Assembly (NCBI GenBank): GCA_900637675.1
Contig: LR134389.1
Location: 372,001-436,000, forward strand
Direction of reading: 5' to 3'
Source of the DNA: Streptococcus equi subsp. equi
Lineage (GTDB): Bacteria; Bacillota; Bacilli; Lactobacillales; Streptococcaceae
DNA length: 64,000 bases
Shown here: piece after piece, positions 1 to 64,000 of the stretch
Layout of the letters: each line of letters opens with the position of its first letter
Position numbering within the stretch: the stretch's first letter is position 1
Program-made: the position numbers and the translations under genes
The notes under the pieces: model-generated
Databases searched by the model: none
What the model was told of the DNA's origin: nothing
What the model saw: only the letters and a program-made list of their open reading frames with translations

Positions 1-241
1 AAACAACCAATCCAAGGCTAATCACTGACATAAAAATAGTAAAGGGTGATATGCCAACCTCAAATAGCCTTAGCTGCTCAGCTGAAAATTGTGCACGAAA
101 TTCAGGTTTATCCAATTGAGACTTCAAAAAGAAAATGCCAGCAAGTCCAAACAAGGTGATAACCATGCTGATAGCATTGATGATAATGATCGTAATAGTT
201 GATGTTCTGAGTGCTTGTCGTACTTGTTCGTATGAAATCAT
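1..241 (-). CDS. Small membrane protein, 3' part outside window
   Basis: This minus-strand reading frame starts at an ATG at 241 behind an AAGGAG ribosome site (249-254) and runs off the left edge. The visible 80 residues begin MISYEQVRQALRTST, followed by a strongly hydrophobic segment (about residues 16-36), a charged stretch (KSQLDKPEFRAQFSAEQLR) and a second hydrophobic segment. This suggests a small integral membrane protein with at least two helices. I do not recognise the family and assign no function. The good ribosome site and clean frame support a real gene. Confidence 0.6.
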   Translation of the reverse strand, partial: MISYEQVRQALRTSTITIIIINAISMVITLFGLAGIFFLKSQLDKPEFRAQFSAEQLRLFEVGISPFTIFMSVISLGLVV

Positions 242-336
242 ATAAGTCTCCTTGAATGTTATGTTATTGTACTTTTAAGATGATACATGGATATTATAGC
301 ATAGGAATAAGGATTGTGCCTTACTTTTTTAATATA

Positions 337-2736
337 TTATGATTTTTTCTTAAAAAAGGTTAACATATCATCTTCGGTTAGACCAATCATGGGGTCTATA
401 GCTAGGAAATTATGAGGGGTGAGCAGATAAGGAGGCTGCTCTTGTTCCTTTTGTGGGCTGGTAGCTGGCATTACAGATAGGCTAGACTGATTTGATTCCT
501 TTACTGAAGCAGCTGCTGTATGGTCATCAGCTTCAGCCACTTGAAGCCTTTGTACGAGATAGGTGTGTCGCTTGTCACCTTCTTTTTTGATTGCCTCTTC
601 AAAGGCGGCTATTTCTCCGAGCATGATGAGCTTGCTTTTTGATCTGGTGATGGCAGTGTAGATGAGGTTTCTTTGCAGAAGTCGACCACTCTGACGGGTG
701 ACAGGCAGGATTACCACCTGAAATTCACTGCCTTGAGATTTGTGAATGCTCATGGCATAGGCAAGGGTGATTTTTAACCATTCATTTCTTGGGTAGACGA
801 TCTCGGTGCCATCAAAGTCCATGATGATTTCGTCCTGCTTGGATTCGGTATATTTGGCTGGAATGAGGTCTGTGATATAGCCAATATCACCATTGAAGAC
901 ATTAAGCTGAGCGTCATTGACAAGGTGAAGTACCTTGTCTCCCTTACGAAAGGCCGTCTCGTTAAAGAGAAATTCTGTCTGATTAGCTAGAGGATTCAGG
1001 AGGTTTTGCATGAGCTGGTTGAGGCTGTTGATGCCTGCTAGTCCTTTGTACATAGGGGCTAGGATTTGAATTTCCTCAGCTGGGATGCCACTTTTTAGGG
1101 CAGCCTGTACGATCTTTGTCATCATGCCGGGAATGAATGGCGCTTGCGCTTCAAAGTAGGAGCGATCAGCCTTTTTCTGACAAAAATCAGGAGCAAGAAT
1201 GCCTTGGCGTATGTGGTTGGCTAAATCAACAATGGTTGACTCCTCTGATTGGCGAAAAATCTTGTCAAGGGTAATGTGAGGGATCCGATCAACCTTTAGC
1301 AAGTCAGCTAGTACCTGTCCAGGACCGACAGAAGGCAGCTGGTCGCTATCTCCTACGATGATCAGCTGGGTATTAGAATTGATGGCTGTTAATAGCTGAT
1401 TGGCCAGCCAGGTATCAACCATGGAAAATTCATCAACAATCAGCAAATCACAGTCTAAATAATCCTCCATTGCTTGGTAATCATTGTCTCCGTTTAACCC
1501 AAGATGGCGGTGAATAGTTGCGCTTGCTAGACCGGTTAATTCGTTCATACGACGAGCGGCTCGACCAGTTGGAGCTGCTAGGATAATGGGAATATCCTTT
1601 TGTTTCAGGTCAATCTGGTACAGGCTGGCATAGGCCTGTAAAATGCCCCTGATAACGGTTGTCTTTCCTGTGCCTGGGCCTCCTGTTAGAATGAAAACCT
1701 TGCTGGTCAGTGCCTGGCTGATGGCCTGCTTTTGGATCTTGTCATAGGTTATAGCAAGCTCCTCTTGTATGGCTTGGATTTCTTGGTCAATGGTATCTTG
1801 ACTAGGCTCCTTAGTCAGAGGCTGCTGTAGTAAGCGTGTCAGATGCTTTTGAATGCCGTCTTCGGCATAATAAAGGCTGCTGTCAAAAACACGCGTGCCA
1901 ATAGTCATAACCTTGCCCTCGTCGATGAGCTGGGTTAGCTGATTAGCGACAATAGCTGGGTCGCATTCGACTGGCCTTGTGTCCTCTAATAGGCTAATGG
2001 TCAGCGCCAAAAGCTCACGTGCCTGGATATAGGTGTCGCCTCGCTTGATGGATTGCTCCAACAGGCAATGCAGCAGAGCCGCACGAAAGCGCTTGGGAGA
2101 GGCACTCTCAATTCCTAGCTGTTCAGCTAAGCTATCAGCCAGCTTAAAGCCAAAGCCTTGAATGTCCTCAATGAGTTGATAAGGATTGTCCTTGACGATA
2201 TGAACAGCCTCTTCCTTGTATTTGTCAAATAGCTGAAAGGCAAAGCGATTGGCCAGTCCTAGATCAGCCAAGGCAGCAATCACCTGCTCAGTGCCATAAT
2301 TGGCTTTAAGCTTTGCCACAAAGGCTTCACGATTAGCCTTAGAAAGGCTAGAGATCTCATTAAGCCGACTGGGATTTTTTAAAATCTCATCAATAGGATT
2401 ATTACCGTAAAGGGCAATGATTTTCTCAGCTGTTTTTTGCCCAATGCCCTTGAAATGCTCACTGGAAAAATAGCTAACGAGACCTGCTGAGGTGGGCTTA
2501 GCCTTTTGATAGCGGCTCAGGCGCAGCTGCTGACCATACCTTGGGTGCTGGGTCAGCTCACCCCAAAAGGTATAGGCTTCGCCCTCTATGATCTCAGCCA
2601 TAGTGCCTGTAATGACAATGTCAGCTTCATCAAAATCACTATCAGTATCCTCTATAGCCAGTAATAGAATTTTGAAAAAATTTGACGCATTGTCAAAGAT
2701 AATTCGGTCAACAGTGCCTGTAAAAAAGTGTTCCAT
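337..2736 (-). CDS. recD2: ATP-dependent RecD-like DNA helicase RecD2
   Basis: Superfamily 1B 5'-3' DNA helicase of the RecBCD-independent RecD2 type, acting in DNA repair. An N-terminal OB-like part (MEHFFTGTVDRIIF) is followed by tandem helix-hairpin-helix motifs, including FKGIGQKTAEKI. The helicase core has Walker A GGPGTGKTT at about residue 352, a DEFSM Walker B, the GDSDQLPSVGPG motif and a C-terminal AYAMSIHKSQGSEF motif. The frame is open further upstream, but I choose ATG 2736 because GAAAGG lies about 8 bases before it and relatives start with the same ME-FFTGTV. About 799 residues, normal for the family. It is intact, unlike several neighbours. Confidence 0.93.
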   Translation of the reverse strand: MEHFFTGTVDRIIFDNASNFFKILLLAIEDTDSDFDEADIVITGTMAEIIEGEAYTFWGELTQHPRYGQQLRLSRYQKAKPTSAGLVSYFSSEHFKGIGQKTAEKIIALYGNNPIDEILKNPSRLNEISSLSKANREAFVAKLKANYGTEQVIAALADLGLANRFAFQLFDKYKEEAVHIVKDNPYQLIEDIQGFGFKLADSLAEQLGIESASPKRFRAALLHCLLEQSIKRGDTYIQARELLALTISLLEDTRPVECDPAIVANQLTQLIDEGKVMTIGTRVFDSSLYYAEDGIQKHLTRLLQQPLTKEPSQDTIDQEIQAIQEELAITYDKIQKQAISQALTSKVFILTGGPGTGKTTVIRGILQAYASLYQIDLKQKDIPIILAAPTGRAARRMNELTGLASATIHRHLGLNGDNDYQAMEDYLDCDLLIVDEFSMVDTWLANQLLTAINSNTQLIIVGDSDQLPSVGPGQVLADLLKVDRIPHITLDKIFRQSEESTIVDLANHIRQGILAPDFCQKKADRSYFEAQAPFIPGMMTKIVQAALKSGIPAEEIQILAPMYKGLAGINSLNQLMQNLLNPLANQTEFLFNETAFRKGDKVLHLVNDAQLNVFNGDIGYITDLIPAKYTESKQDEIIMDFDGTEIVYPRNEWLKITLAYAMSIHKSQGSEFQVVILPVTRQSGRLLQRNLIYTAITRSKSKLIMLGEIAAFEEAIKKEGDKRHTYLVQRLQVAEADDHTAAASVKESNQSSLSVMPATSPQKEQEQPPYLLTPHNFLAIDPMIGLTEDDMLTFFKKKS

Positions 2737-2964
2737 GACGGTACCTTTCTGTGCAAGATAGTCGAAAACCTGCACAACGGCAGGTTTTAGAACGTCAACA
2801 ATAGCTGCTTCTCTAAAGCTAGCTGAGTGCTTGGATAGCACATCAAGCCTCTTGGTATGGATAGATAAGCAGATATAGATAGAGGCTATTGCTGCCCTGA
2901 GTCTTTACTGCTGTGGGCATAGAGCCTATATCAGCCCTGCTAGAAAATAGCTTTAGCTTGCCTG

Positions 2965-3564
2965 CTATCTAGGGAAGAGATTGATTTTATTGAGTGGCCA
3001 AAAGCGGAACTTAACCTCACCAACGATGTCCTGCTTTTTAAAGGAGCCGACCTCGCGGCTGTCACGAGATACAATGCGGTCATCACCCAGTAGGAAATAT
3101 TCGCCCTTTGGAACAGTGATGTCAAATTCTGTTTTTCCTTCGGAGTTGACGGTAAAGGCAGCAGCATTTTCAGCCAGCTCTTGGAAGAGATCACTGTAAG
3201 CATAGGTTGATTGTAATTTGTCCTTTTTAAAACTCGTCAGGTAGGTATCAAGATAAGGCTCTTTTGTTTTCTTGTTGTTGATATAAAGAGTGTCATTTCT
3301 ATAAGACAGCTTATCACCTGGCATGCCAACAACACGCTTAACAATCTCTTTTCTCTGTCCGTTCTCGTCCTCCTCACTGGCAACAACAATATCAAAGCGA
3401 TCAATCTTAGCCTTGTTGAAGATAATGAGCCTCTCGCCATGTGCTAGGGTTGGGTCCATTGAGTGGCCATCAACCTTGACAGGCTGCCATAGGAACAAAC
3501 GTGAGAGTCCAAAAAGTAGGATAAAAAGGGTAAAAGCTCCCCATTCTTTAATAAATTGTTTCAT
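2965..3564 (-). CDS. lepB: Signal peptidase I
   Basis: Membrane-bound type I signal peptidase that removes signal peptides from exported proteins on the outer face of the membrane. An N-terminal transmembrane anchor (about residues 10-26) precedes the catalytic serine in GHSMDPT (Ser35). The general-base lysine is in [12 protein letters not shown] (Lys76), and the C-terminal box [11 protein letters not shown] is present. At 199 residues it has the usual size for streptococci. Its start overlaps the end of rnhC by four bases (ATGA), so the two are translationally coupled on one minus-strand message. Confidence 0.95.
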
Positions 3565-4494
3565 GACTTTTCCTTTATTTTTCTAAGATTATTGTTTTTT
3601 AGTAGCGCTTGGGCTTTTTTGGTGTTTGCAAAGTGCAGCTTAGCGCAATGCTCTAAGCCTGCCATACCATAGGCGGCTAAGATTTGACTGGCAATCTGAT
3701 CAGATGGACGCCCAGCACCACTAGGCAACCGGTAGCCCAGATCTTGACTGAGCTTGTCAAGATTGTCTAAAAATAGCTGTCTAGCAATGATAGAGCTGAC
3801 AGCAACTGCCAGATATTTGCCTTCGGCCTTCTCCTCAAAGGTCAAGGGATTACGAAAGTGATTTTTTCTTGCTGTAGGTATTTGTCATAATTGGCCTGAC
3901 TTGTGAAGGCATCAATGACAATTTTTTCTGGTCTTGCTCCGTCGTTTAAGAGCAGAAAAATCGCTTGATTATGAAGAGCAACCTTGACAGAAACAGCGTT
4001 GTAGGGCTTCCCCTTACCTACCATTTCATTGTATTTTTAGGCGATAGCAAAAGCGCCCTGTGTTGAATATGCTTTTTTAGGACAGGAGCGATCTGGGCGA
4101 TACTCTTATCATTGAGGTTTTTAGAATCATCGACACCGAGCTGTCTGAGCAAGGCGTGCTCCTCTGGCTGCACAAAGCTAGCAACAACAGCAATGCCTCC
4201 AAAGTAAGAGCCATTTCCCACCTCATCACTACCAATTAAGGGGATATCCTGTGCGCTGGAGGGTGCGGGTCTCTGATCAGCAGGCGTTTCTTGCAGATCA
4301 AGCTCTTGAGCCAGCTTTGCAGCCTGTCTGCCTTGCAGCACCAGCTTGCCTGAGGTATACAGCATCAGTGTGACACCATCTTTTTTGGCAGCCAGTCTAA
4401 CGTAAGGATTGGCATTGCTTATGCGGTATGGTGCTAGCTGCTTGATCAGGCTGCTGCTGACTTGGGAATTGATTTTGAAAACTAAGGTGTCCAT
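3561..4494 (-). pseudogene. rnhC: Ribonuclease HIII, two single-base frameshifts
   Basis: RNase HIII cleaves RNA in RNA-DNA hybrids. Three consecutive frames encode collinear parts: the N-terminal substrate-binding part and catalytic GSDEVGNGSYFGG; then [20 protein letters not shown]; then [23 protein letters not shown] with [13 protein letters not shown]. Adding one base to the T run at 4034-4038 (an A run on the coding strand) restores [12 protein letters not shown]. Adding one to the T run at 3862-3867 restores [15 protein letters not shown] place the start at MDTLVFKINSQ (4494). Two independent losses in A runs of an otherwise perfectly conserved gene look more like sequencing under-calls than true inactivation. 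Confidence 0.88.
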
Positions 4495-4565
4495 GAACAT
4501 TATTTTAACATAAAATGTCCTGTTATGGGAAATCATTCCATGCAATCTCAGATTAATTTCACAAT

Positions 4566-4594
4566 TTTACGAAAAGTCATTTTTAGGGTATAAT
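4566..4594 (+). promoter_or_regulatory. Promoter of zapA-cvpA
   Basis: TTTACG (4566-4571), a 17-base spacer and a consensus TATAAT (4589-4594) lie 18 bases upstream of the zapA start. The intergenic region is divergent with rnhC. Confidence 0.7.
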
Positions 4595-4611
4595 GCTAAA
4601 GGGGTGAGCCT

Positions 4612-4923
4612 ATGAAGAATATTAATCGTTACAAATTAACATTTGGTGAGAAGACATTAACATTGACAACGGACAAAGACAACCTCTTTATGGAAGAGGT
4701 TGATCGTGTGGCAAAGGAAAAATATCAGGCCATCAAGGAGCGTCTGCCAGAAGCAGACGACGAAACCGTTGCTATTTTGATGACCATCAATACCCTGTCA
4801 GCCCAACTGAGTAGAGAGATTGAGATTGAAAAAATCGAAGCTGAGATTGTCGAGCTGCGTGAGAAGGCACTGGCAGGTATTCAGGAAAAGGCTAGTCAAG
4901 CAGATACAGATGAGGTGTCATGA
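4612..4923 (+). CDS. zapA: Cell division protein ZapA
   Basis: A 103-residue ZapA-family protein, a small positive regulator that bundles FtsZ filaments at the division ring. The N-terminal half (NRYKLTFGEKTLTLTTDKD) is the beta-rich FtsZ-interacting head. The C-terminal half (AILMTINTLSAQLSREIEIEKIEAEI) is a long coiled-coil dimerisation helix. GGGGTGAG precedes the ATG. It overlaps the next gene by four bases, and zapA-cvpA-mutS2 is a familiar streptococcal gene order. Confidence 0.9.
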   Translation: MKNINRYKLTFGEKTLTLTTDKDNLFMEEVDRVAKEKYQAIKERLPEADDETVAILMTINTLSAQLSREIEIEKIEAEIVELREKALAGIQEKASQADTDEVS

Positions 4924-5468
4924 TGCTCTCAGTGCTTATATTGTTACTGCTTTCTTGGAGCTTTTACATTGGCTACAATAGAGGGCTTATCCTTCAGACC
5001 TTTTATTGTTTTGGGGCCTTGGTGTCGCTCTTGTTTGCCCATCATGGCTATAAGGCTCTGGCAGGCAAGCTGGCTCTATGGGTGCCTTATTCTAATCCTG
5101 CTGAGGGAGCAGCTACCTTATTTTTTAAGGATATTAATATTTTTGAATTGGATAAGGTTTATTATGCAGGGATAGCATTTTTTATACTGTCTACAGTAGG
5201 CTATGCTGTGGTTCGATTGGCGGGTGTCTTGGTGCACCTTGCGCCGGTGGATTATTTTGATGGCTTTGAGGCTAAGCTAGCCAGTGGCTTGCTGGCGGTG
5301 ATGGTTTCGGTTTTGTTTTTAAGCATGGCATTGACCGTTCTTGCTACCATTCCCATGCCCTTTATTCAAGGGCGCCTACATGGCAGTCTTTTGTCTCGCC
5401 TCTTGGTTGAGCATTGTCCCTTTATCTCAAGCATTCTCAGGCAATTATGGGTAACAGCTATTCTTTGA
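4920..5468 (+). CDS. CvpA family membrane protein
   Basis: This 182-residue protein has four predicted membrane helices, at about residues 2-20, 26-44, 80-105 and 120-145. It matches the CvpA/colicin V production family, whose biochemical role in Gram-positive bacteria is unclear. The start codon overlaps the zapA stop (ATGATG over TGA), so translation is coupled. A likely terminator follows directly. Confidence 0.85.
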   Translation: MMLSVLILLLLSWSFYIGYNRGLILQTFYCFGALVSLLFAHHGYKALAGKLALWVPYSNPAEGAATLFFKDINIFELDKVYYAGIAFFILSTVGYAVVRLAGVLVHLAPVDYFDGFEAKLASGLLAVMVSVLFLSMALTVLATIPMPFIQGRLHGSLLSRLLVEHCPFISSILRQLWVTAIL

Positions 5469-5496
5469 GGTCAGAGTCTCTCTGGTCTCTTTTTGT
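5467..5496 (+). terminator. Terminator after cvpA-like gene
   Basis: An imperfect stem, GAG..CAGAG pairing with CTCTG..CTC, is followed by CTCTTTTTG just past the stop codon. Confidence 0.55.
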
Positions 5497-5540
5497 TTAG
5501 TGTCCCACATTTTAAGTGATTTTTAGGTATAATAAGAACT

Positions 5541-7877
5541 ATGGAAAAAAAGATTTTAGAACAGTTAGAATTTGAAAAGGTTAAAGAGCAATTTTGGCCT
5601 TATTTACAGACAGAGCAGGGGCAGCTAGAGCTTGACTTGTTGGAGCCTATTGCGAATAAAGACAAAATACAGGCTTACTTTACAGAGCTTGAGGAAATGG
5701 CGGCTATTTTTGTAGAGCACCACCATTTTGCCTTGGGAGGGCTATCAGATGTCTCAGAAAGCATGCAGCGTTTGGATTTAGAGGCAGATCTGAGCATTCA
5801 AGAGCTTTTAGCAGTTAAAAAGCTCCTGCAGGTGTCGGCAGAGGTCTGTCGTTTTTACGCTGATTTGGAAAATGTTGATTTAGTCGCTCTAAAAGCACTC
5901 TTTGAAAAAATAGAGAGCTTTCCTAGCTTACAGGGGAGTCTCCAAGCCATTAATGACGCAGGCTTTGTTGAAGGCTTTGCTAGTCCTGAATTGGAGAGCA
6001 TTCGTCGTCAGATATCAAACAAGGAGCATGCCAGTCGTCAGCTCCTGCAGGATATCCTAAAAAAACAGGCAGCTTATTTGTCAGAGAGCCTGATTGCTAG
6101 TCGTAATGGCCGAAGTGTCCTGCCTGTCAAAAACACCTATCGTCATAAGGTGGCAGGCGTTGTGCATGACATGTCAGCTTCTGGCAGTACGGTCTACATT
6201 GAGCCTAGAGCGCTTGTAAGTCTCAATGAGGAGCTGACTCAGCTACAGACAGATGAACGCCATGAGATTGGACGAATCTTGCATGAGCTGTCAGAGCAGC
6301 TGCGTCCGCATAGTCGATCTCTTAGGAATAACGCTTGGCTACTAGGACATTTAGATCTTGTGAGAGCAAAATACCTTTATATGCAAGCCAAACAGGCAAC
6401 TGTGCCAGTGATTTCTGACGATAAAAGCTTACAGCTGCTCAATGCGCGCCACCCCTTGATTCAAAACCCTGTGGCAAATGATCTGCATTTTGCAAATGAC
6501 TTAGCAGTAATTGTGATCACCGGTCCTAATACAGGTGGTAAGACCATCATGCTCAAAACCTTGGGGCTTGCTCAGGTGATGGCCCAGTCAGGGCTGCCTA
6601 TTTTGGCTGACAAGGGCTCCAGGGTGGCAGTTTTTAATGGTATTTATGCTGATATTGGAGATGAGCAATCCATTGAGCAAAGCCTGTCTACCTTTTCCAG
6701 TCATATGACTCACATTGTTGAGATTCTCAATCAGGCAGACAGTGACAGCTTGATCCTCTTTGACGAGCTAGGAGCAGGGACTGATCCACAGGAAGGAGCC
6801 AGCCTTGCTATGGCTATTTTGGAGCAGCTGCGTCTGACCAATATTAAGACGATGGCCACTACCCATTACCCAGAGCTAAAGGCCTATGGGATTGAGACAG
6901 CCTATGTTGAAAATGCCAGCATGGCCTTTGACAATGTCAGCCTAAAGCCTACTTACCGCTTCATGCAAGGAGTGCCTGGTCGCTCAAATGCTTTTGACAT
7001 TGCGAGACGATTGGGCTTAGCAGAGCACATCGTCAAGGAAGCTCAGGCGATGACCGCAACTGATCATGATGTCAATCGTATCATTGAGCAACTAGAGCAG
7101 CAAACGTTAGAAAGCCGCAAGCGCCTTGAGCATATCAAGGAGGTCGAGCAGGATAACCTCAAATTCAATCGTGCTGTTAAAAAGCTCTATAACGAGTTCT
7201 CCCACGCTAAGGACAAGGAATTGGAAAAGGCAGCCCTTGAAGCGCGTGAGATTGTGGATATAGCCTTGGCAGAAAGTGATAGCATTTTAAGTCAGCTGCA
7301 TGAAAAGGCAGAGCTAAAGCCGCACGAAATTATCGAAGCCAAGCATCGCCTAAAGCAGCTTGCGCCAGAGCAAAGCCTGTCGCAAAATAAGGTGCTGAAA
7401 AAAGCGAAAAAATGGCGGGCTCCTCGTGTGGGTGATGACATCATTGTTACCGCCTATGGGCAAAGAGGAACCTTGCTTGCCCAGCTTAAGGACAAGAGGT
7501 GGGAGGCTCAGGTTGGCCTGATCAAGTTGACCCTCAAGGAAGACGAATTCAGCTTGGTTAAGCTAAAAGAAGAAGCGCAGCAGCCTAAGAAGAGAGCTGT
7601 CAAGGTCGTCAAAAAAGCAGCTACAGGAAAAGGGCCGCGCGCTCGCTTAGACCTTCGAGGCAAGCGCTATGAGGAGGCCATGCAGGAGCTAGATGCCTTT
7701 ATCGACCAAGCCTTGCTTAACAACATGAGTCAGGTTGACATCATACATGGTATTGGTACAGGTGTTATACGTGAAGCGGTCGGCAAGTACTTGCGACGCA
7801 ACAAGCATGTCAAAAGCTTTGGCTATGCCCCGCAAAATGCTGGCGGCTCAGGCTGTACCATAGCTAATCTAGGCTAA
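5541..7877 (+). CDS. mutS2: Endonuclease MutS2
   Basis: MutS2 (778 residues) is a MutS-type ATPase with a C-terminal nuclease domain. It acts on branched DNA and on collided ribosomes (RqcU role), not in mismatch repair. The order is an N-terminal core and lever domain, Walker A GPNTGGKT at residues 328-335, the [14 protein letters not shown]alker B and [12 protein letters not shown] coiled-coil segment follows (about 515-630), then the Smr domain from about 700, with [12 protein letters not shown] and [12 protein letters not shown]. The MutS1 mismatch-recognition N-domain is absent, as expected. A TATAAT lies at 5528-5533. The frame is intact. Confidence 0.95.
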
Positions 7878-8216
7878 TTGATCCTCTTGATTCAAATAAA
7901 GCCCCTTTTTACTCAAGCTGATTGAGCCCTAGGTGAGCCAAGCGTCCCAAAGAAAGCTACTGGGCGTGTTCCCTAAGTGCTGCTCTTCAAAGCTCATGAC
8001 AGCAGCTAGTGAGTCTTGCTGGACTTTTGCTACCAACGTGTCCCAGCCTAGCTAGTTCCTTTAGACCATGAGCAGCTGCTAGCCTGCTGATTGGATACAA
8101 GAAAAAACAAGCTCCTTTTGCTAGCCGCCTATCCATGTGATAAGCAGCCAAAAAGGAGTTTGTTTTTTTAATAGTTTGGCTGTTGTACCTGCTATGCAGG
8201 TGAGGTTGAGGTTCTT
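7878..8216. other. Intergenic region between convergent genes
   Basis: 339 bases separate mutS2 from the minus-strand flavoprotein gene. I see no supportable ORF. Apart from the hairpin at 8103-8167 nothing stands out. Confidence 0.6.
8103..8167. terminator. Convergent terminator
   Basis: An arm reading AAACAAGCTCCTTTT (8105-8119) pairs with AAAAAGGAGTTTGTTTT downstream, with one mismatch. T-rich flanks on each strand mean it can serve both mutS2 and the convergent flavoprotein gene. Confidence 0.6.
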
Positions 8217-9536
8217 TTAAAGGTTAAAGACATCATTAAGATTTTCAGCCATTGACGGGTGGGTAAAGAGCTGGTTTTTGAGATAGGTATATGGAATCTG
8301 GTTATCCATAGCCATCTTAATCAGGTTAATGTATTCGTGAGAATTGTTAGCAAATAAGGTTGCCCCTAGAATTTCATTAGTCTCTGTATTGACAATGACC
8401 TTAAAAATCCCCCTGAGGTCGTTATTGACATGGGCGCGTGGCATATTGGCAACCAAGAGCTCATTAGCCTTGTAGGGCAGTCCCTGCTCTTTTGCTTCTT
8501 TTTCTGTTAGACCAATTTGTGAAAGTGGCGGCTCGATAAAGACTGTTGTTGGCAGATAGCCCCGATCTTTGTGGTTGTACTGGCTTGTGCCTGTTAGCTG
8601 CCCAAACACAATCCTGAAATCATCTAAGGACGTATAGGTAAATTGAGGCCCGCCATTAACATCACCAACCGCATATAGCCCCTCGACAGTGGTTTGACAA
8701 TAATCATCTACCACGACAGCATAGCGATCATCAAGCTTAATGTCAGTGTTTTCCAAGCCAAGGCCTTGAGTGGCAGGCTTACGTCCCATAGCATAGAGGA
8801 GACAATCAAAGGCTTCTGTCTTGCCATTAGCAGTCACTAGAACTCTACCTGCTTCATCATTAGCAATCAGCTCAACAGTCGCAGAGAGCTTAAAGGTAAC
8901 CCCAGCTTTTTCCAGGTAATCCTGTGCCAGCTCAGCGACAACCGGCTCATAGCGCCCTAAAATAGCAGGTGCAGCCTCATACATAGTAACCTCGCTGCCT
9001 AAGCTGGCATAAAGGCTGGCAACCTCTAGCCCGATATTCCCCGCACCGATAATAGCCAAGCGCTGAGGCTGCTCAGTGAGAGCTAGAATCCCTGTACTAT
9101 CAACCACATGCTGACTATCTGCTAGACCAGGTATCGGAAAGCGATTTGAAACAGCTCCGGTATTGATCACGATATGCTTGCCCTCTAAGAGGATCCGCTC
9201 CTGCCCTGCTTCTACTTGAATCGTCTTATTAGAGACAAAGCTTGCCTTACCGTTGTAAAGTGTCACACCAGACTGAGCTAGCAGCTGCTCATTTTTTTGG
9301 CGAAGACGATGAACAACAGTATCTTTGTGCGCCATAGCGTCTGCAAAGCTAGCATTATGCTCAGCAGCAGTGATTAAGGCCTTTGTTGGAATACAGCCGA
9401 TATTGATACAAGTCCCGCCATACATAGTGGGGCTCTGCTCAATAAGGGCAACTCTTTTTCCTAGCTGCGCCATTTTGGCAGCCAAAGTTTTTCCGGCCTT
9501 ACCAAATCCAATCACAATAAGCTCGTATGCTTCCAT
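8217..9536 (-). CDS. RclA/Har-type flavoprotein disulfide reductase
   Basis: A 439-residue pyridine nucleotide-disulfide oxidoreductase. It has an FAD-binding IVIGFGKAGKTLA, the redox-active pair in GGTCINIGCIPTK (Cys43/Cys48), an NAD(P)-binding AIIGAGNIGLEVAS, an FAD motif VEGLYAVGDVNGG and a C-terminal dimerisation domain with FTHPSMAENLNDV. The GFGKAGKTLA start, in place of GxGxxG, and overall similarity resemble the pneumococcal hypothiocyanous acid reductase Har and the RclA family, not lipoamide dehydrogenase. The likely role is cytosolic defence against oxidants from host peroxidases. AAAGGAGG precedes the ATG. It is divergent from trxA, which fits a thiol-stress locus. The substrate is inferred. 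Confidence 0.85.
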   Translation of the reverse strand: MEAYELIVIGFGKAGKTLAAKMAQLGKRVALIEQSPTMYGGTCINIGCIPTKALITAAEHNASFADAMAHKDTVVHRLRQKNEQLLAQSGVTLYNGKASFVSNKTIQVEAGQERILLEGKHIVINTGAVSNRFPIPGLADSQHVVDSTGILALTEQPQRLAIIGAGNIGLEVASLYASLGSEVTMYEAAPAILGRYEPVVAELAQDYLEKAGVTFKLSATVELIANDEAGRVLVTANGKTEAFDCLLYAMGRKPATQGLGLENTDIKLDDRYAVVVDDYCQTTVEGLYAVGDVNGGPQFTYTSLDDFRIVFGQLTGTSQYNHKDRGYLPTTVFIEPPLSQIGLTEKEAKEQGLPYKANELLVANMPRAHVNNDLRGIFKVIVNTETNEILGATLFANNSHEYINLIKMAMDNQIPYTYLKNQLFTHPSMAENLNDVFNL

Positions 9537-9629
9537 AGTAGCCTCCTTTTAGTTGTTAAGATAAGGTCATTGTAGCAAAGGCCAGCGTATTTGTCTTAAA
9601 ATGGCTACGCCAGATTTTTCTTAAATCAT

Positions 9630-9643
9630 AAGACCGAGGTCTT
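9630..9643. promoter_or_regulatory. Palindrome between flavoprotein gene and trxA
   Basis: AAGACC-GA-GGTCTT is a perfect inverted repeat with a two-base centre. It sits in the divergent intergenic region, 13 bases before the trxA -35 element. It has the size of a dimeric regulator operator; the regulator is unknown. Confidence 0.45.
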
Positions 9644-9655
9644 CGTATCAGATTC

Positions 9656-9684
9656 TTGCATTATCAGTCGTTTTCCCCTAAAAT
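9656..9684 (+). promoter_or_regulatory. Promoter of trxA
   Basis: TTGCAT, a 17-base spacer and TAAAAT lie 32 bases upstream of the trxA start codon. Confidence 0.65.
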
Positions 9685-9715
9685 AGGCTTATAAACTATA
9701 AGAACGGAGATTACA

Positions 9716-10030
9716 ATGGCACATATCGTAACAGATGCAACATTTGAAGCAGAAACTAATGAAGGCCTAGTCCTTGTGGACTTTTGGGCAACCTGGTGCG
9801 GCCCTTGCTTAATGCAAGCGCCAATCCTTGATCAATTAGCAGCAGAAATTGACGAAGCTGAGCTTAAGATTGTCAAGCTAGATGTTGATGACAATCCCAA
9901 TACTGCTCAACAATTTGGCATTATGTCTATCCCAACCCTGCTGTTCAAAAAGGACGGTAAGGTTGTCAAGCAAGTAGCAGGCGTCCATACCAAGGATCAA
10001 ATCAAGGCTATCGTAGCAGAATTAAGCTAA
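9716..10030 (+). CDS. trxA: Thioredoxin
   Basis: A 104-residue thioredoxin that reduces protein disulfides in the cytosol. The active site WATWCGPC has Cys28 and Cys31. The cis-proline is in MSIPTLLFKKDGK. CGPC followed by LMQAP, not RMIAP or KMIAP, is slightly unusual but keeps the fold. It is monocistronic, with its own promoter and a good ribosome site. Confidence 0.94.
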   Translation: MAHIVTDATFEAETNEGLVLVDFWATWCGPCLMQAPILDQLAAEIDEAELKIVKLDVDDNPNTAQQFGIMSIPTLLFKKDGKVVKQVAGVHTKDQIKAIVAELS

Positions 10031-10181
10031 AGCAACAAGCCAACAGCCTCTTAGAAGGACAGCAAGCCTCAAGAGCTGCTGTTGGTTGTATGACCAAAAA
10101 AAGATCGGGGACCCAATAAGCTGTGTCTTCAATCTTTTTTGTTATTAGCTGCTATCAGAGCTGGTGTAAAAAAAGCATAGT

Positions 10182-10215
10182 AAAAGCAGTAGCCGCGCGA
10201 CTGGCTACTGCTTTT
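10182..10215. terminator. Terminator downstream of szP
   Basis: A perfect 13-bp stem, AAAAGCAGTAGCC pairing with GGCTACTGCTTTT, has an 8-base loop. It lies 60 bases beyond the szP stop. T-rich sequence follows on the minus strand. Confidence 0.75.
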
Positions 10216-10275
10216 GAGGTGGACACAAGTAGGGGCTTGTGTATCATTGTTGAAATATGGGGATTGTTAATTTGT

Positions 10276-11576
10276 TTAATCTTCTTCCTTGCGTTTTGGA
10301 ATGGCAATGGTACCTGCTGCGATCATAATAGCAATAGCTGCAGGCGTGAAGAATGGATTTCTGATGTCACCAGTTGATGGAAGTGATTGCTCAGGCTTCT
10401 TAGCTCCTGGTTTAGTCATTGGTTTAGGTTGTTCAGGCTTCTTAGCTTCAGGCTTAGGCTCTGGCTTAGGCTCTGGCTTAGGCTCTGGCTTAGGCTCTGG
10501 CTTAGGCTCTGGCTTAGGCTCTGGCTTAGGCCTGGCTTAGGCTCTGGCTTAGGCTCTGGCTTAGGCTCTGGCTTAGGCTCTGGCTTAGGCTCTGGCTTAG
10601 GCTCTGGCTTAGGCTCTGGCTTAGGCCCTGGCTTAGGCTCTGGCTTAGGCCCTGGCTTAGGCTCTGGCTTAGGCTCTGGCTTAGGCCCTGGCTTAGGCTC
10701 TGGCTTAGGCTCTGGCTTAGGCTCTGGCTTAGGCTCTGGCTTAGGCTCTGGCTTAGGCTCTGGCTTAGGCTCTGGCTTAGGCTCTGGCTTAGGCTCTGGC
10801 TTAGGCTCTGGCTTAGGCTCTGGCTTAGGCTCTGGCTTAGGCTCTGGCTTAGGCTCTGGCTTAGGCTCTGGCTTAGGCTCTGGCTTAGGTGTATCTTGAC
10901 AGTACTTAAGCTTTTCAATCTGAGCCTTTAAGTCTTCAATTTCTTTTTGAAGCTTAGCGTTAAGCTGCTCTTGTTCATTTAATTTTGTTTGTAGGTCTGC
11001 CTTTTCGGCCATTAATTTACCTACTTCAGCTTCAAACTCTTGAACCCTTTGCTTAGTTTCCTCAAGCTGTTTTTGTAGGTCAGAAATCATTGCATTTTTT
11101 GCTTCAATTTCCTTTTGAAGCTTCTCTGTTTCTCCAGTTCCTTTAGCCTTCTCAGCTTCAAGCTCTTTTTTTAGTGTTTCTAACTCTTCTTTTTCTTTCT
11201 CAAGCTGATTCTGTAACTCTTGTTTTCCTTGAGTTTCACTATTAACCTTATCATTAAGCTCTTTTACTTTTTGTTCACTATTTTTTAGCTCGGTCTCTAT
11301 TTGTTCTCTAAGGTTTTGATAACCATTAAGTATAAGGGTAAGCTTTTGCCAAGTATTACTACCACGATAGTTTTTATGGACTTCATTTTTAAGCTCGTTA
11401 GCGAATTTTTCAACTGCTTCTTTATCTGTCATATCTAAGCGTAAGATATTATCAGCCCGTACTTCTGTTTGTCCTGCTAGGGTAGTCGCTGCGCCTACAC
11501 CCAGGGTTAAGGCACTTGTCATCGCAAGCTTCGTAATAAGATTCTTACGCCTGCGTCTTGCTGATTTTTTGTTCAT
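10276..11576 (-). pseudogene. szp: SzPSe/SzP M-like cell-wall protein, frameshifted in repeat tract
   Basis: M-like LPXTG surface protein of the SzP family, an anti-phagocytic protective antigen. [19 protein letters not shown] starts a signal peptide cleaved near RAD-NILRL. A mature N-terminal region follows, then a long coiled coil (about residues 75-225, rich in E, K, L and Q heptads), then a PEPK proline-rich wall-spanning tract. A one-base deficit at 10531-10532 shifts the frame to PGLSQSLSQ, so the reading ends before the anchor. Past it, the original frame still encodes [12 protein letters not shown], a hydrophobic segment and the tail KRKEED, with a stop at 10276. I start at 11576, preceded by AAAGGAGAG; the open frame upstream has no such site. 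The missing base may be real or a sequencing error. Confidence 0.9.
10451..10889 (-). repeat. PEPK-coding 12-bp tandem repeat tract
   Basis: About 36 head-to-tail copies of a 12-bp unit (plus strand GGCTTAGGCTCT) encode Pro-Glu-Pro-Lys. Three units carry GGCCCT and encode PGPK. One unit at 10524-10534 is 11 bp, with CC where CCC is expected, which breaks the frame. Such a tract can change copy number by slippage in multiples that keep frame. Confidence 0.92.
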
Positions 11577-11692
11577 TTCTCTCTCCTTTAATGATAGACA
11601 TATTAATTTTGACTGAAGATATTTTAACACAGTCATCAAGATAGAGAAATAGTTGTCCGCTACTTTCTCTCCTAGATTCGTTCGGTTTTTGG

Positions 11693-11721
11693 TTTTAATG
11701 AAAAGGCTAATTGTCTGATTT
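11693..11721 (-). promoter_or_regulatory. Shared upstream motif, szP copy
   Basis: A 29-base block (plus strand TTTTAATGAAAAGG, then C/G TAAT) matches 26 of 29 bases with 12194-12222. It ends 117 bases upstream of the szP start codon. Confidence 0.5.
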
Positions 11722-11758
11722 CTGGCAATTCAGCAGGCATTAGCAAGGCTGATTAAGA

Positions 11759-11789
11759 AAAGCAGGCCGATAATAACCTGACCTGCTTT
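11759..11789 (-). terminator. Terminator of small secreted protein gene
   Basis: On the minus strand AAAGCAGG pairs with CCTGCTTT, followed by TCTTAAT. It lies just past the stop codon of the 88-residue gene. Confidence 0.55.
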
Positions 11790-11795
11790 ACTAAT

Positions 11796-12062
11796 TTATT
11801 TGAACCAACTAGTTATAATTTCCCATGCAGAGTAAAAAGCACCATAAAGCCAAATTAACCATGATGAATGTGTATCGTAACTTTCGTCGTAATATGATCC
11901 TCCATCAGGGCATTTAAACCATCCACTTCTAGTATGAGTACAATGTCCTGTACTTTTTTGACTTGCCAAAACGGTATTAGTTTGTCCAGTGCTTGTGTTG
12001 ATTGGTGCTAGGGCTAGGGCTGCAGTAGCGGCTACTAGGCATAGGGCATTTGTCAGCTTCAT
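11796..12062 (-). CDS. Small secreted protein of unknown function
   Basis: An 88-residue protein with a clear signal peptide (MKLTNALCLVAATAALALAP), probably cleaved near VLAS-QKS. The mature part is about 54 residues. It contains a CTHTRSGWFKC segment whose two cysteines (Cys41 and Cys50) could form a disulfide, a GGSYYDESYD stretch and an aromatic, amphipathic C-terminal helix (WLIWLYGAFYSAWEIITSWF). GGAGGAG precedes the ATG. It lies upstream of szP on the same strand, has its own terminator and shares the upstream motif with szP. I do not recognise a family. A membrane-active peptide, toxin or secreted effector are all possible. Confidence 0.7.
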   Translation of the reverse strand: MKLTNALCLVAATAALALAPINTSTGQTNTVLASQKSTGHCTHTRSGWFKCPDGGSYYDESYDTHSSWLIWLYGAFYSAWEIITSWFK

Positions 12063-12193
12063 TGTGTTTTCTCCTCCATAATATAGTTATAGTTTTCACA
12101 GCTTTTGGCTGTGCTTAGTTTCTAAGGCCAGTGTAGCACGACAGCTGACGACAAGACATAGCAGTGTCCCAATTTGTCTCCGTAGTTTCGTTT

Positions 12194-12222
12194 TTTTAAT
12201 GAAAAGGGTAATCGTCTGACTT
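12194..12222 (-). promoter_or_regulatory. Shared upstream motif, secreted-protein copy
   Basis: Second copy of the 29-base block seen at 11693-11721 (26/29 identical). It lies 132-160 bases upstream of the start of the 88-residue secreted protein, at a similar distance and in the same orientation as at szP. Confidence 0.5.
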
Positions 12223-12292
12223 TGTTACAAGAAATCGAGTTTTTCTTGTCTGATCAGACCAAGTAGGCTACAAGTAAGCTCCTTGGGCAAGC

Positions 12293-12323
12293 AAAAAAGT
12301 CCCTAAAGCTCTGCCTTAAGGAC
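12293..12323 (-). terminator. Terminator of mutY
   Basis: On the minus strand GTCCTTAAG pairs imperfectly with CTTTAGGGAC and is followed by TTTTTTGC, 25 bases past the mutY stop. Confidence 0.6.
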
Positions 12324-12346
12324 CTTATCTGACAGCTATGAGCCGC

Positions 12347-13495
12347 TTAGCTTTGTTTTTTTAGGTAGGCTTCTAGCATTTTCTTTTGTGGGGTTGCCAT
12401 TGGGTAAGCAGCCATATCCTCTATTGCGACCCAGACAAGTTCTCTGTCAGGGGCTAGGGGCATGCTGTCTGTGAAGCCCTCGCAAAGCTCAATGGTCCAT
12501 TTTTGGTGGCTAAAGGTATGCTTGACCTGAGGAAAGGTAGCTTGAGACCAGATAGGCATAAGCCCGTAACGCTCCTCAAAAAGGGTTGTCTGAGACATGG
12601 TCTCAAGCACGATAGGACTGTCCTCAAAGAGGGTCAGTTGTTGACTGACAAGCTTGGTCTCTATCAGAGGAAAGGCCCAAAAGCCACCTAGCAAGCGCCC
12701 TTGGGTATTTTTTTCGAGCAAAAGCCGCCCCTTGCTGTCACGAATCACAAAGGCCTGCACCTGAATAGGCCGGGGCTTTTTCTTTGGCTCCTTGATGGGG
12801 TATTTGTCATAGGTACCATGTCGGTAGGCTGCACAGAAAAAGCGCACAGGAGACTCGTCAGGTCTGGGATTTTTAGCCGCTTCAATATCAGTCCCCAGAT
12901 CCATCAAGGCTTGATTGAAATCTCCGGGTCGCTCCGGATCGATAAGCACCTCCATAACAGCCTGAAAAATCTTGCGGTTCTTAGGGTCTCCAATATCGTA
13001 ATTAATCTCAAACAGTCTGGCCATGACTCGCATGACATTGCCATCAACCGCAGGCTCAGGCAGATCAAAGGCAATGCTTGAGATAGCGCCAGCTGTATAA
13101 GGGCCAATGCCCTTTAACTTAGTAATATCAGCGTGTGAGCTTGGGAAAATCCCGCCAAAGTCAGTCATGATTTGCTGCGCAGCCTTTTGCATATTGCGTA
13201 CACGAGAGTAGTAGCCCAGTCCCTCCCAAGCCTTGAGTAAGCGCTCTTCGTCAGCGCAGGCGAGGGCCTCTACCGTTGGAAACCAATCCAAAAATCGCTC
13301 GTAATAAGGAATAACGGTAACGACCTGCGTTTGCTGGAGCATGATCTCTGAGACCCAGATATGATAAGGGTCCTTTGTGCGACGCCAAGGCAGGTCTCGC
13401 TTTTCCTGATCGTACCAAGCTAGCAGCGTACGACGAAAGGAGGCAATGGTATCTTGATCCCACATGGTAATGCCATAATCATTTAAATCTATCAT
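12347..13495 (-). CDS. mutY: Adenine DNA glycosylase, lacking the Fe-S cluster cysteines
   Basis: MutY removes adenine mispaired with 8-oxoguanine. The 382-residue protein has the catalytic helix region PWRRTKDPYHIWVSEIMLQQTQV, the helix-hairpin-helix LKGIGPYTAGAI followed by the catalytic Asp in EPAVDGNVMRV, and a C-terminal NUDIX-like 8-oxoG recognition domain (VQAFVIRDSKGRLLLEKN). The loop that normally carries the four [4Fe-4S] cysteines reads GTDIEAAKNPRPDESPVRFFCAAYRHG, with a single Cys. Clusterless MutY is known in Lactobacillales, so this need not mean loss of function. Start at 13495 (AGGATT upstream); a start at MWDQD (13465) is possible. Confidence 0.92.
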   Translation of the reverse strand: MIDLNDYGITMWDQDTIASFRRTLLAWYDQEKRDLPWRRTKDPYHIWVSEIMLQQTQVVTVIPYYERFLDWFPTVEALACADEERLLKAWEGLGYYSRVRNMQKAAQQIMTDFGGIFPSSHADITKLKGIGPYTAGAISSIAFDLPEPAVDGNVMRVMARLFEINYDIGDPKNRKIFQAVMEVLIDPERPGDFNQALMDLGTDIEAAKNPRPDESPVRFFCAAYRHGTYDKYPIKEPKKKPRPIQVQAFVIRDSKGRLLLEKNTQGRLLGGFWAFPLIETKLVSQQLTLFEDSPIVLETMSQTTLFEERYGLMPIWSQATFPQVKHTFSHQKWTIELCEGFTDSMPLAPDRELVWVAIEDMAAYPMATPQKKMLEAYLKKQS

Positions 13496-13571
13496 AATCC
13501 TATTGTAACACAGATTGTCTGAATTGGTTGAACCCTGCGTCCGATAGGATTTGTTAAAGCATGCTTTGTGA

Positions 13572-13809
13572 TTTATACCTTATAAAGAGGCTGTGACAAC
13601 TGCTCATGACATGTTAGAAAATGTTCTTGCTGCTTATATTGATTGTGGTCTGAATTTACCAGTTCCTACAAGCTGATTCAACACCATTTATCAAAAATAA
13701 TAAAGCTGTTCGTAAAACTGTTACCGTTTCAGAGTGGTTGGTTAGATTAGCTGACCGCGAAAAGGTTAATGACTCTGAGGTATTGACAAAGGCACTTGAA
13801 CGTAAATGA
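13572..13809 (+). pseudogene. HicB-family antitoxin remnant
   Basis: Two adjacent frames encode pieces of a HicB-like antitoxin. The first reads KEAVTTAHDMLENVLAAYID and ends at LPVPTS with TGA. The second resumes as DSTPFIKNNKAVRKTVTVSE and continues WLVRLADREKVNDSEVLTKALERK to a stop at 13809. The second part resembles the C-terminal DNA-binding part of HicB. The 5' end is missing and no hicA is present. I judge this a decayed toxin-antitoxin locus, with no functional product expected. Confidence 0.65.
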
Positions 13810-13902
13810 CAAGTATAAAAAGGTTCTCAGTCTTTGCTGAAGGCTTGTGTCCTATCGTGGGGTTTTAGTTGCTGATATGTTATCAAAAAAGGAGCAAAAA
13901 GC

Positions 13903-13931
13903 TTGACTTTAGTAACCGCTTACATTATAAT
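13903..13931 (+). promoter_or_regulatory. Near-consensus promoter of the RYKNGD small-ORF unit
   Basis: TTGACT (13903-13908), exactly 17 bases, then TATAAT (13926-13931). It lies 53 bases before the first small ORF and is one of the best promoter matches in the window. Confidence 0.75.
13911..13924. promoter_or_regulatory. cre-like site in the promoter spacer
   Basis: AGTAACCGCTTACA matches the catabolite-responsive element consensus TGWAANCGNTNWCA except at the first base. It lies wholly between the -35 and -10 elements, where bound CcpA would block transcription. Function is inferred. Confidence 0.5.
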
Positions 13932-13983
13932 AAAGATGTAGATAAGGACGACCGATGACACTGGAGTTATAGGAGGATATCTG

Positions 13984-14025
13984 ATGATAACAAGACATGT
14001 CGCGCGGTACAAAAATGGAGATTAA
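13984..14025 (+). CDS. Small ORF 1 of the RYKNGD set (13 aa)
   Basis: Encodes MITRHVARYKNGD, starting 7 bases after a perfect AGGAGG (13971-13976). It shares the residues RYKNGD with two ORFs downstream in the same transcript. One inserted base after GAT would extend it to a tail (IKSSNKR) resembling that of small ORF 3, so it may have been longer. I do not recognise it. Expression is inferred from the promoter and ribosome site. Confidence 0.4.
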   Translation: MITRHVARYKNGD

Positions 14026-14170
14026 GAGCTCCAACAAACGGTAGGCAAAACCAATTTTACAATTTAATATGTGATCACATGTGAAGGCTTATCGAGATTA
14101 CCAGCTTTGGCCAAAGGAGCGCTCTAAACAGTATAAGCTTGAAATTCCCGTTATTGAAAGGACGTATGCT

Positions 14171-14212
14171 ATGCTAAGATTCAATAAAGGACGCTATAAA
14201 AATGGAGACTAG
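14171..14212 (+). CDS. Small ORF 2 of the RYKNGD set (13 aa)
   Basis: Encodes MLRFNKGRYKNGD and stops directly after the shared motif, like small ORF 1. GAAAGG lies about 9 bases upstream. Conservation of RYKNGD with synonymous codon differences (TAC/TAT, GAT/GAC) between the three ORFs suggests selection at protein level, or old duplication. Confidence 0.38.
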   Translation: MLRFNKGRYKNGD

Positions 14213-14329
14213 TTGCTGTGTCACTAGTCGTCCTTGATATTGTTATTGGCACTCAGGGTAAAGGATTGAGCTTATTTGAAAGGTAGCTATCATCAGATAG
14301 CTAGTGAGCTTTTCTAATAGGAGGGTCTT

Positions 14330-14383
14330 ATGTACATCGCAAGATATAAAAACGGAGACATTGAGCACGACAGCAAAAAATAG
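14330..14383 (+). CDS. Small ORF 3 of the RYKNGD set (17 aa)
   Basis: Encodes MYIARYKNGDIEHDSKK. It is preceded by AGGAGGG (14319-14325) and by a perfect 7-bp hairpin (AGCTATC-ATCA-GATAGCT) at the upstream junction. It is the longest of the three and has an acidic/basic tail after the shared motif. Function unknown. Confidence 0.4.
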   Translation: MYIARYKNGDIEHDSKK

Positions 14384-14517
14384 CTGAAGGAGTGAGTCCA
14401 ATGTAAGCCAAAATAGCACAGTGCTAACAAACGAAACTCAAGAACAGTCATATTCTTTTAATAACCGTTCATTTTGTTAAACAGAAAGGAGACGACTGAT
14501 TAGACAGATAAGTATGT

Positions 14518-14535
14518 GTTCCTCTTTAGAGGAAC
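14518..14535. other. Perfect hairpin in the small-ORF transcript
   Basis: GTTCCTC-TTTA-GAGGAAC is a 7-bp perfect stem with a tetraloop, 65 bases before the terminator. No T tract follows, so it is not a terminator itself. Confidence 0.45.
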
Positions 14536-14599
14536 AATTGACAGGTGACTCCTTATTAAATGGCAGATAGAAGGGAGAATAGCACTCAAGACATGATAA

Positions 14600-14624
14600 G
14601 GACACCCGGTTGGGTGTCCTTTTT
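14600..14624 (+). terminator. Strong terminator of the small-ORF unit
   Basis: GGACACCC-GGTT-GGGTGTCC is a perfect 8-bp GC-rich stem followed by a T run. With the promoter at 13903 it defines a transcript of about 690 bases. Confidence 0.85.
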
Positions 14625-14767
14625 GCTGGTGTCTGGATTTGACCTTGCCACTAAGACCTGCAAGTCAGGTGACTAAAGGTCATTTCTATAGAAGTGGCTT
14701 TGCTTTTTATGGAGCTACGAAGGGATCTAAGAAGGTCTTTTATTCAACAGAAAGGTCAACATTTTGC

Positions 14768-14796
14768 TTGCTTTTTACCTTTGTTTATTGTATACT
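14768..14796 (+). promoter_or_regulatory. Promoter of rpsF-ssb-rpsR
   Basis: TTGCTT, a 17-base spacer and TATACT. The leader to the rpsF start (about 70 bases) contains a stem, ACTCGTTAC pairing with GTAGCGAGT, in the place where ribosomal protein S6/S18 autoregulation would act. Confidence 0.65.
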
Positions 14797-14870
14797 GTTA
14801 ATCTGTGAGCATACCTCACTTACTCGTTACAAGGGTAGCGAGTCATTAGACCAAAAGGAGGAAACTATCA

Positions 14871-15160
14871 ATGGCTAAATACGAAATTCTTTATATCATT
14901 CGTCCAAACATTGAAGAAGAAGCTAAAAACGCTTTGGTAGCACGTTTTGACTCTATCTTGACTGACAATGGTGCAACTATTGTTGAATCAAAAGATTGGG
15001 AAAAGCGTCGTCTTGCATACGAAATCAATGATTTCCGCGAAGGCCTTTACCATATCGTAAACCTTGAAGCGACTGACGCTGTAGCTCTTAATGAGTTTGA
15101 CCGTCTGTCAAAATCAACGGTGACATTCTTCGTCACATGATCGTTAAGCTTGACGCTTAA
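14871..15160 (+). pseudogene. rpsF: 30S ribosomal protein S6, one-base frameshift near 3' end
   Basis: S6 binds S18 and 16S rRNA in the small-subunit platform. The start [18 protein letters not shown] and the body are normal up to NEFDRLSK. The frame then reads STVTFFVT and stops at 15140. Adding one A to the AAAA run at 15110-15113 restores [17 protein letters not shown] and a stop at 15160, giving the usual 96 residues. Because rpsF is close to essential and the 3' end is otherwise perfectly kept, a sequencing under-call is more likely than a true mutation. A strong AGGAGG precedes the ATG. Confidence 0.9.
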
Positions 15161-15178
15161 TTGCAAAGTAGGTAGTTT

Positions 15179-15667
15179 ATGATTAATAATGTAGTACTAG
15201 TTGGTCGTATGACCAAGGACGCAGAGCTTCGATACACTCCAAGTCAGGTGGCAGTTGCTACGTTTACACTTGCTGTTAATCGCGCCTTTAAGAGCCAAAA
15301 TGGTGAGCGCGAAGCGGATTTCATTAACTGTGTGATCTGGCGTCAGCAAGCTGAAAATTTAGCTAACTGGGCTAAAAAGGGTGCCTTGATTGGGATTACG
15401 GGACGTATTCAGACTCGTAACTACGAAAACCAACAGGGGCAGCGTGTGTATGTAACCGAGGTTGTTGCAGATAATTTCCAAATGCTGGAAAGTCGTGCTA
15501 CACGTGAGGCGAACTCGTCTGGCTCATATGGTGGTGGTTTTAATAGCTCACCGGCAACCAATAGCTATTCAGCGCCTGCTCAGCAAACACCTAACTTTGG
15601 CAGAGATGGAAGTCCATTTGGCGGCTCAAATCCAATGGATATTTCAGATGACGATCTTCCATTCTAA
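15179..15667 (+). CDS. ssb: Single-stranded DNA-binding protein
   Basis: SSB (162 residues) coats single-stranded DNA in replication and repair. The OB fold spans residues 1 to about 105 ([35 protein letters not shown]). A flexible Gly/Ser/Asn-rich linker leads to the acidic protein-interaction tail DDDLPF. It lies between rpsF and rpsR, the standard Firmicute operon. Confidence 0.96.
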
Positions 15668-15825
15668 GCAATGGAAAGTGGACTGACATGAATTGCATAG
15701 ATTTGCTGGTAGCTTGGGAGACAGAGGAGTTGCTTTCAAGCACAAAAGATTGAGGCCTCTTTCTGGCGTCGGTTTGCTTATTAGGCAGCAAATTTATCAT
15801 GTGAATAATATAAAGGAGATAACAC

Positions 15826-16065
15826 ATGGCTCAACAACGTCGTGGCGGATTCAAGCGCCGTAAAAAAGTTGACTTTATCGCAGCTAACAAAATTGAATAT
15901 GTTGATTACAAAGATACTGAGCTTCTTAGCCGTTTCGTTTCAGAACGTGGGAAAATCCTTCCTCGTCGTGTAACAGGAACATCAGCTAAAAACCAACGTA
16001 AAGTAACAACAGCTATCAAACGTGCTCGTGTTATGGCACTTATGCCTTACGTAAACGAAGACTAA
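15826..16065 (+). CDS. rpsR: 30S ribosomal protein S18
   Basis: A 79-residue S18 starting [17 protein letters not shown] with the conserved [24 protein letters not shown] segment. It binds rRNA and S6. AAAGGAGAT precedes the ATG, and a strong terminator follows at once. Confidence 0.97.
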
Positions 16066-16073
16066 TATCTGAA

Positions 16074-16096
16074 ACAGTCCTTAAGGGCTGTTTTTT
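16074..16096 (+). terminator. Terminator of rpsF operon
   Basis: ACAGTCC-TTAA-GGGCTGT with a T run, 8 bases after the rpsR stop. Confidence 0.88.
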
Positions 16097-16270
16097 ATGT
16101 GGTCTGAAGTCAGCTGAGCAGCGTCGTCAAGCCTTAGCCTGTGATCTGATTGAGAGTGTGGTATCTGGTGGTGTTTGATGAAGCATAGGGCTAAAGAAAA
16201 ACTCCTCATCTAAGGGTGAACTGCCCCCCAAAAGTTAGACATAAAATCTAACAATTGGGGGGCTATTTTT

Positions 16271-16786
16271 ATGACATTGAGTTATGAAGACAAGGTTCAA
16301 ATCTATGAGCTACGGCACATTGGAAAGTCCATTAAATGCTTATCAGAAAAGTTTAGTATTGCAGAATCTGACCTCAAATACATGATTCGCCTGATTGACA
16401 GGTATGGGTTAGCCATTGTCCAAAAAGGTAAGAATAGTTATTATTCTCCAGAACTGAAGCAAGAGATAATAGATAAAGTTCTGATTGATGGTCAATCTCA
16501 AAAACAGACGTCCTTAGACTATGCTTTACCAAATTCTAGTATGCTTTCAAGGTGGATAGCGCAATACAAGAAAAACGGCTATACTATTCTTGAGAAAAGA
16601 AGAGGGAGGCCACCAAAGATGGGACGTCAACCAAAGAAGACTTTAGAACAAATGACAGAGTTGGAGCGACTCCAAAAAGAATTAGACTACCTTAGAGCGG
16701 AGAATGCTGTGCTAAAAAAGCTGAGAGAATACCGGTTGAGGGACGAAGCAAAGCTCAAAGAGCAACAGAAATCATCCAAGAATTAA
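16271..16786 (+). CDS. IS3-family transposase OrfA
   Basis: A 171-residue OrfA with two helix-turn-helix regions ([20 protein letters not shown] and [19 protein letters not shown]) that bind the element ends, and a C-terminal leucine-zipper-like helix ([20 protein letters not shown]). The AAAAAAG run at 16714-16720 is a typical -1 slippery site. Slipping there joins OrfA to the OrfB frame to make the active OrfAB transposase. Confidence 0.92.
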
Positions 16787-16809
16787 TCGGTCAATTTTCT
16801 CTAGCAACT

Positions 16810-17613
16810 TTGCTTGAAATCCTTGATTTATCGCGGTCAACCTATTATTATCAAGTCAAGCAACTAGCTCAAGAAGATAAGGACATGGACTTAAAGGAGC
16901 TCATTCAAGGCATCTATGATGAACATCATGGCAATTATGGCTATCGTCGCATTCATCTGGAACTAAGAAATCGTGGTTTTATCGTCAATCACAAAAAAGT
17001 ACAACGTTTGATGACTGTCATGGGCTTAAAAGCTCGTATCCGTCGTAAGCGCAAGTATTCTTCTTACAAAGGTGAGGTTGGCAAAAAGGCTGATAATCTG
17101 ATTAAACGTCAGTTTGAAGGTTCTAAGCCCTACGAGAAGTGCTATACCGATGTGACGGAATTTACCTTACCTGAGGGGAAACTCTATCTATCGCCTGTTC
17201 TTGACGGCTATAACAGTGAGATTATTGATTTCACCCTGTCTCGATCGCCTGACTTGAAGCAAGTACAAACCATGCTTGAGAAGGCTTTTCCAGCGGATTC
17301 GTACAATGGAACGATTCTCCACAGCGATCAAGGCTGGCAATATCAACATCAGTCTTATCATCACTTTTTGGAGACTAAAGGCATTCGTCCATCCATGTCT
17401 CGCAAGGGAAATAGTCCAGATAATGGGATGATGGAGTCCTTCTTTGGTATTCTCAAATCTGAGATGTTTTACGGCCTTGAGACAACTTATCAATCCCTTA
17501 ATGAGCTCGAACAAGCAATCACTGAATACATCTTTTACTACAACAACAAACGCATTAAAGCAAAGCTAAAAGGACTTAGCCCTGTGCAATACAGAACTAA
17601 ATCCTTTCACTAA
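16810..17613 (+). CDS. IS3-family transposase OrfB
   Basis: The rve-type integrase part, with a DDE catalytic set visible in CYTDVTEF, ILHSDQGWQYQ and PDNGMMESFFGILKSE. An HTH_21 segment (DEHHGNYGYRRIHLELRNRG) precedes it. The frame continues upstream into OrfA ([17 protein letters not shown]), so it is normally made as an OrfAB fusion. The TTG given here as start may not be used. Confidence 0.9.
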   Translation: MLEILDLSRSTYYYQVKQLAQEDKDMDLKELIQGIYDEHHGNYGYRRIHLELRNRGFIVNHKKVQRLMTVMGLKARIRRKRKYSSYKGEVGKKADNLIKRQFEGSKPYEKCYTDVTEFTLPEGKLYLSPVLDGYNSEIIDFTLSRSPDLKQVQTMLEKAFPADSYNGTILHSDQGWQYQHQSYHHFLETKGIRPSMSRKGNSPDNGMMESFFGILKSEMFYGLETTYQSLNELEQAITEYIFYYNNKRIKAKLKGLSPVQYRTKSFH

Positions 17614-17764
17614 TATGTCGTGTCCAACTTTTGGGGGTCAGTACAAGGGATTGAGGAGTGTCGATTGTAGATCAGTGTCTGGTGTTGCCAGCAATATGGT
17701 ATGAAAAGGCTAACTGCCCTCAAGAGAGAATAGGGAAGTGCTTCCTCAGGCAGTGGAGCTGCTG

Positions 17765-18414
17765 CTAGCGCTGCGGTGCCATAGTGTTTTGGATATTGTA
17801 TTTGCGCTGCAAGAGGTAACGCAGTCCGATAGCTAAGGCACCGGTAATGAGAAGTGCTACAGGAGGTAATTGTGGGTTGAGCGCCTTTGGTAAAAAGGCT
17901 GTAGCAGAATAGAGGGTTATCCAGGCCAGCATTGCAAGTGTCAGAGCACCAATAACCTTAAACCAGCTTGGACGAAGGCTCTTGTCCTTGCCCATATGGC
18001 GATAAACAAAATAGTAGGTGGCGTACATGGAAGCACCCCCTCCAAAGCCAAGAGCAAGCAAGGACACAAGCCCGGTAACGGTAGTGTTGGTATTAAAGAA
18101 GGTCATGATACTGTTTAAAAGGCCAACAATACCGATAAATAGAAGCGAGGTATCAAGCCACATCAGCCATGGATTGGTGTTTTTGGGTGTGGCTTCTTTT
18201 TGATTTGCTTCTTTACTAAAGGAAGCTGCCCAGGCAGTTGGAGCCCCGTATAGGCTTCTTGCAGTGATGCCTTTTTTCTGGTTCTCTAAGATGGTCGGAA
18301 TGACCTCCTCAAGAAGTGCCTTGATGTCGTCATCAGTTTTGCCATCTTTGATGAGCTGATTGGTGGCGATATGAATAAATTCTTGATTTTTTTGGTAAGC
18401 TGTTGTAAGTCCAT
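17765..18414 (-). pseudogene. DUF1129-like membrane protein, frameshift near start
   Basis: The body (TKKNQEFIHIATNQLIKDGKTDDDI onwards) is a DUF1129-type protein: a cytosolic helical N-part, then four membrane helices and a short basic tail. Function unknown. The best start is the ATG at 18414, with TAGGAGA upstream, encoding MDLQQLTKK. A T run of seven at 18387-18393 (A run on the coding strand) must be eight to join MDLQQLTKK to NQEFIHIA. Without it the only open frame starts upstream with an unconvincing sequence. This is the same one-base run deficit as in rnhC and rpsF. Confidence 0.78.
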
Positions 18415-18672
18415 GACAGGGGATTCTCCTATATGATGTGATGATTGTAAGCAGGGCTAGCCTGGGATAATGCCTCAAGGGCGCCTTGCTGGCTTGCTTT
18501 GCCAGCTAGTATGGCAGCTGATATGTTGCGCTTGATCATACGATCAAGCAGTAGTAGCTACCGTTACTTGCTGGGACGATTGTTTGCTTTAGCAGTAGTA
18601 GTGCCTGCTTTAGCTGATGAGCTGTCTACAGGTAGAGCTCAGGAGTAGCTTTTTCAGTTGGAAATGGGGTTA

Positions 18673-19617
18673 TTAAAACCATTTTTTTCTAATAAAATAA
18701 ATAACAACAAAGCTGCTGAGCAGGGTTGCCAGCAGGACAATATACCAGAAGGCATGGCTAAGGCCATTGAGCGGCAGCCAATTATCCTGAAAGTTCATGC
18801 CGTAGGCTGAGAAGATCACTGTCGGAATATCTAGAGCCATCGTCATCAGAGCCAATGTTTTCATGATGGTGTTCTGATTGTTGTTAATGATTGAGGCGGT
18901 TGTTTCGGTCATGGCATTTAAGACATTTTCATAAATGCCAGCCATCTCAATAGCCTGTTGGGTCTCAATCAGTGTATCCTCAAGCAGGTCCTCGTCCTCA
19001 ATATATTTTTTGAGTGAGCTGGTTGAGCTGGATAATTTTTTGACAATGCGCTCGTTGAACTTTAGGGAGGCCTTTAGGTAGACGATGGATTTTTCAAGCT
19101 CCATCATGTCGATTAATTCTTCGTTTCGGGTTGCTGCCTCAAGCTGAGCCTCCAAGCGTTCGCTTTGTCGGTCAATTGTTCTTAGTGCGGTTAGGAAAAG
19201 CTCGGCATTGCGGTAGAGAATTTGAAAGACAAAACGTGTCTTCATAAAGGTGTAAAAGTTTTTAACCTTACGCTTATGAAACTGATCAAAAAGTGTCATG
19301 TCATGCAGGCAGGTGGTGATTACCGCGCTTTCAGTGACGATAATTCCCAAAGGCATGGTCACATAGTAGCTTTTGTTGTTGCGCTCCTCATAGACCGGAA
19401 CGTCGACGATAATCAAGGTGTAGTCGTCCTCAACAGCAATACGTGAGGTTTCTTCAACGTCCAAAGGGGCACGCAGGTCAGAAATATCAATGTTAAATTG
19501 ATCGGCAATGGCGATAGACTCTTCCTGGGAGGGGTTGACCAATTTGATCCAAGCACCTGGCTCGAATGTTTCGATTTCTTTGAATTCAATTGCCGATGAA
19601 AGAAACATTTGTTTCAT
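18673..19617 (-). CDS. corA: CorA-family divalent metal transporter
   Basis: A 314-residue CorA protein, a pentameric Mg2+/Co2+ channel. It has a large cytosolic N-domain, a long stalk helix (about residues 150-250) and two C-terminal membrane helices. The signature YGMN (in FSAYGMNFQDN) closes the first helix, and a basic tail IRKKWF follows the second. AAGGAGGG precedes the ATG at 19617. It is divergent from uvrA. Confidence 0.9.
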   Translation of the reverse strand: MKQMFLSSAIEFKEIETFEPGAWIKLVNPSQEESIAIADQFNIDISDLRAPLDVEETSRIAVEDDYTLIIVDVPVYEERNNKSYYVTMPLGIIVTESAVITTCLHDMTLFDQFHKRKVKNFYTFMKTRFVFQILYRNAELFLTALRTIDRQSERLEAQLEAATRNEELIDMMELEKSIVYLKASLKFNERIVKKLSSSTSSLKKYIEDEDLLEDTLIETQQAIEMAGIYENVLNAMTETTASIINNNQNTIMKTLALMTMALDIPTVIFSAYGMNFQDNWLPLNGLSHAFWYIVLLATLLSSFVVIYFIRKKWF

Positions 19618-19761
19618 GACAAGCCCTCCTTTTTGTGATTAGTCAGTATTGAAGTGAGCTTCTTGTCATCAGGTAGACGAAGCCTTTTTGAAAAACACTC
19701 AATACCTGTCTATTATACTACAAATTCATGGTGTTTGGGGCAACTGATTATTAGAAATTTT

Positions 19762-19770
19762 TGTTATAAT
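19762..19770 (+). promoter_or_regulatory. Extended -10 promoter of uvrA
   Basis: TGTTATAAT, an extended -10 with a perfect TATAAT, lies 43 bases upstream of the chosen uvrA start. The -35 is weak. Confidence 0.5.
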
Positions 19771-19812
19771 GGAATAAATCTCGATGAGGAGGGTGCCTGG
19801 GGGCACAAGAGC

Positions 19813-22634
19813 ATGCAAGATAAATTGATTATTCGTGGGGCGCGTGCCCACAATTTAAAAAATATTGATGTGGAGATTCCACGTGATAAGCTCGTTGTGG
19901 TGACCGGCTTATCAGGATCTGGAAAATCTAGCCTTGCCTTTGATACCATCTATGCTGAGGGACAACGTCGCTATGTGGAGAGCCTGTCAGCCTATGCTAG
20001 GCAATTTTTAGGCAACATGGAAAAGCCTGATGTGGATTCTATAGACGGGCTTAGTCCTGCTATTTCTATTGACCAAAAAACAACCAGCAAGAATCCTAGA
20101 TCAACCGTTGGTACGGTGACAGAAATCAATGATTACCTCAGGCTTCTTTATGCGCGTGTGGGGACTCCCTATTGTATCAATGGGCATGGGGCTATTACGG
20201 CTTCCTCGGTGGAGCAGATTGTTGAGCAGGTGCTAGAGTTGCCTGAGCGGACGCGTATGCAGATTTTGGCGCCTCTTGTCCGTCGTAAAAAGGGTCAGCA
20301 CAAGACAGTGTTTGAGAAAATTCAAAAGGACGGTTATGTGCGCGTGCGTGTTGATGGAGAGATTTTTGATGTGTCAGAGGTACCAGCATTATCCAAAAGC
20401 AAAATGCACAATATAGAGGTCGTCATTGATCGCTTGGTCAATAAGGACGGGATCCGCAGTCGTCTTTTTGATTCGATAGAGGCTGCGCTTCGCTTGGGAG
20501 ATGGCTATCTGATGATTGATACGATGGACGGCAATGAGTTGCTGTTTTCAGAGTATTATTCCTGTCCGGTATGTGGTTTTACAGTGCCAGAGCTAGAGCC
20601 TCGTCTTTTTTCATTTAACGCGCCCTTTGGCTCTTGCCCTACCTGTGATGGCTTAGGGATCAAGCTGGAGGTGGATTTGGATCTAGTTGTTCCTGATCCC
20701 AGCAAGACCTTGAGAGAGGGGGCTCTTGCTCCTTGGAATCCTATCTCGTCAAATTATTACCCAACCATGCTTGAGCAGGCAATGCAGAGCTTTGGTGTTG
20801 ATATGGACAAGCCTTTTGAGCAATTGAGCGAGCAGGAAAAGGAGCTGATCCTGTATGGCTCAGGTGATCAGGAGTTCCATTTTCACTATGTCAATGATTT
20901 TGGTGGCGAGCGCAGCATTGATATTCCCTTTGAAGGGGTTGTGACAAATATTAACCGTCGCTACCATGAGACTAACAGTGACTATACCCGCAATGTCATG
21001 CGAGGCTATATGAACGAATTGACCTGTGCGAGCTGTCATGGCTATCGCCTCAATGATCAAGCCCTGTGTGTGCGTGTTGGTGGTGAGTATGGCTTGACGA
21101 TCGGTCAGGTGTCAGAGCTATCTATTGCAGACCATCTGCAGCTGCTAGATCGGCTTGAGCTGTCAGACAATGAAAGCACCATTGCAAAGCCAATTATCAA
21201 GGAAATTCATGATCGGCTGACCTTTTTGAATAATGTCGGTCTGAATTATCTGACCTTGTCTCGCTCGGCAGGCACCTTGTCTGGTGGAGAGAGTCAGCGT
21301 ATCCGTTTGGCAACGCAAATTGGCTCTAATCTGTCAGGTGTCCTTTACGTTTTGGACGAGCCTTCTATTGGTCTGCACCAGCGAGATAACGATCGCTTGA
21401 TTGATAGCTTGAAAAAAATGCGTGACTTGGGAAATACCTTGATTGTGGTTGAGCACGATGAGGATACCATGATGCAGGCAGATTGGCTGATTGATGTGGG
21501 ACCTGGTGCTGGGGACTTTGGCGGGCAGATTGTTGCCTCTGGAACGCCTCAGCAGGTTGCTCGGCATAAAAGGTCTATCACTGGTCAATACCTGTCTGGA
21601 CGCAAATCAATACCCGTTCCTTTGGAGCGACGTGCTGGCAATGGTCGCTATATTGATATCAAGGGAGCAGCCCAAAACAATCTGCAGAATCTTGATGTGA
21701 GGTTTCCTCTGGAGAAATTTATTGCAGTGACTGGGGTCTCTGGCTCAGGAAAATCAACGCTGGTTAATAGCATTCTCAAAAAGCAGTGGCTCAAAGGCTA
21801 AACCGTAACTCTGAAAAGCCAGGCAAGCATAGGTCTATCACTGGCATTGACCATTTGGAACGGTTGATTGATATTGATCAAAGCCCAATTGGGCGGACAC
21901 CGCGCTCTAATCCTGCCACCTATACCGGTGTTTTTGATGATATTCGAGAGCTCTTTGCCCAGACTAATGAAGCCAAGATTCGTGGCTACAAAAAAGGGCG
22001 CTTCTCCTTTAATGTGAAGGGAGGCCGCTGTGAAGCCTGCTCTGGAGATGGGATTATCAAGATTGAGATGCATTTTTTACCAGATGTTTACGTTCCATGT
22101 GATGTTTGTCATGGCAGACGCTATAATTCAGAGACGTTGGAGGTCCATTATAAGGGCAAAAACATTGCTGAAATCTTGGATATGACGGTAGATGATGCTC
22201 TGGTATTTTTCTCAGCTATTCCAAAGATTGCTCGTAAAATTCAGACCATTAAGGACGTTGGGCTTGGCTATGTTACTCTAGGGCAGCCAGCGACAACCCT
22301 ATCAGGTGGCGAGGCCCAGCGCATGAAGCTGGCTAGTGAATTGCACAAGCGTTCAACTGGTAAAAGCTTGTATATTTTAGATGAGCCAACGACGGGGCTG
22401 CATACAGATGACATTGCGCGATTACTGAAGGTTTTAGAGCGCTTTGTTGATGATGGCAATACTGTTTTAGTGATTGAGCACAATTTAGATGTCATCAAGT
22501 CGGCAGACCATATTATTGACCTTGGTCCAGAAGGCGGTGTTGGTGGAGGTCAACTGGTTGCAACTGGGACTCCTGAAGAGGTTGCCGCTGTTGAGGAAAG
22601 CTACACAGGGCAGTACCTGAAGCTGAAATTGTAA
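19813..22634 (+). pseudogene. uvrA: Excinuclease ABC subunit A, one-base frameshift
   Basis: UvrA is the damage-recognition ATPase of nucleotide excision repair. The first frame has Walker [10 protein letters not shown], zinc motif CPVCGF with CPTC, LSGGESQRI, and the second Walker A GVSGSGKST. It then goes out of frame at LKKQWLKG and stops at 21801. The second frame resumes at [14 protein letters not shown], with the second zinc module [22 protein letters not shown] and [10 protein letters not shown]. Adding a G beside the single G at 21783 restores [13 protein letters not shown] and one 940-residue protein. I start at [14 protein letters not shown] (19813); upstream residues are not UvrA-like. 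A sequencing deletion is the likely cause. Confidence 0.92.
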
Positions 22635-22923
22635 AGTTGCAGGCCTGACATCAATTGACAGAGTGATCTTCGTATGAACGATGATAGGGCATGGATTGAA
22701 ATGAGGGGTGATTTTAATTTAAATAATAGATAGCCAGTAGCTCTCTTCGCGGGGGGCGTGGGTGATATTTAAAGGGTATTTTTGGTAGTGGCGGCTAAGC
22801 TGATTAGCCTTTTGGTCCACTGTCAGAAATGCTTTTTTGTTGGCTGTCTTTAATGGGTCTTGCTTTTAAAAGCGTTGAAATCATGGTAAACTTAAGGTAG
22901 TTTTGTCGATAAAGGAGATTACC

Positions 22924-24000
22924 ATGTCATCATTTTTAGCACAGCGCTTAAGCAATTGCCAAGCATTACTGGAAAAAAAAGGCTTGGAGGCTATTTTAAT
23001 TACTAATCTGACTAATATTTATTACCTGACAGGCTTTTCAGGGACCTCAGCTACGGTCTTTATCAGTCCAAAGCGGCGTGTTTTTATTACAGATTCGCGT
23101 TATACCTTAATTGCTAAGGCTAGTATTGAGGGCTTTGATATCATTGAGAGCCGCACACCGCTGGCTGAAATTGCTGCAATCCTACAGGCGGACAAGCTTA
23201 GCAGTCTAGCCTTTGAGGATCAGGTGTCCTTTTCCTTTTCTCAAAGCCTTCAGGCAGCCTTTTCAGAGGTGACTTTGCTGCCGCAATCAGGCTTTATTGA
23301 AGCGCTTCGTCTGATTAAGGACGCTTCTGAGATTGACATTATTGCTAAAGCCTGCTCGATTTCAGACAAGGCCTTCTGTGATGTCTTGGACTTTATTAAG
23401 CCGGGGCAGACAAGTGAGCTTGAAGTGGCTAATTTCTTGGATTTTCGCATGCGTCAATACGGTGCCTCAGGCATTTCCTTTGACACCATTGCAGCCTCAG
23501 GCTATCGTTCTGCCATGCCTCATGGTCGTGCTACAGATAAAATCATTCAGCAGGGAGAGACTTTGACGCTTGACTTTGGCTGTTATTATCAGCATTATGT
23601 GAGTGATATGACAAGGACTATTCATATCGGACAGGTGACAGACCAGGAGCGTGAGATTTATGAGCTGGTTCTTGCAGCTAATCAGGCTTTGATTGCAAAG
23701 GCTGGTGCAGGCATGACCTATCGTGAGTTTGATGCTATTCCTCGTCAGCTCATTACTGAGGCAGGATATGGCAGTCACTTTACACATGGCATTGGTCATG
23801 GGATCGGACTTGATATTCATGAGGATCCATTTTTTGCTAAGACAGATCAAAGGCTTCTAGCTGGTATGGTGGTGACAGATGAACCGGGTATCTATTTAGA
23901 CGGCAAATACGGTGTGCGTATTGAGGACGATCTTGTCATCACAGAAACAGGCTGTCAGGTCTTAACCAAGGCACCAAAGGAATTGATTGTTTTAACGTAG
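22924..24000 (+). CDS. Xaa-Pro aminopeptidase/dipeptidase (M24B)
   Basis: A 358-residue proline-specific metallopeptidase. The N-terminal creatinase-like domain ([19 protein letters not shown]) is followed by the pita-bread catalytic domain. The metal ligands are visible in [41 protein letters not shown] and IEDDLVI. It releases N-terminal residues next to proline during peptide use. I start at ATG 22924 because AAAGGAG lies 7 bases before it. Together with efp downstream it forms the common Firmicute papA-efp neighbourhood, here split by an IS. PepP and PepQ cannot be told apart with certainty. Confidence 0.9.
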
Positions 24001-24043
24001 GCTTGTTAGCTGCTGTGAGTTAGAAGGGATTAGGAGACAAAGC

Positions 24044-24505
24044 ATGACAGATAGGCTATCATGGCAAGATTATTTTATGGCAAATGCAGAGCTGATATCT
24101 AAGCGATCAACCTGCGATCGAGCATTTGTCGGTGCAGTCTTGGTCAAGGACAATCGCATTATTGCGACAGGCTATAACGGTGGCGTGTCGGCGACTGATA
24201 ACTGTAATGAAGCCGGTCATTATATGGAAGAAGGGCATTGTATCAGAACTGTTCATGCAGAGATGAATGCTTTGATTCAATGTGCTAAGGAGGGCATTTC
24301 AACTGCTGGAACAGAGATTTATGTCACGCACTTTCCTTGTATCAATTGCACTAAGGCCCTCCTTCAGGCCGGTATTTGCAAGATCACCTATAAATCCCAT
24401 TATCGTCCCCACCCTTTTGCCATTGAGCTAATGGATAAAAAAGGGGTTGCTTATGTTCAGCATGATGTGCCTCAGATTATCTTGGGTGGCGCTGTTGAGC
24501 CTTAG
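24044..24505 (+). CDS. dCMP deaminase family protein (ComEB-like)
   Basis: A 153-residue zinc-dependent cytidine/deoxycytidylate deaminase. Zinc ligands are His71 in VHAEMNA, with Glu73 as proton shuttle, and Cys99/Cys102 in [11 protein letters not shown]. It likely converts dCMP to dUMP for thymidylate synthesis. The B. subtilis homologue is ComEB. TTAGGAGA precedes the ATG. An IS1202-like element was inserted six bases after its stop codon. Confidence 0.9.
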
Positions 24506-24530
24506 GCCGAAGGCTGATAATGGTCATAAA

Positions 24531-26079
24531 TGTCAATCGAAAATGACAATGTCTTGAAAAAATCGGTTAGATAAGAGAAAAATCTGTTATAATTGTGGTT
24601 GAGAGGTATTCCTCTCACGCTTGAATTCTTCATAAGATTTTCCGATTTTATGAAGGTATTGTTTGAAAGATGCAAGTTTCCACGGATGGGATTGTGGTGG
24701 AATATACTTGCGTCTTTCTTTTTTAGTTTTAGGCACCATTTCGAATTCTTTGGAGTGCTTCTCGTGTTTTGGTAACTTTCTAGTGGCATAAATATTGTCT
24801 GCGATATTAAGGTAGATGTCTCCATCGAATGCCTCAATCACAAGTGCCTTTGTCTTACGCGTAAAATAGATTTTTTTATCCCCTTCGACGGGCAAGTAGA
24901 AGTTGTTTTGATATCGAATATGATGCCCACTATCAATTACTCTTTCAGAGATTCTCGCTAACAGTAGGTTTCGCTGGGCCGGTTTAGGTGCTTTCTCAAA
25001 AACAGACTCACTGGCCAGTCCACCAAACTGCTTGTTAAATCGTTTAATCCATCTCTTAAGATAACGATTCGCTTGAGAGATGCTGGTAATTTGATTCCTC
25101 TGTAAATCAATTGGTAGACGCGATTGAAGGGTCTGATTAAGACGTTCTACACGCCCTTTAGCTTGAGGGATAGAAGACGTTTCAATGGCAATACCAAGCT
25201 GATGGCAAGCATATCCAAACTGTGTAAAGGTATCTTCCTCGATCTTTTTAGACTGACTGGAAGCATAAGTGAATACAGTCCTTTTATCAGTAAGGAACTG
25301 GAAAGGGATACCATGTACCTCTAGAATCTGTTCTAAGACATGATAATACCCGTTTAGCGTCTCCTGAGTATCAAAGTAAGCCCCGACAATATCACCGGAG
25401 GCATCGTCAATAGCGACATGAAGATGTGTTTCCTGTTGTCCAAACCAAGGGAATTGACTGGCCTCCATTTGAATGAGTTCCCCTTTGAATTTCTTTCTTG
25501 CTCGGCTGGGATGAGCTTTGTCAGGTTCTTCAAAGAAGTTGGAAGCAGTTGGGAGTTTGGATCCTCTTTTTTCTGCCTCCCTTTTCTTTTGTTTGGCTTC
25601 TTGTTTCAATCGTCTTTTCGTTGCTCGTTGAGTCTTTGGAGATAGAAACCCTGCTTGGTAGAGTAGTTTTCTAACAGTTGTATCTGAATAGGCGATGTTT
25701 TCTTCTTCCGCTAGTAGTTCGCAGAAATGAACAACATTTGGTCTTAAATCACCGTAACTTTGATATTTCTCGATAATCCTTCTCTTTGTTTCTAAAGACA
25801 TGGCATGAGTTGGTCTTTTTGATCTATTACCATGAACGAAAGCTGACTTTCCTTTCTCTCGATAGGCTAGTATCAATCGGTTCACCTGCCTCTTGCTTAA
25901 CCCTAATTCTACACAAGCCCTGTTTTTCTGTTTTTTACCCTCACAAACAGCTTTGATGACTAGGTATTTCTTTGACTCTATCATAGTTAGTTCTATTTTC
26001 CTCATCTTTCTAGTTTAACAGACGGGACATTTTCACATTCGACCTAGCTAAGACATTATCACTTTCGAATGATAACAAG
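24531..26079 (-). mobile_element. IS1202-like insertion sequence
   Basis: The element is flanked by direct copies of GGCTGATAATGGTCATAAA (24512-24530 and 26080-26098), a 19-bp target duplication. The ends are imperfect inverted repeats: left ATCGAAAATGACAATGTCT and the right-end inverse ATTCGAAAGTGATAATGTCT. Long target duplications are known for the IS1202 group. It sits between the dCMP deaminase gene and efp, upstream of the efp promoter. Confidence 0.88.
24587..26005 (-). CDS. IS1202-like DDE transposase
   Basis: A 472-residue full-length transposase. The N-terminal helix-turn-helix part (RACVELGLSKRQVNRLILAYREKG) is followed by an rve-type core with MEASQFPWFG, a dipeptide HVAIDDASGDIVG carrying catalytic Asp, and QAKGRVERLNQTLQSRLP carrying the Glu. 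The C-terminus is basic. No stops or frameshifts, so the element may be active. Confidence 0.88.
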   Translation of the reverse strand: MRKIELTMIESKKYLVIKAVCEGKKQKNRACVELGLSKRQVNRLILAYREKGKSAFVHGNRSKRPTHAMSLETKRRIIEKYQSYGDLRPNVVHFCELLAEEENIAYSDTTVRKLLYQAGFLSPKTQRATKRRLKQEAKQKKREAEKRGSKLPTASNFFEEPDKAHPSRARKKFKGELIQMEASQFPWFGQQETHLHVAIDDASGDIVGAYFDTQETLNGYYHVLEQILEVHGIPFQFLTDKRTVFTYASSQSKKIEEDTFTQFGYACHQLGIAIETSSIPQAKGRVERLNQTLQSRLPIDLQRNQITSISQANRYLKRWIKRFNKQFGGLASESVFEKAPKPAQRNLLLARISERVIDSGHHIRYQNNFYLPVEGDKKIYFTRKTKALVIEAFDGDIYLNIADNIYATRKLPKHEKHSKEFEMVPKTKKERRKYIPPQSHPWKLASFKQYLHKIGKSYEEFKRERNTSQPQL

Positions 26080-26102
26080 GGCTGATAATGGTCATAAAAC
26101 AT

Positions 26103-26131
26103 TTGAGCCTACAGCTCTTTTGTGGTAAAAT
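26103..26131 (+). promoter_or_regulatory. Promoter of efp
   Basis: TTGAGC, a 17-base spacer and TAAAAT begin five bases after the IS1202-like target duplication. The insertion therefore left the promoter intact. Confidence 0.65.
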
Positions 26132-26166
26132 AAGACGATAACTATTTTAGTAAGAGGTAATAACAA

Positions 26167-26724
26167 ATGATTGAAGCAAGCAAGCTTAGAGCAGGTATGA
26201 CGTTTGAAGCAGAAGGAAAGCTAATTCGCGTACTTGAAGCAAGCCATCATAAGCCAGGTAAGGGAAACACTATCATGCGTATGAAATTGCGTGATGTTCG
26301 TACTGGCTCTACATTCGACACAACCTATCGTCCAGACGAAAAGTTTGAACAGGCTATTATCGAAACAGTGCCGGCTCAATACCTTTACAAGATGGACGAG
26401 ACTGCTTACTTTATGAATACTGAAACCTATGACCAGTATGAGATTCCAGTAGCCAATGTTGAGCAAGAGCTATTATATATCCTTGAAAACTCTGATGTGA
26501 AAATCCAGTTTTATGGAACAGAGGTGATCGGAGTTCAGGTACCGACTACTGTTGAGTTGACTGTTACAGAGACCCAGCCATCAATCAAGGGAGCAACTGT
26601 TACAGGCTCTGGTAAGCCTGCAACCCTTGAAACAGGACTCGTGGTAAACGTTCCAGACTTTATTGAGGTAGGACAAAAGCTAATCATCAATACTGCTGAG
26701 GGGACTTACGTTTCTCGCGCTTAA
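26167..26724 (+). CDS. efp: Elongation factor P
   Basis: A 185-residue three-domain EF-P that rescues ribosomes stalled at polyproline. The domain I tip loop HHKPGKGN has Lys32 at the usual modification site. The signature YDQYEIP and the C-terminal domain ([29 protein letters not shown]) are complete. It is followed by the Asp23-family gene and nusB, a common order. Confidence 0.96.
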
Positions 26725-26766
26725 TTCGCTTTCCGGAATTAGTCTAAGAGAAAGAAAGGAAATGCT

Positions 26767-27156
26767 ATGACAACTGAAAATATCGGTGAAATTGTTATTT
26801 CGCCACGAGTTCTTGAGGTTATTACGGGAATTGCTACGATGCAGGTCGAGGGTGTTCACTCGCTTCACAATAAAAACATGGCAGATACCTTTAATAAAGC
26901 TAGTCTTGGTAAGGGCGTCTATCTTCAGACGGAAGAAAATGGAACAGTCAATGCAGACATCTATGTTTACCTGCAATATGGTGTAAAGGTTCCTGCGGTG
27001 TCAATGGCTATTCAAAGGGCTGTTAAGTCAGCTGTTTATGACATGGCTGAGGTTACCATTTCTTATGTTAATATCCATGTTGAGGGGATTGTTCCTGAAA
27101 AGACACCAAAGCCAGAAATGAAATCATTGTTTGATGAGGATTTTTTGGATGACTAA
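26767..27156 (+). CDS. Asp23/Gls24 family protein
   Basis: A 129-residue Asp23/Gls24-type protein ([24 protein letters not shown], then [36 protein letters not shown]). Members act in cell-envelope homeostasis. GAAAGGAA precedes the start. Its last bases overlap the nusB start. Confidence 0.9.
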
Positions 27157-27601
27157 GCATTTTCAACATTCGAGAAGAGATTTGCGTGAGCGTGCTTTTC
27201 AAGCTTTATTTGCTATGGAGATGGGCGGAGATTTTCTGCCTGCCTCACAGTTTGCCTATGACTATGACAAGGAAGCAGCTGATGACAAGCAGCCTTCTGA
27301 GCTTCCTGTTTTTCTGTTAAATCTTGTCAATGGCGTTATGGATCATAAGGCTGAGCTTGATGAGGTTATCAAGAAAAACCTTAAAACGAGCTGGTCCATT
27401 GAGCGCTTGACAGTGGTAGACAAGACGATGTTGCGTCTTGGGCTCTTTGAGATGACCCTGTTTGAGGAGACACCTGATCGTGTAGCCTTAAATGAAATCA
27501 TTGAAATTGCTAAAAAATATTCTGATGATACCTCAGCTAAGTTTATTAATGGCTTACTCAGTCAGTTTGTTTCTGATGAGTCAGCTGCAGTGACAGAATA
27601 A
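27149..27601 (+). CDS. nusB: Transcription antitermination factor NusB
   Basis: NusB (150 residues) joins NusE/S10 at boxA of rRNA transcripts. [19 protein letters not shown] begins the all-helical fold, and [29 protein letters not shown] is the conserved C-terminal part. I start at MTKHFQHS (27149), which overlaps the preceding stop by 8 bases. The frame is open six codons further upstream, but without family support. Confidence 0.95.
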
Positions 27602-27629
27602 CAAGCTGGTGAAAGCTTCTTAAGTTACT

Positions 27630-27649
27630 AAAGCCCTATAGGGCTTTTT
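27630..27649 (+). terminator. Terminator after nusB
   Basis: AAAGCCCTATAGGGCTTT palindromic stem followed by TTG, 28 bases after the nusB stop. Confidence 0.75.
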
Positions 27650-27799
27650 GAATGCTCAAAAACGTCTCATCTGGTTGGCTATGTCAATGAATTCCCAAAA
27701 AGATTCATCAGTTGCTATTATTTAGGTAAGAGCTATAAGCACAATGGCTATTATCCTGTGATATAATAAAAGACATAAGGGTTATAAAGGAGAAATTGT

Positions 27800-28066
27800 A
27801 TGAGTGATACCATTACATCAAGCCCTGTGGCTGCTTCTGCTGCTATTAGTGAATTGGTAGGTGTAGACACCAGTAGGGTTCACCAACAGTCCGTTGCATT
27901 TAGTGTGACCAAGGGTATTGCAGGTATGGAAAAGGGACGTCAGGTCTCTAATCAACTGCTGCAGGCTGTCAGCGACTTTAGTCAGGCAGTCCTTATTCAG
28001 GCTAATAAATTTCCTCAGCTTGCGGCCAAATTAGAGAAAAGAGACCTAGAGGAAGCAACAAGATAG
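27800..28066 (+). CDS. Type VII secretion-associated small protein (TIGR04197-like)
   Basis: An 88-residue helical protein (SAAISELVGVDTSRVHQQSVAF, GIAGMEKGRQVSNQLLQAVSDFSQAV) resembling the small partner proteins encoded at the head of streptococcal LXG-toxin operons. Such proteins bind the LXG domain and help target it to the type VII secretion system. AAAGGAGAA precedes the ATG, and TATAAT lies about 30 bases upstream. It is the only intact gene of the module. Confidence 0.75.
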   Translation: MSDTITSSPVAASAAISELVGVDTSRVHQQSVAFSVTKGIAGMEKGRQVSNQLLQAVSDFSQAVLIQANKFPQLAAKLEKRDLEEATR

Positions 28067-28077
28067 GGGAATAAGTC

Positions 28078-28437
28078 ATGATCAAAGAAGAATCTGAAGA
28101 AAAATTTCTTGCCCTAACCCGACAGATCAATGAGCTGGAGTGGCTAGAGGAGGATCTTTTGTCGATGAAACGACGGCATGAACAAGCAGTCTCGGAGATT
28201 CAAGCAGACTGTCAGCACCTCTCTTTTGCCCTTGAGTCCCTATTGAACCATATGCCTGAGGACTAAGCTGGAAAGTACGCAGAGCAAGAGGCCAATGACC
28301 ACTTGATCAGACAAATGGATCGCTATGTTGATGAGCATCTGGATCACGTGTCAATCTATACGATGGGGGTTCGTCGTAGACTAGAGAGGGACAAAGAAGA
28401 GCTTATCGGTGAAAGGAGCCGTTTACGATGGGAGTGA
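28078..28437 (+). pseudogene. DUF3958-like LXG partner, in-frame stop
   Basis: The frame starts with MIKEESEEKFLALTRQINEL and stops after 62 codons at TAA 28264-28266. It continues in the same frame without a break as AGKYAEQEANDHLIRQMDRY and on to RSRLRWE, stopping at 28437. The whole, about 119 codons, has the size and charged helical character of DUF3958-type proteins that accompany LXG toxins. Its end overlaps the LXG start by 10 bases, as expected for a coupled full-length gene. I infer a nonsense mutation. Confidence 0.7.
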
Positions 28438-29834
28438 CCTACAGTGCAGCAGAGTCAAAGGCCTTGATTCAAGCCATGACAAACAATATCCAAATAGCCA
28501 ATGAAATAACGGACAGGTTATCAAGTGGTTGCGACCATCTCATTGCTAGTCTGGATTCGGGAGAGCTACAGGGAGCAGCCTATACAGCAGGTAGGGGACT
28601 TTTTACAGCGATCATCATTCCCTCTATCAAAAAGCTACAAGCAGCGATTGATGCTATCCAAGTGGAGTTGACCACCTATCAAAGGGCAGATGCTCAGATT
28701 GCCAGATACGGAACCCTGGATCGTGATCACTTAACCGAGCTGAAGAGGCTAAGAGAACGGCAAGTGCAAGTGATCCAAGCACAGATTGATGAAAACGAAT
28801 CGTTTATGAAGCAGGTCAGTAGTCTTTTAACCGGAGACTATGGCACCCTTTGGTCTGATACCTCTACACTATACCATGCCAAAAACCAGCTGGAAATAGG
28901 GATTCGAGATGTTACGACCAAATTGGAAAGCCTTGAATGGTTTCTAACTCAAACCTCAGACTGCTTTAGGGACAGCTTAGTTATTTTGCGGTTAGCCATT
29001 CAGGGCGCAACACAGCTCAGTCAGGTCTTCATGAGCAGCGACGGCAGCTACTCGACTGCTGGCCTAGATATGAGCTGGGTGACTAGCCTGAAGAATCAAA
29101 AGATTAGCCCTGTCAATGCCTCAAAGTACACTCAAAACCATTATCACAACATACTGACTCAGACCATTAAAACCATCAAAAGCAGCTCTGAAAGGCCACT
29201 ACAAAAATCAGAGCGACTTGTAGCTGCCTATGAGGATTACCTCTATTTTCTCAATAAAACAGCCTTTGATGACTATTGGAAGGCGAGAAGCAATTATGAT
29301 GGAGAGTGAGACCTTAAAAATAATAAATATGCAAAGGAAATTGAGGAAGACCTAGGGAAAAAATTACAATCGTCGGGTATTAATTTTCGTTTGATTGTCA
29401 ACAAGATGGGAGATGATATCCTATCAGTGAATGTCAATGCTCCCTACCTTTCACAGGTAGCTGGAAGTCAATTAAGTGCTGCAATACTTGACAACAAACA
29501 ATTTTATGACCTTGTCAATACGGGTCAGCCCTTGGATTTGAAGTCAAGGACCTATCATGGCCATAACTATTCTGTCTGGTCAAGACAGTGGGAATCAGAA
29601 TTGCCAGGCGACTATGCTGGCAACTACCTCTATGGTTATGTTGGTACAGGCTTTTTAGATGCTTCAGGGACTTATTTAAAAACGGCGGCTGAGATTGCCC
29701 AGGTCTTTTCTGATAAGGATATACCAAAGTGGTTAAAGAACTTATCATCAGGTCACTATGGAGACAATGAGGGTGATACTCAAATGATCCAAGCAGGTAT
29801 AGATGGTTATATGAAAAGGAAGAAGTCAAAATGA
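28428..29834 (+). pseudogene. LXG polymorphic toxin with Ntox44-like domain, in-frame stop
   Basis: The N-terminal LXG domain (MGVTYSAAESKALIQAM; GELQGAAYTAGRGLF; a long helical hairpin) directs type VII secretion. The frame stops at TGA 29307-29309 after SNYDGE. It then continues in the same frame as DLKNNKYAKEIEEDLGKKLQ and INFRLIVNKMGDD into a domain resembling bacterial toxin 44: FYDLVNTGQPLDLKSRTY, GDYAGNYLYGYVGTG, YGDNEGDTQMIQAGIDGY. Without the stop it would be 468 residues. Toxin 44 is a predicted nuclease. The C-terminal part alone has only a TTG (29391) as possible start, with no ribosome site. Confidence 0.8.
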
Positions 29835-30336
29835 AGCGAAAAATCCTGTTATTAATGATGTTGCTGGTAGGTGTTTTCATCTTCTCCAAACGCTATGAGC
29901 TTTACTATTTTTTCAAGGAAAAGAATATCTAAGGCCAAATGAGAGTATAGAGCTTGCGGTGAGACCAAAGTATGAACAAATAGAATATTCCTCTGACCTA
30001 TACCTAGAAAGCGACGAAAAAGTGCTACTGAAGCTAGAAGGTCGTGATATATGGTCTGAATATATTTATAGACGGACAGACAGCTATCTTAGTAAGATAG
30101 GATATCGGTATTCTATAACAGAACAGGTTATTGAAAAATACGATTCCACTAAGGATAATGGTGTAGTTATTGTAGAAGCTGGACACAAGGGAGCTACTAT
30201 TGATGGAGATGGCCTCATCGTTCCCTTGAAGGGGAAGAGAAAATATAGTGTGACAGAAGATCATGACTATAGTATCACCATTACCAACCTGTCCGATCAG
30301 CCGGTTGCTTTTAGAGCAATAGTAGCAGATAGGTAG
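29831..30336 (+). pseudogene. Putative immunity protein for the LXG toxin, frameshifted
   Basis: It starts at ATG 29831, overlapping the toxin stop (ATGA). MKRKILLLMMLLVGVFIFSK is a signal or membrane anchor. The frame ends at FKEKNI. One extra A in the run at 29919-29922 gives FKEKEYLRPNESIELAVRPK and joins it to the second frame, which runs through YRYSITEQVIEKYDST to VAFRAIVADR at 30336. Restored length is about 168 residues. Position directly after the toxin suggests an immunity protein acting outside the membrane. No family recognised. Confidence 0.65.
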
Positions 30337-30712
30337 TATGTGCGCATGAACTGCTTTAGGTTTTTCTGTTATTGATTTTAGATTTTTGTTAGGCATAGAA
30401 AAGCTCCCCTTATAGCTTCTAGTGATGGTTTGTTGGGTCACTGTTTGCTATAGGGGGAGTCTGTCACTTGCTGTTACATGTGTTTTTGGTGGCATTGTTA
30501 GGAAAAGGGTACAAAGGACAGCTTGAGGAAGCTTTCCTTGTGTGCAGGTTTTGTTAGGTGGTCAGGCTTATCAAGCTTTCTTTTGGGGACCTATCTGGGT
30601 GTATCCTGGTGGTCTAGGGTTTCCCACCTCGTGCTTTGGTTTTTACTTTAGTGCCCCAAGTAAGGGAGAAGCTAGGGGAAAGCCGCTAATCACAGAAGAA
30701 GAGCTATTGCTC
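30337..30712. other. Gene-poor stretch before scrR
   Basis: The only open frame (30542-30748, starting MQVLLGGQAYQAFFW) overlaps the 3' end of scrR on the other strand and has no ribosome site. I do not call it. The stretch contains the long inverted repeat at 30404-30460. Confidence 0.5.
30404..30460. repeat. Long inverted repeat
   Basis: CTCCCCTTATAGC pairs with GCTATAGGGGGAG at 12 of 13 positions across a loop of about 30 bases. It could be a terminator-like hairpin after the immunity gene, or a remnant of a mobile element end. Confidence 0.5.
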
Positions 30713-31678
30713 TTAGAGACTGCCTCCGGGAAGCAGGGTGATCGGTAAGACATAGTCCTTGCTGGTTTTTTCGTTACCTATTTTTTTCAGTAATACTTCT
30801 ACGGTTAAGCTGGCAATCTCCTTGATCGGCTGCTTGATGGTGGTGAGCTGTGGGAAATAATGCTCAATAAAAGCCGTACCGTCATAGCCGATAAGCTTCA
30901 GGTTATCTGGAATTGCTATGCCAAGCTGGCCAGCAACCTTCATGATGAGGATAGCTGTCAAATCATCAGAAGCAAAAATGCCGTCAGGCCTTCTTGTCGC
31001 CAAAATAGACTTGATTTCCATTTCGCGGCGAATACTGGAAAGATCATTTGGCAGTTTTATAATATCAGCGCCTTTTTTGAGCTGGTAATTAAAGCCTAGC
31101 TGTCTAAGACCTGTTGGGGAGTCAGAATGATCATTTCCTGTAATCATGATCATTTTTTGGCAGCCATGCTTTTGCAGGGTTTTTGCGGCCAATTTCCCTC
31201 CTTCAAAATTATCAGAGGATATGATGGGGATATGAGGAGCGAGGTTTCTATCAAAGGCGACGATGGGTGCCTCGACACGCTCATAATCATCAATACCTAG
31301 GTTATGGCTTGATGAGATAATGCCGTCAACCTGATTGGCAGCTAGCATTTCTAAATAATCTCGTTCTTTGATCGGGTTGTTTTCACTGTTGCAAATGATG
31401 GCTTTATAACCTTGCTTAAAGAGCTCGATTTCTAAATGCTCAATCAATTCCGCGTAAAAAATATTACTAATGTTAGGAAAGATCAGCCCAATGAGCTGAG
31501 GGGATTTGCCCTGCAGGCTTCGTGCGAGGTTATTTGGCTTGTAGCCAAGCTCTCGCATGGCTTTGTTCACCTTATCAATGGTTTTCTGGGACAGATAGCC
31601 TTTTTTGTTAATCACACGTGAGACTGTTGTTGGGCTAACACCAGCTAATGCTGCAACATCTGTTAATTTTGCGACCAC
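30713..31678 (-). CDS. scrR: Sucrose operon repressor ScrR (LacI family)
   Basis: A 321-residue LacI-family repressor. The helix-turn-helix KLTDVAALAGVSPTTVSRVIN is followed by the hinge LARSLQGKS and a periplasmic-binding-like sensor domain. It begins four bases after scrB on the same strand, so scrB-scrR is one unit, divergent from scrA. It probably binds the operators between scrB and scrA, released by a sucrose-derived effector. Confidence 0.9.
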   Translation of the reverse strand: MVAKLTDVAALAGVSPTTVSRVINKKGYLSQKTIDKVNKAMRELGYKPNNLARSLQGKSPQLIGLIFPNISNIFYAELIEHLEIELFKQGYKAIICNSENNPIKERDYLEMLAANQVDGIISSSHNLGIDDYERVEAPIVAFDRNLAPHIPIISSDNFEGGKLAAKTLQKHGCQKMIMITGNDHSDSPTGLRQLGFNYQLKKGADIIKLPNDLSSIRREMEIKSILATRRPDGIFASDDLTAILIMKVAGQLGIAIPDNLKLIGYDGTAFIEHYFPQLTTIKQPIKEIASLTVEVLLKKIGNEKTSKDYVLPITLLPGGSL

Positions 31679-31682
31679 TTGT

Positions 31683-33122
31683 CTAGTACCTCATTTCATA
31701 ATAGTAGCCACTCACCTGGCCCTTTAGCAGCTCAATGCCAGACTGCCCCTCATTTGGAAAGACACGACTCGTGAGGACTGCTTCGCCTTGGTTGACAAAA
31801 ATCTCTAGAATAGACTTGTCTACGTAGATATTAAGTGTAGCACGATTGACAGGAATTTGGCAAGACCGCTTTGCTCCAAATTCCTGGGCATACTGGGCGC
31901 CTGCCTTGCTGCGATCAATTGTTAGCTGTCCTTTGCAGGTGTCAACGGTCAGTTTCAGCCCCTTGTGCTGTGTATCGGCAAAGAGCAAAAGCTCTGTTGC
32001 TTGCTGTGCTTCAATGGTCAAAGCCAGCTCATAGCAGTTTGAGCTGTTTTTTTTGTTCTGAAAGGGCTGGGCTTTGTCTCGTAGCTTACTGAGAGCAGGG
32101 ACTGGTGCTTGGTGTAGCCTTCCATTTTTGAGTCGTAATTCCTTGACTAGACTAAGCGCTCCCTGGTAGGCATATTTATCGGTTGGGTAGTCGATGTCCG
32201 GCAGGCCAATCCAAGAAACTGCCAGTACCCTACCATCAGGGCTATTAAAGGCCTGTGTCGCATAAGCTTCAAATCCAAAATCAAGGTTTTGGATTGGACC
32301 TCCCCCAAGGAGCTTGCGTCTTTTAGGATCAAAGGTCTGAAATACCTTATAGGTATTGGGATAAATGTTTTGGTAATCAAGCTCTGATTTGGCAAGCCCC
32401 TGAGGGCAGAAGATAAGCACAGGCTTATCTTCAATGAAAACCAAATTAGGGCATTCAATCATGTATGCGGTGCCTGAGTCATCAAAATCCAAGTCAGCAA
32501 CAAATTGCCAGCTGGTGACATCATTGTTGTTAGCCTTGTAGAGCTTAATGATACCTTGTTGTTGCAAATTCTGTGCACCAATGATGGCATAAAGCTGATC
32601 TTGGTAGGTAAAGAGCTGGGGGTCACGAAAATGCTCTGTGACATCATCTGGCTTGTCAATGAGCACCTGCTCACATTTTGTGATGTGGCCTGATTGGTCC
32701 ATCCAGGCACCTATTTGTAGTGGGTGGCGTACCCAATCCTTGCTGCGGACATTTCCTGTATAGCATAAAAAGAGTTTGTCACCAATAGGATAAGCAGAGC
32801 CGGAATAAGCGCCATGACTATCGTTTTGATGATCCGGCAGCAACCGAGTTTTGGTTTCTGTAAAATGCACCAAGTCAGTTGATGTGGTGTGTACCCATTG
32901 CTTTAGACCATGAGCTGCTCCAAAGGGCCAATTTTGATAGAAAAGCTGAAAGCTGCCAGCAAAATAAGAAAAGCCATTTGGGTCATTGAGGAGACCTGTA
33001 CGAGCTTCTATATGGAAATGGCTGCGCCATAAAGACTGGGCCACCTTTTGTTGGATTGCTTGATAGGCTTCCTTGCTCCATTCTTGATATGGTCGGTAGC
33101 GAATAGATCTTGGTAAATCCAT
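31683..33122 (-). CDS. scrB: Sucrose-6-phosphate hydrolase
   Basis: A 479-residue GH32 enzyme that splits sucrose 6-phosphate, delivered by ScrA, into glucose 6-phosphate and fructose. The catalytic nucleophile is in TGLLNDPNGFSYF. The stabilising Asp is in FRDPQLF and the acid/base Glu in MIECPNLVF. A beta-sandwich C-domain follows. I start at MDLPRSIRYRPYQEW (33122) because AAGGAGA lies 8 bases upstream. The ATG at 33158 has no such site. Confidence 0.93.
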   Translation of the reverse strand: MDLPRSIRYRPYQEWSKEAYQAIQQKVAQSLWRSHFHIEARTGLLNDPNGFSYFAGSFQLFYQNWPFGAAHGLKQWVHTTSTDLVHFTETKTRLLPDHQNDSHGAYSGSAYPIGDKLFLCYTGNVRSKDWVRHPLQIGAWMDQSGHITKCEQVLIDKPDDVTEHFRDPQLFTYQDQLYAIIGAQNLQQQGIIKLYKANNNDVTSWQFVADLDFDDSGTAYMIECPNLVFIEDKPVLIFCPQGLAKSELDYQNIYPNTYKVFQTFDPKRRKLLGGGPIQNLDFGFEAYATQAFNSPDGRVLAVSWIGLPDIDYPTDKYAYQGALSLVKELRLKNGRLHQAPVPALSKLRDKAQPFQNKKNSSNCYELALTIEAQQATELLLFADTQHKGLKLTVDTCKGQLTIDRSKAGAQYAQEFGAKRSCQIPVNRATLNIYVDKSILEIFVNQGEAVLTSRVFPNEGQSGIELLKGQVSGYYYEMRY

Positions 33123-33163
33123 GTCAGGTCTCCTTAGGTATTGGTCATTTTTATTCATATGAT

Positions 33164-33171
33164 AAACGTTT
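33164..33171. promoter_or_regulatory. Possible LacI-type operator near scrB
   Basis: AAACGTTT is a palindromic core within TGATAAACGTTTTCTC. It lies 42 bases upstream of the scrB start and resembles the stronger operator at 33215-33232. Confidence 0.4.
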
Positions 33172-33214
33172 TCTCTCTAAAAATCAACTTTTTTAATTAT
33201 TTTAAACAAAATAT

Positions 33215-33232
33215 ATGTCAAACGCTTGACAT
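33215..33232. promoter_or_regulatory. ScrR/CcpA-type operator of scrA
   Basis: ATGTCAA-ACGC-TTGACAT is a perfect palindrome with the central CG of LacI-family operators. It covers the scrA -35 element, so a bound repressor would block RNA polymerase. Confidence 0.7.
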
Positions 33233-33253
33233 AAAAAATATTCGTGTTAAAAT
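33226..33253 (+). promoter_or_regulatory. Promoter of scrA
   Basis: TTGACA, a 16-base spacer and TAAAAT, with the -35 inside the palindromic operator. A leader of about 140 bases precedes scrA. Confidence 0.75.
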
Positions 33254-33398
33254 GATAGCAAGAAGTGAAGCGGATTCACAATAGTAAATTGAAAGACCAT
33301 CTTGAGTCGGACAGTAGGGTAGGTCCGCCAATATTGGATAGGCTCAAGAAAAGCTATTTCGATAGACTATAACAGACAAAAAAGGAGATGCTATCGGT

Positions 33399-35282
33399 AT
33401 GGATAATCATCAGATTGCAAAAGAGGTTATCGAGGCCTTAGGCGGTCGTGAAAATGTCAGAAGTGTGGCTCATTGTGCGACGCGGCTGCGGGTTATGGTT
33501 CATGACGAGGGTAAGATCAATAAGGAAAAAGCAGAGGCTATTGATAAGGTTAAGGGTGCTTTTTTCAACTCAGGCCAATATCAGCTGATTTTTGGGACAG
33601 GTACGGTTAATAGCATTTATGATGAGGTTGTAGCTCTAGGGCTTCCAGCTGCTTTGGCAGGTGAGCAAAAGGAGCAAGTGGTCAAGTCTGGAAATGCCTT
33701 TCAGCGGGCTATTCGTACCTTTGGTGATGTCTTTGTTCCGATCATTCCTGCTATTGTGGCGATAGGGCTGTTTATGGGTGTACGGGGTCTCTTGACGCAG
33801 CCGGCTGTTATGGAGTTCTTTGGTATTCATGACTATGGCGACAATTTCCTCATGTACACTCGGATTTTAACAGATACGGCCTTTGTCTACCTGCCGGCCT
33901 TGGTTGCTTGGTCAGCCTTTAGGGTATTTGGTGGCAACCCTATCATTGGGATTGTCCTTGGCTTGATGCTCGTCTCTAATGAGTTGCCAAATGCTTGGGT
34001 GGTAGCCTCAGGAGGTGATGTTAAGCCCTTAACTTTCTTTGGTTTTGTTCCAGTTGTTGGTTATCAAGGTACGGTATTGCCAGCCTTCTTTGTTGGTCTG
34101 GTTGGTGCCAAGCTGGAAAAGTGGCTGCATAAGCGGGTGCCTGATGCGCTTGATTTGTTGGCAACGCCGTTTTTGACCTTTGCTATTATGAGTGCCTTGG
34201 GGCTCTTTGTGATTGGGCCTATCTTTCACTCCTTGGAAAACCTTGTTCTTGCAGGGACACAAGCAGTTTTAGGTCTGCCTTTTGGGATTGCCGGCCTTGT
34301 TATTGGGGGTGTTCAGCAGCTGATTGTTGTGACAGGTATCCATCATATTTTCAATTTCTTGGAGGCGCAGCTAGTTGCCAATACAGGAAAGGATCCCTTT
34401 AACGCTTATTTGACAGCTGCTACGGCCGCCCAAGCAGGAGCAACTCTAGCGGTTGCTGTTAAAACCAAGTCTGCAAAATTAAAGGGTTTAGCCTTTCCAT
34501 CAGCTCTGTCAGCTCTTTTAGGGATTACTGAGCCGGCTATCTTTGGGGTTAATCTCCGCTACCCAAAGGTATTTGTCTCAGGACTTATCGGGGGCGCAGC
34601 TGGTGGCTGGGTTGCAGGGATTCTTGGCATTGCTGGTACCGGCTTTGGGATTACGGTTTTGCCTGGTGCACTGCTGTATCTTAATGGTCAGCTACTACAG
34701 TACCTTGTGACACTGTTGGTTGGGCTTGGTCTAGCTTTTGTGATTGCCTATATTTGGGGATTCAAGGACAAGAGTGACCAAGAAGCACCGGCTACCCAAG
34801 TAAAATCAGAGCCTGCGCAAAAAGCCTCTGCTGCTGAGGAGCTGCTTAGTCCAGTTGCAGGGGAGTTGATTGATTTGTCATCGGTTGCTGATCCTGTCTT
34901 TTCGTCAGGAAGCATGGGCCAAGGCGTTGCCATCAAGCCTGAAGGGCGCATTCTCTGCTCACCGGTAGATGGCAGGGTAGAGGCTGCCCTTGAGACAGGT
35001 CATGCTTACGTCATCAAATCAGATAAGGGAGCAGAAATCCTACTGCATATTGGTATTGATACCGTTTCAATGGCAGGTGAGGGCTTTGAAACCTTTGTTA
35101 AGGTTGGTCAGATGGTCAAGGCTGGTGATGCTCTTGGAAGCTTTGATATTGCAAGGATTCAGCAGGCGGGCCTTGATACTACAACCATGCTGCTTGTCAC
35201 CAATAGCGCAGATGTTCATGCTGTTCAGATTTTGGCACAAGGTAAGGTGACTGTTGGCAGTCCAGTGATCCTTGTAAAATAA
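33399..35282 (+). CDS. scrA: Sucrose-specific PTS enzyme IIBCA
   Basis: A 627-residue fused PTS permease that imports and phosphorylates sucrose. EIIB: GGRENVRSVAHCATRLRVMV, with the phosphocysteine in HCATRL (about residue 27). EIIC: about ten membrane helices (residues 105-460), with GITEPAIFGVNLRYPK. A hydrophilic linker leads to EIIA (residues 485-627) with the phosphohistidine in ILLHIGIDTVSM. AAGGAGA precedes the start. It is divergent from scrBR. Confidence 0.95.
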   Translation: MDNHQIAKEVIEALGGRENVRSVAHCATRLRVMVHDEGKINKEKAEAIDKVKGAFFNSGQYQLIFGTGTVNSIYDEVVALGLPAALAGEQKEQVVKSGNAFQRAIRTFGDVFVPIIPAIVAIGLFMGVRGLLTQPAVMEFFGIHDYGDNFLMYTRILTDTAFVYLPALVAWSAFRVFGGNPIIGIVLGLMLVSNELPNAWVVASGGDVKPLTFFGFVPVVGYQGTVLPAFFVGLVGAKLEKWLHKRVPDALDLLATPFLTFAIMSALGLFVIGPIFHSLENLVLAGTQAVLGLPFGIAGLVIGGVQQLIVVTGIHHIFNFLEAQLVANTGKDPFNAYLTAATAAQAGATLAVAVKTKSAKLKGLAFPSALSALLGITEPAIFGVNLRYPKVFVSGLIGGAAGGWVAGILGIAGTGFGITVLPGALLYLNGQLLQYLVTLLVGLGLAFVIAYIWGFKDKSDQEAPATQVKSEPAQKASAAEELLSPVAGELIDLSSVADPVFSSGSMGQGVAIKPEGRILCSPVDGRVEAALETGHAYVIKSDKGAEILLHIGIDTVSMAGEGFETFVKVGQMVKAGDALGSFDIARIQQAGLDTTTMLLVTNSADVHAVQILAQGKVTVGSPVILVK

Positions 35283-35286
35283 TTTG

Positions 35287-35314
35287 AAAAGAGTTGATGA
35301 TTTCATCTCTTTTT
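35287..35314 (+). terminator. Terminator after scrA
   Basis: AAAAGAG..GATGA pairs with TCATC.TCTTTT, followed by T residues, just past the scrA stop. Confidence 0.65.
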
Positions 35315-35397
35315 ACATGTAAGATTAAAATATTCACCATAAAATTACAGAAATTAAAAGACCTTAAGTTTCTTTTATTTTACCTATACTTTGTGCA

Positions 35398-35426
35398 TTG
35401 CTTTTGATCATGAGGTCTACTATACT
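35398..35426 (+). promoter_or_regulatory. Promoter of the EndoS-like gene
   Basis: TTGCTT, a 17-base spacer and TATACT, followed by a leader of about 80 bases and AAAGGAG before the start. Confidence 0.6.
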
Positions 35427-35510
35427 TTAGACGAACGCAGAGAATGCGCTTACATTTTTGGTTCAGCAAAGATTTGCCATTCTTTGGTATCAAAATAAAG
35501 GAGTGTCCCA

Positions 35511-38500
35511 ATGGAAAAACAGGTGTTAGTCAAGAAAACACTGAAATGTGTTTGTGCTGCAGCGTTAATGGTGGCTATATTAGCTGCCCAACATGATTCA
35601 CTCATAAGGGTCAAGGCAGAGGATAAGGTTGTGCAAACTAGTCCATCAGTCTCTGCTATTGATGACCTACATTACCTGTCGGAAAACAGTAAAAAAGAAT
35701 TTAAGGAGGGGTTATCAAAGGCAGGAGAAGTACCTGAAAAGCTAAAGGATATTTTATCCAAGGCACAGCAGGCAGATAAGCAGGCAAAGGTTCTTGCAGA
35801 AATGAAGGTTCCTGAAAAAATAGCCATGAAGCCTTTAAAGGGGCCTCTTTATGGTGGCTATTTTAGGACTTGGCATGATAAAACATCAGATCCGGCTGAA
35901 AAGGATAAGGTTAATTCTATGGGAGAATTGCCTAAGGAGGTTGACTTAGCCTTTGTTTTCCATGATTGGACCAAGGATTATAGCTTTTTCTGGCAAGAAT
36001 TGGCGACCAAGCATGTGCCAACGCTGAACAAGCAGGGAACACGTGTGATTCGTACCATTCCATGGCGGTTCCTTGCAGGCGGTGATCATAGTGGTATTGC
36101 TGAAGATACGCAAAAATACCCAAATACTCCAGAGGGAAATAAGGCCTTGGCAAAGGCTATTGTAGATGAATACGTTTATAAATATAATCTTGATGGTTTA
36201 GATGTTGATATTGAGCGGGATAGCATTCCAAAAGTAAATGGAAAAGAGAGTAACGAAAATATTCAGCGCTCTATTGCTGTTTTTGAAGAAATTGGCAAGC
36301 TTATTGGGCCAAAGGGCGCTGACAAGTCACGTTTGTTCATTATGGATAGCACCTACATGGCTGACAAGAACCCATTGATTGAGCGCGGTGCCCAATATAT
36401 TGATTTGCTGCTTGTGCAGGTTTATGGCACTCAAGGTGAGAAGGGAGATTGGGATCCAGTCGCTAGAAAACCTGAAAAGACAATGGAGGAACGTTGGGAA
36501 TCGTATAGCAAATACATTCGTCCTGAGCAGTACATGGTTGGTTTTTCTTTCTATGAGGAAAATGCGGGCAGTGGTAACCTCTGGTATGATATTAATGAGA
36601 GGAAAGATGATCATAATCCGTTAAATTCAGAGATAGCTGGTACTCGTGCTGAGCGTTATGCAAAATGGCAGCCTAAGACAGGTGGTGTCAAGGGAGGGAT
36701 TTTCTCTTATGCGATTGATCGCGATGGTGTAGCGCATCAACCTAAAAAAGTCTCAGATGATGAGAAAAGAACTAACAAGGCTATAAAGGATATAACAGAT
36801 GGTATTGTCAAATCAGATTATAAGGTTTCTAAGGCCTTGAAGAAGGTTATGGAAAATGACAAATCCTATGAGCTGATTGATCAGAAAGATTTTCCAGACA
36901 AGGCTTTGCGAGAAGCAGTTATTGCACAGGTTGGAAGCAGAAGAGGGGATTTAGAGCGGTTCAATGGAACCCTGCGCTTAGACAATCCGGATATCAAGAG
37001 TTTAGAAGGCCTGAATAAGCTTAAAAAACTAGCTAAGCTAGAGCTAATCGGTCTATCACAAATCACAAAGCTGGATAGCTTAGTCCTACCTGCAAATGCT
37101 AAGCCGACCAAGGATACGCTGGCCAATGTTCTTGAAGCCTACGACAGCGCTAAGAAGGAAGAGACTAAGGCGATTCCACAGGTGGCTCTGACCATTTCTG
37201 GTCTAACTGGCTTGAAGGAATTAAATCTTGCTGGCTTTGATCGTGATAGCTTGGCTGGAATTGACGCAGCTAGCCTAACCTCTCTTGAAAAGGTGGATCT
37301 CTCTAGTAATAAGCTGGACTTAGCAGCTGGTACGGAAAATCGTCAGATTCTTGATACCATGCTGGCAACAGTGACTAAGCATGGCGGTGTTAGCGAAAAG
37401 ACGTTTGTATTTGATCATCAAAAGCCTACTGGTCTTTATCCTGATACTTATGGCACTAAGAGCCTTCAGTTACCAGTAGCAAATGATACAATTGATTTGC
37501 AGGCTAAGCTTTTATTTGGAACAGTTACCAATCAGGGCACGCTAATCAATAGCGAAGCTGACTATAAGGCTTATCAGGAGCAGGAAATAGCAGGTCACCG
37601 TTTTGTTGATTCAAGCTATGATTACAAAGCCTTTGCAGTGACCTACAAGGACTATAAGATCAAGGTGACTGACTCAACCTTAGGTGTCACTGATCACAAG
37701 GACTTATCCACTAGCAAGGAGGAGACCTACAAGGTTGAATTCTTTAGCCCTACTAATAGCACTAAGCCTGTGCATGAGGCTAAGGTTGTCGTTGGTGCGG
37801 AAAAAACCATGATGGTTAACCTAGCAGAGGGAGCAACTGTGATTGGTGGTGATGCAGATCCAACAAATGCAAAAAAAGTGTTTGATGGTTTGCTCAATAA
37901 TGATACAACAATTCTGTCAACTAGCAATAAAGCTTCTATCATTTTTGAACTTAAAGAGCCTGGCTTAGTCAAGTATTGGCGTTTCTTTAATGACAGCAAA
38001 ATTAGTAAAGCTGACTGTATTAAGGAGGCCAAGCTTGAAGCCTTTGTTGGCCATCTTGAAGCTGGCTCAAAGGTAAAGGATAGCTTGGAAAAATCATCAA
38101 AATGGGTAACAGTTTCAGATTATTCAGGAGAGGACCAAGAGTTTAGCCAGCCGTTAAACAACATTGGTGCCAAATATTGGAGAATAACAGTTGATACTAA
38201 GGGAGGACGTTACAATTGGCCATCACTTCCTGAGCTTCAAATCATTGGTTATCAATTACCGGCTGCGGATCTTGTGATGGCAATGCTAGCTACTGCAGAG
38301 GAGCTATCTCAGCAAAAAGACAAGTTCTCTCAAGAGCAGCTTAAGGAGCTCGAAGTCAAAATAGCTGCCTTAAAGGCTGCTTTAGATAGTAAGATGTTTA
38401 ATGCCGATGCTATTAACGCTAGTACTGCTGATCTGAAGGCTTATGTTGATAAGCTTTTAGCTGATAGAACTGATCAGGAAAAAGTAGCTAAAGCAGCTAA

Positions 38501-38567
38501 AGTTGAGCAGCCTGTGGCTACTGACATAAAAGAAAATACTGAGCCAGAAAATCCAAAGACAGACTAG
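35511..38567 (+). CDS. ndoS: Secreted EndoS-like endo-beta-N-acetylglucosaminidase
   Basis: A 1018-residue secreted enzyme of the EndoS family, which removes the N-glycan from IgG Fc and so blunts antibody effector function. The signal peptide (KCVCAAALMVAILAAQ) ends near VKA-EDK. The GH18 barrel carries LDGLDVDIERD, with the catalytic Glu at residue 235, the number known for S. pyogenes EndoS. A leucine-rich repeat region (about 470-600), an Ig-like/hybrid part (610-760), a carbohydrate-binding module (about 765-920) and a C-terminal helical bundle follow. No LPXTG, so it is released. The frame is intact. S. equi homologues are known as EndoSe/EndoSz. Confidence 0.92.
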   Translation: MEKQVLVKKTLKCVCAAALMVAILAAQHDSLIRVKAEDKVVQTSPSVSAIDDLHYLSENSKKEFKEGLSKAGEVPEKLKDILSKAQQADKQAKVLAEMKVPEKIAMKPLKGPLYGGYFRTWHDKTSDPAEKDKVNSMGELPKEVDLAFVFHDWTKDYSFFWQELATKHVPTLNKQGTRVIRTIPWRFLAGGDHSGIAEDTQKYPNTPEGNKALAKAIVDEYVYKYNLDGLDVDIERDSIPKVNGKESNENIQRSIAVFEEIGKLIGPKGADKSRLFIMDSTYMADKNPLIERGAQYIDLLLVQVYGTQGEKGDWDPVARKPEKTMEERWESYSKYIRPEQYMVGFSFYEENAGSGNLWYDINERKDDHNPLNSEIAGTRAERYAKWQPKTGGVKGGIFSYAIDRDGVAHQPKKVSDDEKRTNKAIKDITDGIVKSDYKVSKALKKVMENDKSYELIDQKDFPDKALREAVIAQVGSRRGDLERFNGTLRLDNPDIKSLEGLNKLKKLAKLELIGLSQITKLDSLVLPANAKPTKDTLANVLEAYDSAKKEETKAIPQVALTISGLTGLKELNLAGFDRDSLAGIDAASLTSLEKVDLSSNKLDLAAGTENRQILDTMLATVTKHGGVSEKTFVFDHQKPTGLYPDTYGTKSLQLPVANDTIDLQAKLLFGTVTNQGTLINSEADYKAYQEQEIAGHRFVDSSYDYKAFAVTYKDYKIKVTDSTLGVTDHKDLSTSKEETYKVEFFSPTNSTKPVHEAKVVVGAEKTMMVNLAEGATVIGGDADPTNAKKVFDGLLNNDTTILSTSNKASIIFELKEPGLVKYWRFFNDSKISKADCIKEAKLEAFVGHLEAGSKVKDSLEKSSKWVTVSDYSGEDQEFSQPLNNIGAKYWRITVDTKGGRYNWPSLPELQIIGYQLPAADLVMAMLATAEELSQQKDKFSQEQLKELEVKIAALKAALDSKMFNADAINASTADLKAYVDKLLADRTDQEKVAKAAKVEQPVATDIKENTEPENPKTD

Positions 38568-38640
38568 CTTATCCTTGAGCAGGCTGTCGTTCTTGGCCGT
38601 TAGCTTGAGGTTACTGATCATTACGCTAACACATTAAGCT

Positions 38641-38750
38641 TTAGAGATAAGGCGATGAACACACCATTAAAAGCAATTGTTTGTGCTGCTTCTTGGTGGC
38701 AGCTCCTGCTGCCAAGGTTTCCCTCCTAAAATCAATTGCCTTATCTCTTA
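38641..38750. repeat. Structured inverted-repeat element
   Basis: TTAGAGATAAGGC (38641-38653) is inverted as GCCTTATCTCTTA (38738-38750), 12 of 13 matching. It encloses a second strong hairpin, CTTGG.GGCAGC with GCTGCC.AAGG, near 38691-38716. The nested stems suggest a folded RNA or a small palindromic mobile repeat between the EndoS-like gene and scrK. No ORF. Confidence 0.55.
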
Positions 38751-38760
38751 AAGGCATATC

Positions 38761-38792
38761 AAAAATCTGAGATAGTCCTATCCCAGATTTTT
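38761..38792. terminator. Terminator between EndoS-like gene and scrK
   Basis: AAAAATCTG.GATA pairs with TATC.CAGATTTTT. T runs on both strands. Confidence 0.75.
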
Positions 38793-38923
38793 GGTCTTTT
38801 CTAGGAGGCAAGGAAGCAAGCGATGATGTTTAGCTACTAAGGTAGCTGCTGATTAGCTGGTGGGATTTTGAGCCTTGTGAGAATAACCAGCACAGGGCTT
38901 ATCACTATTATTAAGGAGAAAAG

Positions 38924-39808
38924 ATGAAAACATTACTTGGAAGTATTGAAGCAGGCGGGACAAAGTTTGTCTGTGCTGTTGGTGATAGGGATTTTGCTGT
39001 TGTGGATAAGGTGCAATTTCCAACGACAAGTCCAAAAGAGACTATTGAGCGTACGATTGCTTATTTTAAGCAATTTGAGGCCGACTTGGCTAGTATTGCT
39101 ATTGGCTCCTTTGGACCGATTGATATTGATCCTAAGTCAGCTACCTATGGCTACATTACCACAACACCCAAGCCAGGTTGGGCAAATGTAGATCTATTAG
39201 GGCAGCTGACAGCAGCCTTTGCGATTCCTTTTTATGTGACGACTGATGTTAATAGTTCTGCCTATGGGGAGGCTATCTCTCGACCTGATGTTGACAGTCT
39301 TGTTTATTATACGATTGGAACAGGTATTGGTGCTGGAGCTATTCAAAAAGGTGAGTTTATCGGTGGGTTAGGTCATACAGAGGCGGGACATACCTATGTT
39401 ATGCAGCACCTTGACGATGTGGCGAATGCATTTTTGGGTGTTTGTCCATTTCATCGGGGGTGCTTAGAGGGCATGGCAGCAGGGCCAAGCCTTGAAGCAA
39501 GGGCAGGGATTAAGGGGGAGCTTCTTGATCAGAAGGCCGCTGTTTGGGATATTCAAGCCTTCTATATAGCTCAGGCTGCTGTACAGGCAACGCTGCTTTA
39601 TCGTCCTCAGGTTATTGTGTTTGGTGGAGGTGTGATGGCACAGGAGCACATGCTGGTGCGTGTTCAGGAGGCCTTTACCAGACTGATTAATGGTTATTTA
39701 CCAGTAGCTGATGTTAGAGAATATTTGGTCACACCAGCAGTTGCAGGTAATGGCTCGGCCACTCTTGGGAATTTTGCTTTAGCAAAGCTGATTGCTGAAA
39801 AGAGCTAG
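38924..39808 (+). CDS. scrK: Fructokinase (ROK family)
   Basis: A 294-residue ROK-family kinase that phosphorylates the fructose released by ScrB. The ATP-binding GSIEAGGTKFVCAVG is at the N-terminus. The zinc-binding/ROK signature region is HTEAGHTYVM and CPFHRGCLEGMAAGPS. The C-terminal VIVFGGGVMAQE is a further nucleotide-site motif. AAGGAGA precedes the ATG. It completes the sucrose pathway with scrA and scrB. Confidence 0.92.
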   Translation: MKTLLGSIEAGGTKFVCAVGDRDFAVVDKVQFPTTSPKETIERTIAYFKQFEADLASIAIGSFGPIDIDPKSATYGYITTTPKPGWANVDLLGQLTAAFAIPFYVTTDVNSSAYGEAISRPDVDSLVYYTIGTGIGAGAIQKGEFIGGLGHTEAGHTYVMQHLDDVANAFLGVCPFHRGCLEGMAAGPSLEARAGIKGELLDQKAAVWDIQAFYIAQAAVQATLLYRPQVIVFGGGVMAQEHMLVRVQEAFTRLINGYLPVADVREYLVTPAVAGNGSATLGNFALAKLIAEKS

Positions 39809-39923
39809 ATACTTGAGCCTATTTGATAAAAGTCCTAGAGTCATTTGCAAAATGTGCCTGAAATTGGTAGAATTGGGGCAAAGAATGTCACCATAGGTTA
39901 GTGAAAAGAGAATGAGGATTACT

Positions 39924-40868
39924 ATGTCAGAACCATTATTTTTAACATCATGCATGCATGATAAGATCTGGGGCGGAACAAAGCTAAGAGAGGTGTTTGG
40001 GTATGAGCTTCCAACCGAAACCACTGGGGAGTATTGGGCAATCTCAGCTCACCCTAATGGTGTTTCCACAGTTAGCAGTGGTAGCTACCAAGGCCAAAGG
40101 CTAGATCAGCTTTATGCAGAAAGACCAGAGCTATTTGGAAATCCAAAGGAAAAGGTCTTTCCGCTGTTGACGAAGATTTTAGATGCTAATGACTGGCTAA
40201 GCGTTCAGGTACACCCAGATGATGCTTATGGGCTGGCCCATGAGGGAGAGCTAGGAAAGACGGAATGCTGGTATATTATTTCAGCTGAAGAAGGCGCTGA
40301 GATTGTTTATGGTCATCATGCAAGCTCTAAACAAGAGCTTCGTGCGATGATTGAGGCGGGGAACTGGGAAGAGTTGTTGACGCGAGTTCCGGTTAAGGCT
40401 GGTGATTTCTTCTATGTTCCAAGCGGCACGATGCATGCCATTGGTAAGGGAATTTTGATCTTAGAGACGCAGCAATCCTCAGACACGACCTATCGCGTTT
40501 ATGATTTTGATCGTCGAGACGCTGAAGGTCAGCTTCGTGAGCTCCATATTGAGAAATCTATCGATGTCCTAACTATTGGCAAGCCTGAGAACAGCACGCC
40601 AGCCACACTAGAACTTGAGCACTTGGTCTCTACCTGCTTAGTATCTAATCCCTTCTTTACAGTTTACAAATGGGAGATTGATCAAGCAGTCAGCATGAAG
40701 CAATCAGCCCCTTACCTGCTTGTCAGTGTGCTAGCTGGTCAGGGAAGCCTTACGATTGATCAAGCTGTTTACGAGCTTCAAAAGGGTATGCATTTTATCC
40801 TGCCAAATGATGTGACGTCATGGAGCTTTGATGGTCAGCTGGAAATGATTGTCAGTCATCCTAATTAA
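39924..40868 (+). CDS. manA: Mannose-6-phosphate isomerase, class I
   Basis: A 314-residue zinc enzyme interconverting mannose 6-phosphate and fructose 6-phosphate. The cupin metal-site segments are VQVHPDDAYG, GKTECWYI and PSGTMHAIGKG. I start at MSEPLF (39924), with GAGG 7 bases upstream; the open frame four codons earlier lacks support. Position after scrK is the usual streptococcal order. Confidence 0.93.
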   Translation: MSEPLFLTSCMHDKIWGGTKLREVFGYELPTETTGEYWAISAHPNGVSTVSSGSYQGQRLDQLYAERPELFGNPKEKVFPLLTKILDANDWLSVQVHPDDAYGLAHEGELGKTECWYIISAEEGAEIVYGHHASSKQELRAMIEAGNWEELLTRVPVKAGDFFYVPSGTMHAIGKGILILETQQSSDTTYRVYDFDRRDAEGQLRELHIEKSIDVLTIGKPENSTPATLELEHLVSTCLVSNPFFTVYKWEIDQAVSMKQSAPYLLVSVLAGQGSLTIDQAVYELQKGMHFILPNDVTSWSFDGQLEMIVSHPN

Positions 40869-40890
40869 GTACAGAATACACGAAAACACC

Positions 40891-40925
40891 AAGAAAGACT
40901 GTTTGGACAAGCGGCCTTTCTTTTT
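40891..40925 (+). terminator. Terminator after manA
   Basis: AAGAAAG and GTTTG pair with CAAGC and CTTTCTT, followed by TTT. Confidence 0.55.
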
Positions 40926-40937
40926 CTGATATCTTAT

Positions 40938-41165
40938 CACGACAGACGCATGAAGAAAAAATTTCCAAGATATTTCTGAATGCGAAAACTTATTCTGAAA
41001 AATAGGAAAGCCATAGCGATAGTTGCAGAAAAGAAATTTTTCAAGAAAAGTTTATAGAGGGAGAATATAACAATTCAGGAAACACTCTGTCAAATACCCT
41101 AAAATGGCTATTTTGCTATTTTCACAACTTTTTCAATAAATGATTTTCTTCATGCGTCTGTCATG
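40938..41165. mobile_element. MITE-like non-coding element upstream of secA
   Basis: A 228-bp element bounded by 22-bp terminal inverted repeats (left 40938-40959 starting CACGACAGACGCATGAAG; right 41144-41165) that match at 21 of 22 positions. Direct copies of GATATCTTAT flank it (40928-40937 and 41166-41175), a 10-bp target duplication. The AT-rich inside has no ORF. This is the structure of a miniature inverted-repeat element moved by a transposase in trans. It ends 20 bases before the secA -35. Confidence 0.78.
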
Positions 41166-41184
41166 GATATCTTATGATCATTTC

Positions 41185-41213
41185 TTGAACTGCCTGCCTA
41201 TTTATGTTAGAAT
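41185..41213 (+). promoter_or_regulatory. Promoter of secA
   Basis: TTGAAC, a 17-base spacer and TAGAAT, 31 bases before the chosen secA start and just downstream of the MITE-like element. Confidence 0.65.
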
Positions 41214-41243
41214 AAAATGATTAGTCGATCGAAAGGAAAGAGA

Positions 41244-43772
41244 ATGAGCAATATTCTACGCAAAGTCATTGAAAATGATAAAGGCGAATTACGAAAATTA
41301 GAAAAAATTGCGAAAAAAGTAGAGTCCTATGCTGACTATATGGAGTCCTTGTCAGATAAAGACCTACAAGCAAAAACGCCCGAATTTAAACAACGTTATC
41401 AAAATGGGGAAACCCTTGAGCAGTTATTACCAGAAGCATTTGCGGTTGTCCGCGAGGCGGCTAGACGTGTGCTGGGACTTTACCCTTATCGTGTTCAGAT
41501 CATGGGGGGGGTTGTCTTGCACAATGGAGATGTCCCTGAGATGCGTACCGGTGAAGGTAAGACCCTTACAGCGACCATGCCTGTTTACCTTAATGCCCTT
41601 GCTGGCGAAGGGGTACACGTTATCACTGTTAATGAATACTTGTCAACTCGTGACGCGACAGAGATGGGAGAGGTGTATAGCTGGCTAGGGCTTTCAGTCG
41701 GTATCAACCTAGCAGCCAAATCACCAGCTGAAAAGCGTGAGGCTTATCTATGTGATATTACCTACTCAACCAACTCTGAGGTAGGCTTTGACTACCTGCG
41801 TGATAATATGGTGGTTCGTCAAGAGGACATGGTTCAGCGACCACTGAACTTTGCCTTGGTCGATGAGGTTGACTCTGTTTTGATTGACGAGGCAAGAACA
41901 CCTCTGATTGTATCTGGTGCTGTGAGCTCAGAAACGAATCAGCTCTATATTCGTGCAGACATGTTTGTCAAGACCTTGGATTCAGTGGATTACATCATTG
42001 ATGTTCCGACCAAGACGATTGGCCTAAGCGACTCAGGTATTGATAAGGCAGAAAGCTATTTCAACCTCAGCAACCTATACGATATTGAAAATGTTGCCTT
42101 GACCCACTTCGTGGATAATGCCCTTCGTGCTAATTATATCATGCTTTTGGATATTGATTATGTGGTTAGCGAGGAAGGCGAGATTTTGATTGTAGACCAG
42201 TTTACAGGTCGTACAATGGAGGGACGACGCTTTTCGGATGGCTTACACCAAGCTATTGAGGCAAAAGAGGGCGTTCGTATTCAAGAGGAATCAAAAACAA
42301 GTGCCTCTATTACCTACCAAAACATGTTCCGTATGTATAAGAAATTGGCGGGTATGACTGGTACAGCAAAAACGGAGGAAGAGGAATTCCGCGAAGTTTA
42401 CAACATGCGTATTATTCCGATTCCAACCAACCGTCCTATTGCTCGTATTGATCACACAGACCTTCTTTATGCAACGTTGAATTCAAAATTCAAGGCAGTG
42501 GTTGCAGATGTTAAGGCTCGCTATGAAAAGGGGCAGCCCGTTCTAGTTGGTACAGTTGCTGTTGAGACCAGTGACCTGATTTCTAAAAAGCTAGTAGAAG
42601 CAGGCATTCCGCATGAGGTCTTAAATGCTAAGAACCACTTTAAAGAAGCACAGATTATTATGAATGCTGGTCAGCGTGGTGCGGTAACGATTGCGACCAA
42701 TATGGCTGGTCGTGGGACAGACATTAAGCTCGGTGAGGGTGTCCGAGAGCTCGGTGGGCTTTGTGTTATCGGGACAGAGCGTCATGAGAGCCGCCGTATT
42801 GATAATCAGCTTCGTGGGCGTTCAGGTCGTCAGGGAGATCCAGGGGAGTCACAATTCTACCTCTCCTTAGAGGACGAGCTGATGAGGCGCTTTGGTACAG
42901 ACCGTATTAAGGCTTTCTTGGATCGTATGAACAATGATGACGAGGATATTGTTATCAAGTCCAGAATGCTGTCACGCCAGGTGGAGTCAGCTCAAAAACG
43001 TGTTGAGGGTAATAACTATGACACACGTAAGCAGGTCTTGCAGTATGATGATGTGATGCGTGAGCAGCGTGAGATTATTTACGCTAACCGTCGTGATGTT
43101 ATCACAGCAAATCGTGACCTAGGTCCTGAAATTAAGGCAATGATCAAGCGTACGATTGATCGAGCAGTTGATGCCCACTCACGTACCAATCGTAAGGACG
43201 CTATTGACGCCATCGTGACTTTTGCGAGAACATCAATTGTCCCAGAGGAAACCATCGGTGCTAAGGAATTGCGTGGCCTCAAGGACGATCAGATCAAAGA
43301 CAAGCTCTATCAGCGTGCCCTTGAGATTTACGATAAGCAGTTATCAAAATTGCGCGATCAGGACGCTATCTTAGAATTCCAGAAGGTGCTGATTTTGATG
43401 ATTGTTGACAACAAATGGACAGAGCATATTGATGCCTTAGACCAGCTTCGTAATGCGGTTGGTTTGCGTGGTTATGCGCAAAATAATCCAGTTGTTGAAT
43501 ATCAAAGTGAAGGCTTCAAGATGTTTCAGGATATGATTGGTGCTATCGAATTTGATGTTACACGTACCATGATGAAGGCACAGATTCATGAGCAGGAGCG
43601 CGAGCGTGCAATTCAGTATGCAACAACAACTGCAGCACAAAACATTCAGTCGCAGGCTATCGGTGCTGATTTTGATTCATCAGCTGATTTTTCAAGAGTC
43701 GAGCGCAATGATGCTTGTCCTTGTCACTCTGGTAAGAAGTTTAAAAACTGTCATGGTCGTAAGGCTTTTTAA
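41244..43772 (+). CDS. secA: Preprotein translocase ATPase SecA
   Basis: The motor ATPase of the general secretion pathway (842 residues). Walker A region [31 protein letters not shown]; helicase domain 2 [17 protein letters not shown] and [14 protein letters not shown]; scaffold and wing; the C-terminal zinc motif [15 protein letters not shown], which binds lipid or SecB. I start at [10 protein letters not shown] (41244) after AAAGGAAAGAG; the nine earlier codons of open frame are not SecA-like. Confidence 0.96.
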
Positions 43773-43887
43773 GGATAGCGTGATGGCCATGTTGAAAACC
43801 TGTGAGGAGCTGAGATTTGTTCTCGGCTTCTCCTTGTTTAGGATTTGTTTCCCTAAATTAAAGTGAAGGCTGGTAAAATAAAGGCAA

Positions 43888-44244
43888 ATGATTGTTGGAC
43901 ATGGGATAGATTTACAGGATATTTCAGCTATTGAAAAGGTTTATTTGAGAAATGCTAGATTTGCTAGAAAGGTTTTGACGGACAAGGAGCTAGCGCTGTT
44001 TGAGCAATTTTCCCATCACCGAAAAATGACCTATCTGGCCGGCCGCTGGGCTGGTAAGGAGGCCTTTTCAAAGGCAATGGGGACAGGGATTGGCCAGCTA
44101 ACCTTTCAGGATATTGAAATTATCAATGACAGCAAAGGGCGTCCCGTCATTACAAAATCTCCCTTTCAGGGTAAGGCCTTTATCAGTATTTCACATAGTG
44201 GGGGCTATGTTCAAGCAAGTGTTATTTTGGAGGATTTAGCATGA
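43888..44244 (+). CDS. acpS: Holo-[acyl-carrier-protein] synthase
   Basis: A 118-residue AcpS, which transfers 4'-phosphopantetheine from CoA to the acyl carrier protein. The conserved [14 protein letters not shown] holds the Mg-binding Asp, and [18 protein letters not shown] holds the Glu. [17 protein letters not shown] is the C-terminal part. Its stop overlaps the alr start (ATGA), so the two are coupled. Confidence 0.95.
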
Positions 44245-45341
44245 TTTCAAGCTTACATCGACCAACAGTAGCTAGAGTTGACTTAGAAGCTATTCGAGCA
44301 AATATTGACCATATTCATCAGCATATTCCTAAAAAGGTAAGGACATATGCTGTTGTCAAGGCCAATGCTTATGGTCATGGGGCAGTTGCAGTGTCCAAGG
44401 CAGTTGAGGATCAGGTTGATGGCTATTGCGTATCAAACCTTGATGAAGCCTTGGAATTACGTCAGGCAGGCATTGATAAGGAAATCCTTATTTTAGGGGT
44501 GATTTTAGCAAGTGAATTGCAGCTAGCCATTAAGCATCAGCTGACGATAACAGTGGCCAGCTTAGAGTGGCTAGAGCTTGCCAAAAAGGAATCGGTTGAT
44601 TTCAGTCAGCTTCATGTGCATGTCAAGGTTGACTCGGGAATGGGGCGCATTGGTGTCAGGTCGCTTGCTGAGGCCAATCAGCTCATCTCAATCTTATCCG
44701 ATATGGGAGTGCAGCTTGACGGGATTTTCACGCATTTTGCAACCGCAGATGACTCTGACCATGCCATGTTCGATAAGCAGCTGACCTTTTTCAAGCAGTT
44801 GGTGGAGCAGCTAGATAAGAGGCCTGCATTAGTGCATGCAAGCAACTCTGCAACAAGCCTTTGGCATAGTGAAACAATTTTTAATGCCATTCGCCTTGGT
44901 ATTGTTATCTATGGACTCAATCCAAGCGGCAATAGCTTGAGTCTACCTTGTCCCTTAAAGGAAGCCTTGTCCTTAGAATCACGTTTGGTTCATGTGAAGC
45001 AAATTCAGGCAGGGGATAGCGTTGGCTATGGAGCTAGCTATGTAGCAGCAGAACCAGAGTATGTCGGGACCTTACCTATCGGCTATGCTGACGGTTGGAC
45101 TCGAAATATGCAGGGCTTTAAGGTATTGGTAGAAGGGGAATTTTGTGACATTATTGGTCGTGTGTCGATGGACCAATTGACCATTCGTTTGCCTAAAGCC
45201 TATCCTATCGGCACTAAGGTGACCTTGATTGGACAGCAGGGTAAACAAGTAATCACAGCAACCGATGTTGCCGATTATAGAGGTACGATTAATTATGAGG
45301 TGCTTTGCTTGCTGAGTGATCGTATTCCTAGAGAATATTAG
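44241..45341 (+). CDS. alr: Alanine racemase
   Basis: A 366-residue PLP-dependent racemase supplying D-alanine for peptidoglycan and teichoic acids. The PLP lysine is in [14 protein letters not shown] (Lys39). The catalytic tyrosine is in [25 protein letters not shown], and [13 protein letters not shown] and [14 protein letters not shown] are also conserved. It overlaps acpS by four bases. Confidence 0.96.
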
Positions 45342-45448
45342 GAAATTGAGCCTAGGCTCAACTATTGACTGGCCTCAAGGCTGTCTTTCAAATGATTAGT
45401 CCTGTAAAGGTCTTGAGACCTCAGGCTAACAGCATAGATAGAGCAGAT

Positions 45449-45467
45449 CAAGACAGGTCTTGTTTTT
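45449..45467 (+). terminator. Terminator after alr
   Basis: CAAGAC-AG-GTCTTG followed by TTTTT. A perfect palindrome, TTGAGCCTAGGCTCAA, also lies at 45346-45361 directly after the alr stop. Confidence 0.7.
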
Positions 45468-45483
45468 CTGCGGGTTAAGAAAA

Positions 45484-45570
45484 AGAATAAGAAAAGGCCC
45501 TTACCTTTATCCGAGTATTAAGGCATTAATACAAAAAATCTTGCATTTTATTTTGCTTCAATGTTATAAT
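45484..45570 (+). repeat. Left 87-bp target duplication of the IS1634-family element
   Basis: Identical over 87 bases to 48919-49005 on the other side of the element. It carries a full copy of the isp promoter (TTGCAT and TATAAT), here reading into the element. Confidence 0.88.
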
Positions 45571-46347
45571 CCCGACTTTATCACTTAAAAACAAGTAAAG
45601 ACCAGCTAACCCCTTGTGTCCCAAGGGATTTTGCTGGTCTTTAAATTTATTTTAGTGTTGTATATGGATTTTTAGCGTAATGTTTGAGCTCTTCAAACTT
45701 AACGATTCCCTTCGCCCATTCAATTCCTAGCAGTCTGTTTAACTCCTGCATATCAAGGCTTTCTTGAAGTCTGTAGTAGTTATCTTGTAACGGTGTTACC
45801 TTGGCACTGTTTAAGGCAGTAATGATACGTTCAGGACTCATCTGCCAATCTATCTGATGTTGAAGGAGGCGTAGATGAACTAAAGCAATGAAACAGGTTA
45901 GAAAGTGAGCTTGAATGTGTTTTTCCGTCCAAACGTAAACAGGACGACTTTCCAGTTCTGTTTTCGTCACACGGAAACAATCTTCAATCTTGGCTAGCTC
46001 TTTATAGGCATTTAACATCTCCTCATCAGTCATTTCTATTTCACTCGTGACAAGCACATTAATCCCATCAAACTGAGCATCAAAATCAGCCTGTTCTTGA
46101 TCAATCGTAATCAAAGGAGAGTAGGGTTTAACCTCGCCAGTTTCTTTATCCAAATATTGGAGCTCTAGGTATTTCTTGCCTCCCTTTTTACTGGTTCTAC
46201 GAAAAAGCTCCGCATTGGTTAACTGACTGGCATAGTCTAAAGCACCTTCACGACGAATGCGCTCCCGGTCGGCATATTTTTTAGACCAAGTGATGAGAAC
46301 CTTCTCTTGAACCACTGAACTGCCCCCCAAAAGTTGGACACGACATA

Positions 46348-47151
46348 TTAGTGAAAGGATTTAGTTCTGTATTGCACAGGGCTAAGTCCTTTTAGCTTTG
46401 CTTTAATGCGTTTGTTGTTGTAGTAAAAGATGTATTCAGTGATTGCTTGTTCGAGCTCATTAAGGGATTGATAAGTTGTCTCAAGGCCGTAAAACATCTC
46501 AGATTTGAGAATACCAAAGAAGGACTCCATCATCCCATTATCTGGACTATTTCCCTTGCGAGACATGGATGGACGAATGCCTTTAGTCTCCAAAAAGTGA
46601 TGATAAGACTGATGTTGATATTGCCAGCCTTGATCGCTGTGGAGAATCGTTCCATTGTACGAATCCGCTGGAAAAGCCTTCTCAAGCATGGTTTGTACTT
46701 GCTTCAAGTCAGGCGATCGAGACAGGGTGAAATCAATAATCTCACTGTTATAGCCGTCAAGAACAGGCGATAGATAGAGTTTCCCCTCAGGTAAGGTAAA
46801 TTCCGTCACATCGGTATAGCACTTCTCGTAGGGCTTAGAACCTTCAAACTGACGTTTAATCAGATTATCAGCCTTTTTGCCAACCTCACCTTTGTAAGAA
46901 GAATACTTGCGCTTACGACGGATACGAGCTTTTAAGCCCATGACAGTCATCAAACGTTGTACTTTTTTGTGATTGACGATAAAACCACGATTTCTTAGTT
47001 CCAGATGAATGCGACGATAGCCATAATTGCCATGATGTTCATCATAGATGCCTTGAATGAGCTCCTTTAAGTCCATGTCCTTATCTTCTTGAGCTAGTTG
47101 CTTGACTTGATAATAATAGGTTGACCGCGATAAATCAAGGATTTCAAGCAA
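46348..47151 (-). CDS. IS3-family transposase OrfB, copy 2
   Basis: 267 residues, identical to the copy 1 product. DDE residues lie in CYTDVTEF, ILHSDQGWQYQ and PDNGMMESFFG. It is read as an OrfAB fusion after -1 slippage at the T run 47241-47247 (AAAAAAG on the coding strand). Confidence 0.9.
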   Translation of the reverse strand: MLEILDLSRSTYYYQVKQLAQEDKDMDLKELIQGIYDEHHGNYGYRRIHLELRNRGFIVNHKKVQRLMTVMGLKARIRRKRKYSSYKGEVGKKADNLIKRQFEGSKPYEKCYTDVTEFTLPEGKLYLSPVLDGYNSEIIDFTLSRSPDLKQVQTMLEKAFPADSYNGTILHSDQGWQYQHQSYHHFLETKGIRPSMSRKGNSPDNGMMESFFGILKSEMFYGLETTYQSLNELEQAITEYIFYYNNKRIKAKLKGLSPVQYRTKSFH

Positions 47152-47174
47152 AGTTGCTAGAGAAAATTGACCGA

Positions 47175-47690
47175 TTAATTCTTGGATGATTTCTGTTGCT
47201 CTTTGAGCTTTGCTTCGTCCCTCAACCGGTATTCTCTCAGCTTTTTTAGCACAGCATTCTCCGCTCTAAGGTAGTCTAATTCTTTTTGGAGTCGCTCCAA
47301 CTCTGTCATTTGTTCTAAAGTCTTCTTTGGTTGACGTCCCATCTTTGGTGGCCTCCCTCTTCTTTTCTCAAGAATAGTATAGCCGTTTTTCTTGTATTGC
47401 GCTATCCACCTTGAAAGCATACTAGAATTTGGTAAAGCATAGTCTAAGGACGTCTGTTTTTGAGATTGACCATCAATCAGAACTTTATCTATTATCTCTT
47501 GCTTCAGTTCTGGAGAATAATAACTATTCTTACCTTTTTGGACAATGGCTAACCCATACCTGTCAATCAGGCGAATCATGTATTTGAGGTCAGATTCTGC
47601 AATACTAAACTTTTCTGATAAGCATTTAATGGACTTTCCAATGTGCCGTAGCTCATAGATTTGAACCTTGTCTTCATAACTCAATGTCAT
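47175..47690 (-). CDS. IS3-family transposase OrfA, copy 2
   Basis: 171 residues, identical to copy 1. Helix-turn-helix DNA-binding part and leucine-zipper-like C-terminus. Confidence 0.92.
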
Positions 47691-48918
47691 AAAAATAGCC
47701 CCCCAATTGTTAGATTTTATGTCTAACTTTTGGGGGGCAGTTCACACTGGGGAAGATTTTTTATTCCCTAACTTCCGTTCACGGATATAAGATTTCTTAG
47801 CGAAGGTAAGTTCTGGGTTAAATTGCCAATCCGATGAATCAAGGATGTGTTCTTGAATATCTTTTGGAGCTCCTCGGCGTCCGCGATGTTTCTGTGAGAA
47901 GAGCCAGCCATCTTCTTGCTTGAGCATTTCTGAAACATTAGCCATACTATTCATCGCCTTATCGGCGACTACAATTAACCGCTCAATTCCAAATTGTTTT
48001 TTGACTTCCTCAACCGCTGGAAGATAGGTAACAGGATCGGTTTGATTACCTCGAAACAGTTTATAGCTAATCGGAATACCGTTGGTATCCCTAAAGAGTC
48101 CTAATTGCACAATGGGTTTTGGACGGTGTTCCTTACTCGGACCACGTCTTCGAAGCCCTTCTTGTAGTATCTCTCCATTTTCTGAAACCAACTCGTTATC
48201 TGGAATATCTGTCTCAAAATAATAATTGGTGACATCGTAGAAAACGAGACTGGCTTCACGTTTGATCATCTGACTCACTACCTTGTGAAGATGATGTTGA
48301 AGATCATCTTTCAAGGTGTTCAATTTGTTCAAGGAGCGATAAATGGCATTTAAGCTGATGTCCCAATGGCCAAATAAGTCTGCTTGAGAGGCATAGGTGG
48401 CAAGTTTACTATCTGGTCGGAGAATTCTCTGAAAAACTAATAGCTTTAGCACTTGCACTAAGTCATACTCAGACTTCGTTTTGATACCCTTTAAAAAGGC
48501 TGTGAGCCCCAGAGATTCGAAGAGATTATCCAAAACCATCCAACCATAAGATTGATCCGGTTGGTTCATGGGGGCAAGGAGGTCATAGGAAACCTGGAGT
48601 ACCTTAGGGTTATTTAAAGTATCTTCTTTAGCTTCGCGCTTAAGACGCTCAAGAATCCCTGGTTCTTCCAATTCAAGCTCATCTAAGAGACCAAATTTTT
48701 TAAGGATACGCTGTTTGACCTTACCATCTTTACGATACCCTTCTACAAGGTAGACATGCGTCCTACCTTCTTTATTCGTTGTTGTTTTAATAAAAGCCAT
48801 AGTTTATTATAACATATATAACCATACACAACAAGAAAAAGCGTTAAAATTTATTAAAAAACCTTACTCTACCAAGGGGTTGAGTAAGGTGTGGACTAAA
48901 ACAAGTGATAAAGTCGGG

Positions 48919-49005
48919 AGAATAAGAAAAGGCCCTTACCTTTATCCGAGTATTAAGGCATTAATACAAAAAATCTTGCATTTTATTTTGCTTCAATGTT
49001 ATAAT
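48919..49005 (+). repeat. Right 87-bp target duplication of the IS1634-family element
   Basis: Direct repeat of 45484-45570, ending exactly at the last base of the isp -10 element. Confidence 0.88.
48976..49005 (+). promoter_or_regulatory. Promoter of isp
   Basis: TTGCAT, an 18-base spacer and TATAAT with an extended TGT, lying wholly in the 87-bp target duplication. The gene kept a full promoter after the insertion. Confidence 0.7.
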
Positions 49006-49045
49006 GTAGGTTAGAATAGAGCAGAAAGAAGTGATTGAATACTAA

Positions 49046-50461
49046 ATGAGAAAAAATAAATTATTAAGAATGATAATGCTGATGACTCTTCTGGTACCTC
49101 ATTTAGAGACCGCAAGAGTATTGGCAGAGGATACAGGAGCTGAAGCCAGCCAGGTTCCAGCTACTGCTAATGAGGCTGCAATCGCCCAGACTGGTGAGTC
49201 CACTTCGACAGCAGCTGCTACCTCAGCTACTGACAACTCCTCATCAACCACTGAGACTACTCCCAACAGTGGAGAACCTGGAGCAACGGGGTCATCAAGC
49301 AATACAGCTAGCTCTGGATCAGCTTCTGGTTCTACTGGACAGTCGACACCTACTAGTCCAGCAGCTAGCCCTCAGCCAGCCCCTGAAGTTGCTACACAGG
49401 CATCTCAGCCGGCACTGAATATTGTTCCTGCTGCTCCTACAGTTGATTTGTCCTTGACTCTGGCCCTGCCTTCTGTAAATACCTATGCTGCTTATGTGAC
49501 GCATTGGAGTGGTCAGAGTGCTTATACCCATAACCTCTTGTCTAGGCGCTATGGGATCAAGGCAGAGCAGCTTGATAGCTTTTTAAAGTCTACCAAGATC
49601 AAGTATGATGAGAAGCGAATTAACGGTGCTGCCTTGCTGCAATGGGAAAAAAAGAGTGGGCTAGATGTGCGGGCGATTGTAGCCATTGCAATGACAGAAA
49701 GTGAGCTAGGAACCAAGGGAAATGCAACCTTACTAGGCTCTAACATGTTTGGCTATGCGCTTTTTGACCTTGATTCGAAAAAGCCAAATCAGTTTAATGA
49801 TGAGCTTGCTATTGTTAAGCTGACACAGGAGACGATTATCAAAAATAGCAACCTTAATTTTGAGCAGCAGGATCAAAAGGCTGATAAATTTGCCAAAAAG
49901 CAGTTGAACTTTGCTAGTGATGGTGGTCTTTACTTCACAGATACCAATGGCATTGGCAAGCGTCGCGCTGAGATCATGGAAAAATTAGATGCTTGGATTG
50001 ATCAGCATGGAGGCACGCCAGAGATTCCGGCTGAGCTGAAAATTCAATCCTCTTCAAGCTTTGCTGTTGTTCCTACAGGCTACAAGCTGTCTAAGAGCTA
50101 TGATATTTTAAGCTATCAGGCGTCAAGCTATGCTTGGGGACAATGTACCTGGTATGTTTATAATCGCGCTAAGGAGCTAGGCTATCAGTTTGATTCCTTT
50201 ATGGGAAATGGTGGTGACTGGAGATTTAAGTCTGGCTACAGTATTTCTAAGGAGCCAAAGGTAGGCTATGCGGTTTCCTTTGCTCCAGGTCAAGCGGGTG
50301 CTGACGGTCTTTATGGGCACGTCTCTATTGTTGAGGATGTCAGAAAGGACGGCTCCATCCTGATTTCAGAGTCAAATTGTCTTGGCTTAGGTCAGATTTC
50401 ATACCGCACCTTTACTGCTGAGCAGGCCAACCAATTGACTTATGTTGTTGGAAAATCATAA
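49046..50461 (+). CDS. isp: Immunogenic secreted protein, Isp-like (glucosaminidase + CHAP)
   Basis: A 471-residue secreted cell-wall hydrolase. The signal peptide ends near VLA-EDT. A Ser/Thr/Pro/Gly-rich linker spans about residues 35-145. The glucosaminidase-type domain (about 150-320) has the likely catalytic Glu218 in AMTESELG. The C-terminal CHAP amidase domain (about 350-468) has Cys367 in WGQCTWYVYNRA and His425 in YGHVSIVED. In S. pyogenes the Isp gene also lies just upstream of shr, which supports the name. The ribosome site is weak (AGAAAGAAG). Confidence 0.85.
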   Translation: MRKNKLLRMIMLMTLLVPHLETARVLAEDTGAEASQVPATANEAAIAQTGESTSTAAATSATDNSSSTTETTPNSGEPGATGSSSNTASSGSASGSTGQSTPTSPAASPQPAPEVATQASQPALNIVPAAPTVDLSLTLALPSVNTYAAYVTHWSGQSAYTHNLLSRRYGIKAEQLDSFLKSTKIKYDEKRINGAALLQWEKKSGLDVRAIVAIAMTESELGTKGNATLLGSNMFGYALFDLDSKKPNQFNDELAIVKLTQETIIKNSNLNFEQQDQKADKFAKKQLNFASDGGLYFTDTNGIGKRRAEIMEKLDAWIDQHGGTPEIPAELKIQSSSSFAVVPTGYKLSKSYDILSYQASSYAWGQCTWYVYNRAKELGYQFDSFMGNGGDWRFKSGYSISKEPKVGYAVSFAPGQAGADGLYGHVSIVEDVRKDGSILISESNCLGLGQISYRTFTAEQANQLTYVVGKS

Positions 50462-50513
50462 GTAATCTTCTTGCTTTAAAGGCGAGAAGTACAGAATTTT
50501 TGTAAGAAAAAAT

Positions 50514-50541
50514 CCAGCTCTGTTGCAGGGCTGTTTTTTTC
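50514..50541 (+). terminator. Terminator after isp
   Basis: AGCTCTG-TTG-CAGGGCT with one G-T pair, followed by GTTTTTTT. Confidence 0.75.
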
Positions 50542-50576
50542 TTTGCTTTATTGTGAAAAAAATCTCAAATTCAATC

Positions 50577-50605
50577 TTGACAAAGGCTTGACAACATAAT
50601 AAATT
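50577..50605 (+). promoter_or_regulatory. Promoter of shr with possible metal-regulator site
   Basis: TTGACA, a 17-base spacer and TAAATT. An ATTAA-N6-TTAAT inverted repeat overlaps the -10 and the start region (50602-50617). In S. pyogenes the DtxR-type repressor MtsR binds the shr promoter. That this repeat is the site is a guess. Confidence 0.5.
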
Positions 50606-50662
50606 AAGTGAGATTAATAAAATAATTAAATGGCTAATAACATTTTTAGAAGGTTCGAAATA

Positions 50663-53600
50663 ATGAAAAGTATCAATAAGTGCGCCATTCTTGCTTTATC
50701 AACGCTGGCTCTTGCCCAGTCTGCCCAGACGGTTCGCTCAGAGGCTACTCAAGTCTCTTCAAGTCTTGTGACGACTGTCAAGCTTAAGGATAATATTTTA
50801 TTGTTCGAGGAGATCGGTCCCTATGCGGACAAGTCAGAGGGGAAGCTCTATTATAAAAATATCGAGAAAATTCTCATTGATGGTAAAGAGTATGACAAAA
50901 AGCTGGAGGGTGACTATAGCTATGACATCAATTACCAAGGAATCAAGGTAAACGCTAAGAACATCACAGAAGGACAGCATCAGCTGCGCATCGTCAATAA
51001 GACTAACGGAGGCATTCTTGTGGTCTTTGACAAGAAAGGAAATGATGTTACCTTTGTTTCTGCCAAGCCTTCAGATGATACTACTGCTTCACCGCAGCAA
51101 GCTGCTGCTAAGACAGAAAAGCCTGCTAAGGTAACTAGCCATGATGGCTTAGCGACCCTATCATTTATCACCAAACTAGAGACAACAGAAGGAGAGCTTC
51201 TTTTTCCGGAAATTGATCGCTATTCCAGCACCAAGCAAATTAAGGAATTAGCTCATCAAATCACAAAGATCAAGGTCAATGACCAGGACTATAAGGATTT
51301 GGTCTATGATTCAGTAAAGGACAAGCCTGGCTATGTGTCTGACCTGAAGGGGCTTCATCTTGGGACGACAGCTTTCAAGGAGGGAGAAAACAAGGTTGTC
51401 ATTTCCTCACAAAGCTTTGAAGATGTCATCATTACAGTGAAAAAGTCAGGGGAGCAATACACCTTTGTTTCTGCTAAGCAAAAGCAGAGACAAGGATCCC
51501 AGCAGGAAGCACCGCAGGGACTTGATTTTACTAAGCTGGAAAGCGCGATCAAGGAAGCTGAGCGTATCATTGCTAGCGAGGCCAATAAAGAACAGGTCAA
51601 GGACTTGTCTAGCAAGCTTCAGGTGATCAAGGAGTCCTATCGTCAGATTGACAATGAAAAATTGCTCAAGGAGACCTATGAGCTTTTGATGGATAGTATC
51701 AAGTCCTATCAGGGAACTGATCTGGCTGTTACGGATCTAAAGGCAGGAACCTATACCTTAACCTTTAAGGCCAATAAGGAAAATACAGAGGAAGCCTCAA
51801 TGCTGCAGGGAGCATTTGATAAGAAGGCCAAGCTGGTCGTCAAAGAAGATGGCAAGATGGAGATTTCATTGCTCAATACAGCTCTAGGGCAATTTTTGAT
51901 TGACTTTTCCATTGAGAGTAAAGGGCAGTATCCAACCTCTGTCCGCACTCAGGTTGGTGAACGCGATATTAACAATAACTACATTAGAGTGAATTTACCC
52001 TACCGATTGAGGAGCTGGACAAGCTTCACAAGGGTGCTGTGCTAGTATCAGCTATGGGTGGTCAGGAAAGCGACCTACATCACTATGACAAATACACCAA
52101 GTTGGACATGACCTTTAGCGCTACAGCAAGTAAGGGCTGGACAGGCTATCAGGCTGAGATTGACGACAAGGAAAAAGGGGTCGGCTCTGAGCGTCTTGAA
52201 AAGGTTTTGGTTAAGCTTGGTAAGGACCTTAACGGTGATGGCAAAATGTCACCTGAGGAAATTGCGAAGATTGAAGGTGAGCTGCGCCTAGACCACTATG
52301 ATTTGACAGATATTTCACTCTTAAAGCATGCTAAGCATATTACTGAGCTGCACTTAGAGGGCAATCAGATTGCAAGCATTCCAAAGGAAACCTTCAGTCA
52401 AATGACCAATCTAAGGTTCTTAAATCTTCGCAGCAATGTGATTACAACCCTAGATAAGGATACCTTTGCTCATAACAGCCAGCTAAAAGAGCTCTATCTC
52501 TCAAGCAACTATATGCCAAATCTGGAGGAAGGACTATTTAGAAATCTTGGTCAGCTGGATCAGCTAGATCTGTCAAAAAATAGAATCAGCGTGATTCGAG
52601 ATGGTGTCTTTAATGGTCTATCTCGCTTGACCTCCTTGGCCTTGGCTGAAAATATCATTACTGAATTTTCAGAAAATGCTCTAGCTTCACTTGATAATCT
52701 AAACTTCTTTGATGTTTCTGAAAACCAGTTGGGCAGCCTGCCAAGCTCCTTGAGTAAGCTAACTAAGCTTTCTTATATCGTTGCCAATCGAAACCAGGTT
52801 TTAGATATTGCTAATATTGACTTTAGTCATATGCCAAACTTATTAACCGTTGACTTGGCATCAAATGAGCTAACTAAAATCCCACAGGGAGCCTTCAAGG
52901 CTAATAAGCAGCTATCAAAGCTTAATGTCTATAATAACCTTTTAACGAATATTAGCGAAGCTGATTTTGCAGATCTAAAGGCATTGGATCTTGATCTTAA
53001 GTTTAACTGCCTAAGTGGCGTTAGTGATAAGCTTAGACAGATCATGGGAACAAATAAGCTAAACCCACAAAAGCAATTTGCTAATCTATCTGCGACTTTA
53101 AATCATCAAGCGATGACCTATCACCAAGGGTTTAGCCTGCTTGATTTGTATTATTGGGAGCAGCAGACACTCTCAAGCACCGAAGCAGAAATTAGCTCTG
53201 TTGAGGATTACAATAAACGCCTTAAGGCAAGCTCGTCAGACATCATTGCCTTATTAAATGAGCGTTATGCTGACTGGGATATTGTGGTGCAATTGCAGAA
53301 AAAAACATCAACCGGTCAATATGTCACCGTTGATGAGAGACGCTTGAATAACGATCCACAAGATGAGCTTCAAGGCTCCTTTGACCTAAAGGGAGCAGGT
53401 GTTTATCGTGTTCGTAAGGCTCTTATCACCAAGGAATTTGCTAAGAAGCGTGAGCATATTTATCTGACCTCTAATGATGTTGAGGTCAAGGAGGATCAGC
53501 TTGCAGGTAGTGACCAGTCTAAGGGCTTGGATATTAATAAGCTTGAAGATGGTGTCTACTACATCAAGGCAAGCATGCTTAAAAATGATTTGCAGTCAGA

Positions 53601-54414
53601 ATCAATGTCTCATCAGGCTATTGACCACCGCGTCAAATTGATTGTGAATAAGGGTGTCTATAGCCTAGAGGTGACCTTTAAGGGCATGAAGATCGGTAAC
53701 CTGACAGGGTATCTCGGAGAGTTGAGCTACTTTGTTGATGGCTACCAAAGGGATTTGACTGGCAGACCGGTTGGTAAGACAGAAAAAGCAGAGGTTGTGT
53801 CCTACTTTACAGATGTCACAGGCAAGCCCCTGTCAGACGCTTATGGCAGCAATTACCCACAGGTGTTGAGATTTAGGCTGATTGATCAGGCTAAAAAGGA
53901 TGGCTTGGTACCTCTTCGCGTCTTTGTGCCAATTATGGACGCTATCTCTAAGGGAACAGGCTTCCAGACAGTCTTTATGAAGTTGGATCTTCAAAGCCTG
54001 ACAAAGGATAAGGCACAATTGCCACACTCAGAGGACAATCAGGGACATGGTACCATAGGTGAGCTCTTGCAGCCTCACACAGGTATCATTGGTGGTCATA
54101 CAAGTCCTGCTATTCCTAATTTGACCAATCTTTTGACTAAGAAGTCAGCTGCTCCAAGCAGTAATGCCAAGGAGGACGCTAAGACCGGTACAGATAAGCT
54201 TAAGAGCCTGATTTCTTCACATAAGGCGTCTAAGGCTGGTACAGGCAAGGCCTCTAAGCAGGCTGCTAAGACTAGAGCCAAAGCTAAATCTAAGGCTGCT
54301 AAACATAGTCAGGAGCAGATGAAAGCTGATCATCGCGGCCATATCATTATCGGTCTAGCAAGCTTTATTGTCATAGCAGTTGGTCTCATTCTTGGTAGGA
54401 AAAAATTATTTTAA
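50663..54414 (+). pseudogene. shr: Haemoprotein receptor Shr, one-base frameshift
   Basis: Shr takes haem from haemoglobin at the cell surface and passes it to Shp. The first frame has a signal peptide ([18 protein letters not shown]), the two N-terminal haemoglobin-interacting domains and NEAT1 ([20 protein letters not shown]). It then fails at [11 protein letters not shown] and stops at 52045. The second frame continues [20 protein letters not shown], an EF-hand-like [13 protein letters not shown], a leucine-rich repeat domain, NEAT2 and a C-terminal membrane anchor. One C added at 52003-52004 restores [21 protein letters not shown] start at 50663 after AGAAGG. As it stands, Shr would be a secreted NEAT1 fragment of about 460 residues. 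Confidence 0.9.
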
Positions 54415-54569
54415 GTCAGTAGAGAGTCTGTTTGATGCACTAAGAGCTTGGTTTAATCGCTTGTAGTCATCAAGGCTTATCAACGATACGTAAAGGCATG
54501 CCTGTTTCTAATGATTTCTTAAGCTTACCCTTGGTAAGTGAGGAATGGGTATGCTTTTCGTATTTGAGG

Positions 54570-54578
54570 TGTTATAAT
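54570..54578 (+). promoter_or_regulatory. Possible internal promoter before shp
   Basis: TGTTATAAT, an extended -10 with perfect TATAAT and a weak -35, in the 250-base space between shr and shp. It could drive shp and the transporter without shr. Confidence 0.5.
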
Positions 54579-54666
54579 AGTCAAATAAGAGTAGGTCTTG
54601 GCCTGCGTCTAAATCTATGCCTTATTTGATTGTCGTAAGGAAATGAAGATCATTAATGAGGAACAT

Positions 54667-55548
54667 ATGATAAAGAGATTATTCAAAAAATTAATGGGTG
54701 GCTTGGTGGTATTGCTGGTTTGCCTAGCAGCTATAGGAGGTAAGGCCTATGCTGATAAGGGTGAGCTTTATTCCTGTGTGATTAGGCGAGATTATCGTCA
54801 CCCGGTTTCAGGGCAAATTGAAGATAGCGGTGGTGAGCACGCTTTTGAGATTGGCCAAGGTATGGTGGAAGGAACAGTTTATAGCAATGGTATGCTAGAG
54901 GTAACCTCGGCTGGGGATTTGTATCTGACCTTTCGCATGAGTCTAGCTGATTTTTCAGGTAACTACCAATTTTGGGTTCAGCCGGGTGGTACAGGGGCTT
55001 TTCAGGCGGCAGCCTACAGTGTCACCAAGGTTGGCACTGATACCAATGGCACAACAAAGGATATTGCGATTGCTTTGCCTGATGTCAATACGGTTGTTAG
55101 AGGCAGCATGTACGTAGAGCCTATGGGCAGAGAGGTTGTCTTTTACCTGTCACCATCTGAGCTACAAGAAGGCTACAGTGGAGATATGGTAGCTAGCTTT
55201 GCAGCAGGAGAAGCCAAGACGGATCATGCGGTGACAGCTCCTGCAAAGGCAGATGAGAAGAAAGCTCCTAGTAAACCGGACTCAAAAGACGCCAAGTCAG
55301 CTCCTAATCCCTCAGCAAGGCCAGTTGGTCAATCAAGCAGTCCCAAAAAACAGTCAAATCCCTCTAAGAAGGGTCAGGCAGTTGGTTTGAGCACTTCGCT
55401 AGATAAAAGTAAGCAAGAGTCGTCCCAAAAGCCAGTAAATAATCCATTGCCAGTTCTGGTTTACTATGTACCAACAGCTCTTTTGTTGTCAGGAGCCTTG
55501 GTCTTGTTTATAAAGAAAAAGAGAAAAAACAATGAAGAAAGTCATTAA
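54667..55548 (+). CDS. shp: Haem-binding surface protein Shp
   Basis: A 293-residue membrane-anchored haem carrier that takes haem from Shr and hands it to HtsA. The signal peptide ends near AYA-DKG. The NEAT-like haem-binding domain (YRHPVSGQIEDSGGEHAFEIG; FRMSLADFSGNYQFWVQPGG) spans about residues 25-175. A Lys/Ser/Pro-rich linker and a C-terminal helix (LVYYVPTALLLSGALVLFI) with KKKRKN follow. I start at 54667 (GAGG upstream). The 3' end overlaps htsA by 17 bases. Confidence 0.92.
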   Translation: MIKRLFKKLMGGLVVLLVCLAAIGGKAYADKGELYSCVIRRDYRHPVSGQIEDSGGEHAFEIGQGMVEGTVYSNGMLEVTSAGDLYLTFRMSLADFSGNYQFWVQPGGTGAFQAAAYSVTKVGTDTNGTTKDIAIALPDVNTVVRGSMYVEPMGREVVFYLSPSELQEGYSGDMVASFAAGEAKTDHAVTAPAKADEKKAPSKPDSKDAKSAPNPSARPVGQSSSPKKQSNPSKKGQAVGLSTSLDKSKQESSQKPVNNPLPVLVYYVPTALLLSGALVLFIKKKRKNNEESH

Positions 55549-56416
55549 GCTTATTGGATTAGCTGTTTTGTCCTTGGTGCTATCTGCTTGTGTGGATCAG
55601 CACCCTAGGGCAGAGAAAAAGGCTGATAAGGAGAGAATTGTTGCCACCTCTGTGGCTGTTGTTGATATTTGTGATCGGCTAAGCCTAGATTTGGTTGGGG
55701 TCTGTGACAGTAAGCTATACCAATTGCCAAAGCGTTACGATGCTGTCAAAAGGATCGGTCTGCCGATGAATCCTGATATGGAGGTTATTGCTTCTCTAAA
55801 GCCAACGTGGATACTCAGTCCCAATTCTCTGCAAAATGATTTAGAGCCTAAATACCAGCAATTGGATACGGAATATGGCTTTTTGAATTTAACTAGCCTT
55901 GAAGGCATGTACCAGTCGATTGATGATTTGGGGGACTTGTTTGATCGCAAAAAGGAAGCTAAGCGCTTGCGGGCTGATTATGAGGAGTTTTACCGGGCCT
56001 TTAAGAAAAAGCATAAAGGGCAAAAAAAGCCTAGGGTTCTTATTTTGATGGGGCTTCCTGGCAGCTATCTGATTGCTACAAATAAATCCTATGTTGGTAA
56101 TCTGCTTGAGCTGGCTGGTGGTGAGAATGTTTATCACTCTGAGGACAAGGAATTTTTGTCTGCCAATCCAGAAGACATGCTTCAGCAGCAGCCTGAGCTG
56201 ATTTTGCGTACTGCCCACGCCATTCCAGACAAGGTTAAGGACATGTTTGATAAGGAATTTGCTGAAAATGATATTTGGAAGCATTTTGAAGCTGTCAAGT
56301 CTCAGCAGGTTTATGATTTAGACAATACCCTTTTTGGCATGAGTGCTAAGTTTAACTACAAAGAGGCTTTGAACCATCTGTCACAAATCTTTTATGGAGC
56401 AAAGGAAGTCAAGTAA
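55532..56416 (+). CDS. htsA: Haem ABC transporter substrate-binding lipoprotein HtsA
   Basis: A 294-residue class III binding protein. The lipobox is LSACVDQ, with lipidated Cys20. The fold is two lobes joined by a long helix: RIVATSVAVVDICDRLSLDL, then a C-lobe with LILMGLPGSYLIATNKSYVGNLLELAGG. It receives haem from Shp and delivers it to HtsBC. Also called SiaA. Confidence 0.93.
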   Translation: MKKVIKLIGLAVLSLVLSACVDQHPRAEKKADKERIVATSVAVVDICDRLSLDLVGVCDSKLYQLPKRYDAVKRIGLPMNPDMEVIASLKPTWILSPNSLQNDLEPKYQQLDTEYGFLNLTSLEGMYQSIDDLGDLFDRKKEAKRLRADYEEFYRAFKKKHKGQKKPRVLILMGLPGSYLIATNKSYVGNLLELAGGENVYHSEDKEFLSANPEDMLQQQPELILRTAHAIPDKVKDMFDKEFAENDIWKHFEAVKSQQVYDLDNTLFGMSAKFNYKEALNHLSQIFYGAKEVK

Positions 56417-56417
56417 G

Positions 56418-57440
56418 ATGCAGCAAGGTAGTCAATATTCTGATCAAGTCACAGCAGCAAGAAAAAGGACCACTAGACTGGTCTATATGGTTCTATTGCT
56501 CATGCTGCTGTTTGGTTTAATGCTATATGCGGTCTCTGTTGGGGGCTTATCTGTTTCTTATCAGAGGATCTTTAATGGCTTATTTGTAGCATATGATTCA
56601 GAGGTAGCCCTTATTTACGATTTACGCTTTCCAAGGATTGTGATTGCTTTATTGGCTGGGGCGGGGATAGCAACATCTGGGGTCTTGTTTCAGGCGATTT
56701 TAAAAAATCCTATTTCAGATCCGGCGATTATTGGGGTTTGCAGTGGGGCTAGCTTTATGGTCTTGTTATCTAGCCTGCTTTTGCCGCAGCTCTTGTTTTA
56801 TGGTCCTTTGTTATCATTTGTGGGAGGCTGTGTTTCTTTTTTGATGATTTATACCTTGTCCTGGAAGAAGGGCTTGCAGCCGATACGCATCATTTTGACA
56901 GGAATAGCTATCAACGCCTTGTTTTTAGGCTTGTCTCGTGCGATTACTGATTTTTCAAAAACCAGCAATCCCTTTGTCAATGCGCTGTTGTCAGGAAATA
57001 TTAGTCAAAAAACCTGGGCAGATGTTGGTGTGCTGTGGCCTTATACAGTGCTTGGCCTGCTGCTTGCGATAGGCCTAGCAAGGCAGTGTGATCTACTGCT
57101 GCTAAACGATGGCTTGATTCGTAATTTAGGCATTGATAGTAATTACCTGCGCTTAGGAATCTCGTTGGTTGCGGTCTTACTAGCTGCTGTTTCCACCTCG
57201 ATTGTGGGTGTGGTGTCATTTTTAGGCCTGATTGTGCCGCATATTGGCCGCCTTTTAGTTGGCAGTAAGCATAGCTATCTCATTCCTTTTTCTGCCCTGC
57301 TTGGCGCCTTTGTCTTTTTGCTGGCAGATACCTTAGGAAGGCAGTTGTGTTATCCCTTGGAGATTAGCCCAGCTGTTATCATGAGCATTGTCGGGGGACC
57401 TTATTTTATTTATCTGTTAAGGAGGTCTGACGTGATATGA
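56418..57440 (+). CDS. htsB: Haem ABC transporter permease HtsB
   Basis: A FecCD/BtuC-type permease of about 340 residues with some ten membrane helices (YMVLLLMLLFGLMLYAVSVG first). The family segments LRFPRIVIALLAGAGIATSGVLFQ and GVVSFLGLIVPHIGRLLVG, which contact the ATPase, are present. I take ATG 56418, one base after the htsA stop; ATG 56394 is an alternative. Also called SiaB. Confidence 0.92.
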   Translation: MQQGSQYSDQVTAARKRTTRLVYMVLLLMLLFGLMLYAVSVGGLSVSYQRIFNGLFVAYDSEVALIYDLRFPRIVIALLAGAGIATSGVLFQAILKNPISDPAIIGVCSGASFMVLLSSLLLPQLLFYGPLLSFVGGCVSFLMIYTLSWKKGLQPIRIILTGIAINALFLGLSRAITDFSKTSNPFVNALLSGNISQKTWADVGVLWPYTVLGLLLAIGLARQCDLLLLNDGLIRNLGIDSNYLRLGISLVAVLLAAVSTSIVGVVSFLGLIVPHIGRLLVGSKHSYLIPFSALLGAFVFLLADTLGRQLCYPLEISPAVIMSIVGGPYFIYLLRRSDVI

Positions 57441-58219
57441 GTCATGAGCAAGGCTTGATTCGTGTAGAGGATTTGTCCTTTACTTATCGTGATAGGCCTA
57501 TTTTAGATAGGCTGAGCTTTACCATTCCAAAAGGCAAGATAACGACAATCATGGGGGCAAACGGCTGTGGCAAATCAACCCTACTAGGTCTGCTGACTAA
57601 AAATATCCCCGTTAAGTCTGGGCAAATTTTCTTAGAGGGACAAGCTATTAGCTCTATTAGTCTTAAGCAGTTTGCCCAAAAAGTAGCCGTTGTGCATCAG
57701 GATAATCAGGCGGTAGCAGATCTTCTGGTGGGTGATTTGGTGGCTGTGGCAAGCCAAGCCCATCGGCGTTTTTTTAAGGGATCAAGTCAAGAGGACGATG
57801 ACATTGTTGCTTGGGCCTTAGAGGTGACTAATCTAAGGGAATTGGCCTTTAGGGAAATGCAGGAGCTATCTGGTGGTGAAAAGCAAAGGGTCTGGATTGC
57901 TATGGCGCTTGCCCAAAAAACAGGTGTCTTAGTGCTTGATGAGCCAACCACTTATCTTGATATTAAGTACCAGCTGGACATTTTAGCCCTCATCAAAAAA
58001 ATCAATCAGGAGCTAGGAATGACCATTATCATGGTGTTACATGATATTAATCAGGCCTTGGCTGTTTCGGATTGTGTGCTTGGGCTGCAAAAAGGTGCCA
58101 TCTATGCCCAAGGCAGTCCACAGGAGGTTCTTGATCAGGCTTTTGTGGAGGCGGTTTTTGGGGTGAGCTTGCCCTTTATTGAAAAGCAGGATAGGCGATT
58201 TGTTCTTACCACTTTATGA
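57437..58219 (+). CDS. htsC: Haem ABC transporter ATPase HtsC
   Basis: A 260-residue ATPase with Walker A GANGCGKST, signature LSGGEKQRV, Walker B VLVLDEPTTYLD and a switch His in MVLHDINQAL. It overlaps htsB by four bases. With htsA and htsB it forms the haem importer. Also called SiaC. Confidence 0.94.
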   Translation: MSHEQGLIRVEDLSFTYRDRPILDRLSFTIPKGKITTIMGANGCGKSTLLGLLTKNIPVKSGQIFLEGQAISSISLKQFAQKVAVVHQDNQAVADLLVGDLVAVASQAHRRFFKGSSQEDDDIVAWALEVTNLRELAFREMQELSGGEKQRVWIAMALAQKTGVLVLDEPTTYLDIKYQLDILALIKKINQELGMTIIMVLHDINQALAVSDCVLGLQKGAIYAQGSPQEVLDQAFVEAVFGVSLPFIEKQDRRFVLTTL

Positions 58220-58264
58220 GACAAATAAAAAATGAATGATAGATAGGAATAAGGCGACGATTAT

Positions 58265-60028
58265 ATGAACGATACAACTGAAAAAATATCACGCGCAAAG
58301 AAAAAAATGCTTTTAAGGCGTTTAAAGGAGCGTATTGCTCCTAAGCGTTTTTTGCTTTATGTGTCGGCCTTTTTATCTTGGCTGCAATTTTTGATGCGTT
58401 TAATGAGCTTTTACTTAATTGCTAAGCAATTCACAGCCTTTTTAGCAGGTCAAGCCCTGCAATTGACAAGGCTGCTTGTTATCCTTTTGATTTTAAATGC
58501 TGTTGGCTTTGGCTTGGCGATGATTGCAAAGCAGCTGCAGGGCCTAGCTTCGCAATTTGCGCGTGACTCGCTCAAGCAATCCTTTTTTGATGCCTTTATT
58601 GCTATGGACGGGCAATTTGATCAGCAGTCAACAGAGGCTGATGTGTTAACGGTTGCCTCACAAGGGATTGATAGCTTGGATACCTATTATTCCTATTACC
58701 TATCGCTTGCAATGCTAACAGCTTTTAATTGCACAACGGTCTTACTGCTTGTTTTTTTGATCTATCCTATAGGGGGCTTGGTCTTTATCTTGTCTTTGCC
58801 CTTGATTCCCATATCCATTGTTGCTATGCAAAAACGCTCTAAAAGGATCATGAACCATTACTGGTCAACCTATATGGACGTTGGCAATCTATTTATGGAC
58901 GATCTCAAGGGGCTAAATACCCTTTATTCCTATCAGGCAGATGAAAGGTATGAGGAAAGCTTTGTCAATAAGGCAGAGGCCTTTCGTAAGGCTACCATGC
59001 AGCTCTTGGGCTTTCAGCTGCAAGCGGTTGGCTATATGGACGCTGTCATGTATCTTGGCATTGGCTTATCTGGCTTTTTAGCGGTTCAGGCTCTGTCAGC
59101 TGGTGGTATATCCTTTTTTGACTTTCTCTTTTTTATCCTGATTGCAACGGAATTTTTTGCCCCTATTAGGGAGCAGGGCTATGGCATGCACCTAGTCATG
59201 ATGAATACTAAAATGGCAGATCAAATCTTTGGCTTTTTAGATAGTGTTGAGGCTGTTGACCAAGACAAGGGAGTTGCCTTACCGGCCTTTGATCGTATTG
59301 ATATTCAAGATTTGTCCTTTTCACATGGGGAAAAGGCTTTGCTAAGAGACATCACGATGACTATCAAAAAGGGTGAGCTAACAGCTGTTGCAGGTGTTTC
59401 AGGACAGGGTAAGACTAGTCTTGCACAGCTCCTGTTGAAGCGCTATCAGGCAGATAGCGGTCAGATATTCCTTGGTGATGTGACGATTGATCTGGCTTCT
59501 AAACAGGCCATCAATCAGGAAATACTCTACGTTTCTGACCAGTCAACGCTGCTTAATATGAGTATTTATGAGAACCTTGCTATGGCAGCTCAGCTGACTA
59601 GAAAGGAGCTGCTTAGCTGGATTGATGAGCATGGCATTTTGAGCTTTATTTACTGGCTACCTGATGGGATTGATACCATTGTAGGTGAGAATGGCTGTCA
59701 CTTATCTGCAGGGCAAAGACAGCAGGTGATTTGTGCTAGGGCCTTATTGAGCCAGCGTTCCTGTTATATTTTTGATGAGGCTACCTCAAGTCTTGATGCT
59801 GAGAATGAAGCTGCTATTCACAGACTGCTTCAGCAATTGGCTAAACAGGCCATTGTAATTGTCATCACTCATAAGATGAAATATTTGAAGCAGGCTGATC
59901 AGGTGCTCTTTTTAAGCCCTGAGCAGTCTGCTAGCTTGGCTAGCCCAAGAGAGCTTTACCGCCATCATTTGGCCTATCGTCAATTAGTTGATACACAAGT
60001 AGAATTGGAGGCAAATCTTTATGGTTAA
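58265..60028 (+). CDS. siaD: ABC exporter half-transporter SiaD
   Basis: A 587-residue exporter-type half-transporter, with six membrane helices (about residues 30-310) then an ATPase domain with Walker A GVSGQGKTS, signature LSAGQRQQV and Walker B CYIFDEATSSLD. In S. pyogenes siaD lies in this place in the haem operon. The substrate is not known from sequence. It overlaps siaE by 8 bases, so the two likely form a heterodimer. Confidence 0.85.
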   Translation: MNDTTEKISRAKKKMLLRRLKERIAPKRFLLYVSAFLSWLQFLMRLMSFYLIAKQFTAFLAGQALQLTRLLVILLILNAVGFGLAMIAKQLQGLASQFARDSLKQSFFDAFIAMDGQFDQQSTEADVLTVASQGIDSLDTYYSYYLSLAMLTAFNCTTVLLLVFLIYPIGGLVFILSLPLIPISIVAMQKRSKRIMNHYWSTYMDVGNLFMDDLKGLNTLYSYQADERYEESFVNKAEAFRKATMQLLGFQLQAVGYMDAVMYLGIGLSGFLAVQALSAGGISFFDFLFFILIATEFFAPIREQGYGMHLVMMNTKMADQIFGFLDSVEAVDQDKGVALPAFDRIDIQDLSFSHGEKALLRDITMTIKKGELTAVAGVSGQGKTSLAQLLLKRYQADSGQIFLGDVTIDLASKQAINQEILYVSDQSTLLNMSIYENLAMAAQLTRKELLSWIDEHGILSFIYWLPDGIDTIVGENGCHLSAGQRQQVICARALLSQRSCYIFDEATSSLDAENEAAIHRLLQQLAKQAIVIVITHKMKYLKQADQVLFLSPEQSASLASPRELYRHHLAYRQLVDTQVELEANLYG

Positions 60029-61703
60029 GAGTGATTACAGCACCTACCGGCTAGTTTTACGATTGCTTGCTATGATGAAGCATTTGCTGGCTTGGATAGC
60101 TCTGGCGGTGATGTTTGCAGTGCTGGGCTTTGTGCTTACCGTTGGCATTCCTACCAGCTTAGCCTATCTGGGCTTAGAGGTGATGGCTGGTCATGCTATT
60201 ACCTTTAAATGGCTTTATCTATTTGTTGCTATGGCACTGCTAAGGGGGCTTGTTCGTTATGGAGAGCATTATTTTGGGCATTTTGTTGCCTTTCATAGCC
60301 TGGCAGCCTTTCGCAGGATTGTCTTTAAAAAGCTAAGAGCACTCTCGCCGGCACGCTTAGACAGTCAGGACAGCGGGCACCTGTTAAAGATGATTGGCGA
60401 GGATATTGAGGCCTTGGAGGTCTTTTTTGCCCACACGCTTGCCCCTATTTGTACGGCGTTTATTTCAGCTAGCTTGATGGCCTATTACCTTTGGCAGGTT
60501 AGCTGGAAGTTAGCCTTGGGGGCTATTGTGACCTATGTGCTTTTGGCTGTTATTATTCCAGTGTATTTTTCAAACGTCCTTCAATCACTGCTCAAAAAGC
60601 AAAATGAAGGGCGCAGGGCTTATGTGTCAAGCTTTTTAGAGAGTCTCAGATCTGTTAAGGATTTGCTGCAATTTCAAAGCATTGAGAAGCGCTTTAAGCT
60701 CTTATCCAATCAGAGCAAGCATGTTAATGCGCTTGATCGTCAGGTGGCACAGGCTCAATTTTTACAAATGGCGATAACCTTTTTGGCTCTTGGCTTGTCT
60801 ATTTTGACCTTTGCTTATGTTACTCTTTTTGAGCTGAGTCAGCAGACGGTGACGTTTGCTGGTGGGTTGCTGGCTTTTGTTGCCTTTACAGCCTCCTTTG
60901 CACCCTTTTTAGAATTGGGGCGTTTGCCGCTTGGCTTCAAGCGTGCCATGAATGCTGCTAGGAATGTCTTTCAGCTTTTAGATGAAGAAGCGTTAGTAGA
61001 TAAGGGAGATCAGCGTATTTCCTCGGTAACAAGGATTGCTGTTGAGGATCTGACCTTTGCTTATCCCAAGCATCAGGAGACTATTTACCACCACTTATCC
61101 GTCGCTTTTGAAAAGAAAGGCATTATCGGTATTCAGGGAGAGTCAGGCTCTGGGAAGTCAACTCTGATGAAGATCATTATGAAATGGTACAATTGGCAAG
61201 CTGGTCATATTTTCCTGAGTGAGGTTGACAGTCAAACGCTAAATGCTGCTTCCCTACAGGCTAACTTTGCCTATGTCCCACAGAATGCGCAGCTATTTCA
61301 GCAAACACTTCGTGACAATATCACACTTGGTCGTAAGGACATTTCAGATGATGATATCATGGAACTTGCTGAGGCCTGTGGCATGAAGGAGCGTATCCTA
61401 GCCTGTGATGAGGGGCTAGATACCCTAGTGAGAGGATCAGCAGACTTTTCAGCTGGTGAAGCCCAGCGCTTGGAATTGATGCGGGCTCTATTGAAGCGGG
61501 CGGATTGCTATATTTTTGATGAGCCAACATCAAACTTAGATTCGCTGAATGAAGCCATCTTTATTGATTTGATTAAAAAGCATTGCCGGGGAATGGTCTT
61601 TTTGATTTCACATCGGCCATCCACCTTGGCCTGTGCAGACCAGCTATTTTGTGTGAGAAATGGTTTTTTGAAGGAGGTAAACAATGAAAGGGTTAACCAT
61701 TAA
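60021..61703 (+). CDS. siaE: ABC exporter half-transporter SiaE
   Basis: A 560-residue partner of SiaD. Six membrane helices, then an ATPase with Walker A GESGSGKST, signature FSAGEAQRL and Walker B CYIFDEPTSNLD. Both catalytic glutamates of the pair are kept. The 3' end overlaps the next gene by 20 bases and contains its AAGGAGG ribosome site. Confidence 0.85.
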   Translation: MVKSDYSTYRLVLRLLAMMKHLLAWIALAVMFAVLGFVLTVGIPTSLAYLGLEVMAGHAITFKWLYLFVAMALLRGLVRYGEHYFGHFVAFHSLAAFRRIVFKKLRALSPARLDSQDSGHLLKMIGEDIEALEVFFAHTLAPICTAFISASLMAYYLWQVSWKLALGAIVTYVLLAVIIPVYFSNVLQSLLKKQNEGRRAYVSSFLESLRSVKDLLQFQSIEKRFKLLSNQSKHVNALDRQVAQAQFLQMAITFLALGLSILTFAYVTLFELSQQTVTFAGGLLAFVAFTASFAPFLELGRLPLGFKRAMNAARNVFQLLDEEALVDKGDQRISSVTRIAVEDLTFAYPKHQETIYHHLSVAFEKKGIIGIQGESGSGKSTLMKIIMKWYNWQAGHIFLSEVDSQTLNAASLQANFAYVPQNAQLFQQTLRDNITLGRKDISDDDIMELAEACGMKERILACDEGLDTLVRGSADFSAGEAQRLELMRALLKRADCYIFDEPTSNLDSLNEAIFIDLIKKHCRGMVFLISHRPSTLACADQLFCVRNGFLKEVNNERVNH

Positions 61704-62277
61704 AGATATCATGACAACAGGCGCCTTTGCCGCCCTCTATTTCGTTTGTGTGGGGCTAGGAGCCATGCTGAGCATTCTGTTTGATCGCTCAGGCAATATG
61801 CTCTATGCGCCAGCCTTTGCGGCCTTGCTTGGCGGGCCAGTTTATATGCTATTAATCGCTAAGCTGCAGACCTTTGGACCGATAAGCCTAGTAGGAATTA
61901 TTATGGGAAGCTTTTTCTTTTTGACAGGTCATTTTTTTGCTTCAATGCTACCAGCTATTCTTTTTGGCTGTTTGGCAGATGGCATAGCCCTTTTAGGAAA
62001 ATATCAATCTAGACTAGTGAATCTCTTGTCTTATCTTGTTTTTGCCTTTGTTAACAGTGGTCCTATTATTTTAATGTGGCTGTTGAAGGACGCCTATATC
62101 CAGAGTCTTTTAGCGCGTGGTAAGGACATGGCATATGTTAACCGTATCATGTATGACTTTACCGTTGCAAATGTTAGCTGGTTTGTTGGTGTTGTCCTTC
62201 TTTGTGCCTTAGTAGGTGGCCTTTTTGGTCAATACCTGCTGAAAAAGCATTTTGCTAAGTCAGGAATGCTTTTATGA
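61684..62277 (+). CDS. siaF: ECF transporter S-component-like (MptD/TrpS family)
   Basis: A 197-residue integral membrane protein with about six helices and short loops (KDIMTTGAFAALYFVCVGLG; FLTGHFFASMLPAILFGCLADG). It matches the MPTS-type substrate-binding components of energy-coupling-factor transporters. It is followed directly by T- and A-component genes, so these three should form one importer. Location in the haem operon suggests a haem- or metal-related substrate, but this is inference. Confidence 0.82.
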   Translation: MKGLTIKDIMTTGAFAALYFVCVGLGAMLSILFDRSGNMLYAPAFAALLGGPVYMLLIAKLQTFGPISLVGIIMGSFFFLTGHFFASMLPAILFGCLADGIALLGKYQSRLVNLLSYLVFAFVNSGPIILMWLLKDAYIQSLLARGKDMAYVNRIMYDFTVANVSWFVGVVLLCALVGGLFGQYLLKKHFAKSGMLL

Positions 62278-62954
62278 GGCTTGATGTTCGCACAAAATTG
62301 CTCCTGTTAATTCTAGCCAATGCCTGCTTCTTTTTTCGGATTGATGGCTGGCTGGGGACGATGATTATAGGTGTTTTGCTTGGCATTTTGTTTTGGCTTG
62401 GTCAAGGGCGTCTGGCAATCGGTATGACACTGCTCTATGCCTTACTGCTTGCTTTGTCTGTATTGCCGCTTCATGTGCTGCCAGCCTATCTGTTTAGGCT
62501 GCTGAGCTTTGCAGCTGTTGCTGGTCAATTGCTTTACCCATCTGTGCTTGCTGCTTTGATTTTTGTCAAGACAACGACTGCCTACGAGCTTGTGCATGGG
62601 CTGCGAAAATGGCATGTGCCAGAGGTTTGTCTGTTGACTCTTGCTGTCATGCTGCGTTTTTTACCTAAGATCAGGCAAGAAGGAAAGATTATTCGGCAAT
62701 CTCTGAAAATCAGGGGCATTTTCTTGGACAGCTGGGCTATTGTCAGACAGCCAAGGCGGTATATGGAGTATCTCTTGGTACCGCTGTTGATGTCATTGCT
62801 GAGAAGTAGTCAGGACTTAACCATTGCTAGCCTAACAAAAGGGCTAGCAATCAAAAAGGGAGCAAGTGAGTGCTTCGTATCACATCTATCATGGAAGGAT
62901 TGGGGGGTACAGATTTGGATATTTGTGACGATAGCCTACATGGTTCTCCAGTGA
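62274..62954 (+). CDS. siaG: ECF transporter T component (CbiQ-like)
   Basis: A 226-residue transmembrane coupling component. The N-terminal LDVRTKLLLLILANACFFF is typical of the family, and helices follow to about residue 120. The cytosolic coupling region has MLRFLPKIRQEGKIIRQSLKIRG, the Ala-Arg-Gly-type box region. It overlaps siaF by four bases (ATGA). Confidence 0.85.
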   Translation: MRLDVRTKLLLLILANACFFFRIDGWLGTMIIGVLLGILFWLGQGRLAIGMTLLYALLLALSVLPLHVLPAYLFRLLSFAAVAGQLLYPSVLAALIFVKTTTAYELVHGLRKWHVPEVCLLTLAVMLRFLPKIRQEGKIIRQSLKIRGIFLDSWAIVRQPRRYMEYLLVPLLMSLLRSSQDLTIASLTKGLAIKKGASECFVSHLSWKDWGVQIWIFVTIAYMVLQ

Positions 62955-64000
62955 TCAAGGCAAAGCAGCTGCAGTTTTCCTATACCAATCGTAGGCAGAC
63001 TGCCTGTGAGCTCAGGGATTGTCAGATAGAGGCAGGTCAATTTATCGTGCTTTGTGGTCAGTCAGGCTCAGGCAAGTCAACCTTTCTTAAGCTGCTCAAT
63101 GGCTTGATTCCAGACTATTTTTCAGGACAATTACAAGGAAGTCTGAAAGTACTGTCTCATCAGGCTGGTCAGGCTAGTGTTGAAGTGCTGTCAAGGCAGG
63201 TTTCCTCTGTCTTTCAAAACCCAGCCAGCCAATTTTTCTATCGTGAGGTCAAGCATGAGCTTGTTTTTCCTTGTGAAAATCAAGGCTTAGAGCCAGCTCT
63301 TATCCTTGAGAGGCTGGATACCTTGGCAGCTGATTTTGACATCAAGGACTTACTAGAAGCAGATATGCTTAAGCTATCTGGTGGTCAAAAGCAGCGGGTG
63401 GCTATTGCAGCAGCTATCATGCAAGGGACAGCTATCATGGTTTTTGATGAGCCAACAGCCAATTTGGACCATGCTAGTGTAGCAGCGGTCAAGGCTTATT
63501 TAAAGCAGCTTAAGGCTGCTGGCAAAACCATTATTGTCGCTGAGCACCGCTTGCATTATTTGCTGGATTTGGCAGACCATTTTTACTATTTTTCAGCTGG
63601 TAGGCTAGAGCGCGTATTAAGCCCCAAGGATCTGCTAGCTTTGCCAGATCAGGAACGTGAGGAGCTAGGACTAAGACGATGTGAGTTGACTGCTGTGACT
63701 AAGGCTTTGCGGGCAAAAACTGTTTTTGAGCATTATGATCCAGAGCATGCCTTGCAAATCAAGCAGCTAGAGGTCAAGGCAGGCAGCAGGGTTTTGTATC
63801 ACCTCAATCAGCTCAGCTTTGGTGCAGGGCAAATCACTGGCATTACCGGAGCTAACGGTTTGGGAAAATCGCAGTTGGCTTTATATCTGGCAGGTATTTT
63901 TGAAGCAAAAGAGGCCAAGATCAGCTATCTGGGTGTCACCCTGCCTGCTAAGGACAGGCTTTCAATCACAAGCCTAGTGTTGCAGGACGTTGGGCTACAG
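62951..64000 (+). CDS. siaH: ECF transporter duplicated ATPase, 3' end outside window
   Basis: An energy-coupling ATPase with two tandem nucleotide-binding domains. The first has GQSGSGKST, LSGGQKQRV and MVFDEPTANLD with a switch His in VAEHRLHYL. The second begins near LQIKQLEVKAGSRVLYHLNQ with Walker A GANGLGKSQ and runs off the window. I give GTG 62951, overlapping the siaG stop (GTGA). The frame is open to GTG 62870, where AAGGGAG lies upstream, so the true start may be up to 81 bases earlier. Confidence 0.82.
   Translation, partial: MIKAKQLQFSYTNRRQTACELRDCQIEAGQFIVLCGQSGSGKSTFLKLLNGLIPDYFSGQLQGSLKVLSHQAGQASVEVLSRQVSSVFQNPASQFFYREVKHELVFPCENQGLEPALILERLDTLAADFDIKDLLEADMLKLSGGQKQRVAIAAAIMQGTAIMVFDEPTANLDHASVAAVKAYLKQLKAAGKTIIVAEHRLHYLLDLADHFYYFSAGRLERVLSPKDLLALPDQEREELGLRRCELTAVTKALRAKTVFEHYDPEHALQIKQLEVKAGSRVLYHLNQLSFGAGQITGITGANGLGKSQLALYLAGIFEAKEAKISYLGVTLPAKDRLSITSLVLQDVGLQ

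Follow-up and report, generated by a model that had tools for sequence, protein, structure and literature searches.

Short RYKNGD open reading frames in Streptococcus arrays and ahead of exported-protein genes: candidate regulatory mini-genes

Introduction

What might a transcription unit do that contains three tiny ORFs with one hexapeptide, RYKNGD, in common? Such a unit lies in a 64,000-nt stretch of the Streptococcus equi subsp. equi genome (contig LR134389.1, positions 372,001 to 436,000), referred to below as the window, whose positions are used throughout. A preliminary description of this DNA called the unit an orphan and named three roles, a peptide signal family, regulatory leader peptides and a small-RNA host, choosing none of them. 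We analysed the unit, its relatives in Streptococcus and single RYKNGD ORFs elsewhere in the Bacilli.

Results

Layout of the unit in S. equi

The following features were located, all on the + strand.

13903..13931 (+): promoter TTGACT-17-TATAAT, agreeing with the consensus at 11 of 12 positions
13911..13924 (+): cre-like, putative CcpA operator AGTAACCGCTTACA, between the −35 and −10 elements
13971..13976 (+): SD AGGAGG of mini-ORF 1
13984..14025 (+): mini-ORF 1, MITRHVARYKNGD, 13 codons, SD-led
14016..14033 (+): short hairpin of the Gly-Asp codons of ORF1 with CTCCA behind them, fold −5.2 kcal/mol
14040..14048 (+): conserved noncoding element GGTAGGCAA
14171..14212 (+): mini-ORF 2, MLRFNKGRYKNGD, 13 codons, with SD GAAAGGA at 14156-14162
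14203..14235 (+): hairpin starting in the Gly-Asp codons of ORF2, −12.7 kcal/mol
14330..14383 (+): mini-ORF 3, MYIARYKNGDIEHDSKK, 17 codons, with SD AGGAGGG at 14319-14325
14354..14412 (+): fold from the ORF3 Gly-Asp codons over SD AAGGAG (14387-14392) to the ATG-stop ORF ATGTAA (14401-14406)
14548..14555 (+): ACTCCTTA, complement of the SD-type TAAGGAGT
14600..14624 (+): intrinsic terminator GGACACCC-GGTT-GGGTGTCC-TTTTT

The near-consensus promoter, the strong terminator and the three SD-led ORFs of the preliminary description were thus all present. To these our analysis added the cre-like box, GGTAGGCAA, the hairpins behind the mini-ORFs, the ATG-stop ORF and ACTCCTTA. The terminator region (14592-14630) folded with −18.2 kcal/mol; the terminator was not among the calls of a simple sequence scan. 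The RYKNGD codons differ among the three mini-ORFs, in agreement with the proposal that the similarity lies at the protein level. As had been stated, no larger gene accounted for the region: the unit is not covered by any ORF of at least 60 aa, and ORF2 has an alternative 43-codon extension from a GTG. The ATG-stop ORF at 14401-14406 is SD-led. The segment 14354..14412 folded with z −3.0, but of the consensus stem pairs no more than about half are retained in this window copy.

The codon pattern MGNTAYAARAAYGGNGAY, which describes the RYKNGD codons and also admits SYKNGD, had three matches in the whole 2.25-Mb genome, all within the unit, and none when the 722-nt unit was shuffled 20,000 times (mononucleotide shuffling). 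The window had no Rfam match, with weak matches only (best E 0.3) for 13850-14900. The PDB gave no relative, and phage records gave no match.

Two features of the flanks were observed in passing. The rpsF reading frame behind the unit (14871-15140, + strand) has only 89 codons; close to its 3' end the frame shifts, and the C-terminal residues normally found in the protein are encoded in a different frame, owing either to a true frame break or to an assembly error. Antitoxin gene fragments in two frames, which we take to be HicB-like, lie between mutY and the array (13560-13810, + strand).

Arrays in Streptococcus

A DNA search gave matches in 27 of 147 genomes of the genus, the window's own counted, and nearly all of these loci had several short RYKNGD ORFs each. 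The search of streptococcal genomes for such ORFs that the preliminary description had suggested was run with the codon pattern on 284 genomes. There was a match in 104, part of them SYKNGD within an ABC transporter, and 61 genomes had at least two matches on a single strand, versus two genomes for a reversed-pattern control (hand count). Clustering of the matches was seen directly in at least 48 of the 61; in one genome (G045) the two matches lay on separate contigs. Among 38 named records with VARYKNGD codons, 18 were streptococci, including S. uberis, S. gallolyticus, S. equinus, S. henryi, S. plurextorum, S. ictaluri and S. thoraltensis.

We studied 41 arrays, namely 40 loci from 40 genomes and the S. 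equi window. They carry two to eight motifs each, 151 in total. MutY was encoded upstream in 39 of the 41, at times with a gene or an IS between, so the label 'orphan' fails: the unit has a conserved place beside mutY. The gene rpsF followed in just 24 arrays and different genes in the others; the unit is therefore not dependent on rpsF. At the level of sequence, the array unit is conserved in many Streptococcus species.

The probability that RYKNGD is chance or decaying sequence is negligible. Two observations would fit decay. In one relative (L129, genome G154) ORF1 is frame-broken, with ORF2 and the promoter intact, and at two streptococcal loci an out-of-frame remnant of the motif was found (see below). 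Frame breaks in all three ORFs, which the preliminary description would have taken as its refutation, were not found in our comparison, which was made across species rather than strains. The absence of matches in shuffled sequence, the 61 genomes versus two for the reversed pattern, and the conserved promoter and RNA elements speak against this explanation, and the conservation found across the arrays already refutes it.

In two arrays (L127, L142), ATA stands at the expected start codon of the first RYKNGD copy.

Anatomy of the mini-ORFs

Three of the 151 motifs lacked a start codon, and the remaining 148 array ORFs were analysed. An SD of at least 5 nt preceded 140 of them. The Arg of the motif was the eighth codon in 96, the fifth in 27 and the seventh in 16, and the residue preceding it was A, G or S in 134. 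A stop directly followed Asp in 49 of the 148, and the residue after Asp is free.

Most copies had been found by the exact RYKNGD codon pattern (Ser admitted for Arg), so the invariance of the motif is partly by construction. A less biased count was therefore made of all ORFs in the 41 arrays that start with ATG behind an SD of at least 6 nt. The exact motif was present in 107 of them and a one-residue variant (RYKDGD, RFKNGD, RYRNGD, RYSNGD, RYKNCD, RYKNSD) in 12, and there were 30 others, 16 of which were ATG-stop ORFs. Only three of the others are 10 codons or longer. Of the 122 SD-led mini-ORFs with this minimum length, 119 thus encode RYKNGD or differ from it by one residue, and selection on the peptide is clear. 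Within the array motifs, codon usage was shifted from the background (CGG+AGG 39% vs 14%, GGA 66% vs 27%), with smaller shifts elsewhere.

The cre-like promoter and RNA elements

The promoter holding the cre-like box between −35 and −10 was the best promoter in 40 of the 41 arrays; in the exception, L129, the scan chose another place, and the array's own promoter was visible on reading the locus. In 23 of 41 arrays the box matched TGWAANCGNTNWCA at 10 or more of the 11 defined positions (shuffles: 1%). The cre-like site in its promoter would place the array in the CcpA regulon, with the site as a putative operator.

Several noncoding elements recurred. GTAGGCA was present in 38 of 41 arrays (best shuffled 7-mer: 25), GGTAGGCAA in 21, CCAATGTAA in 21 and ACTCCTTAT in 19 (best shuffled 9-mer: 9). 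These elements raise the question of whether the RNA itself is the functional product, with single-stranded GTAGGCA and ACTCCTTAT pairing with target mRNAs and the mini-ORFs serving RNA stability or timing. The conserved elements would be candidate seeds, from which the small-RNA role gained some support. Known catabolite sRNAs have cre-like control as well, and this feature would also fit, as would the unit's own terminator. We nevertheless consider this explanation unlikely: the peptide is the most constrained feature, RYKNGD recurs elsewhere without GTAGGCA or ACTCCTTAT, and there was no Rfam match.

At 37 places in 26 arrays the motif codons were followed by an SD-like GGRGTG and then by CC and usually ATG. 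The array hairpins enclose this SD, with an ATG-stop ORF behind it. In 21 copies of equal length, the SD-enclosing hairpin had a mean z of −3.6 (range −1.6 to −6.2). Covariation of the hairpin was considered and rejected: in a fixed register the 21 copies paired at 69%, versus 67% in column shuffles, with no significant double changes, and an alignment of 37 rows gave no consensus structure with RNAalifold. Folding 3' of the motif with z < −2 was found for 31% of the 148 array ORFs, compared to 9% of 46 leader ORFs (described below) and 7% of 125 random segments; the structure therefore belongs to the arrays.

Single RYKNGD ORFs before exported-protein genes

The scan of named records also matched Erysipelotrichaceae MAGs with very short RYKNGD ORFs. 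Four Erysipelotrichaceae genomes had 10, 2, 3 and 7 RYKNGD sites, and 30 of 195 genomes of the family had a match, with up to 10 per genome. We assembled a leader set of 48 rows, 46 from Erysipelotrichaceae genomes and two streptococcal, which represent 47 sites because one was entered twice; near-identical sequences in the set are a tandem pair in L183, and L169 with L205. Four of the 27 loci L185-L211 had been dropped for a long frame or a missing start.

The next gene was defined as an SD-bearing gene within 330 nt, and signal segments were scored by a simple hydropathy rule. All 36 next genes encoded an N-terminal hydrophobic signal or membrane segment, whereas among other ORFs of these loci 25 of 106 did so. 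The other 12 of the 48 rows had no next gene, some of them at contig ends. In a second batch, one repeated site being left out, 9 of 13 cases had a hydrophobic N-terminal segment encoded next. Two of the misses were streptococcal (L294, L295) and lie before a secreted lactococcin-972-like peptide; the L294 peptide was just below the hydropathy threshold and below the family cut-off, and that of L295 has a short start. The other two were an ABC ATPase gene (L288) and an ambiguous case (L303). Because RYKNGD ORFs elsewhere precede exported-protein genes, the leader-peptide role gained most among the three that had been named.

A class-wide sample of 398 genomes gave matches at 24 places in 23 genomes outside Streptococcus. 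We read 23 of the places, leaving out that in G832. One of them (L222/L308, genome G898, from another Bacilli family) has an SD, a TTG start and MVYLNSARYKNGD, followed by a 213-aa secreted protein, and is a genuine leader-type ORF; the other 22 look like chance. This case leaves the odds of the competing readings unchanged. Leader sites are thus mostly from Erysipelotrichaceae, with a few from streptococci and one from a further Bacilli genome. The leader-bearing streptococci G053, G045 and G145 had no array by the exact pattern, and therefore leader and array need not co-occur.

Codon usage in the leader motifs was skewed only at Arg, Asn and Gly (AGG 63% vs 11%, AAC 61% vs 18% and GGA 70% vs 37%, motif vs background), while Tyr, Lys and Asp codons were within about 8 points of background usage. 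At L179, RYKNGD is fused to a lipoprotein signal peptide.

Some further observations concern individual loci. The lipoprotein of L179 (1389-1613, − strand), whose N-terminus itself carries the motif (MVSRYKNGDRLILKFFCILLLILLPAC), stands behind a RYKNGD leader ORF. The out-of-frame remnant mentioned above (LVTIPDRYKNGDV) lies near position 1501 of L038 and L063, both streptococcal, before a membrane-protein gene. L077 and L087, two sites in one genome, have a common box AAAACGGTTGTTTTCCTATCTTG... upstream of their RYKNGD leaders.

Three other candidates were rejected. Terminator attenuation as a general leader rule was not retained, as a hairpin with a T-run was present in just 13 of 48 rows, many of them weak. 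The promoter scan before leaders was uninformative because 21 of 48 rows reached 9 of 12 positions and 31% of shuffles did so as well. Viral contigs gave 20 VARYKNGD matches, 19 of which look by eye like one phage protein, the other being in a long frame.

Does the peptide act in trans?

It is possible that the array is a multi-copy source of a RYKNGD peptide, a leaderless signal or intracellular effector, which would bind a cellular protein such as an RRNPP-type (HTH+TPR) regulator, with exported-protein operons having their own copy. This is the main rival to the reading that we favour. The peptide-signal role proposed before keeps some probability: HTH+TPR regulator genes stand beside a few RYKNGD ORFs, in at least two lineages. 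In the streptococcal genome G053 the adjacent regulator has an RNPP_C match above the cut-off, and at L077 (Erysipelotrichaceae) an HTH+TPR gene adjoins the ORF, and sequence that looks similar by eye is present at L087, L097 and L177. Bacteriocin-like and exported products are the usual targets of such systems, and tandem copies would fit a dosage role. At L296 (1462-4887, + strand), an RNPP_C regulator, a RYKNGD ORF, a 90-aa secreted peptide, an ABC permease and an ABC ATPase are encoded in a row, which looks like a bacteriocin-type operon.

A common RNPP_C or Rgg_C receptor was not found, however, as neither family is common to the carriers. RNPP_C was present in just 7 of 46 RYKNGD-carrier genomes; Rgg_C was present in six of the seven array genomes searched and missing from G078, and in most of 26 genomes the G053 regulator had at best weak matches. 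No Rgg/RopB-type gene was among the neighbours of the 41 arrays, based on family grouping of ORFs of at least 80 aa with partly assigned names. Mimicry of Rgg was also dismissed: the L061 match is RYKNGD within an Rgg C-terminal domain, and we take it as chance because the Rgg alignment shows that YKNGD is not a family feature.

The peptide itself is unusual for a pheromone, with one motif common to distant families. The usual RRNPP ligands have a fixed C-terminus, unlike the RYKNGD ORFs, in which the stop follows Asp in only the third of cases given above (49/148). The codon skew and the hairpins would be left unexplained. Leaderless communication peptides (LCP/SIP, which act with RopB) are described in PMC10518010 as mostly 8-10 aa, highly hydrophobic and distinct between species. 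Compared with them, the RYKNGD ORFs are similar in being very short, without a signal sequence, with a good SD, placed before exported products and, in few cases, adjacent to a regulator; they differ in being charged, mostly 10-20 aa, conserved and embedded in variable ends, and so fall outside the hydrophobic 8-10 aa class.

Discussion

A possible nascent peptide acting in cis

We tentatively favour the reading that RYKNGD is a nascent-peptide leader motif that acts in cis on its own ribosome, although our confidence in it stays somewhat short of even. The array unit would be transcribed as an RNA of its own, controlled by CcpA and consisting of repeated modules. Every module would be a strongly initiated mini-ORF, whose nascent [Ala/Gly/Ser]-RYKNGD would be complete 9-13 codons from the start and would slow or hold the translating ribosome around the Gly-Asp codons. 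In arrays, the slowed ribosome would open the hairpins that start in these codons and enclose the next SD; the array would therefore work as a serial RNA switch that depends on translation and is expressed when the preferred sugar runs short. Outside the arrays, in Erysipelotrichaceae, in a small number of streptococci and in one or more other genomes of the Bacilli, a single RYKNGD ORF would serve as leader to an exported-protein gene. In this scheme we infer repression by CcpA, translation and pausing, as well as the cue and the target of the switch.

The codon skew of the leaders, limited to Arg, Asn and Gly, and the array hairpins that start in the motif codons suggest that the act of translation matters, which led us to the cis model; the skew could have another cause. 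The fusion at L179 is likewise easier to explain in cis. Peptide conservation (119/122), the SD (140/148), the fixed early Arg, the folding of the arrays and the position of the leaders also argue for action in cis. Several findings argue against it. The leaders are without the array hairpin (z < −2 in the 9% of 46), and at the end of the arrays there are ATG-stop ORFs and a terminator but, on the same transcript, no gene that could be switched. A next gene is missing in 12/48 leader rows, the second batch has 4/13 misses, and attenuators are present in just 13/48. The free residue after Asp, the broken ORF1 in L129 and the compensatory changes, which were not significant, also weigh against it.

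It is conceivable, if rather doubtful, that all of this forms one polycistronic mini-peptide system. In it, a single RNA controlled by CcpA would repeat RYKNGD, a hexapeptide ribosome code, in as many as eight tandem ORFs; streptococci would have this code as a stand-alone array, and other Bacilli would have it in leaders of exported-protein genes across the genome, as a regulon.

Comparison with known systems

ErmBL, the CmlA leader and TnaC are arrest leader peptides. The nearest mechanistic analogue is the regulatory uORF toiL of E. coli (PMC12121999). Like arrest leaders and such uORFs, RYKNGD leaders are short SD-led ORFs at a 5' end with conserved residues near the start, and in the arrays RNA structure after the ORF may hide an SD. 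Unlike arrest leaders, the arrays hold up to eight copies in one RNA without a downstream gene, the motif is common to unrelated genes across families, and pausing at RYKNGD is only predicted.

The dual-function RNAs SR1/SR1P, SgrS/SgrT and Spot 42/SpfP each encode a single peptide. The array resembles them in its sugar-linked (cre-like) control, in being a small RNA with its own terminator and in its short ORFs, and differs in having two to eight ORFs with one motif. In Drosophila, tarsal-less/polished rice has several tiny ORFs in one RNA with a common short peptide motif; the resemblance is one of layout only, as that gene is eukaryotic and unrelated to the RYKNGD arrays.

RYKNGD was not found in the literature searched, and no paper on such an array was apparent from titles and abstract openings, bioRxiv preprints being outside the scope. 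The main text of a pneumococcal Ribo-seq paper (PMC9426450) has no YKNG, and PMC12323649 treats other pneumococcal sRNAs. The suggestion that this is an undescribed system therefore appears to hold.

Significance

The arrays and leaders together suggest a family of regulatory mini-genes, apparently one without an earlier description. That a conserved streptococcal system should have apparently gone undescribed may be because ORFs so short escape annotation, and RYKNGD offers a simple handle to find leader ORFs that annotation has overlooked. In streptococci, the array would tie catabolite control, through its cre-like promoter, to a motif that elsewhere marks exported-protein genes. Should RYKNGD slow ribosomes, it would represent a new nascent-chain code whose regulon is already at hand; should it act in trans, it would be a conserved peptide effector of a rare kind.
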